Source: Anaeromonas gelatinilytica
GTDB lineage: Bacteria; Bacillota; Clostridia; Tissierellales; SIT17
Length of the DNA: 33,135 nt
Direction: 5' to 3'
Assembly: GCF_016820635.1 (NCBI RefSeq)
Contig: NZ_WSFU01000030.1
Location: 1 to 33,135 of the forward strand
The position numbers and the translations under genes are program-made. The stretch's first letter is position 1. Every line of letters begins with the position of its first letter. Under the pieces are notes generated by a model, which was not told where the DNA came from, made no database searches, and saw nothing but the letters and a program-made list of their open reading frames with translations. Shown here piece after piece: positions 1 through 33,135 of the stretch.

Positions 1-46
1 TTTTCATTATATAATTTTTTCCATGTCAAACTGTAATTATTTCTTT

Positions 47-143
47 AATGCAACACTAGAAGGGTAGGGGATGAAATCACCTGCCGTATTAAGAGGGAAA
101 CTAGGTTTCCTTGAATTACGCGGATACGTTTCTAGTCCGCATT
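47..143 (+). ncRNA. Structured RNA-like element of unknown family
   Basis: Several helices can be drawn. An outer stem pairs AATGC (47-51) with GCATT (139-143) and ACTAGAA (55-61) with TTCTAGT (130-136). Inside it are a hairpin GGTAGG/CCTGCC at 63-85 with a GAT/ATC extension, and a perfect GGAAAC-TAG-GTTTCC hairpin at 96-110. A competing hairpin GCGGA/TCCGC (120-140) followed by ATTTTT overlaps the 3' arm of the outer stem, as in a terminator/antiterminator pair. The element lies upstream of the predicted murA promoter, so it is probably a separate small RNA or the end of an upstream transcript rather than the murA leader. I could not match it to T-box, TPP, SAM, glycine, c-di-GMP, fluoride or 6S consensus features. 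Orientation is inferred from the T-tract. Confidence 0.4.
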
Positions 144-188
144 TTTAATGTGTTTATAGATATTTAGATTTAATATAGTCTTCAGTAT

Positions 189-216
189 TTGAAAAAAGTT
201 ATAAATTGTATATAAT
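189..216 (+). promoter_or_regulatory. Sigma-A-type promoter for murA
   Basis: TTGAAA (189-194) and TATAAT (211-216) are separated by 16 bases, about 75 bases before the murA start. Both boxes match the vegetative consensus closely. Confidence 0.6.
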
Positions 217-290
217 AGAGTATAAGTTGAAATACAATCAAAAGAAAATATAAAAGAGAGGTGAATTTCTGATTTCGGTCAGTATATGAT

Positions 291-1550
291 ATGAATAAAT
301 ACATAATACAAGGTGGAAACAAATTAAATGGAGAAGTTAATATAAGTGGATTTAAAAATGCAATTTTAGCAATAATACCTGCTACATTACTAGCGAAGGA
401 TAAATGTAGAATTGAAAATGTACCTCTTATAAAAGATGTATATATATTAGTAGAGATGATGAAAGAATTAGGAGCAGAAGTTTATTTAGATGAAAAAAAT
501 AATGCTATAGATATAGATACTTCTATGATAGTTGAATGTACAGCTTCATATGATATTGCAAAAGCTTTAAGAGCTTCTTATTATTTAGTAGGAGCTGGAT
601 TGGGAAGATTTAAAGAAGCTCATGTAGCATATCCAGGAGGATGTGATATAGGTTCTCGACCAATTGATCAACATATAAAAGGCTTTGAAGCCTTAGGGAG
701 TAATGTTGAGATTGAGCATGGAATTATAAATTGTAAGGCTGATGAATTAGTAGGTACTAAGATTTATATGGATGTTATAAGTGTTGGGGCAACTATAAAT
801 GTTATGTTGTCGGCAGTAATGGCTAAAGATAAAACAATAATAGAAAATGCAGCAAAAGAGCCACATATAGTTGATACAGCTAATTTTTTAAATGCAATGG
901 GAGCAGATGTTAGAGGTGCTGGAACTGATGTGATAAGAATAAATGGTGTAGATAAGCTTCATGGATGTACATATAGTGTCATACCGGATCAGATTGAAGC
1001 AGGAACATATATAGTAGCAGCTGCAGCCACAGAAGGAAATGTACTTGTAAAAAATGTTATTCCTAAACACTTGGAGTCAATAACTGCTAAATTAAAAGAA
1101 TTAGGAGTAGAAATAATAGAAAATGATGATTCTATTAGAGTTATAGGAAAGCCTAATCTAAAAAAAGTTAATATAAAGACATTACCATATCCAGGATTTC
1201 CTACGGATTTGCAGCAACCTATATCAGTATTGCTTACTAAGGCTGAGGGAATTAGTGTGGTGACAGAGAGTATATTTGAAGGTAGATTTAAATATGTAGA
1301 TGAATTAAAGAGAATGGGTGCAAATATAAAAGTAGATGGTAGGTCAGCAATAATAAGAGGAGCTACACCTTTGAGTGGAACAAAAATAATGGCTACAGAT
1401 TTAAGAGCAGGTGCAGCATGCATAATAGCTGGATTGATTGCAGATGGAGAAACAGAAGTGTATAATATAGAACATGTAGAAAGAGGATATGAAAGAATAG
1501 AAGAGAAACTTAAGGGATTAGGTGTAGATATAAAAAGAGTAACGGAATAG
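291..1550 (+). CDS. murA: UDP-N-acetylglucosamine 1-carboxyvinyltransferase (MurA)
   Basis: Transfers enolpyruvate from PEP to UDP-GlcNAc, the first committed step of peptidoglycan synthesis, in the cytoplasm. The 419-aa length is normal for the family. The N-terminus with GGNKLNGEV and FKNA (Lys22), the [10 protein letters not shown] loop with the fosfomycin-target Cys118, and the C-terminal [13 protein letters not shown] segment are all classical. There is no upstream in-frame alternative start, because a TGA lies at 270-272. The best Shine-Dalgarno (AAGAGAGGTG, about 254-263) is unusually far, about 28 bases, from the ATG; a small CTGA/TCAG hairpin between them could shorten the effective distance. 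A terminator-like hairpin overlaps the stop codon, so walJ may be only partly co-transcribed. Clostridia often carry two MurA paralogues; which one this is cannot be told from the window. Confidence 0.95.
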
Positions 1551-1576
1551 CTTAAGAGTTATTTCGTTTTTATTTA
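1541..1576 (+). terminator. Terminator-like hairpin overlapping murA stop
   Basis: AACGGAATA (1541-1549) pairs with TATTTCGTT (1560-1568) with one G-U, followed by a T-rich tail. The stem is AT-rich and contains the stop codon, so it may attenuate rather than fully terminate. Confidence 0.45.
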
Positions 1577-1645
1577 TTGAGTTCACATCACAAAAACATC
1601 ACAAACAATTTATAAAATAAATTGTGAAAATATGGAGGAGTAATA

Positions 1646-2440
1646 ATGGCATTTAAATTTTGTTCAATAGCAAGTGGCAGTAGCGGTAATTGCCAATATA
1701 TAGAAGGTGGTAAAGGAAAAATACTTGTAGATGCTGGATTGAGTGGCAAGAGAATTCAAGAGAGTCTTAATTCGATAGGAGCAAATTCTGGAAATATAGA
1801 TGGAATATTAGTAACACATGAGCATAAGGATCATATAAAAGGAGTAGGAATATTGTCTAGAAGGTTTGATATTCCTATTTATGCGAATAATAATACTTGG
1901 GAAGTCATGAGAGAATATCTTGGAAAATTAAAGGAAGAAAATATAAGGATAATAAAAAATAATGATACATTTGAGATAAAGGATATAGGAATAAGTACCT
2001 TTAAGACTAGTCATGATGCAATTGATTCCATGGGATACACATTAAATTATAGGAATAAAAAGATTAGTATAGTAACGGATACAGGAATAATAACTGATGA
2101 GATAAAAAACGAAATAAAGAATTCAGATTTATTGATGTTAGAGTCTAATCATGATGTTGATATGCTTAAAGTAGGAAGTTATCCTTATTATCTAAAAAAA
2201 AGAGTATTAAGTAGCAGTGGGCATCTTTCTAATGAAGATGCAGGAAATTTAATCGTTGATATTTTTCAAGATAAATTCAAAAAAATATTTCTAGGACATC
2301 TAAGTAAGGAAAATAATTTTCCAGAATTAGCTTATCAAACAGTGGTTAATATAATATCAGAGAAGGGTATAAAAATTAATAAAGATGTAGAAATAGATAT
2401 AGCTAATCGACATCAACCTACAGTACTTTGTAAAATTTAG
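1646..2440 (+). CDS. walJ: Metallo-beta-lactamase-fold hydrolase WalJ/YycJ
   Basis: A 264-aa protein of the WalJ (YycJ) family of metallo-beta-lactamase-fold proteins, predicted cytoplasmic phosphodiesterase/nuclease. Family members are tied to the WalRK cell-wall regulon and to coordination of division with replication. The N-terminus reads FCSIASGSSGNC, typical of the family. The metal-binding motif THEHKDH is at residues 57-63, a second metal-ligand region is around SGHLSNEDAG, and a C-terminal FLGHLSKENN motif follows. GGAGGAG lies 6-7 bases before the ATG. It sits 17 bases before htrA, the common walJ-htrA arrangement near the origin in Firmicutes. A 9-bp hairpin (1605-1625) lies just before the ribosome binding site. 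The true substrate is not settled for the family. Confidence 0.9.
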   Translation: MAFKFCSIASGSSGNCQYIEGGKGKILVDAGLSGKRIQESLNSIGANSGNIDGILVTHEHKDHIKGVGILSRRFDIPIYANNNTWEVMREYLGKLKEENIRIIKNNDTFEIKDIGISTFKTSHDAIDSMGYTLNYRNKKISIVTDTGIITDEIKNEIKNSDLLMLESNHDVDMLKVGSYPYYLKKRVLSSSGHLSNEDAGNLIVDIFQDKFKKIFLGHLSKENNFPELAYQTVVNIISEKGIKINKDVEIDIANRHQPTVLCKI

Positions 2441-2457
2441 ATTAGGAAGGGATAACT

Positions 2458-3687
2458 ATGGATGATAATAACTTTAATAATGAAGGAAAGAATAGCGTAG
2501 AAGGTAAGGAAAGTACAGAATGGCATAGTCCAATGAAAAGATCTTCTCAAGGTGTATATTATGAAAAAAATAAGTCTAAAAGGAGATTTATATCTTATTT
2601 TATAGTAGCTTTAATTGCAGCTTTAATAGGTGGATTAATATCTTCATATATTGCTCCTCAATATTTATATGGGAATATTATACCTGTACCAAAAGGAAAT
2701 ACTGGTGGGGAAAACATTGATACAAATAGAATAACTATAGAACCTCAAGAAGACATTACTACGGTATCAGCTGTAGCTGAAAAGGCTATGGATTCTGTGG
2801 TAGGTATAACTACTATAACAACTCAGCAAGATTTTTTTGGTGCTAGAGTGCCATCTGAAGGACTTGGCTCAGGAGTTATTGTTAATAGTAATGGATATAT
2901 ACTTACAAATTCTCATGTTATAGGAGATGGAGATGTAGATCGTATAACGGTCCAATTTGCAGATGGAACTAAGGATGAAGCAGAAGTGCTTTGGAATGAG
3001 TCTGCATTAGATTTAGCAGTAATAAAAGTTAATCAATCAAATTTACCCGCAGCAGAACTAGGAGATTCTGATAAGTTAATAGTAGGAGAACCAGCGATAG
3101 CAATAGGTAATCCATTAGGCTTACAATTCCAACGAACTGTAACATCAGGAGTTATAAGTGGATTAGATAGGACTATATCTAGTGAAGATGTTGTTATGGA
3201 AAACTTAATTCAAACAGATGCTTCAATTAATCCAGGAAATAGTGGTGGTGCATTATTAGATAGAGAGGGTAAAGTCATAGGAATAAATACAGCAAAAATA
3301 ACTTCAGCAGAAGGGTTAGGATTCTCTATTCCTATAAATATAGTAAAACCTATAATAGAGCAAATAATATCTGATGGAGAAGTGAATATAGCCTATATTG
3401 GAGTATCAGGAATGGATGTAACTAAATATGAAAAAGCATTAGGTATGAATATAGATGCTGAAGAAGGATTTATAATTATAGAAATAGTAGCTGGCTCGCC
3501 AGCTGCGGATGCTGGAATACGTGCAAATGATATACTAACAAAGATAGGAGACACAAAGGTAACAAGTTTTAACACATTAAGAAAGGCTTTGTATAAATAT
3601 AAACCTGGAGATACAGAGGAAATTACTTTGATAAGAAATGGTGAAACCATGCAGGTAGATATAACATTTGAATCGGCTTCCAAATAA
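2458..3687 (+). CDS. htrA: Membrane-anchored HtrA/DegP-type serine protease with PDZ domain
   Basis: A 409-aa envelope quality-control protease of the S1C family. A charged cytoplasmic N-terminus is followed by one transmembrane helix (about residues 44-64), a linker, the trypsin-like domain and one C-terminal PDZ domain (about 310-400). The catalytic triad is visible: His153 in TNSHV, Asp185 in SALDLAV, and Ser262 in NPGNSGGALL. The layout matches YycK/HtrC-type HtrA proteins encoded beside walJ. The protease domain should face outside the membrane and degrade or refold damaged exported proteins. It follows walJ by 17 bases with AGGAAGGG as the ribosome binding site, so the two are co-transcribed. 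A strong terminator follows. Confidence 0.95.
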   Translation: MDDNNFNNEGKNSVEGKESTEWHSPMKRSSQGVYYEKNKSKRRFISYFIVALIAALIGGLISSYIAPQYLYGNIIPVPKGNTGGENIDTNRITIEPQEDITTVSAVAEKAMDSVVGITTITTQQDFFGARVPSEGLGSGVIVNSNGYILTNSHVIGDGDVDRITVQFADGTKDEAEVLWNESALDLAVIKVNQSNLPAAELGDSDKLIVGEPAIAIGNPLGLQFQRTVTSGVISGLDRTISSEDVVMENLIQTDASINPGNSGGALLDREGKVIGINTAKITSAEGLGFSIPINIVKPIIEQIISDGEVNIAYIGVSGMDVTKYEKALGMNIDAEEGFIIIEIVAGSPAADAGIRANDILTKIGDTKVTSFNTLRKALYKYKPGDTEEITLIRNGETMQVDITFESASK

Positions 3688-3694
3688 TATAGAT

Positions 3695-3732
3695 AGAATA
3701 CTTCGAAATTTAACGAAGTATTCTATTTTTTA
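3695..3732 (+). terminator. Rho-independent terminator after htrA
   Basis: A perfect 11-bp stem AGAATACTTCG (3695-3705) / CGAAGTATTCT (3714-3724), 8-base loop, then ATTTTTT. Confidence 0.85.
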
Positions 3733-3834
3733 AATTTATTAAAAATAAAGAGGAATTAGATAATATAAAATAGAAATAATAAAAATAGGATATAATATAA
3801 ATAATAAATGATACTAAATTTAGGAGGAGTAATT

Positions 3835-4002
3835 ATGTATGTTGTTTGTAATGAACACTTAACTGAAGCAATAGATGAATTTGTAGAAGTATATGAACAG
3901 CCACCAGACATATATGAACTAGATAGTGTATCTTTTACTGATTGGATAGCACCTTCTATATGTGATAAATGTGATAAAACGCCAAAATATTTGGTAGTTT
4001 AG
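3835..4002 (+). CDS. Small CxxH/CxxC protein (BA_5709-like family)
   Basis: A 55-aa protein with CNEH near the N-terminus (residues 5-8) and CDKC near the C-terminus, four likely metal ligands probably holding one zinc. It matches the small CxxH/CxxC family that typically sits between htrA and rlmH in Firmicutes; the biochemical role is unknown. I chose ATG 3835 rather than the in-frame ATG at 3808 because AGGAGGAG (3822-3829) is correctly spaced only for 3835. It has its own upstream region after the htrA terminator, with a TATAAT at 3791-3796 but no convincing -35 box. Confidence 0.8.
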   Translation: MYVVCNEHLTEAIDEFVEVYEQPPDIYELDSVSFTDWIAPSICDKCDKTPKYLVV

Positions 4003-4064
4003 ATTTAAATATAAGGTTTGTATTGTGGACAAGCAGGGTATTATGGATGAAAGGATTATAATAT

Positions 4065-4544
4065 ATGAACATAACAATAATTTCAGTAGGAAAAATAAAA
4101 GAAAAATATATAAATGGAGGAATAAAGGAATTTACAAAGAGACTTTCAGGATATTGTAATCTTAAAATAATTGAAGTAAAGGATGAATCCACAAAGGAAG
4201 ATATGTCAGAAACTGAGAAAAATATTTTAAAGGATAAGGAAGGGGAGAGGATATTATGTAAAATTCCTAGTGATTCATACATGATAAGTTTATGTATAGA
4301 AGGAAGACAATTATCCTCTGAGGAATTATCAAAAAACATAGATAAATTGACTCTTATGGGAAAAAGTAAGATTATTTTTATAATAGGAGGATCAGTAGGC
4401 CTCTCTAATAAGGTAATAAAAAGGAGTGATATGAAATTATCATTCTCTAAGATGACCTTTCCTCATCAATTAATGAGGTTGATATTATTAGAACAGATAT
4501 ATAGGTCTTTTCGAATTAGCAGAGGCGAACCCTATCATAAGTAG
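4065..4544 (+). CDS. rlmH: 23S rRNA (pseudouridine1915-N3) methyltransferase RlmH
   Basis: A 159-aa SPOUT-class methyltransferase that methylates pseudouridine 1915 of 23S rRNA in assembled 70S ribosomes, using S-adenosylmethionine. The length is exactly that of the family. The start [15 protein letters not shown], the SAM-binding knot segment [11 protein letters not shown], and the invariant C-terminal end SRGEPYHK are all present. It lies 62 bases after the CxxH/CxxC gene, the conserved near-origin neighbourhood. It is the last gene with native AT-rich composition before the foreign-looking PTS block. Confidence 0.95.
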
Positions 4545-4590
4545 TCGTAATTTTTATTGCTACTAAAATTAAAAGTAAGTAGGCAAAAAA

Positions 4591-4793
4591 ATGGATAGAT
4601 TTAATAAAAGTGCAGGAACTAAAAAGAGGGAAATATTATTTTATAGGTCTGAATTTCAAGACATATAAAGAATATATTTGAAGAAGAGGAACTGGAAAGG
4701 GACTCAAGTGAAATTGGTAATTATGCAAAAATCGTTTATAATGGAAAGAAAGAGAGGCTCTGCGCTTTACAAGTGCTGTTCGAAAAACTTTGA
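4591..4793 (+). pseudogene. Frameshifted small ORF remnant, family not recognised
   Basis: A reading frame from ATG 4591 runs 25 codons to TAA 4666. Continuing in the -1 frame, an ORF stays open from about 4653 to TGA 4791 and reads as protein-like sequence (for example SSEIGNYAKIVYNGKKE and LCALQVLFEKL). Joined by one frameshift they would make a protein of about 67 aa. There is no good ribosome binding site before 4591. The second fragment ends a few bases before the ribosome binding site of the PTS regulator, that is, at the edge of the foreign-looking block. It could be a decayed gene or chance ORFs; I do not recognise the product. Confidence 0.35.
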
Positions 4794-4808
4794 TGTGAGG
4801 TGAGATTT

Positions 4809-7631
4809 TTGAGTAAGCGAATGGAAAAAATTTATCAATACATTGTTAATAAAATTAATACTTTCTCACATATAAAAAAAACAACAGTTGTAACGACAAG
4901 TGAGGTTGCTGGGGAACTTAAGATTCAGAGAAGTAATGCGAGCAAGGATTTAAATCAGTTGGTTCGAGATGGACGTCTAATCAAATTAAAAGGTCGACCA
5001 GTTGAATACACATTGGTCCAAGAGAAGATAGATGAACTGTCGGAGAAATACGTGCCAAGTTATAAAGAAGAACGACAGCCTCGAGAAAAGCGGAAACCGC
5101 AACGTGTTTCAACATTTGTTCCTGTAAAAGATATTTTTTCGAATATCATCGGAATCAATGGCAGTATGAAAAATGCGGGAGAGCAGGCTAAAGCAGCCAT
5201 TCTGTATCCACCAAAGGGATTGAATTGCTTGATTACAGGCCCAACTGGTTCAGGTAAAACCTATTTTGCGCATGCTATGTTTCAATTTGCTAAAGCTAAT
5301 CAAGTAATTGGAAAAGAAAAAGAGTTAATCGTCTTTAACTGTGCGGATTATGCGAATAATCCGGAATTGTTGATGAGTCATTTATTTGGATATGCTAAAG
5401 GAGCATTTACAGGTGCAGATAAAGAAAAATTAGGCGTGATTGATCAAGCAGACGGAAGTATGCTTTTTTTAGATGAAATTCATCGACTACCACCAGAAGG
5501 ACAAGAAATGATTTTTTATTTTATGGATTATGGTTCTTATAGCCGATTGGGAGAAACTGGTAAAAATCATTATGCGGAGGTTCGTATTGTTGGTGCAACA
5601 ACAGAAGATTCGAATTCTGCCTTGCTAGATACCTTCATGAGACGTATCCCAATTAATATTCAATTACCTTCTTTTGAAAAGCGTCCAGCTGTTGAAAAGT
5701 TGGATTTAGTCAAAGTCATGGTTTCTCATGAGGCAAGTCGCATTCAACGAACGGTGTCTTTAACAGAAGATGTGGTGAAAGCATTGATTGGTAGCGTAAG
5801 TTTTGGAAATATCGGACAATTAAAATCGAATGTTCAATTAGTTTGTGCGCGTGGATTCTTGAATCATGTGCATCAACGTCAAATCGATATCACGCTAGAA
5901 GATGTTCCAGAAGGTATTCGATCGGGATTGATTATGTTAGCAAATAAGCGAGAAACACTGATGGAGTTGTCACAAAATCTTGAATCTAAAATGGTTATTC
6001 AACCGAATGAAGATATTTTAAATATCCAGTCAGATTCCTATGAATTACCTTATAATTTATATGATATTATCGGGGATAAAGCGGCTTTATTAAAAGCTGA
6101 TGGTGTAGACCAAGAGGCAATCAATAATTTTATATCAACAGATATTAATGTTCATTTGAAATCTTTTTACAAAGATCATGGTTTTTCCTTCCATGCAGAT
6201 AATAAGTTAAGTGAGTTTGTGGATCAAAAAGTGATTGAATTGACAAATCGTATTCACGCAATAGTTTGTAGTCGCTTAGATTATGATTTTCAACAAAACT
6301 TTGTTTATGCAATGAGTTTGCATATCAGCTCATTTTTAAAGAAGATTCAACTTGGTGAAAAAAGACATACCAATGACAATATTCGTGAGATGGTAGCAGA
6401 CTATCCAGAAGAATTTAAGGTTGCCCAAGAAATCCGTCAATTCATTGGAGAATGGTTTAACGTCACGATTCCAGAGAGTGAAGAATACTATCTGGCTGTA
6501 TTATTGGTTTCGTTACGTAACAGTTCAACAGAAGGGAAAATTGGTGTGGTTGTGGCAGCTCATGGCAACAGTACAGCGACAAGTATGGTAGATGTCGTGA
6601 AACAGCTTTTAGGTGTAGAGCAAGTTGTGGCCGTAGATATGCCGTTGGACATGTCAACCAAAATTGCTTTAGAAAAAATGAAACAAGCGGTGTTATCGGT
6701 TCATGATGGCAGCGGTGTGTTATTGTTGGTGGATATGGGGTCATTGGTTACATTTAACGTAGAAATTCAAAGAGAAACTGGAGTTTTTGTTCGTACAATC
6801 GATATGGTTACGACGTCAGTTGTATTGGAAGCTGTAAGAAAGGCTTCTGTTTTGGGAATGAATTTGGAAGATTTATATGAATCTTTAAAGAATTTTCGAG
6901 GATATAGCGACTTCGAGGATATAATGACTAATTTTGTGGAAAGCCACCTTCCTCGAGCAATTTTAGCTATTTGTGCCTCGGGAGAAGGAGCGGCAAAACA
7001 AATCAAAGAAATGATTTGTGCTGTGTTGGATAAAAAACGAATCAATGATATTGAAGTGGTTACTTTATCTGCGGTAGATCTGCAAAATACTTTACCAGAA
7101 GTACAAAAACGATATCAAGTGATTGCTTCCACAGGTGTAGTCGATCCACAATTAGCTGTTCCTTTTATTTCTCTAGAAAATTTTGTCACTAAAGATATTG
7201 ATGAATTGATCGAACATCTACTTATAGGAAACGGGATTTTAAATGAAGGTACTACCACTTTGGATTATAAAGAAACAAAACAGGTCTGTATGGACTTTTT
7301 AGAGAAAAATTTTACGTTTTTGAATCCGAAAAAAATGATCGACCCATTATGGCAATTCACAGAAGATATTATGAATACTTGGCGCGTTTCAAAAGAAGAA
7401 GAAGGCTTTCGAATCAATTTTCTTCTTCATGCAGCAGGCATGTTAGAACGTGTATTGCTTCATCAGCCACTGACAGGCGCAGAGGAAGAAGAACGAGCAC
7501 TTCAAGATGATGAACACTATGATAAATTACATGTTCATGTGTTGTCTTTAGGTAGAATATTGAATTTAACGATTCCGTTGATGGAAGAGTTTTATTTATT
7601 GGCATTGATTAAGCGACAGTTGGAAAAATAG
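4809..7631 (+). CDS. manR: LevR/ManR-type sigma-54 activator with PTS regulation domains
   Basis: A 940-aa transcription activator of the LevR/ManR family. In order (numbered from the GTG at 4800): winged-helix DNA-binding region (1-75); sigma-54 AAA+ domain with Walker A GPTGSGKT (147-154), the sigma-54 contact loop GAFTGA (201-206) and Walker B LFLDE (222-226); PRD1 (about 445-575, His508); mannose-type EIIA-like domain (about 580-700, His588 in AAHGN); EIIB-like region with ICASGEG (about 718-810); C-terminal PRD2 (about 845-943). Phosphorylation of these histidines by HPr and PTS proteins normally sets activity. GTG 4800, TTG 4809 and ATG 4821 are all in frame; AGGTGAG (4798-4804) best fits TTG. 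It drives the sigma-54 promoter just downstream. Codon use (CGT, CGA) and GC are higher than in flanking genes, indicating transfer, probably from Enterococcus-like bacteria. Confidence 0.9.
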   Translation: MSKRMEKIYQYIVNKINTFSHIKKTTVVTTSEVAGELKIQRSNASKDLNQLVRDGRLIKLKGRPVEYTLVQEKIDELSEKYVPSYKEERQPREKRKPQRVSTFVPVKDIFSNIIGINGSMKNAGEQAKAAILYPPKGLNCLITGPTGSGKTYFAHAMFQFAKANQVIGKEKELIVFNCADYANNPELLMSHLFGYAKGAFTGADKEKLGVIDQADGSMLFLDEIHRLPPEGQEMIFYFMDYGSYSRLGETGKNHYAEVRIVGATTEDSNSALLDTFMRRIPINIQLPSFEKRPAVEKLDLVKVMVSHEASRIQRTVSLTEDVVKALIGSVSFGNIGQLKSNVQLVCARGFLNHVHQRQIDITLEDVPEGIRSGLIMLANKRETLMELSQNLESKMVIQPNEDILNIQSDSYELPYNLYDIIGDKAALLKADGVDQEAINNFISTDINVHLKSFYKDHGFSFHADNKLSEFVDQKVIELTNRIHAIVCSRLDYDFQQNFVYAMSLHISSFLKKIQLGEKRHTNDNIREMVADYPEEFKVAQEIRQFIGEWFNVTIPESEEYYLAVLLVSLRNSSTEGKIGVVVAAHGNSTATSMVDVVKQLLGVEQVVAVDMPLDMSTKIALEKMKQAVLSVHDGSGVLLLVDMGSLVTFNVEIQRETGVFVRTIDMVTTSVVLEAVRKASVLGMNLEDLYESLKNFRGYSDFEDIMTNFVESHLPRAILAICASGEGAAKQIKEMICAVLDKKRINDIEVVTLSAVDLQNTLPEVQKRYQVIASTGVVDPQLAVPFISLENFVTKDIDELIEHLLIGNGILNEGTTTLDYKETKQVCMDFLEKNFTFLNPKKMIDPLWQFTEDIMNTWRVSKEEEGFRINFLLHAAGMLERVLLHQPLTGAEEEERALQDDEHYDKLHVHVLSLGRILNLTIPLMEEFYLLALIKRQLEK

Positions 7632-7660
7632 GAGTGTATTCAACACGCTCTATTAAAATG

Positions 7661-7746
7661 ATACACTACAACGATACACTAATTCAAATATGTTTTATAG
7701 TGTATTTTTTTTGTTCGAATAATATTATTAAAGCTTATTAGTGTAT
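7661..7746. promoter_or_regulatory. Four ATACACTA repeats, candidate activator sites
   Basis: The octamer ATACACTA occurs at 7661-7668 and 7674-7681, and its complement TAGTGTAT at 7698-7705 and 7739-7746. All lie upstream of the sigma-54 promoter, where a ManR-type activator binds as a multimer. Copies 2 and 3 also form an 8-bp stem followed by eight Ts (7705-7712), so this part may also terminate the regulator transcript. Confidence 0.6.
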
Positions 7747-7754
7747 TGTTTTTT

Positions 7755-7770
7755 TGGCATGTATTTTGCT
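7755..7770 (+). promoter_or_regulatory. Sigma-54 (-24/-12) promoter of the PTS operon
   Basis: TGGCAT, five bases, TTGC, then T: TGGCATGTATTTTGCT matches the RpoN consensus TGGCAY-N5-TTGCW. It lies directly between a sigma-54 activator gene and the operon such activators control. Its use needs host RpoN, which is not in this window. Confidence 0.88.
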
Positions 7771-7844
7771 TATTAATTGAGAAGAGGAGGTGAAGGGATT
7801 CATACCTAACAAATGAATGTTTGCAGACAGGAGGAGAGGAGAAC

Positions 7845-8330
7845 GTGGAAATTCGGTTGGCGCGAATTGATGATCGATTAATTCATGGACAGGTAGCAAC
7901 TGCATGGACAAAACAGATAGACATTAATCGAATCATTGTCGTGAGTGATGAAGTGGCAAATGATCAATTACGGAAATTCTTGTTAAGAGAAGCAGCTCCG
8001 CCAGGAATTAAGGTGAATGTTGTAACAGTAGCAAAGTTACTGGAGGTATTTAACAGTGATTTATTTATAAATCAAAAAGTCATGTTGTTATTTACAAACC
8101 CTCAGGATGTAGAAGTATTGATACACGGGGGAATCAAATTGAACTCGTTAAATATTGGTGGAATGCGTTTCATTGCAGGAAAACGTATGATAACAAATTT
8201 TGTATCAGTTGATGATAAAGATGTAGCATCTTTTCGATATTTAGACAGTCAAGGGATCGAATTAGAGGTACGAAAAGTTCCGACAGATCGGAAAGTTCAT
8301 CTCATGCATTTGTTAGAAAAAAAAGTATAA
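7845..8330 (+). CDS. PTS mannose/fructose/sorbose-type EIIB component
   Basis: A 161-aa stand-alone EIIB of the mannose PTS family. It takes phosphate from EIIA and passes it to the sugar entering through IIC/IID. The phospho-histidine motif DDRLIHGQVATAW is near the N-terminus, and the rest aligns by eye along its whole length with the EIIB half of the next gene, including VVSDEVANDQLRK and EAAPPGIKVNV. I prefer GTG 7845 over TTG 7821 because GGAGGAGAGGAG (7830-7841) sits just before it and the protein then starts VEIRLARIDDR, as is usual. First gene after the sigma-54 promoter. The operon therefore has two EIIB domains, as in the enterococcal mpt locus (IIB, IIAB, IIC, IID). Confidence 0.9.
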   Translation: MEIRLARIDDRLIHGQVATAWTKQIDINRIIVVSDEVANDQLRKFLLREAAPPGIKVNVVTVAKLLEVFNSDLFINQKVMLLFTNPQDVEVLIHGGIKLNSLNIGGMRFIAGKRMITNFVSVDDKDVASFRYLDSQGIELEVRKVPTDRKVHLMHLLEKKV

Positions 8331-8396
8331 ATTTGGTGGAAAACGGAAATATGAAAAAAGTTGGACAGAGAATTTTAGCAAATAGGAGGTAAGAAG

Positions 8397-9383
8397 ATGG
8401 TAGGAATTATCCTAGCAAGTCATGGGGAATTCGCAAATGGAATTTTACAATCAGGAGCAATGATTCTTGGTGAACAAGAAAATGTTGCTGCATGTGTGTT
8501 AAAACCTAGTGAAGGTCCAGATGATATTAAGGCGAAAATGCAAGAGGCAATTGACTCATTTGATGACCAAGAAGAAATTCTTTTCTTAGTGGATCTTTGG
8601 GGAGGTACACCATTTAACCAAGCCAATAGTCTTTTTGAAGCACACAAGAACAAATGGGCAATTGTTGCAGGTATGAATTTACCAATGGTAATCGAAGCGT
8701 ATACTTCTCGTTTCTCTATGAATTCGGCACGGGAAATTGCAGCAGCGATTTTATCAACTGCAAAAGATGGTGTGAAAGTAAAACCAGAGGAATTGGAGCA
8801 AAAAACAGCAGTAGTATCGATCGAAGCAGATGACGAGGTATCAAAAGGCTCACTTTCTCCAGGAACAGTTGTTGGCGATGGAAAAATCAAAATTGTATTG
8901 GCGCGCGTGGATTCACGACTTTTACACGGTCAGGTTTCAACTTCATGGACAAAAGCAACGCAACCAAACCGAATTATTGTTGTGAGTGATGCGGTAGCTA
9001 AAGATGATTTGAGAAAACGTCTAATTGAGCAAGCAGCTCCTCCAGGGGTAAAAGCTAATGTTATTCCGATCAGCAAGATGGTTGAAGTATCGAAAGACCC
9101 TCGTTTTGGTTCAACAAAAGCGTTACTATTATTTGAAAATCCAGAAGATGTTGTTCGAGTAATCGAAGGTGGTGTAGACATTAAAGAAGTTAATGTAGGT
9201 TCAATGGCGCACTCAACTGGAAAAGTGGCAGTAAACAAGGTGTTGTCTATGGGAAAAGAAGACGTTGCAAATTTTGAGCGATTAAAAGAATTAGGCGTAA
9301 AATTTGATGTACGCAAAGTTCCAAATGATTCTAGTGTCCGTTTAGATGAACTTCTAAATAGAGCTAAAGCAGAATTAAAATAG
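8397..9383 (+). CDS. PTS mannose-type EIIAB fusion
   Basis: A 328-aa two-domain phosphocarrier. The EIIA domain (about 1-130) starts MVGIILASHGEFANGIL with phospho-His10, accepts phosphate from HPr, and contains the LVDLWGGTPFN segment typical of the family. A linker (about 131-160) leads to the EIIB domain (about 161-328) with the phospho-His in DSRLLHGQVSTSW. AGGAGGT is well placed before the ATG. This domain order matches ManAB/MptAB-type proteins. It works with the membrane components encoded next; the state of the EIIA domain probably also signals sugar availability to the upstream activator. Composition is foreign relative to the chromosome around it. Confidence 0.93.
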   Translation: MVGIILASHGEFANGILQSGAMILGEQENVAACVLKPSEGPDDIKAKMQEAIDSFDDQEEILFLVDLWGGTPFNQANSLFEAHKNKWAIVAGMNLPMVIEAYTSRFSMNSAREIAAAILSTAKDGVKVKPEELEQKTAVVSIEADDEVSKGSLSPGTVVGDGKIKIVLARVDSRLLHGQVSTSWTKATQPNRIIVVSDAVAKDDLRKRLIEQAAPPGVKANVIPISKMVEVSKDPRFGSTKALLLFENPEDVVRVIEGGVDIKEVNVGSMAHSTGKVAVNKVLSMGKEDVANFERLKELGVKFDVRKVPNDSSVRLDELLNRAKAELK

Positions 9384-9422
9384 TATTTAGCAAACAAAAT
9401 AAATTGAACTGGGAGGTTTATA

Positions 9423-10235
9423 ATGTCAGATTTAAATTTAATCCAGATGATATTAGTAGTAGGTGTTGCTTTTTTAGCTGGTATGGAAGGGATCTTGGAT
9501 GAATTCCAATTCCATCAACCATTGGTAGCATGTACATTGATTGGTTTAGTAACTGGTAATTTAGAAAGCGGAATTATATTAGGTGGTTCGCTTCAAATGA
9601 TTGCTCTAGGTTGGGCAAATATCGGGGCAGCCGTGGCACCAGATGCGGCTTTAGCATCTGTGGCAGCAGCAATTATTTTAGTTAAAGGTGGTCAAGGTGC
9701 ATCAGGGATTCCGTCAGCAATCGCAGTTGCGATTCCATTAGCCGTTGCGGGATTGTTTTTAACAATGATTGTTCGTACATTAGCAGTTCCAATTGTGCAG
9801 ATGATGGATAGAGCAGCAGAAAAAGGAAATTTCCGACAAATTGAAGGTTTACAAATTTTAGCTATTTGTATGCAAGGGGTGCGTATTGCAATTCCTGCAG
9901 CAGCAATTATGGCTGTTTCTGCAGAATCAGTTCAATCTGCATTGCAATCTATGCCTGCATGGTTAACAGAAGGAATGGCAATTGGTGGTGGAATGGTCGT
10001 TGCGGTTGGTTATGCACTTGTCATTAATATGATGGCGAACAAAGAAGTTTGGCCGTTCTTCATTCTTGGTTTTGTTTTAGCTGCCATTTCCGAATTAACA
10101 CTTATTGGAATTGGTGCAATTGGTATGGCCTTAGTATTTATTTACTTGAACCTTTCTAAAAAGGGCAGTTCTTCAACTGGTGGAGGCGGAGGAAACTCTA
10201 ATGATCCTCTAGGCGATATACTGAATGACTATTAA
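9423..10235 (+). CDS. PTS mannose-type EIIC permease
   Basis: A 270-aa integral membrane subunit of the mannose-family sugar channel. It is strongly hydrophobic with several helices, and has the family's AGMEGILDEFQFHQPLVACTL-like start and GGSLQMIALGWANIGAA motif, both characteristic of ManY/MptC. The short hydrophilic end (SSSTGGGGG stretch) is typical of the lactic-acid-bacterial proteins. It forms a complex with EIID. Mannose-PTS IIC/IID pairs are known receptors for pediocin-like and some other bacteriocins, so carrying this operon could affect bacteriocin sensitivity (inference). GGGAGG ribosome binding site 8 bases before the ATG. Confidence 0.93.
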   Translation: MSDLNLIQMILVVGVAFLAGMEGILDEFQFHQPLVACTLIGLVTGNLESGIILGGSLQMIALGWANIGAAVAPDAALASVAAAIILVKGGQGASGIPSAIAVAIPLAVAGLFLTMIVRTLAVPIVQMMDRAAEKGNFRQIEGLQILAICMQGVRIAIPAAAIMAVSAESVQSALQSMPAWLTEGMAIGGGMVVAVGYALVINMMANKEVWPFFILGFVLAAISELTLIGIGAIGMALVFIYLNLSKKGSSSTGGGGGNSNDPLGDILNDY

Positions 10236-10260
10236 TTTTTCAAAGGAGGAAAAGAAAAAA

Positions 10261-11175
10261 ATGGCAGGAGAAAAAAATCAATTAACGAAAAGAGACCGAT
10301 TGGCTGTTGCGTGGCGTTCTACATTTATTCAAGGTTCATGGAATTATGAAAGAATGCAAAATGGTGGGTTTGCCTTTGCAATGATTCCAGCAATCAAAAA
10401 ATTGTTTAAAACAAAAGAAGAGCGTTCTGCAGCGTTAAAACGTCATTTGGAATTCTTCAATACACACCCATATATTGCTTCACCAATCCTTGGTGTAACA
10501 CTAGCATTGGAAGAAGAACGTGCCAATGGTGCACCAGTCGATGATGTTGCAATTCAAGGGGTTAAAGTAGGAATGATGGGACCATTAGCTGGTATTGGAG
10601 ATCCAGTATTCTGGTTTACTGTTCGTCCGATGTTGGGAGCTTTAGGCGCATCATTGGCAATGAGTGGAAATATCTTAGGACCAATCATTTTCTTTGTTGC
10701 TTGGAACATTATTCGTTGGAGCTTCATGTGGTATACCCAAGAATTTGGCTACAAAGCAGGTTCTGCAATTACAGATGACTTATCCGGCGGTCTATTGCAA
10801 GATGTAACAAAAGGAGCATCTATTTTAGGGATGTTTGTCCTCGCATCATTAGTACAGAGATGGGTAAATATTAGTTTTGTTCCAGTTGTTTCAGAAGTCA
10901 CCTTGTCTAAGGGTGCTTATATTGAATGGGATAAGATTCCGATAACAAGTGAGGGATTGAAGCAAGCTTTTGAAGAGGTTGCTTCTGGTAGAGCACTGTC
11001 ACCAGTTCAAGTGACTACTTTACAAGACAATTTGGATCAATTAATCCCTGGTTTAGCTGGCTTGTTGCTAACTTTACTGTGCATGTGGTTATTGAAGAAA
11101 AAGGTATCTCCAATTGTAATTATCCTTGGTTTATTCGTAGTAGGAATTGCAGGTCATTCTATTGGATTATTATAA
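10261..11175 (+). CDS. PTS mannose-type EIID permease
   Basis: A 304-aa second membrane subunit of the mannose-family permease. Family hallmarks are visible: FIQGSWNYERMQNGGFAFAM near residue 30, then FNTHPYIASPILGVTLALEE, VGMMGPLAGIGDPVFWFTVRP-type sequence, and C-terminal transmembrane helices. I chose ATG 10261 over the in-frame ATG at 10225, which overlaps the end of EIIC, because AAAGGAGG lies at the right distance from 10261 and the protein then starts at MAGEKNQLTKRD, the normal length. A strong 15-bp hairpin follows the gene. Last permease gene of the operon; co-transcribed with EIIC. Confidence 0.93.
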   Translation: MAGEKNQLTKRDRLAVAWRSTFIQGSWNYERMQNGGFAFAMIPAIKKLFKTKEERSAALKRHLEFFNTHPYIASPILGVTLALEEERANGAPVDDVAIQGVKVGMMGPLAGIGDPVFWFTVRPMLGALGASLAMSGNILGPIIFFVAWNIIRWSFMWYTQEFGYKAGSAITDDLSGGLLQDVTKGASILGMFVLASLVQRWVNISFVPVVSEVTLSKGAYIEWDKIPITSEGLKQAFEEVASGRALSPVQVTTLQDNLDQLIPGLAGLLLTLLCMWLLKKKVSPIVIILGLFVVGIAGHSIGLL

Positions 11176-11203
11176 TTTGGACATATAGATTATTGTCGTC
11201 TTT

Positions 11204-11243
11204 CAAAACCAGATTAAGTATTCATCTTAATCTGGTTTTGTAT
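11204..11243 (+). terminator. 15-bp perfect hairpin after EIID
   Basis: CAAAACCAGATTAAG (11204-11218) pairs perfectly with CTTAATCTGGTTTTG (11226-11240) around a 7-base loop. No long T-tract follows, but the GGTTTTGTAT end and position fit an operon terminator or a processing/stabilising hairpin that sets ManO expression lower. Confidence 0.65.
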
Positions 11244-11308
11244 ATAGATAGAATAACTGACGATAAGATGATATACTATATATAAAGAGAAGATAGGTGG
11301 GGAAAAGT

Positions 11309-11683
11309 ATGGTTCAATCACTGAATACGAAGGTGGATTTGGTTATAGATGCGACGGCATTTACAGGACTTACTGATTATGGGAAAATCATGATCGGGGA
11401 TAAAGGGTTTGAATTTTACAATTCAAGAGATGCTCGTAAATTTATTCAAATCCCTTGGAAAGAGGTAGATTATGTCGTTGCTTCGGTGTTGTTTAAGGGA
11501 AGATGGATTCCTCGTTATGCTATTCAAACAAAAAGAAACGGCACATATACCTTTGCTTCGAAAAAACCTAAAGTTGTTTTACGCACAATGCGAGAGTACG
11601 TTGATCCAAGTCATATGGTTCATTCGCTAAGTTTTTTCGATGTCGTGAAACGAGGCATCCTTTCAATTGGTAAGAAAAAGTAG
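11309..11683 (+). CDS. manO: ManO-like DUF956 protein
   Basis: A 124-aa soluble protein of the DUF956/ManO family, almost always found directly downstream of mannose-PTS operons in Lactobacillales and Listeria. Features seen: LVIDATAFTGLTDYGKIMIGDKGFEF, here noted only by its pattern (TAFTGL, GKIMIGDKGFEFYN); the IPWKEVDYVVASV segment; and the GRWIPRYAI motif. It has no membrane segment. A regulatory role in mannose-PTS expression has been proposed, but its activity is not established. I chose ATG 11309 over GTG 11297 because AGGTGGGG (11295-11302) overlaps the latter. This is the last gene with the foreign composition; the block ends near 11690. Confidence 0.85.
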   Translation: MVQSLNTKVDLVIDATAFTGLTDYGKIMIGDKGFEFYNSRDARKFIQIPWKEVDYVVASVLFKGRWIPRYAIQTKRNGTYTFASKKPKVVLRTMREYVDPSHMVHSLSFFDVVKRGILSIGKKK

Positions 11684-11722
11684 TTGTTTTGTTATTTTAT
11701 TGGTAAGTGGTTGAAATTTATA

Positions 11723-11806
11723 ATGCCTTTAATGAGAATTATAGCAGTATTTTCAGTAGTGGTGTTATATATACAGGCATATTTATTTAAAATAAAGGGG
11801 TTTTAA
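11723..11806 (+). CDS. Possible 27-aa hydrophobic peptide
   Basis: A short ORF encoding MPLMRIIAVFSVVVLY followed by a basic tail (KIKGF), consistent with a single membrane-spanning peptide. The ribosome binding site is weak and the 3' end overlaps the left arm of the 11794-11841 inverted repeat. It may be a chance ORF or the remnant of a membrane gene at the edge of the transferred block. Confidence 0.2.
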   Translation: MPLMRIIAVFSVVVLYIQAYLFKIKGF

Positions 11807-11841
11807 TTCTTAGAATTTATCCTAAGGGTTATAATCCCTTT
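11794..11841. repeat. 20-bp imperfect inverted repeat (hairpin)
   Basis: AAAGGGGTTTTAATTCTTAG (11794-11813) pairs with CTAAGGGTTATAATCCCTTT (11822-11841) with one mismatch and three G-U pairs, 8-base loop, then TTTAAG. It lies between the PTS block and the peptidase T fragment. It could be a terminator of the PTS/manO transcript or an element scar. Confidence 0.6.
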
Positions 11842-11894
11842 TAAGATAATGTTATAGTATAATTAAGATATTAAAATTTAAAGGAGGAATAAAA

Positions 11895-11972
11895 ATGGAA
11901 AGAGTGGATAAAAAAGTTCCTACAATAGGCCTTATTCCTCATTTAGATACTAGTCCTGTAGATAATTCATAA
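11895..11972 (+). pseudogene. pepT: Peptidase T fragment in a 25-codon ORF
   Basis: An ORF of 25 codons with an excellent ribosome binding site (AAGGAGG, 11881-11887). Residues 4-21 read VDKKVPTIGLIPHLDTSP, which closely resembles the internal PepT segment ending in HxDTSP (the metal-binding region, normally around residue 65-85 of the ~410-aa tripeptidase). Nothing before or after this segment in any frame that I could read continues the PepT sequence, so this is a remnant, not a functional peptidase: key metal ligands and the catalytic domain are missing. The TATAAT at 11858-11863 has no good -35 box. Whether the short peptide is still translated is unknown. Confidence 0.55.
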
Positions 11973-12009
11973 TAAAAAATTATAAAAATAAGTTCAAGGA
12001 GGTTTCAGT

Positions 12010-12666
12010 ATGAATAATGAGCGAGTCTTGCTAAAAGTAATTAAGCCAAAATTTCTAAAGGGAATTGAACAAGCATGTATGAAAGATATTGATTTTGAAG
12101 ATGAGGATATTATTAAGAATGTTTGTATATCAGATTGCAGGATTAAAATACAAGAAGCCAGTAAGGTGAGCTTTGAAGGTGTGATTTTTAATAAAGTAGA
12201 TTTTAAAGGGATTACACTAGACTCATTAGAGCTTACTGATGTAAGACTTGAAAACTGTGATTTATCAAATGCAAATTTTATTGGAGCAATTATACATAGA
12301 ACTGAGTTCATAGACTGTAAGATGATGGGTTTAAATCTCAATGATGCTACGCTTCATAATATTTATATGAATAACTGTAATGGAAGATTTGTTTTAATGA
12401 ATTATATTCGGATGAAAAATGTTATTCTATCAGATTGTATATTTGAAGACAGTAATCTTCAACATAGTAAATTTCATAAGGTTGAGTTTAGAAAATGTAG
12501 TTTCAAATTAAGTCAAATGTCTGGAACTAGTTTGTCGGGCATAGACTTGAGCAACTCCAATTTTGAAGGGGTAGGGGTACGACTTGAAGATATTAGGGGC
12601 GCAATTGTTTCTCCTATGCAAGCAGTAGACTTTTCAAGTAAATTTGGATTTGTTATAAAAAATTAA
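12010..12666 (+). CDS. Pentapeptide-repeat protein
   Basis: A 218-aa protein with many tandem pentapeptide units of the A(D/N)LXX type, for example LENCDLSNANFIGA, CKMMGLNLNDATL, CIFEDSNLQHSKF and GIDLSNSNFEGV. Such repeats fold as a right-handed quadrilateral beta-helix. Some members (Qnr, MfpA) mimic DNA and protect gyrase, but most have no known function, and nothing here identifies a Qnr-type loop or dimer module with confidence. There is no signal peptide, so it is cytoplasmic. AGGAGG lies 8 bases before the ATG. It is a single-gene unit; codon use is native (AGA, ATA). A hairpin terminator lies about 150 bases downstream. Confidence 0.8.
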   Translation: MNNERVLLKVIKPKFLKGIEQACMKDIDFEDEDIIKNVCISDCRIKIQEASKVSFEGVIFNKVDFKGITLDSLELTDVRLENCDLSNANFIGAIIHRTEFIDCKMMGLNLNDATLHNIYMNNCNGRFVLMNYIRMKNVILSDCIFEDSNLQHSKFHKVEFRKCSFKLSQMSGTSLSGIDLSNSNFEGVGVRLEDIRGAIVSPMQAVDFSSKFGFVIKN

Positions 12667-13311
12667 ATTAAGAAAATGAGATTAGCATATTATTTACGAT
12701 ATGTTTCAAAAGTAATGGTTTGATTTTTACTTGTTGGATATCCTCCAAGATTATAATCTAAAGAAATAGCAATATCTATAAATTCAATTTTTTTGAGAAT
12801 TAGTTTAAATTATACAGAAAACACTTATAAATTTCAATTATTATGTTGATTATAGGTGTTTTTTATATAATACAATAATTTTGATAAAATTTAACCAAGA
12901 TGTAATGTAACACAAAAAGTGTACATAGGTAGGCAATTTTGAAATATTAATGTAATAATATTTGTAATTATTTAGTAAATTATTATTAAGAAAAAAATTT
13001 TGATATAGAAACATGATTTTTTTTAGTATCTGAAAGCTTGTAAATAAGAAGATTAAGGATAAACGTGATAAAACATAAAATATATAGATTATTTTATATA
13101 ATTATAAAAATTTAAAGGAATTCGTTATATGCTTTTAATATTATTAGAAATAACTGTAATTGATATTTCAATACATTTCCTATAAAATAACTTATGATTG
13201 ATATTGGATTTATTCCATGATGGGATAATTTAATAGTTACTAAATAAGGTTATTTTTGAAATATGTGAAGTAAATGAAGTTTATAAAGAGTAAATTAAAG
13301 AGGGGATTTTT
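12667..13311. other. 645-bp AT-rich intergenic region
   Basis: No intact gene is visible. It contains the terminator at 12820-12866. On the minus strand a start-less open frame of about 39 codons (roughly 12690-12806) ends in protein-like sequence SLDYNLGGYPTSKNQ and may be a gene remnant or chance. The rest is AT-rich with scattered short inverted repeats. The promoter of the LtaS-like gene should lie near 13250-13300, but no convincing -35/-10 pair at normal spacing was found. Confidence 0.5.
12820..12866 (+). terminator. Hairpin terminator downstream of pentapeptide gene
   Basis: AACACTTATAA (12820-12830) pairs with TTATAGGTGTT (12850-12860), one G-U, followed by TTTT. The loop is long (19 bases), so efficiency is uncertain. 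Confidence 0.5.
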
Positions 13312-15297
13312 ATGAAGGAAAAAGGAAAAGTTTGTTTAAACTATTTAAAAAACAACATAATATTAATAATATTAGTTTTAGGTGCAATTTTTAATGATAT
13401 TATGCTGAGAGCATTAACTTTAGGGGATATATTTTTTTGGAAACCGATTATAAGTACAATGCCAATGATTATGATACCGAGTATGATAGCTCTATTCTTT
13501 TCTTATAAGAAAAGAAATGGCATATATTTATTCTTATCTGTGTGTGTTGGGTTATTAAATGGTATGAATTATATATATTATCAACATTATAATTCTTATT
13601 TATCTTTTTCACTATTAAAGCAACTTTCTCAGGTTAAAGAAGTAGGGGATAGTGTTTTTAAAACTTTAGGTCCTAATGTACTATTTTTTGTTATTCCAAC
13701 TATTATAATGATAGTAGTAATAAAAAGATTAAATAAGAGTAACTTTTTTGATAATATTGAAGAATATAAGAGTAAGTGGGAATTTATACCACCGATAGTT
13801 ATAAGTGCAATTATAATAGGGGGAGTATTTAGTACTTTAACAGATACTGATAAGAGCCGTATTATTAAACAATGGAATAGACCTTATTTAGTAGAACAAT
13901 TAGGTATATACGCATATACTACTGCAGATTTCACAAAGAATTTAGTATCTAACAATGATAGTATATCAGAGTATGAAACAGAAGAAGCATCTACAGTGTT
14001 AGAAAAATTAGTAGATGAAAATTTAAGTAAACAAGAAACTAATGAATATACGGATATATTTAAAGGAAGAGATGTATATGTGATCCATTATGAAAGTGCT
14101 CAAGCTTTTGCTATGAAACAAGAGTTTGAAGATGGACCTGTTACACCTTTCTTAAATAAAATGGCTTCCGAGGGATTATATTTTGATAATTTTTATCCCC
14201 AACATTCAGTAGGAACAAGTAGTGATTCAGAATTTACTTTCAACACATCTCTTTTACCTATAAATAATGGAACAGTATTTATGACTCATGCTAATAGAGA
14301 GTATGAATCTTTACAAAAGTTATTGAAAAGAGAAGGTTATTATGCTATGGGTATGCATGGTAATAATGGAGATTTTTGGAATAGGAATTCTATGTATAAG
14401 ACATTAGGTTATGATGAATTTATTAGTAAAAATGATTATGTTATAGATGAAGAAATAGGATTAGGATTAAGTGATAAGTCCTTCTTTAGACAGTCAATTC
14501 AAAAAATAAAGGAAATTAAAGAAGAACAAAATAGTCCGTTAATGGCTACATTAATTACCCTTACTAATCATTATCCTTTTGATGATGTAGGAAAATATGG
14601 AGAATTTAATGTAGGACATTTAGAAGGAACTGCTGTAGGAAATTATTTCAAATCGTTTCATTATGCTGATGAGGCTTTACAAACTTTCGTAGAAGGTATG
14701 GATGAAGAAGGATTACTAGATAATGCTATAATAGTATTATATGGAGATCATCATGCTAAGATTTCTGCATCTGATTATAAAAAAATCTATAATTATGATG
14801 AAGATACAGGAGAATATTATGATAAAGAAAGTTCAGAGTATACTGCTATTGATGCTACATTTAAGAAACAATTGAAGAGAACACCATTTATAATATGGTC
14901 TAAAGATAAAAAAATTAATGAAACTATTAATACACCTATGGGTATGGTGGATGCATTACCAACTCTTTCAAATATGTTAGGTATTTTAAATCCATATCAA
15001 TTAGGAACTGACATAATGACAGCTAAAGATAATACAGTTATATTCCCGGATGGTGGATGGTTAAATAGTAAGCATTATTATTCTGCATCATCATCTAAAC
15101 TTTATAATTTTAATGATGATACAGTTATTGAAGATCCTAAATTAATTGTTACAAACGAAGCGATTGATGAAAAAATAGAGTTATCAAATAATATTATACA
15201 AAATGATTTAATAAAATTCTTTAATGGGTTGTTAGCTAAAAACAAAGTATTGACACCAGAACAAAGGTCGTTAATGCCCATTGAGCCGAATATGTAA
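13312..15297 (+). CDS. LtaS-family membrane sulfatase (lipoteichoic acid synthase-like)
   Basis: A 661-aa LtaS-type phosphoglycerol transferase. Five N-terminal transmembrane helices (about 13-33, 43-63, 70-90, 120-137, 158-175) are followed by an extracellular sulfatase-fold domain. The active-site residues align by eye: Glu261 in VIHYESAQ (metal ligand), nucleophile Thr302 in HSVGTSSDSEF, and the DHH metal-binding motif in LYGDHHAKI near residue 478. LtaS polymerises glycerol phosphate from phosphatidylglycerol outside the cell. Firmicutes carry several paralogues, including primases and phosphoethanolamine/phosphoglycerol transferases, so LTA synthesis itself is not proved. The ribosome binding site is GAGGGG. 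A perfect terminator follows at once, so it is monocistronic. Confidence 0.88.
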   Translation: MKEKGKVCLNYLKNNIILIILVLGAIFNDIMLRALTLGDIFFWKPIISTMPMIMIPSMIALFFSYKKRNGIYLFLSVCVGLLNGMNYIYYQHYNSYLSFSLLKQLSQVKEVGDSVFKTLGPNVLFFVIPTIIMIVVIKRLNKSNFFDNIEEYKSKWEFIPPIVISAIIIGGVFSTLTDTDKSRIIKQWNRPYLVEQLGIYAYTTADFTKNLVSNNDSISEYETEEASTVLEKLVDENLSKQETNEYTDIFKGRDVYVIHYESAQAFAMKQEFEDGPVTPFLNKMASEGLYFDNFYPQHSVGTSSDSEFTFNTSLLPINNGTVFMTHANREYESLQKLLKREGYYAMGMHGNNGDFWNRNSMYKTLGYDEFISKNDYVIDEEIGLGLSDKSFFRQSIQKIKEIKEEQNSPLMATLITLTNHYPFDDVGKYGEFNVGHLEGTAVGNYFKSFHYADEALQTFVEGMDEEGLLDNAIIVLYGDHHAKISASDYKKIYNYDEDTGEYYDKESSEYTAIDATFKKQLKRTPFIIWSKDKKINETINTPMGMVDALPTLSNMLGILNPYQLGTDIMTAKDNTVIFPDGGWLNSKHYYSASSSKLYNFNDDTVIEDPKLIVTNEAIDEKIELSNNIIQNDLIKFFNGLLAKNKVLTPEQRSLMPIEPNM

Positions 15298-15328
15298 AAT
15301 ATGTGGATTTTTCCACATATTTTTTTTG
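15298..15328 (+). terminator. Rho-independent terminator after LtaS-like gene
   Basis: AATATGTGGA (15298-15307), TTTT loop, TCCACATATT (15312-15321), then a T-run. Confidence 0.9.
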
Positions 15329-15429
15329 TAATATTAATTTTATGTTTTATTAGTAGGAAAAGATATTGTATATTAAAATATTTATATTATAATTATAGTA
15401 TAAATATTATGATATAAAGGATGATACAT

Positions 15430-15894
15430 ATGTATGAAAAAATAATAAATATATTAAAAAAAGGAAAAATAAAATATTCGGAATATAATCATGAATCTGT
15501 TTTAGACTATGATGCAGCAAAAAGAGTGAGAGAGCGATTTAATTTAAAAGGAGTAGAAAGTAAAAGTTTATTTATAAAATCTAAATCAAATAAATATTAT
15601 GTTTTTGTAACTTTGGAAGAAAAAAGAATGAATTCAAAAAAGATAAAAAAATTAATAGGAGAAAAAATATCTATAGCTTTAGGAGAAGAATTAGAAGAAA
15701 TAACAGGTATGACTCCAGGGTGTGCTTCTCCATTTGGTTACTCCAAGGATATCTCTATGATTGTAGATAAAGATGTATTTAAAAGTGAAAAATTCTTGTT
15801 TTCTCCTGGAGTGCCAGAAATAACTATTGAAATAAAGGGAAAGGATATTCAAAATATAATAGAACTTCTTGATAATCCTATTATATATTACTAA
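15430..15894 (+). CDS. YbaK/ProX-type aminoacyl-tRNA deacylase domain protein
   Basis: A 154-aa single-domain protein of the YbaK/EbsC/ProXp superfamily. These proteins hydrolyse mischarged aminoacyl-tRNAs (for example Ala- or Cys-tRNA(Pro)) in trans. Seen are the N-terminal YSEYNHESV strand, the GVESKSLFIKSKSNKYYVFV segment pattern with a conserved Lys, the LGEELEEITGMTPGCASPFG motif, and a final SPGVPEITIEIKG-like strand. ATG 15421 directly abuts AAAGG and would leave no spacer, whereas ATG 15430 has the normal spacing, so I start there. Specificity cannot be told; the MTPGCASPFG variant resembles the PrdX-type group of clostridia. Confidence 0.8.
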   Translation: MYEKIINILKKGKIKYSEYNHESVLDYDAAKRVRERFNLKGVESKSLFIKSKSNKYYVFVTLEEKRMNSKKIKKLIGEKISIALGEELEEITGMTPGCASPFGYSKDISMIVDKDVFKSEKFLFSPGVPEITIEIKGKDIQNIIELLDNPIIYY

Positions 15895-16036
15895 TACATG
15901 GTGTGTGAACTAACAAAAAAGATGGTATATGGATCAGTAAGAAATATAATATAAAAGGTATAATGCTATTAAGTATTTTTTAATATATTATACAATATAA
16001 TTATGGATAAATAGATATGTATGGAGGAGTGCCTAA

Positions 16037-18076
16037 ATGATAAAGAAATTTAAAAATAAAACATCTATTTTATTTGGTATATTATTAATAATTATAATAT
16101 CTATTATATTTACAGGATGTAATAAAGAAACGGCATCTGATAGATTTAACATTTATAAAGAAAAATGGGAAAGCAAAGATTATGAAGGTATGTATGAAAT
16201 GTTATCTACTGAATCAAAGGAATATATTTCAAAGGAAGATTTTTTGGATAGATATAATAATATATATAAAGGTATTGGTGCTAAAAATATATCTATTGAG
16301 GTAGATGAAAATAAGGAAGAAGATATTATATCTTTTTCAATAAATATGGATACTGTGGCAGGAAATGTAGACATCCCCGATTATAAATTAACAATGGTTC
16401 CAGAAGAAATTGATGATGAGAATGTATGGGCTGTGGATTGGGATGAAAGTTTAATATTTCCTGAAATGACTTTAGAAGATAAAGTTAGAGTTGATACTAT
16501 AGAGTCCACTAGAGGTGAGATTTATGATAGAAATGGTGAAGGATTAGCAGTAAATGGTACTTTGATAAACGTAGGGATACATCCTAAAGAATTTGAAGAA
16601 GGAAATGTGGGTTCTAAAATAAAGCAAATGACTAAGATATTAGATATTGAAGCATCTATTATTCAAGATAAATTGGATCAAAATACAAATCCAGATTATT
16701 TTGTGCCTATAGTTAAACTATCGTATGATGATAACGAAAAATTATCTAAAGTTATGGGAATTGAGGGAGTAACACAAAAGGAAGTAAAGGGAAGAGTCTA
16801 TCCAGGCGGAGAAGCTTTTGGAGCACTGATAGGGTATATTAATCCTATAACAGCCGAAGAATTAGAAGAGCTTGAGGAAGATGGTTATACTTCTCAAAGT
16901 ATGGTAGGAAAATTAGGTTTAGAATCTGTGTTCGAAGATCGTCTTAAAGCTCAAGATGGGAAAGTAATTTATATATCAAAAATAAATAATGGACAAGAAA
17001 TTGAACAGATAACTATAGGAAAAACAGAGGCTAAAGATGGAGAAAATGTTCAATTAACAATAGATAAAGAGTTACAAGAAAAAATGTATAAGGAGATGGA
17101 TAAAGATGTAGGAGCAGCTACAGCTTTGGATCCTAAATCAGGAGAGGTATTAGCTTTAGTTAGTTCACCATCTTTTGATTCAAATTTATATAGTACTTAT
17201 ATAACTAATAGTCAAAAGGCAGAATGGGATAATAGTGATGTTAATGTATTTAATAATAGATTTAATAGTGTATATTCTCCGGGTTCAACATTTAAGTTAA
17301 TTACAGGAGCAATTGGCTTAGAAAAGGGAGTAATAAAGCCAAATAAAAAGATGAATATAGAAGGTAAACAGTGGCAACCAGATAGTTCTTGGGGAAAATA
17401 TAAGATTACTAGAGTTAATGATAAGATAAACCAAGTAAATTTAACTGATGCCTTTGTATATTCAGATAACATATACTTTGCTAGAACCGCTTTGAATATA
17501 GGGGCAAAGGATTTTATTAAAGAGGCTAAAAAGTTTGGACTTGGTGAGAAGTTATCATTTAGCTATCCTATAGCAAAATCTCAAGTAGCAAATGATGAAA
17601 AAATTGATAAGGATACATTATTAGCAAATACTGGTTATGGACAAGGAGAAGTACTTATGAGTCCTTTACATGTATCTTTAGTATATAGTTCGTTAGTTAA
17701 TGATGGCAATATAGTAAATCCATTATTAGAAATGAAAGAAGGTAACTCACCTACTCTATGGAAAGAAAATGTTATAGAAAAAGAAAATATAGACATATTA
17801 TTAAATAGTCTTATTGAAGTTATTGAGAATGAAAAGGGGACAGGTAATGACGCTAAGATATCAGGTATAAAACTAGCTGGGAAGACTGGAACAGCAGAAT
17901 TAAAGAAAAGTTTAGAAGATGAAGATGGTGAAGAAAATGGATGGTTTGTTGCTATGGATACTGAAAATCCTGATATAGTAATTTCAATGATGATAGAAAA
18001 TGTAAGAAATAGAGGAGGAAGTCATCATGTAGTACCAAAGGTTAGAAATATATTAGATTATTATTTAAATATATAG
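16037..18076 (+). CDS. Class B penicillin-binding lipoprotein with MecA-N domain
   Basis: A 679-aa transpeptidase. It has an N-terminal export helix with lipobox FTGC (Cys28), so it is likely a lipoprotein facing outward. A MecA-N/NTF2-like domain (about 32-150) is followed by a PBP dimerisation region (about 150-340, with STRGEIYDRNG) and the transpeptidase domain (about 340-679). Catalytic motifs are intact: SPGSTFK with Ser417, YSDN (about 475), and KTGTAE (about 616). The architecture is that of PBP2a/PbpC-type enzymes, often of low beta-lactam affinity; resistance is possible but cannot be inferred from sequence alone. GGAGGAG precedes the ATG. It is convergent with the racemase operon, sharing a perfect palindromic terminator. 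Confidence 0.92.
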   Translation: MIKKFKNKTSILFGILLIIIISIIFTGCNKETASDRFNIYKEKWESKDYEGMYEMLSTESKEYISKEDFLDRYNNIYKGIGAKNISIEVDENKEEDIISFSINMDTVAGNVDIPDYKLTMVPEEIDDENVWAVDWDESLIFPEMTLEDKVRVDTIESTRGEIYDRNGEGLAVNGTLINVGIHPKEFEEGNVGSKIKQMTKILDIEASIIQDKLDQNTNPDYFVPIVKLSYDDNEKLSKVMGIEGVTQKEVKGRVYPGGEAFGALIGYINPITAEELEELEEDGYTSQSMVGKLGLESVFEDRLKAQDGKVIYISKINNGQEIEQITIGKTEAKDGENVQLTIDKELQEKMYKEMDKDVGAATALDPKSGEVLALVSSPSFDSNLYSTYITNSQKAEWDNSDVNVFNNRFNSVYSPGSTFKLITGAIGLEKGVIKPNKKMNIEGKQWQPDSSWGKYKITRVNDKINQVNLTDAFVYSDNIYFARTALNIGAKDFIKEAKKFGLGEKLSFSYPIAKSQVANDEKIDKDTLLANTGYGQGEVLMSPLHVSLVYSSLVNDGNIVNPLLEMKEGNSPTLWKENVIEKENIDILLNSLIEVIENEKGTGNDAKISGIKLAGKTGTAELKKSLEDEDGEENGWFVAMDTENPDIVISMMIENVRNRGGSHHVVPKVRNILDYYLNI

Positions 18077-18081
18077 TATAA

Positions 18082-18119
18082 AAATCACCCTTATATCCAA
18101 TTGGATATAAGGGTGATTT
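18082..18119. terminator. Bidirectional terminator (38-bp perfect palindrome)
   Basis: AAATCACCCTTATATCCAA (18082-18100) is the exact complement of 18101-18119. A-rich on one side and T-rich on the other, it sits between convergent genes and would end transcription from both. Confidence 0.9.
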
Positions 18120-18126
18120 ATTAAAT

Positions 18127-18816
18127 TTATTTTGTAATAACTTCAGCTACTATATCCATAGGATCTAATAAAGGTTTATCTACATTGTTATCATTTAAAA
18201 CTAATGATACTTCGGTACAACCAGATATTAAAATCTCTGCTCCATTTTTTATAAGTTTATTTCCTGCATTTTTTAATAGATTTAAAGGTTCATCTCCTGT
18301 ATTACCACTTTTAATACCATTTTTTCCATAAATGGCTTCCATTACATTTTCTTTTTGGTCTGATTCTGTTGGGTAAATTATATCCATATTAGTAAGATAT
18401 TTTTCAAAAAGACCAGTTTTAATAGTACCAGTAGTAGCCAATATACCAATTTTTTTAGTATCAGGATAATTGTTTTTAATGTAGTTATTTAATTCTTGTA
18501 ATGCATTTAATATTGGAAAAGATAGTTCCTTTTGTATATCTTCTATAAAATAATGAGCAGTTATACAAGGGATACATCCTATATCCACATTAGTTTTTTC
18601 TAAGTTTTTTCCAGTTTCAATCATAGCTTGTACAGGACTTTTTCCCGATCCTAGTATGAATTCAGTACGATCTGGAATTTTTACATTACTATCTATTATT
18701 ACACGAAAATGATCTTGATCAGTTTTTGCTTGGGTAGATTTTATTATTTTCATAAAAAGATTCGATGTAGCCTCAGGTCCCATTCCTCCTAAGATTCCTA
18801 TAATTCTATCGTTCAT
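18127..18816 (-). CDS. Aspartate/glutamate racemase family protein
   Basis: A 229-aa cytoplasmic cofactor-independent racemase. The N-terminus IIGILGGMGPEAT is the family signature. The two catalytic cysteines are visible: Cys84 in CIPCITAHYF and Cys200 in SGCTEVSLV, giving the two-base mechanism. The IPDRTEFILG segment is typical of aspartate racemases rather than MurI glutamate racemase, so D-aspartate is the likeliest product (inference). AGGAGAG lies well before the ATG. It is the last gene of a minus-strand operon, 18 bases after the MurE-like gene, with an ATP-grasp ligase first. The grouping suggests the D-amino acid is made for a ligase next door. Confidence 0.85.
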   Translation of the reverse strand: MNDRIIGILGGMGPEATSNLFMKIIKSTQAKTDQDHFRVIIDSNVKIPDRTEFILGSGKSPVQAMIETGKNLEKTNVDIGCIPCITAHYFIEDIQKELSFPILNALQELNNYIKNNYPDTKKIGILATTGTIKTGLFEKYLTNMDIIYPTESDQKENVMEAIYGKNGIKSGNTGDEPLNLLKNAGNKLIKNGAEILISGCTEVSLVLNDNNVDKPLLDPMDIVAEVITK

Positions 18817-18834
18817 TATTAATCTCTCTCCTTA

Positions 18835-20397
18835 CTATTCAATTATCTGTATATCTTCTGTTCCTGCAACTCTATTTCTTAAAGGCTTATATAATAAGTT
18901 TTTACTTATATCAGGTCTTGATTTATGTATTATATCAAGAGCTATGTGAGCCCCATAATCCATACCTTGACATCCAGCTAACAATACTATATCACTATTT
19001 TTAGCTTGTGAAAGACCATATGCTATGGCATCTTGTAATTCTTCGTATAAATTCACCTTGATATTAGCATTATTCATTACTTCTTTAAATACTGATATTT
19101 CTTCAGTAGTCACCTTATCTTTTTCTGTAACATGGGATTTACTTAAAGTAGCAGTTATTTCAGTTAGTCCTAATTTTTTAGCCCACTTAGCTATAATTTC
19201 AGCATTTTCTCTATTTACAGTTGGACCACGACTTCCTCGAATTGCATATACTAAAGTTAAATCTTTATATACCATACGGCTTAATGTTCCTAGAGTTACA
19301 TCAATATTGCCTGCATTGGCAAAATGATCATCTATAATTTTAAAATTGTCTTCAAATATAAATTGGAATCTGCGCTCTACTCCAACAAATTCTTTAAGAC
19401 TTTTTTGAATGGTTGGTATTGGAATTTCGGATAGAAGAGCAATTGCAATAGCAACCATTGAATTATATACCGAATGATAACCTGGAACTGAAAGACTTAT
19501 TTTAAATTCTTTTGGAGTATATTCTGTATTGCCTGTTTTAAAAGATCTTTGAATTACCACAGTAAATTCAGCTCTACCAGTGGAAATATCTAAGTTTTTA
19601 CAATATAAATCTCCATCTTGACCTTCTACGCTAAATGTTAGGACATTAGCCTTTGTTTCATTAATTAATTCTTTAAGTCTTGGAGAATCTACATTTAATA
19701 TAGCCCATTTATTAGAGCCTGCATTTCTGATAAGACTTGCCTTTGCATTAAAATATTCTTCAAATGAGCCATGTAAATCAATATGTTCTCTACTTATATT
19801 ATTAAAAGTAACTATATCGAAGTCTACATTAGATACTCTATTAAGTTCTAATGCCGAAGAAGAAACTTCCATTGTAACATGAGAAATATCTTGCTTTTTC
19901 ATTTGGCTAAAGTAATTTTGTAAATCTAGAGATTCAGGTGTAGTTAAAATAGATGGAATCATAGAGTCTCCAAATCTACTCATTACCGTACCAATAAGGC
20001 CTGTATTATATCCATGGTTACTTAATATAGTATCAGTCATAAAAGAAGTCGTAGTTTTACCATTTGTACCAGTAATTCCTATGATTTTCATGTCTTTAGA
20101 AGGATTATCATAAAATTTATTACTTAGTGCGGCTAATGCTTCACGGCTATTTTCAACCTTATATTGAGGAATATCCCATCCTTCTTGAAATTCTTCTACA
20201 ACTATTGCATCAGCACCGTTTGCTATTGCTCCCATAATATACCTATGTCCATCAGTTTTGTAGCCTTTAATACAGACAAATAAATTACCTGGTTTTACTT
20301 TTCTAGAGTGATATGCTATTCCGCTAATATCCATATTTTTTTCTTTCCAAGATTCCAATATATTAATTGATTCTAATAAAAAATTTAATTTAATCAT
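18835..20397 (-). CDS. Divergent MurE-like Mur ligase
   Basis: A 520-aa Mur-ligase family protein with the three usual domains. The N-terminal MurE-type domain includes GIAYHSRKVKPGNLFVCIKG; the central ATPase has ITGTNGKTTT (108-117), TTPESLDLQ, HVTMEVSSSAL and the likely carbamylated Lys219 in NAKAS; the C-terminal domain begins near 350. The C-terminal domain departs from canonical MurE: the DNPR motif that selects meso-diaminopimelate is replaced by a SKSHVTEKDK region, and the usual DYAHxP is IDDHFANAG. The added amino acid is therefore unlikely to be meso-DAP and is unknown. It lies between an ATP-grasp ligase and an Asp/Glu racemase, suggesting cell-wall stem-peptide or side-chain modification. 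It could be the L-Lys/L-Orn-type enzyme or a paralogue with another acceptor. Confidence 0.8.
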   Translation of the reverse strand: MIKLNFLLESINILESWKEKNMDISGIAYHSRKVKPGNLFVCIKGYKTDGHRYIMGAIANGADAIVVEEFQEGWDIPQYKVENSREALAALSNKFYDNPSKDMKIIGITGTNGKTTTSFMTDTILSNHGYNTGLIGTVMSRFGDSMIPSILTTPESLDLQNYFSQMKKQDISHVTMEVSSSALELNRVSNVDFDIVTFNNISREHIDLHGSFEEYFNAKASLIRNAGSNKWAILNVDSPRLKELINETKANVLTFSVEGQDGDLYCKNLDISTGRAEFTVVIQRSFKTGNTEYTPKEFKISLSVPGYHSVYNSMVAIAIALLSEIPIPTIQKSLKEFVGVERRFQFIFEDNFKIIDDHFANAGNIDVTLGTLSRMVYKDLTLVYAIRGSRGPTVNRENAEIIAKWAKKLGLTEITATLSKSHVTEKDKVTTEEISVFKEVMNNANIKVNLYEELQDAIAYGLSQAKNSDIVLLAGCQGMDYGAHIALDIIHKSRPDISKNLLYKPLRNRVAGTEDIQIIE

Positions 20398-20441
20398 TTG
20401 TATCTCCTTTCTAAAGGAAATATAAAAAATTGATTATTTCC

Positions 20442-21623
20442 TTATTTAAATACTTTTTCTTTAATACGTTTTAGTATGTTTCCTAAAAATACAAAGGCTG
20501 GTTTGGGATCATTGAAATCCCATATAGCATAAGCCTTAGGTTTAAAATAAGATTTTAAAACTTCAGATATAGTTAATTGTTTAGTTTGTATATATTTTTT
20601 AACTGCTAATAAATCCTCATAAGCATACCAAAATACCAAATTTGTATTTTCAGTTATAGATTTATCTTGTAATGGAGAACCTATTAAATCCATATATGCT
20701 ATATATGGCATATTAAGTCCAGCCTTATATAATAAGCTGTTTAAATTTGTAGTTCTTGCATTTATCTCAATTAAATAGAAATCTCCTGTTTCAGAATCCT
20801 TTTTAAATTCAATTTCTGCAAAACCTTTAAAGCCAATGTTTTCTAGAAAACTAGCTCCTAAATCATACAATTCAGGAAAATATTTTTGAGCAGTATAAAC
20901 TGAAGCTCCAAAATTAATTGGATATTGACGATATTTTTGACAAGTCATCCAATGTGTTACTTTGTTATTTTGGTCGATATATGCATCAAAAGTATTCATA
21001 TGATCATCAAATCCAGGTATTATTCTTTGAATAATAACTTCTAAATTTACATCTTGTGATTTTTTAATAGCTTCCTCAAGTTCTTTCCTATTATATACCT
21101 TAAACAACTTTTGTCTAAATTTTGATACAAATGCTGGAGAATCCACTGGTTTAACTAAGCATGGATACTTAATAATGTTTTCTACTTTTTCAATATAATT
21201 TTCTTCATCAAGTCTAACTGTTTCAGGAACCAATACATCATGTTCTTCTGCTAATCTATGCAGTGTTTCCTTATTCATAACTTTTGTATAGAGTCCCTTT
21301 TCAGTTTGAGGTATTAAATAGTATTCTTTTAATTCTATTAGATATTTATCTATAAATTCTACATAAGGATCAGCACTAGGAAATAGTACTGGAGTATGTT
21401 CCTGTTTTTTTGCATAATCTATTAAAAATTTTAGAAGTCCTTCAGGATTTTCCTTATAATGAGGAGCTATTAATTTTTCGTTTAAATATTTAGAAGCAAA
21501 TCCATAGGTTCCTTCATTAGAATAATCTATTGCAGTAACTTTTATTCCTTGTATACCTAAACATCGAATAATACTAAGACCTATATAATAATTTGCTCCA
21601 AGAACGATAGCTTTATTTTTCAT
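20442..21623 (-). CDS. ATP-grasp carboxylate-amine ligase (D-aspartate ligase-like)
   Basis: A 393-aa ATP-grasp protein. The N-terminus AIVLGANYYIGLSIIRCLG is the preATP-grasp fold. ATP-grasp features follow: YPCLVKPVDSPAF (Lys of the ATP site), EVIIQRIIPG, and the metal-binding GFAEIEFKKD...FYLIEINARTT segment. Length and order resemble enterococcal D-aspartate ligase Aslfm, which joins D-Asp to the lysine side chain of peptidoglycan precursors through a phosphorylated carboxylate; this resemblance is by eye. It is the first gene of the minus-strand operon with the MurE-like ligase (44-base gap) and racemase. The GGAAGTGA ribosome binding site is good. Cytoplasmic, no membrane segment. Other peptide or carboxylate substrates are possible. 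Confidence 0.75.
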   Translation of the reverse strand: MKNKAIVLGANYYIGLSIIRCLGIQGIKVTAIDYSNEGTYGFASKYLNEKLIAPHYKENPEGLLKFLIDYAKKQEHTPVLFPSADPYVEFIDKYLIELKEYYLIPQTEKGLYTKVMNKETLHRLAEEHDVLVPETVRLDEENYIEKVENIIKYPCLVKPVDSPAFVSKFRQKLFKVYNRKELEEAIKKSQDVNLEVIIQRIIPGFDDHMNTFDAYIDQNNKVTHWMTCQKYRQYPINFGASVYTAQKYFPELYDLGASFLENIGFKGFAEIEFKKDSETGDFYLIEINARTTNLNSLLYKAGLNMPYIAYMDLIGSPLQDKSITENTNLVFWYAYEDLLAVKKYIQTKQLTISEVLKSYFKPKAYAIWDFNDPKPAFVFLGNILKRIKEKVFK

Positions 21624-21858
21624 AGTTTCACTTCCTTAAAAATGTAAATGGTACATTGTTTTATCTAATAAATTTTATCACATATTTGTATGGTAGGGAA
21701 GTAATTATGATATTATATATTTAATATAATTTTTGCCATCTAATACTAATATTATAAGAATAAAGGTCCAATTCTTTTGAAGTTATCATATATATTTAAT
21801 TCATTTCTAATAAATTTTATCATAATTATAGTTATGAATCTAATTAAACAAGTATTTT

Positions 21859-21888
21859 TTGGTAAATATACATATAACATGATATAAT
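21859..21888 (+). promoter_or_regulatory. Promoter for the leader/MutS2-like transcript
   Basis: TTGGTA (21859-21864), 18 bases, TATAAT (21883-21888). Transcription would start near 21895, just before the leader ORF ribosome binding site. Confidence 0.5.
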
Positions 21889-21927
21889 AAAAAAGCATAG
21901 AAATAATTAGAAAAGGAGTTGTAATTT

Positions 21928-21987
21928 ATGTTAAATAAAAATTACTCAAACTTATTAAGTGTGGGAGTTAGACGACTTAATAGATAA
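21928..21987 (+). CDS. 19-aa leader peptide overlapping a regulatory hairpin
   Basis: A short ORF, MLNKNYSNLLSVGVRRLNR (19 residues), with a strong ribosome binding site AAAAGGAG (21911-21918) and ATG 9-10 bases later. Its last five codons and the stop lie inside the 5' arm of the downstream hairpin, as in leader peptides that control antibiotic-resistance or amino acid genes by ribosome stalling. No run of a single amino acid codon is seen, so amino acid attenuation is less likely than ribosome-targeting drug or stall sensing (inference). Confidence 0.5.
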   Translation: MLNKNYSNLLSVGVRRLNR

Positions 21988-22067
21988 GTGCGTTTAACTG
22001 ATTTATTGGCGCTCCTTATTTATTAAGTCGTCATATATATTTAAATAGACTTATAAATATAGGAGGA
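21971..22067 (+). promoter_or_regulatory. Candidate translational switch before MutS2-like gene
   Basis: GACGACTTAATA (21971-21982) pairs perfectly with TATTAAGTCGTC (22021-22032), and the stem extends inward through GATAAG/CTTATT and GCG/CGC. The 3' arm segment CTCCTTATTTA (22013-22023) can instead pair with TAAATATAGGAG (22054-22065), which contains the Shine-Dalgarno of the next gene, with one bulged base. The two pairings exclude each other. No T-tract follows the hairpin, so translation rather than termination would be controlled. Confidence 0.5.
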
Positions 22068-22074
22068 TATAGAA

Positions 22075-23979
22075 TTGAATAATAATACATTTAAAACCTT
22101 AGAATATAGTGAATTAAAGGAAAGAGTTAAAGAATTTTGTGTAAGTGGATTAGGTAAAAAATTATTAGATAATTTAGAGCCAACTAGAAGTTATGATGGT
22201 ACTAAAAGAAGATTACAGGAAACTTCTGAGGCTAAAAGAATATTGAATAATACAAATCATGTACCTTTTGATGGTATATATGATATAAGTAATATAATTG
22301 ACAAAGTAAATAAGATAGGACAATTAGATTCTAGCGAGATTGTTAAAGTTTCGGATTTCTTGAGAGGATGTAGAAGAATTAAGAAATTCATGATAGATCA
22401 AGAATTTTATGCTCCAGTATTGAGTGAATATGCCTTATCTCTAAGTGAATTTAGAGATATTGAGGAGGAGATTAATTATTCGATCAGAAATAATAGGGTA
22501 AATTCTTCAGCTAGTAAGAATCTAAATAGAATAAGAAGAAAAATTGATAGTTTAGAGGATAAAATTCAACAAAAATTAAATAAATTTATAACATCGGCCA
22601 CATATAAAAAATATCTTCAAGAATTTTTTATAAGCAAAAGAAATGATAAGTATGTAATACCAGTAAAAGCATCTTATAAAAATAAGATAGATGGAACTGT
22701 TATAGATGTATCAACAAAGGGAACTACAGTATTCATAGAACCAATTTTAGTTGCCAAATTAAATAATGAGTTAAATTCTCTAAGATACGAGGAAAAATTA
22801 GAAGAGTATCAAATCTTAGCATATTTAACTGGATTAATTCATGAAAAAATCAGATCTATAAGTATAAACTTAGAATTAATATCTCAGTATGATATGATTT
22901 TTGCTAAGGGAAAATACAGTAGTAAGATAGAAGGAATAGAACCAAAAATTAATTCTTATGGATATATAAATATTATAAGAGGAAAACATCCTTTATTAGA
23001 AGAAGACTGTGTACCATTGGATTTTACTATAGGAAAGGATTATAGATCTTTAGTAATAACAGGACCAAATGCAGGAGGGAAAACTATATCTTTAAAAACA
23101 GTAGGAATATTGACATTGGCGGTTCAGTCAGGTTTTCATATACCAGCTGATAAAAACACAGAAATATCAGTATTTGAGAATGTTTTTGTAGATATAGGAG
23201 ATAATCAAAGTTTGCAAAATGCTCTTAGTACATTTTCTTCTCATATGAAAAATATATCAGAAATAATTAATAAAGCTGACAGTTTATCATTAATCTTATT
23301 CGATGAAATAGGTACAGGAACGGAACCAAATGAAGGAGCAGGTTTAGCTATAGCAATACTAGAGAGTTTATATAAAATAGGGGCTATAAGTATATCTACT
23401 ACTCATTATGGTGAAATTAAAAATTACGCTAGAAATCATCCTGACTTTCAAAATGCTTATATGAAATTTAATCCTGAAACATTAGAACCTTTATATAAAA
23501 TGGTTATTGGAGAAGGTGGAGAAAGTAATGCTTTATGGATATCAAAAAAGATGGGTATAAGGGATTCAGTATTGAAAAAAGCAAGATCTTATATAAACAA
23601 TAAAAATTATGATTATAGTATTGTTAACGATAATAAAATAAGAAAACAAGAGGATTTAGTTAGTAAGAATATTGATGATAGTATTGAAGAAGAATTAAGA
23701 GTAGGAGATAAAGTTTCAATTCTTCAAACGGAAGAAGAAGGTATTGTTTATAAAGAAAAAGATAAATACAATAATATAGAAGTAATGGTGAATAATGATT
23801 TCATATCTTTAAATGTGAAAAGAGTAAGACTTTCTATTAAGAGGGAATTATTATATCCTGAAGGGTATGATTTAAATTCATTATTTGTTTCCTATGAAAA
23901 ACGAAAATTAGATAGAGACATTGAAAGAGGTTCAAAGAAAGCTCTTAAAAAAATATATAAAGAGATAAAAAATAAATAA
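22075..23979 (+). CDS. MutS2-like ATPase lacking the Smr domain
   Basis: A 634-aa MutS-superfamily ABC ATPase. Its N-terminus (FKTLEYSELKERVKEFC) and core and clamp regions resemble MutS2. Walker A GPNAGGKT is near 330, the STFSSHMKNI switch segment near 390, and Walker B LILFDEIGTGTEP near 410. A KOW-like segment (LRVGDKVSILQTEEEGIVY) is near 545-600. MutS2 is normally about 780 aa and ends in a Smr nuclease domain; here that domain is absent and the protein ends in a basic tail. MutS2 (RqcU) splits collided ribosomes in Bacillus, and others act on recombination intermediates. The start is TTG 22075, with AGGAGGA at 22061-22067. The leader peptide and hairpin upstream suggest ribosome-linked control. 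Confidence 0.85.
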   Translation: MNNNTFKTLEYSELKERVKEFCVSGLGKKLLDNLEPTRSYDGTKRRLQETSEAKRILNNTNHVPFDGIYDISNIIDKVNKIGQLDSSEIVKVSDFLRGCRRIKKFMIDQEFYAPVLSEYALSLSEFRDIEEEINYSIRNNRVNSSASKNLNRIRRKIDSLEDKIQQKLNKFITSATYKKYLQEFFISKRNDKYVIPVKASYKNKIDGTVIDVSTKGTTVFIEPILVAKLNNELNSLRYEEKLEEYQILAYLTGLIHEKIRSISINLELISQYDMIFAKGKYSSKIEGIEPKINSYGYINIIRGKHPLLEEDCVPLDFTIGKDYRSLVITGPNAGGKTISLKTVGILTLAVQSGFHIPADKNTEISVFENVFVDIGDNQSLQNALSTFSSHMKNISEIINKADSLSLILFDEIGTGTEPNEGAGLAIAILESLYKIGAISISTTHYGEIKNYARNHPDFQNAYMKFNPETLEPLYKMVIGEGGESNALWISKKMGIRDSVLKKARSYINNKNYDYSIVNDNKIRKQEDLVSKNIDDSIEEELRVGDKVSILQTEEEGIVYKEKDKYNNIEVMVNNDFISLNVKRVRLSIKRELLYPEGYDLNSLFVSYEKRKLDRDIERGSKKALKKIYKEIKNK

Positions 23980-23990
23980 TTGAAATTAAG

Positions 23991-24027
23991 ATGAATGCTA
24001 TTTTTGTAGCATTCATTTTAATATTTT
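23991..24027 (+). terminator. Rho-independent terminator after MutS2-like gene
   Basis: ATGAATGCTA (23991-24000), TTTTTG loop, TAGCATTCAT (24007-24016), with A/T extension and a T-rich tail. Confidence 0.85.
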
Positions 24028-24112
24028 GTTTATTTTTCTTTTAATATTGTGGTATATAAGTATATAGACTGATAAAATATTATTATTAGTTATTTTTAAG
24101 GAGGTTTTTCAT

Positions 24113-24868
24113 ATGAAGTTAGTGTCATGGAATGTAAGTGGGCTTAGAGCTTGTATTAAAAAGGGATTTTTAGAATATTTTAATGAGGTTGATGCAGATA
24201 TTCTTTCTTTACAAGAAATAAAACTTCAAGAAGGACAGATAGATTTAGAGTTAGAAGGATATTATCAATATTGGAATTATGCTGAAAAAAAAGGATATTC
24301 TGGTACGGCAGTATTTACTAAAAAGAAACCATTATCAGTTAAATATGATTTGGGGATTGAAGAGCATGATAAAGAAGGTAGAGTTATTACATTAGAATTT
24401 GATAAGTTTTTCTTGGTTAATGTTTATACTCCAAATTCTCAAAGGGGTCTAGCTAGATTGGAGTATAGAATGAAATGGGAAGACGATTTTAGAAATCATC
24501 TTAAAGAGTTAGATAAGGAAAAACCAGTCATATTATGTGGGGATTTAAATGTAGCTCATAATGAAATAGACCTTAAAAATCCTAAGAACAATAGAAAAAA
24601 TGCAGGATTTAGTGATGAAGAAAGGGATATGATGACAAAATTATTGGATTCAAATTTTATAGATACTTTTAGATATTTTTATCCTGATAAAGAAGAGGTA
24701 TATAGTTGGTGGTCCTATATGAGGAAAGCTAGAGAGAGAAATTCTGGATGGAGAATAGATTATTTTATTACTTCAGAAAGATTAAAGGATTTACTAGTAG
24801 ATTCTAAAATACATATGGATGTAATGGGAAGTGATCATTGTCCAGTATCATTGGAATTATCAACATAA
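24113..24868 (+). CDS. xth: Exodeoxyribonuclease III (AP endonuclease)
   Basis: A 251-aa ExoIII/ExoA family nuclease that cuts 5' to abasic sites and removes 3' blocking groups in base excision repair. The length is normal. Motifs: KLVSWNVSGLRA (Asn7) at the start, LSLQEIKL (metal-binding Glu), VYTPNSQRG, LCGDLNVAHNEIDL (catalytic Asp/Asn), the WWSYMRKARERNSGWRIDYF substrate region, and GSDHCPVSLEL at the end (Asp-His pair). Monocistronic, with AAGGAGG 8 bases before the ATG and terminators on both sides. Native codon use. Confidence 0.96.
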   Translation: MKLVSWNVSGLRACIKKGFLEYFNEVDADILSLQEIKLQEGQIDLELEGYYQYWNYAEKKGYSGTAVFTKKKPLSVKYDLGIEEHDKEGRVITLEFDKFFLVNVYTPNSQRGLARLEYRMKWEDDFRNHLKELDKEKPVILCGDLNVAHNEIDLKNPKNNRKNAGFSDEERDMMTKLLDSNFIDTFRYFYPDKEEVYSWWSYMRKARERNSGWRIDYFITSERLKDLLVDSKIHMDVMGSDHCPVSLELST

Positions 24869-24884
24869 TAAAATATCAAATTTT

Positions 24885-24925
24885 AAAATCTAATTATGAA
24901 TTTATAGTTAGATTTTTTGTTTTTA
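24885..24925 (+). terminator. Rho-independent terminator after exonuclease III
   Basis: AAAATCTAATTAT (24885-24897) pairs with ATAGTTAGATTTT (24904-24916), one G-U, followed by TTTGTTTTT. Confidence 0.8.
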
Positions 24926-25017
24926 GATATATAAATTATCAAATATATAAGATATGAAGTAGGAAACTGAGAAGAATAGAAAATATATGATGGTTTTATA
25001 ATATATTATGATTGGTT

Positions 25018-25048
25018 GTGACTGATAATAATATCATTGGTGACTGAT
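25018..25048. promoter_or_regulatory. Paired GTGACTGAT repeats, candidate FruR operators
   Basis: The nonamer GTGACTGAT occurs at 25018-25026 and 25040-25048, in the same orientation and 22 bp (about two helical turns) apart, just upstream of the fru promoter. DeoR-family repressors bind direct repeats of this kind. Confidence 0.5.
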
Positions 25049-25073
25049 TATGAAATTAATTGAACGAAAATGA

Positions 25074-25102
25074 TTGACTTTTGAAAAGCTATAATTTATA
25101 AT
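25074..25102 (+). promoter_or_regulatory. Promoter of the fructose operon
   Basis: TTGACT (25074-25079), 17 bases, TATAAT (25097-25102): near-consensus vegetative promoter. The predicted transcript starts only about 15 bases before the fruR ATG. Confidence 0.75.
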
Positions 25103-25123
25103 AAATATAAAGAGGTGAATACT

Positions 25124-25873
25124 ATGTTGACAGAGGAAAGACAGAAATTCATATTAGATACTTTGAACAAAAAAGGAATTGTAAAGGTCAATGAGTTAGT
25201 TAAGACTACTGATGCCTCAGAATCTACAATTAGAAGAGATTTAACTCATTTAGAAGATTTGAATAAATTAAAAAGGGTTCATGGAGGAGCCACATTATTA
25301 GAGGGAAGATATAATGAGGCTAGTTTTAAGGATAAGCTTATTCATAAGCAGGAGGAAAAGGTTGCCATAGCTAAACATGCAGCTTCATTGATAGAAGATG
25401 GAGATTCTATATATTTAGATGCAGGAACTACAATCTATGAAATGACACAATTCATAAATCAAAAGGATATTTTTGTAGTTACTAATGGAATAGATAATGT
25501 AGAACCTCTTTTAGAAAAAGGAATAAATGTTTATATTTTAGGTGGAAAAATCAAATCAAAGACTAAGGCAGTAACAGGAGTTGATGCTATAACTAATCTA
25601 TCAAAATTTAGATTTGATAAAGCATTTCTTGGCATGAATGCTATTCATTTAGAATATGATCTGACTACTCCAGATACCGAAGAGGCTAAGATGAAGGAAA
25701 AGGCAATAGATTTATCTGGAGAATCATTTGTATTAGTAGATGATAGTAAATTTAATAAAGTAAGTTTTGTTAAAGTTGCAGATTTAGATAGAGTAACAGT
25801 AATAACAAATAAAGAAAATAGACATTATGAAGAATATTTACAAAAAACAGATATAGAGGTAGGGACAGAATGA
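25124..25873 (+). CDS. fruR: DeoR-family transcriptional regulator of fructose operon
   Basis: A 249-aa repressor. The N-terminal DeoR helix-turn-helix (about 15-60) contains VNELVKTTDASESTIRRDL and the KRVHGGATL wing. The C-terminal sugar-phosphate sensor domain starts near 75 and has EDGDSIYLDAGTT and VVTNGIDNV. Repressors of this type release DNA when fructose 1-phosphate accumulates. I start at ATG 25124, because GTG 25115 lies within the AGAGGTG ribosome binding site. Its stop overlaps the first codons of fruK (ATGATGA), so the two are translationally coupled. The direct repeats upstream are its probable operators. Confidence 0.88.
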   Translation: MLTEERQKFILDTLNKKGIVKVNELVKTTDASESTIRRDLTHLEDLNKLKRVHGGATLLEGRYNEASFKDKLIHKQEEKVAIAKHAASLIEDGDSIYLDAGTTIYEMTQFINQKDIFVVTNGIDNVEPLLEKGINVYILGGKIKSKTKAVTGVDAITNLSKFRFDKAFLGMNAIHLEYDLTTPDTEEAKMKEKAIDLSGESFVLVDDSKFNKVSFVKVADLDRVTVITNKENRHYEEYLQKTDIEVGTE

Positions 25874-26787
25874 TGATATATACAGTTACATTTAATCCAG
25901 CGATAGACTATATTTTAGAATTGGAAAGCTTTAATGTAGGAGGTGTAAATCGATCAAAGAAATCATACAAGTATCCAGGAGGAAAAGGAATTAATATATC
26001 TAGGGTATTAAATAAGCTTGAAGTTGACAATTGTGCATTGGGATTTGTAGGTGGATTTACAGGAGAATTTTTAAAAGAATATTTAACAGATGAAGGAATA
26101 AAAACAGACTTTATAACTGTAGATGGAAACACTAGAATTAATGTAAAACTTAAAATTCAAAGGGAAACAGAAATAAATGCTCAAGGTCCAGAAATAAAGA
26201 AAGAAGATTTAAACAAACTCTATGAACAAATCGAATATTTAGACTCTAAAGATTTCCTAGTATTAGCTGGAAATGTACAGAAGAGATTACCTAGAAATAT
26301 ATATTCAAATATTCAAGAAAAATGTGAGAAAAAAGGTATAAAAGTAATAGTAGATACTACTGGAGAATCATTAATATCCACAATAGAAAACAAACCATTT
26401 TTGATAAAACCAAATAATCATGAGCTTGGAGAAATATTTGATGTTGAAATAAATAGTAAGGAAGAAGCTATAAAATATAGTAAAAAATTATTAGAAAAAG
26501 GTGCAGAAAATATTATTATATCTATGGGTTCAGAAGGAGCGGTATTGGTATCAAAGGAAGGAATATATCATGGAAGTGCTCCTAATGGATGTGTGAAAAA
26601 TTCTGTAGGTGCAGGAGATTCATTAATAGCTGGGTTTTTAGCTAAATATTCTCAAGGAGAAGATATAATAGAAGGATTTAGATGGGGAATTGCAGCGGGA
26701 AGTGCCACAGCTTTTTCAATAGATTTATGTTCTAAAGAAGAAGTTGAGAGTCTTATAAAAGAAGTTAAAATTGAGAGATTATGTTAA
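25870..26787 (+). CDS. fruK: 1-phosphofructokinase
   Basis: A 305-aa PfkB-family sugar kinase converting fructose 1-phosphate to fructose 1,6-bisphosphate with ATP. The typical start IYTVTFNPAIDYILEL, the GGKGINISRVLNKL substrate motif near residue 37, and the C-terminal ATP/anion-hole motif NSVGAGDSLIAGFLAKYS with catalytic Asp are all present. It overlaps fruR by 4 bases; ATG 25870 and 25873 are equally possible starts. Placed between fruR and the fructose-specific PTS gene, so the 1-phosphofructokinase role is well supported over tagatose-6-phosphate kinase. Confidence 0.92.
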   Translation: MMIYTVTFNPAIDYILELESFNVGGVNRSKKSYKYPGGKGINISRVLNKLEVDNCALGFVGGFTGEFLKEYLTDEGIKTDFITVDGNTRINVKLKIQRETEINAQGPEIKKEDLNKLYEQIEYLDSKDFLVLAGNVQKRLPRNIYSNIQEKCEKKGIKVIVDTTGESLISTIENKPFLIKPNNHELGEIFDVEINSKEEAIKYSKKLLEKGAENIIISMGSEGAVLVSKEGIYHGSAPNGCVKNSVGAGDSLIAGFLAKYSQGEDIIEGFRWGIAAGSATAFSIDLCSKEEVESLIKEVKIERLC

Positions 26788-26805
26788 TAGAAGGGAGAGT
26801 TGGAT

Positions 26806-28686
26806 ATGAAAATTACCGATTTGATTAAGAAAGATACTATTATTTTAGATTTAAATTCTTCTACAAAATCAGACGTAATTGAAGAATTAGTTGATAAGTT
26901 AGATTCAGCAGGTAGACTTAAGGACAAAGATGGGTTTAAAAAAGATATATTAAAAAGAGAAGGGGAAAGTACAACAGGTATTGGGGATGGAGTAGCTATT
27001 CCTCATGCTAAGAGTAGTGCAGTAGAGACGCCTTCTATAGTTTTTGGTAGATCACAAGAAGGGATAAATTTTGAAGCTCTTGATGGAGAAGTAAGCAATT
27101 TATTTTTTATGATTGCTGCCAGTGAAGGAGCTCATAATGATCATTTAGAAACTCTTTCAAGATTGTCTACATTATTAATGGATTCAAAATTTAGAGAAGA
27201 CTTATTAAAGGTTGAGTCTGAAGAAGAGATATTATATTTGATAGATGAGAAGGAAAAAGAAAAGCTGAAAGATGAAGAAGGAAAGAAAAAAGCAGAAGTT
27301 AAAAATAAAGGGACTATATTGGCAGTAACTGCTTGTCCCACTGGAATAGCTCATACCTATATGGCTGCGGATTCCCTTAGGGAAAAGGCTGAAGAAATGG
27401 GAGTAGATATAAAGATAGAAACTAATGGTTCCACTGGTGTGAAGAATAGATTGACTGAAAAAGAAATAAAAAATGCTACAGCAATAATAGTATCAGCAGA
27501 TACAAAGGTTGAAATGGATAGATTTGATGGTAAGATAGTTATTCAAACTCCAGTTTCTGCGGCTATCAAGGAACCAGAGGAATTAATTAAAAAGGCATTA
27601 GATAAAGAAGGAGATTTATATAAAGCTAATAGAACTTCTAAAACCGAAGAAAAAGCTGAAGGTAGAAAGGGAATTTATAGAAATCTAATGAATGGAGTCT
27701 CCAACATGCTACCATTTGTTGTAGGTGGGGGTATATTGATAGCCTTAGCTTTCCTATTTGATTTTAACAACGCAGGAGCGGCCGATTATGGTTCTGGAAA
27801 TAGTATAGCTGCATTCTTCAATGACCTAGGTGGTGTAGCATTTGGGTTTATGTTACCAGTATTGGCTGCATTTATAGCATCTTCTATAGGAGATAGACCA
27901 GCATTGGCAGTAGGATTTGTTGGAGGGGCATTGGCTGCTAATGGAAATGCAGGATTCTTAGGAGCTTTAGTAGCAGGATTTATTGCAGGATATTTAGTAT
28001 TAGGATTAAGAAAAATATTTAATGTATTACCTGAGTCTTTAGAAGGGATTAAACCAGTATTACTATTTCCTCTATTTGGAATACTATTGATTGGAATCAT
28101 AATGAACTTCATAATCATACCTCCAGTGGAAGCCATAAATACAGGAGTAAATAATTGGTTATCTGGATTAGGAGGAGCAAATAAATTATTATTAGGATTA
28201 TTATTAGGTGGAATGATGGCAGTAGATATGGGTGGACCAGTAAATAAAGCAGCTTATGTATTTGGTGTTGCATCTGTTGCAGAAGGAAACGGTCATATAA
28301 TGGCTGCTGTAATGGCAGGAGGAATGGTTCCACCATTAGGAATAGCCCTTGCAACTACATTCTTCAAAGATAAATTTACAGAAAAAGAAATAGATGCAGG
28401 TAAAACTAACTATGTAATGGGATTATCCTTTATAACAGAAGGAGCAATACCTTTTGCAGCAGCAGATCCAAAGGCAGTCATTCCTTCGATAATAGCAGGA
28501 TCAGCAACAGCAGGTGGTTTATCAGCAATGTTTGGTGCATCTTCTCCAGCACCCCATGGAGGAATATTTGTATTCCCAGTAGTTACTAACTGGTTAGCAT
28601 ATTTAGTAGCAATTTTAGTAGGATCAATAGTAGCAGCAATTCTATTAAATATCTTTAAAAAGCCAGTAGAATTAGAAAATCAATAG
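26806..28686 (+). CDS. fruA: Fructose-specific PTS enzyme IIABC
   Basis: A 626-aa fused phosphotransferase that imports fructose as fructose 1-phosphate. The EIIA domain (about 1-150) has phospho-His67 in GVAIPHAKS. A charged lysine-rich linker precedes the EIIB domain (about 168-270), with phospho-Cys177 in AVTACPTGIAHTYMAA. The EIIC membrane domain (about 285-626) has GVSNMLPFVVGGGILIAL and several helices. AGGGAGAG is spaced for ATG 26806; the in-frame TTG at 26800 is too close. It is the last gene of the fruR-fruK-fruA operon, 18 bases after fruK. This is the native-composition PTS of the window, in contrast to the mannose-type block. Confidence 0.95.
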   Translation: MKITDLIKKDTIILDLNSSTKSDVIEELVDKLDSAGRLKDKDGFKKDILKREGESTTGIGDGVAIPHAKSSAVETPSIVFGRSQEGINFEALDGEVSNLFFMIAASEGAHNDHLETLSRLSTLLMDSKFREDLLKVESEEEILYLIDEKEKEKLKDEEGKKKAEVKNKGTILAVTACPTGIAHTYMAADSLREKAEEMGVDIKIETNGSTGVKNRLTEKEIKNATAIIVSADTKVEMDRFDGKIVIQTPVSAAIKEPEELIKKALDKEGDLYKANRTSKTEEKAEGRKGIYRNLMNGVSNMLPFVVGGGILIALAFLFDFNNAGAADYGSGNSIAAFFNDLGGVAFGFMLPVLAAFIASSIGDRPALAVGFVGGALAANGNAGFLGALVAGFIAGYLVLGLRKIFNVLPESLEGIKPVLLFPLFGILLIGIIMNFIIIPPVEAINTGVNNWLSGLGGANKLLLGLLLGGMMAVDMGGPVNKAAYVFGVASVAEGNGHIMAAVMAGGMVPPLGIALATTFFKDKFTEKEIDAGKTNYVMGLSFITEGAIPFAAADPKAVIPSIIAGSATAGGLSAMFGASSPAPHGGIFVFPVVTNWLAYLVAILVGSIVAAILLNIFKKPVELENQ

Positions 28687-29004
28687 AGCAAATAGAGGGA
28701 GTAAAAAATTATAATAAGTATAGTAAAAAGGTGAATGGATAAGTAACATATTTAAAAGAATAAACGACAGTTCATGTTGTTTATACTGATAAAAATGTTG
28801 TTTATCCATTTACTATTGTAATTATCTGGATAAGGTATATTATTGAGTTAGAAAGTAAAAATGATATCTTGAGATTTTATTCAAAAAAGATCTATTAAAG
28901 ATTGATGAGGAGGGTTGGTATGGATAGTCCATAAAAGTAGTAAGAATATTTTAAAGATATAATTAATTATTCAAGAATGATTAAGTAAATAGGAGGCGTT
29001 AGTT
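28687..29004. other. Intergenic region between fruA and peptide gene
   Basis: This 318-bp stretch has no standard gene. It contains the large imperfect palindrome at 28731-28813. It also has a tiny four-codon ORF (MDSP, 28920-28934) with an excellent ribosome binding site (GAGGAGGG), and a TATAAT at 28958-28963 that may be the -10 box of the peptide gene, without a recognisable -35. Confidence 0.5.
28731..28813. repeat. 83-base nested imperfect palindrome with repeated half-sites
   Basis: GTGAATGGATAAGTAACAT (28731-28749) pairs along all 19 positions (three G-U) with 28795-28813. Inside, TAAACGACA (28761-28769) pairs with TGTTGTTTA (28775-28783). ATGTTGTTTAT occurs twice in direct orientation (28774-28784, 28795-28805; 21 bp apart). 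No T-tract follows on the plus strand. Possible structured RNA, regulator site or small element scar. Confidence 0.6.
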
Positions 29005-29313
29005 ATGGTTAAAGATGTTAATCATACAAAATTCATAATATTTTCAATTATCATTTTATTATTTTTTATATCGATTACAATGACTTCAGAAGCTGCATAT
29101 TCTATTAGAGTGAGGAAACAATGGGACAAAGTAACTCAAGATGTAGGAACTATAAATTATTTAGTATATGATACAAATATTAGCTATATAAATTTAACGG
29201 TTGTAAATGGTTATACTTATTCTACTTCAACGAAAGATATAACATCTGCAAGCGATAGATTACTTAAAATTATTTCTAGAGTTAGGTATACTAGAACGTA
29301 TAAGGTGTATTAA
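29005..29313 (+). CDS. Secreted small peptide, paralogue A (bacteriocin-like)
   Basis: A 102-aa precursor. It has an N-terminal basic region, a hydrophobic core and a likely Sec signal peptidase site after SEAA (about residue 31), leaving a mature peptide of about 70 residues with RVRKQWDKV, VVNGYTYSTSTKDITS and a C-terminal YTRTYKVY. It has no cysteines in the mature part. It is clearly paralogous to the gene at 31560, which shares W, VNGY-YSTSTK, and YTR-Y-VY. Signal-peptide plus short Trp/Tyr-rich secreted peptide, next to an ABC transporter, resembles the lactococcin-972 style of bacteriocin, but I do not see a clear family match. AGGAGGCG ribosome binding site. Could instead be a secreted signal or surface peptide. 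Confidence 0.7.
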   Translation: MVKDVNHTKFIIFSIIILLFFISITMTSEAAYSIRVRKQWDKVTQDVGTINYLVYDTNISYINLTVVNGYTYSTSTKDITSASDRLLKIISRVRYTRTYKVY

Positions 29314-29415
29314 AATTTATTAAATAAATTTTATAGATGAAATGGAAGATAAGCTTATGCCTTTATTAATAGGAATCGTATAAGATAAAAACCTTAGTAT
29401 AAGGAGAAGATAAAA

Positions 29416-30315
29416 ATGAATGTATTAGAAGTGAAAGATATATCTAAAACATTAGGACGGAATAAAATATTAAAGGATATATCCTTTAGTATAGGAAAAG
29501 GTGAAATAGTAGGGTTTGTAGGACCTAATGGTGCAGGAAAAACTACAACAATAAGAACTATTACAAATTTAATTTTTCCAGACAGTGGAACAATATCAAT
29601 TTTTGGATATGATCTTATAAAAGAAAGAGAAAATGCATTAAAAAATGTATCTGCAATAGTTGAAAATCCAAGTCTTTATACATATCTGAGTGGTAAAGAT
29701 AATTTGGAATTAGTGAGAAAATTAAATGGAATATCTAAAGAAAAGATGAATGAAATAATTGAATTTGTAGATTTAACTTCTAGAATAAACGATAAAGTTA
29801 GAAAATATTCTCTTGGTATGAAACAAAGGTTAGCATTAGCAATGTGTTTATTAACTGAACCTAAGCTTCTTATATTAGATGAACCTACGAATGGTTTAGA
29901 TCCTACTGGAACTATTGAATTAAGGAATATTCTAATTAAATTATCAGAAGAAAAAAGTATTTCTATATTTATTTCTTCTCATATTTTAAGCGAAATAGAA
30001 AAAATATGTAATAAAATTATATATATAAAAGAAGGACAAATTGTAATTACAAAAAGCTATGATAAAAATAGCAAATTAAAGATGATTAAGTTGGTTATTG
30101 AGGATTCCGTAAAATTAGATTCTAATTTTAAAAATGCAGGACTGGTTGAAGATTATACTATAATTGATAATGAACTAATTATATCTCTAGATATAGATAA
30201 TTTAAGTAAATTATTAAATTATTTTGCAAAAAACAATATTGAATATTCAAATTTTGAAATTTTGAATTCCAAGGTAGAAAAGGAATATGCAGAAATATTT
30301 GGAGGAGAAAAATAA
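29416..30315 (+). CDS. ABC transporter ATP-binding protein (BcrA/DrrA type)
   Basis: A 299-aa ABC ATPase. Walker A GPNGAGKTT is near 37-45, the Q-loop region follows, then the signature YSLGMKQRLALA near 133 and Walker B LLILDEPTNGLDP near 152. A C-terminal extension of about 85 residues is typical of exporters that protect against antimicrobial peptides (BcrA/CcmA group). It overlaps the permease gene by one base (TAATG), so they form one transporter. Being flanked on both sides by paralogous secreted peptides suggests export of, or immunity to, those peptides. Sec signal peptides on the peptides make immunity the likelier role (inference). AAGGAGAAG ribosome binding site. Confidence 0.93.
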   Translation: MNVLEVKDISKTLGRNKILKDISFSIGKGEIVGFVGPNGAGKTTTIRTITNLIFPDSGTISIFGYDLIKERENALKNVSAIVENPSLYTYLSGKDNLELVRKLNGISKEKMNEIIEFVDLTSRINDKVRKYSLGMKQRLALAMCLLTEPKLLILDEPTNGLDPTGTIELRNILIKLSEEKSISIFISSHILSEIEKICNKIIYIKEGQIVITKSYDKNSKLKMIKLVIEDSVKLDSNFKNAGLVEDYTIIDNELIISLDIDNLSKLLNYFAKNNIEYSNFEILNSKVEKEYAEIFGGEK

Positions 30316-31511
30316 TGATTACGCTTATAAGTTTTGAGTTCAAAAAGTTTTTTAGTAAAAAGAAAAATATTATAATAATATTACTTTTATTTTTATTTAC
30401 TTTACTATTTATACTATTAAATAATAATATAAATAGTGATAAAAAGGAATCAGAATTATTTTCTCTTGAAGAACATATTGAGTCTTTTGAAAGTTCATTA
30501 GAGGAATTAGAAAATGATTATGAAAATTTTAAAGATGAAAAACCAACAGTAGCTAATAATATAAAAAAGATAATAGATGATCATGAAATGCAAATAGATA
30601 TATTGAAAAGGAAAAAGCAAGGACTAATAAGTGGTGATTGGAAAGAGAGTCTTAAATCAGATATAGAATTTGATAAGTATACTTTAGAAGGTAAAAAAGA
30701 TGGTACTATTGTAGGGGGTGAAGATTCCAATATAATAGAAGAGAGATTAGAAGTCAATAAAATTCTTTTGGAAAAAAACATAAAACCAATAGATACAGAA
30801 ACTTCAGTTACAGCATGGAATTTCATGAAATTATTAGTTAAAAATTTAGTACCCCTTATAATTATAGTATTAATTCTTTTATTTTCTTCAGATGCTGTAT
30901 CAAGTGAAATGGATGAAGGTACATTTAAGATTTCACTTTTACAACCTATTACAAGAAATAAAATCATTTTATCTAAAATAATTTCATATTCACTCATATG
31001 TATATTAATATTAACAGTATTATTTTCTGCTTTCTTTTTAGGATTGGGGATTATAGAAGGTTTTGGGTCTTCAGAGTATCCTACTAAATATTATAATGGA
31101 AGTTTTACAAATTATTTTGGAAATAATGCGGAAGACGGTGTTGAATATATTCAGATAAAAAAATTTATATTATATATAATTCCTTTCTTGATTTTACTGA
31201 TATTAGCTATAGTGGCGATATCTGTATTTATATCGACAGTCGTAAGTAATAGTTTAGCTGCTATAAGTATTTCAGTAATAGGATATATATCATTTTTTAT
31301 AATAAATTCTCAACTTGGAATGGTTTCCAAAATTGCTCACTTAGTACCTACTACTTATTCTAATATCCCTCTTTTATTGAATGGTGAAGCAATTGTGATA
31401 TATTCAAATAATAATATAACTTATATTAATGGAATTATTGTATTGTTAGCAATAATATTAATATTTAATACTTCGTCGATATTTATGTTTAGAAAGAAAG
31501 ATATATTGTAA
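30315..31511 (+). CDS. ABC-2 type transporter permease
   Basis: A 398-aa permease partner of the ATPase just upstream. The first transmembrane helix (about 18-37) is followed by a long hydrophilic segment (about 40-170) rich in Glu/Lys with coiled-coil character (SLEEHIESFESSLEELEND), presumably outside the membrane. About five more helices follow, with the ABC-2 motif region SSEMDEGTFKISLLQPITRN near 197-217. Start overlaps the ATPase stop with GGAGGAG before it. The large external segment is common in bacteriocin or antibiotic immunity exporters. Confidence 0.88.
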   Translation: MITLISFEFKKFFSKKKNIIIILLLFLFTLLFILLNNNINSDKKESELFSLEEHIESFESSLEELENDYENFKDEKPTVANNIKKIIDDHEMQIDILKRKKQGLISGDWKESLKSDIEFDKYTLEGKKDGTIVGGEDSNIIEERLEVNKILLEKNIKPIDTETSVTAWNFMKLLVKNLVPLIIIVLILLFSSDAVSSEMDEGTFKISLLQPITRNKIILSKIISYSLICILILTVLFSAFFLGLGIIEGFGSSEYPTKYYNGSFTNYFGNNAEDGVEYIQIKKFILYIIPFLILLILAIVAISVFISTVVSNSLAAISISVIGYISFFIINSQLGMVSKIAHLVPTTYSNIPLLLNGEAIVIYSNNNITYINGIIVLLAIILIFNTSSIFMFRKKDIL

Positions 31512-31559
31512 TATCAATAATAAATTTTGAAATTAGAGGGTTAAATTGGAGGTCTGTAT

Positions 31560-31865
31560 ATGAAAGCATTAAAAATAAATACATTAAATAAGAAGTTAAT
31601 ATTAACTTTTTTAGTTATAAGCTTGATTATATTAAGTTTTTCAATTAGTATACAAGCAGCACATGCAGAAAGAGTTTTAAAATCTTGGGATCATGTAGAG
31701 AGAGTTGGGTATTCTCCTTATAATGAGAATTTTAATTATATTACATTAAGTTATGTTAATGGATATTCGTATTCAACTTCAACAAAAAATACGACATCTA
31801 GTGGGGACCTTTTAAAGGGTATTTATAAAAGAATAACTTATACTAGAAGTTATCGTGTATATTAA
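31560..31865 (+). CDS. Secreted small peptide, paralogue B (bacteriocin-like)
   Basis: A 101-aa precursor with a basic N-terminus, a long hydrophobic core and a likely cleavage after AAHA (about residue 36), leaving about 65 residues. The mature part reads RVLKSWDHVERVGYSPY, then YVNGYSYSTSTKNTTS, and ends YTRSYRVY; it aligns by eye with paralogue A across its whole length, with an indel of a few residues after the Trp region. No cysteines. GGAGG lies before the ATG. It is 48 bases after the permease and may share its transcript. The pair may be a two-peptide bacteriocin or a duplicated single one; function is inferred. Confidence 0.7.
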   Translation: MKALKINTLNKKLILTFLVISLIILSFSISIQAAHAERVLKSWDHVERVGYSPYNENFNYITLSYVNGYSYSTSTKNTTSSGDLLKGIYKRITYTRSYRVY

Positions 31866-31960
31866 ATTTAATTTATATTAAATAAAAATAAAACCTTCTA
31901 ATTTCAAATAGTTATTTAATAAATTTATTATATTATTTTGAGTATGTTTTTTAATGAGGA

Positions 31961-32326
31961 GTGTTAAATAAAATTACTTTACCACCAGAATTAAAATTAG
32001 AATCAAAAAGTTATAATTTTAAAGCTAGATATTTTGTTTCAAATTCAGCAAGTGATGTATGGAGAGGAGAAATGAAGTGGAAGAAAAGAGATGGTAGATT
32101 ATTTTTTGCGATATCGCTTCTTGTGATTTCGGTTGTTGGATCTTTTGGAGTTACTTCCATTGTTTATCAGGCAACAGGATGGCGAATGCCTACTTGGTTA
32201 GCTTGGGCTATCATTGGAGCCGGTACTGTATCAGTTGTTGTTGGTTTGTTAGCTACTTATGGTGGGGTTACCGTAGCACCAGGAGTTGTTAAGGCTCTTT
32301 TAGCTGCGGATAGTGTATCACTTTAA
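31961..32326 (+). CDS. Candidate circular bacteriocin precursor
   Basis: A 121-aa ORF with a hydrophilic first part, a charged WKKRDGR region, a hydrophobic helix (FFAISLLVISVVGSFGV) and a Gly/Ala/Val/Trp-rich hydrophobic C-terminal half (WLAWAIIGAGTVSVVVGLLA...). The C-terminal half resembles circular bacteriocins of the uberolysin/gassericin type, which are about 58-70 residues and very hydrophobic; some precursors carry a long membrane-spanning leader. The next genes (small two-helix protein, SpoIIM/DUF95) fit such a cluster. The start is uncertain: GTG 31961 overlaps its only ribosome binding site, while ATG 32072 (84 aa) has GGAGAGGAG just upstream. The core has higher GC and different codons than its neighbours. 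Core boundaries cannot be set by eye. Confidence 0.6.
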   Translation: MLNKITLPPELKLESKSYNFKARYFVSNSASDVWRGEMKWKKRDGRLFFAISLLVISVVGSFGVTSIVYQATGWRMPTWLAWAIIGAGTVSVVVGLLATYGGVTVAPGVVKALLAADSVSL

Positions 32327-32334
32327 ACATTAGT

Positions 32335-32366
32335 TTTAAAGTCAAATTACTTTAAATTAATTTTTC
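32335..32366 (+). terminator. Weak hairpin after bacteriocin gene, possible attenuator
   Basis: TTTAAAGT (32335-32342) pairs with ACTTTAAA (32349-32356), then a T-rich run. AT-rich, so probably a partial terminator letting structural gene mRNA exceed that of downstream genes. Confidence 0.35.
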
Positions 32367-32421
32367 TTCTCAAGAAATTTGGACTGCTTGCTTTTAAATT
32401 TGTGAGGTGAATGGAGAAAAA

Positions 32422-32580
32422 ATGAATTTTTTAAAAGCTATACTAACTATCATAATGATTATTCTATTTGTATTGCTAGTATATTCATTTTTGACAAAGA
32501 AGACAATGGATTTTACTATTGCTATAATCTTTTTTATTGTTGTGATTTTATTCTTTATCTTTAATTTAAAGGGGAAATAG
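32422..32580 (+). CDS. 52-aa two-helix membrane protein, candidate immunity protein
   Basis: A short ORF with GGTGAATGGAG upstream of ATG 32422, encoding 52 residues: one hydrophobic helix (AILTIIMIILFVLLVY), a short basic turn (TKKTMD), a second helix (FTIAIIFFIVVILFFIF) and a basic end (NLKGK). Circular bacteriocin clusters usually include a small basic hydrophobic immunity protein of about 50 residues, and this has the expected size and place between the structural gene and the SpoIIM-like gene. It stops three bases before the next gene's start, so it is translationally coupled. The role is inferred from context only. Confidence 0.65.
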   Translation: MNFLKAILTIIMIILFVLLVYSFLTKKTMDFTIAIIFFIVVILFFIFNLKGK

Positions 32581-32583
32581 TAA

Positions 32584-33075
32584 TTGAAATTAAAACTAAA
32601 ATCGTTTAGTACAGTAAGAGGAGTAATAACGATATTTTTTCTGTTTTTTGTGATTGGGATTTTGGTAGCTATATTAATTAATCCAGAATCTGGAGATATA
32701 ACTAACTTAGATAAATATAAGTCATTGAGAAAAATTTTAAATAATAATGTGATATTGATACTAATAATATATGTTATATCAATATTATCTCCAATACCAC
32801 CAATTATAATTATTGCTCAAAATGGATTAGTATTGGGTGCTTCCATAACATGGATCATAAAGTTCAATCCTATATTACTGATACTTTTATTACCGCATGG
32901 CATCTTTGAAGTTCCAAGTATTTTAGCTACTGCATTTATTATTAATAGAGGAAGAAATCTATTCAGGGATGATCCACGTGTTTTTGTTAAAATATTGTTC
33001 ATACATTTACTTGTAACAATTTTGTTAGCTATAATCGAAGCATACATTACTCCTGAACTAATAAGATACATATAA
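32584..33075 (+). CDS. SpoIIM/DUF95-family membrane protein (bacteriocin maturation)
   Basis: A 163-aa membrane protein with about four or five helices. The family core is seen: an NNNV region near 53 starting a helix, AQNGLVLGASITW near 80-90, and the hallmark PHGIFEVPSILATAF near 104-118 (SpoIIM/DUF95 PHG-x-x-E-x-P). DUF95 proteins are a standard part of circular bacteriocin clusters (uberolysin, garvicin ML, carnocyclin), needed for maturation or secretion; the other home of the family is sporulation SpoIIM, which is longer-established in a different context. Start TTG 32584 with AAAGGGG upstream, almost touching the preceding stop. The cluster probably continues beyond the window. Confidence 0.75.
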   Translation: MKLKLKSFSTVRGVITIFFLFFVIGILVAILINPESGDITNLDKYKSLRKILNNNVILILIIYVISILSPIPPIIIIAQNGLVLGASITWIIKFNPILLILLLPHGIFEVPSILATAFIINRGRNLFRDDPRVFVKILFIHLLVTILLAIIEAYITPELIRYI

Positions 33076-33135
33076 AGACTAACTATATGAAGTCAAATAA
33101 AATTTAAATATTTATCATTCCAAAATTAAAGTATA

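What the first reader, a model, noticed from the sequence alone, without database searches (positions are those of the whole stretch)
31961..33075. Candidate new circular bacteriocin operon cut by the window end
A hydrophobic Gly/Ala/Val/Trp-rich peptide, a 52-aa basic two-helix protein and a DUF95/SpoIIM-like protein are packed in the order seen in circular bacteriocin loci. The precursor does not look like a near copy of AS-48, uberolysin, circularin A or gassericin A, and may have a long membrane-spanning leader.
Basis: partly seen in the sequence, partly recalled or inferred. Interest (0 to 1): 0.75.

Follow-up and report, generated by a model that had tools for sequence, protein, structure and literature searches.

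The report
New circular-bacteriocin-like peptide gene cluster
A bacterial contig ends inside a gene cluster that looks built to make a ring-shaped antimicrobial peptide of a family not matched by known profiles, and a related peptide with the same kind of helper gene sits on a plasmid of a methane-producing archaeon.

Summary
At 32072-32326 lies an 84-codon gene for a hydrophobic peptide, followed by a 52-aa basic two-TM protein and a SpoIIM/DUF95 protein (PF01944, E=3e-16). The peptide matches none of the circular-bacteriocin models (PF12173, PF09221, TIGR03651) and is not detectably similar to gassericin A. It has two independent relatives. One is on plasmid pMETHO01 of the archaeon Methanomethylovorans hollandica: two tandem copies (Ka/Ks about 0.09), a two-TM basic ORF and SpoIIM, the order seen here. 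The other (G938, another class, 51% identical) ends an apparently complete cluster: ABC ATPase, PF16962 exporter, SpoIIM, small membrane protein, second ABC transporter, precursor. The window breaks in a repeated element. Pairing its four left and four right contig ends points to contig C123, with a membrane protein, ABC ATPase and exporter-like protein, as the continuation; that join is inferred, not sequenced. Best reading: a circular-bacteriocin-type locus with a new precursor family shared by Bacteria and Archaea. Cyclisation and activity are untested; structure prediction neither supports nor excludes the saposin-like fold.

The parts
29416..30315 (+). ABC transporter ATPase (299 aa); possibly immunity or export for this locus or for the flanking 101/102-aa proteins
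   Evidence: PF00005 E=2.9e-32; best NCBIfam model is lantibiotic-protection TIGR03740, below its cut-off; 34% identical over 215 aa to the second ATPase of the G938 cluster. Membership of the locus uncertain.
30315..31511 (+). ABC-2 permease (398 aa), presumed partner of the preceding ATPase
   Evidence: PF12679 E=7.4e-27. Membership of the locus uncertain.
32061..32069 (+). Shine-Dalgarno-like GGAGAGGAG of the 84-aa form
   Evidence: read directly
32072..32326 (+). precursor peptide gene, 84 aa (a 121-aa reading from GTG 31961 is possible but less likely)
   Evidence: 51% identical to the G938 precursor, 45-47% to the two M. hollandica copies
32159..32323 (+). putative 55-aa core peptide (Ile30 to the C-terminal Leu84); boundary inferred from conservation
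   Evidence: conserved block begins at [S/A/G]-I in all four aligned sequences; core GRAVY 1.16, K+R-D-E = +1, cyclic mass about 5554 Da if the boundary is right
32422..32580 (+). 52-aa basic two-TM protein, candidate immunity protein
   Evidence: two TM stretches, pI 10.0; same layout as the M. hollandica 65-aa ORF and the 53-aa ORF between the gassericin SpoIIM and ATPase genes; no significant sequence similarity to the former
32584..33075 (+). SpoIIM/DUF95 membrane protein, 163 aa
   Evidence: PF01944 E=3.4e-16; 39% identical over 144 aa to the SpoIIM of the G938 cluster, 24% over 105 aa to that of M. hollandica
33073..33135 (.). left end of a repeated element at which the assembly broke
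   Evidence: same 61-63 bases at the ends of C112, C68 and C73; other end on C123, C82, C77, C1

Best explanation
This is a circular-bacteriocin-type biosynthetic locus with a new precursor family. The 84-aa precursor is a real, conserved gene (shown by its relatives). A leader of about 29 aa is removed and the ends of a core of about 55 aa are joined (inferred from the cluster type). SpoIIM, with the ABC ATPase and the multi-TM exporter-like protein placed on contig C123, matures and/or exports the ring (inferred from the reported role of SpoIIM in leucocyclicin Q and AS-48). The 52-aa basic membrane protein, and perhaps the ABC transporter upstream, protect the producer (inferred). The peptide would kill neighbours by inserting in their membrane (inferred from its hydrophobicity and class). 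A repeated element lies between SpoIIM and the export genes (join inferred) and may supply, or sit at, the ribosome-binding site of the next gene.
For: Peptides from three genomes in two domains of life share a block with a single one-residue gap, ending in [S/T]-x-S-L at the stop codon. Each lies in a locus with a SpoIIM gene. M. hollandica has the same order, precursor / two-TM basic ORF / SpoIIM, with two precursor copies under purifying selection: Ks 0.24, Ka 0.021. The G938 cluster holds ATPase, PF16962 exporter, SpoIIM, 189-aa membrane protein, second ABC transporter and precursor. On C123 the ATPase is 39% identical to that of G938 and the 492-aa protein 21% over 389 aa to its exporter. 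Element ends count four left and four right; two pairs are fixed by gene identity: purN on C68 with purH on C82, a yteA-family gene on C73 with lspA on C77. [quoted passage not shown] section 5; passages).
Against: No circular-bacteriocin model is hit by the peptides (Pfam; NCBIfam), though the models recognise known members. Comparison with gassericin relatives: hhalign probability 0.4%; 67 of 300 column shuffles and 81 of 300 class-preserving shuffles score as well, and 333 of 500 in the ungapped test. AlphaFold without an alignment gives three helices for the 84-aa form and one long helix for the core, pLDDT 73-75, no clear saposin-like bundle; no PDB fold at E<=0.001. The 84-aa form has a sub-threshold DUF983 match. 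The C123 492-aa protein hits no Pfam family up to E=0.5, PF16962 included, and the 171-aa protein none either; the latter resembles the G938 189-aa protein only weakly (E=0.002 pairwise; 0.03 in the set). The join C63-C123 could instead be C63-C1. The 52-aa and M. hollandica 65-aa proteins are alike only in layout.
Confidence: 0.7

Rival explanations
1. A secreted but linear bacteriocin or signal peptide: the same leader removal and ABC/SpoIIM export, without ring closure.
For: No sequence or structural link to known circular peptides; the core model is one long helix. SpoIIM proteins are broader than circular bacteriocins; arCOG01996/DUF95 is common in archaeal islands of unknown function (PMC4158269, passages).
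Against: Conservation runs to the last residue before the stop in all four aligned sequences, and precursor plus SpoIIM plus ATP-binding protein is the set used to define circular loci (PMC8534725, PMC5695211; passages; section).
Confidence: 0.17
2. A membrane-resident small protein that works with SpoIIM and an ABC transporter in envelope stress or defence and is not released.
For: The 84-aa form has two TM-like stretches; weak hits to DUF983 and SLATT/AmaP models. For archaeal DUF95 islands, membrane-associated defence has been suggested (PMC4158269, passages).
Against: All those model hits are below cut-off; the DUF983 hit is not shared by the G938 peptide or the one M. hollandica copy scanned. 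Tandem precursor duplication and patchy cross-domain occurrence fit a toxin better (inference).
Confidence: 0.1
3. The precursor cassette is real, but its export half is not on C123: C63 joins C1, and the locus is partial.
For: Sequence leaves two ways to pair {C63, C112} with {C123, C1}; the sibling-genome check was uninformative. The 385-aa protein that ends C112 has no Pfam or NCBIfam family, so calling it a permease rests on its eight predicted TM stretches and on reading by eye.
Against: C1 starts with an ABC ATPase followed by 0.8 kb without an ORF of 90 aa or more, so a membrane partner upstream, on C112, is plausible. In G938 SpoIIM lies directly between the exporter/ATPase pair and a small membrane protein, the content that C63-C123 would give.
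Confidence: 0.15

Closest known systems
Gassericin A / acidocin B / plantaricyclin A (subgroup II circular bacteriocins, PF12173)
   Same: Hydrophobic leader, core of 55 (inferred) against 58 aa, near-neutral and very hydrophobic core (GRAVY 1.16 against 1.00), SpoIIM, 52-53-aa two-TM small protein, ABC ATPase and a membrane exporter.
   Different: No detectable precursor similarity; small protein before SpoIIM instead of after it; the inferred exporter has 492 aa against 212 aa.
cyc (cerecyclin) cluster of Bacillus, group 11 of PMC8534725
   Same: DUF95, ATP-binding protein, 58-aa putative immunity protein, YIP1 family protein and ABC transporter (passage); M. hollandica has a Yip1-domain gene beside the locus.
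   Different: Its precursor sequence was not compared; neither small membrane protein of C123 or G938 hits Yip1.
Circularin A / uberolysin family (TIGR03651, PF09221)
   Same: Cluster logic only.
   Different: No profile match; subclass I is described as strongly cationic (PMC5695211, passage), while these cores have K+R-D-E of +1, 0 and -3.
arCOG01996 (DUF95) dark-matter islands of archaea
   Same: SpoIIM-like protein in clusters with other membrane proteins, near ABC transporters related to antimicrobial peptide transport in Methanococcales (PMC4158269, passages).
   Different: The passages seen do not link them to a bacteriocin precursor or a circular peptide.

Membership tests
Circular (head-to-tail cyclised) bacteriocin loci | small precursor with leader and hydrophobic core | tested here: met
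   84-aa hydrophobic precursor with homologues in two other genomes; the leader/core boundary is inferred
Circular (head-to-tail cyclised) bacteriocin loci | SpoIIM/DUF95 gene in the operon | tested here: met
   PF01944 E=3.4e-16
Circular (head-to-tail cyclised) bacteriocin loci | ATP-binding protein and exporter in the same cluster | tested here: inconclusive
   present in G938; here on C123, joined by inference only. Another ABC ATPase/permease pair lies upstream in the window
Circular (head-to-tail cyclised) bacteriocin loci | small basic hydrophobic immunity protein | tested here: met
   52 aa, pI 10.0, two TM stretches; immunity function not tested
Circular (head-to-tail cyclised) bacteriocin loci | N-to-C peptide bond in the product | not testable with these tools
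   needs mass spectrometry
Circular (head-to-tail cyclised) bacteriocin loci | saposin-like fold | tested here: inconclusive
   single-sequence models, pLDDT 73-75, helices not bundled clearly; fold search run on the 84-aa model only, no match at E<=0.001
PF12173 gassericin A-like | profile match of the precursor | tested here: not met
   no hit of the 84-aa form up to E=10; in the own genome the model's only match up to E=10 is elsewhere, E=0.38 with stops inside; positive controls hit at 3e-29 and 4e-50
TIGR03651 / PF09221 circularin A, uberolysin | profile match of the precursor | tested here: not met
   no hit; a typed carnocyclin A core hits PF09221 above its cut-off and TIGR03651 at 29.2 bits, just below its 30.7
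DUF983 (PF06170) | score above curated cut-off | tested here: not met
   20.7 of 22.6 bits for the 84-aa form; not hit by the G938 peptide or the M. hollandica copy scanned

The most novel reading that the evidence does not exclude
A precursor family shared by Archaea and Bacteria defines a new branch of circular bacteriocins. Part of the uncharacterised DUF95 islands of archaeal genomes would then be ring-peptide weapons, and plasmid pMETHO01 of M. hollandica would carry an archaeal circular bacteriocin.
Probability: 0.45. Interest if true: 0.8.

Novelty: new variant of a known kind. Interest (0 to 1): 0.62.

Why it matters
Surveys that start from known circular precursors cannot see this family, because its precursor matches none of the models tested here. 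My nine text searches listed no title or abstract start announcing a circular bacteriocin in an archaeon (most listed papers were not opened). If right, the conserved block is a search handle for archaeal antimicrobial peptides and gives a first functional guess for some archaeal DUF95 islands that were of unknown function in PMC4158269 (2014). It can be tested directly in M. hollandica DSM 15978.

Tried and rejected
The only genome contigs match of the 121-aa form (L005, Leptolinea MAG, 19 residues) is taken as chance: the matching frame stops about eight codons after the match and encodes only 47 aa. Two weak class-level matches (E 0.005 and 0.009) and 25 weak phylum-level places (E 1.9e-4 to 0.043; one of them a second place in G938) were rejected: a tblastn of four SpoIIM proteins, three C123 proteins and the G938 exporter against all 27 of these loci (1.6 to 3.2 kb each) found no SpoIIM and no exporter; two loci matched the ABC ATPase. 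Plasmid hits H2-H7 (E 0.6 to 9) were not used; H3 alone was opened and has no SpoIIM gene in the table within 3 kb. PF12173 over 398 genomes rang nowhere, controls included, so it says nothing about absence.

Searches for more relatives gave none in viral contigs, phages, plasmids beyond M. hollandica, 100 relatives (own genome only), 249 genomes of the order (own only) and 13 of the class of G938 (itself only). By eye the core looked like gassericin A; the tests did not support it. The RNA fold between precursor and 52-aa gene is ordinary (z -0.05), no terminator-like site was found at 31500-33135, and promoter-like sites were about as many as in shuffles (14 against a mean of 12.2).

Full report
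What is there. The window (30% G+C) is the whole of contig C63 of a genome of 2.89 Mb in 146 contigs. The 84-codon reading of the peptide has GGAGAGGAG ending 2 nt before its ATG. The 121-codon GTG reading has a GAGGA directly against its start, too close for a normal ribosome-binding site. SpoIIM is clear (PF01944, E=3.4e-16). The peptide reaches no curated cut-off: DUF983 scores 20.7 bits against 22.6, and the circular-bacteriocin models are silent.

Independent relatives: the archaeon. A tblastn of the 84-aa form over 72,556 plasmids found one credible record, pMETHO01 of Methanomethylovorans hollandica DSM 15978 (E=1e-4, 46.6% identity). There the peptide gene occurs twice in tandem, each behind GGAGGTG. 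Next come a 65-aa basic two-TM ORF (start uncertain; not in PLSDB's gene table, which is incomplete) and a gene annotated as stage II sporulation protein M (PF01944 E=8.9e-24). This is the gene order of the window. The two copies differ by 11 synonymous and 3 nonsynonymous changes over 66 codons (Ks 0.24, Ka 0.021), so the protein is under selection. The two SpoIIM proteins are 24% identical over 105 aa. A Yip1-domain gene (PF04893) and ABC transporter genes lie nearby; a YIP1 gene is also part of the cyc cluster of PMC8534725 (passage).

Independent relatives: G938. A profile of the peptides (A1) searched 398 genomes of the phylum. At E<=0.05, 26 genomes matched: the own genome, G938 (C57, E=1.3e-19), and 24 others with weak matches; these and a second weak place in G938 were rejected. 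G938 belongs to another class. Its precursor (79 aa, AGGAGGGGG before the ATG) is 51% identical to ours over 80 aa. It ends a run of genes on one strand: ABC ATPase (238 aa), PF16962 exporter (498 aa), SpoIIM (182 aa, PF01944 E=1.4e-10), 189-aa membrane protein, ABC ATPase and membrane protein (261 aa), precursor. I did not identify a counterpart of the 52-aa gene there; the ORF lists were cut at 35 and 120 aa and I did not look further.

Distribution. Other searches found no further member: 100 relatives (own only), 391 genomes of the class with the single sequence (own plus two weak matches), 249 of the order with the profile (own only), 13 of the class of G938 (itself only), viral contigs and phages. 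The family is rare and patchy in what could be searched. Archaeal genomes as a group were out of reach.

The missing half. C63 ends in 61-63 bases that also end C112, C68 and C73. The G938 exporter has one match in the own genome up to E=10, on C123 (E=2.8e-6, 20% identity). Read inward from its end, C123 begins with a membrane protein (171 aa, or 163 aa from the ATG behind GGAGG), an ABC ATPase (39% identical to the 238-aa ATPase of G938) and a 492-aa multi-TM protein (21% identical over 389 aa to the exporter of G938, but no Pfam hit). The end of C123 shares about 61 bases with the ends of C82, C77 and C1. So one repeated sequence has four left and four right flanks. C68 ends with purN and C82 starts with purH; C73 ends with a yteA-family gene and C77 starts with lspA (NCBIfam). 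These are natural neighbours (recalled), which indicates that the two end sequences belong to one element. Of the remaining flanks, C112 ends in a 385-aa protein with eight TM stretches and no family hit, and C1 starts with an ABC ATPase without an ORF of 90 aa or more in the next 0.8 kb; I read them as one transporter. That leaves C63 with C123, which is also the gene content of G938. A check in the three sibling species was uninformative. The join is an inference, not an observation.

What it works like. [quoted passage not shown] Removal of SpoIIM in leucocyclicin Q left mature rings inside the cell (PMC7132975, passage). The core proposed here (55 aa, K+R-D-E +1, GRAVY 1.16) is like gassericin A in size, charge and hydrophobicity (58 aa, 0, 1.00), and the gassericin operon has a 53-aa two-TM ORF where ours has 52 aa (translation; TM reading by eye). 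I therefore read the mechanism as leader removal, ring closure and export by SpoIIM, ATPase and exporter, with the 52-aa protein as immunity. Ring closure, target and immunity are inferred.

Whether it is a member. By gene content it meets the locus definition, apart from the inferred ATPase join. By sequence it belongs to none of the three precursor models; their controls worked, TIGR03651 only just below its cut-off for a typed carnocyclin A core. Similarity to gassericin-type precursors is not above shuffled controls: 67 of 300 by column shuffle, 81 of 300 by class-preserving shuffle, 333 of 500 ungapped; hhalign probability 0.4%. Structure prediction without an alignment is weak: the 84-aa form has helices 8-35, 41-62 and 69-81, the 55-aa core one helix 12-53, pLDDT 73-75, and the 84-aa model has no PDB match at E<=0.001. 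This neither supports nor excludes the saposin-like fold.

What is in print. Nine text searches of the held library listed no title or abstract start that announces a circular bacteriocin in an archaeon; most of the listed papers were not opened. Of six papers opened, I saw passages only, plus section 5 of PMC8534725. Four mining papers have no word beginning with 'archaea' in their main text; the Hungate1000 paper (PMC13289728, passages) predicts its circular bacteriocins by PF12173 and, in the passages shown, places nine of ten in Lachnospiraceae. PMC4158269 (passages) lists DUF95/arCOG01996 among the most common families of archaeal dark-matter islands, near ABC transporters related to antimicrobial peptide transport; it suggests membrane-associated defence and the passages name no precursor. 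Supplements and most subscription papers were not available, so prior description cannot be excluded.

Verdict. What is added is the cross-domain precursor family, an apparently intact reference cluster, and the likely other half of the operon.

Noticed in passing
window 33073-33135; G000 contigs C112, C68, C73 (left ends) and C123, C82, C77, C1 (right ends): An element with at least four copies lies between genes. All four right ends finish in AAGGAGG, the apparent ribosome-binding site of the next gene, and on C68 the purN frame runs on into the element to its stop. No inverted terminal repeat was seen by eye, and no Rfam family matched on the window or right-flank stretches. It may insert at, or supply, Shine-Dalgarno sequences.
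   Followed up: partly
window 29005-29313 and 31560-31865: Two paralogous basic proteins (102 and 101 aa, 48% identical) with an N-terminal TM-like stretch flank an ABC transporter whose ATPase best resembles lantibiotic-protection ATPases, below cut-off. No Pfam or NCBIfam family reaches its cut-off for them; the second has no plasmid match. Possibly a second peptide system.
   Followed up: partly
L017 6977-7177 and 7575-7775 (pMETHO01): The two archaeal peptide genes are 95% identical in protein and 38 of 40 bases match just downstream, a recent tandem duplication or conversion.
   Followed up: yes
L007 (G000:C112) 1-9217: By eye, C112 carries several ABC-type transporter genes and a regulator/sensor pair beside the element; perhaps another peptide or resistance island.
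   Followed up: no
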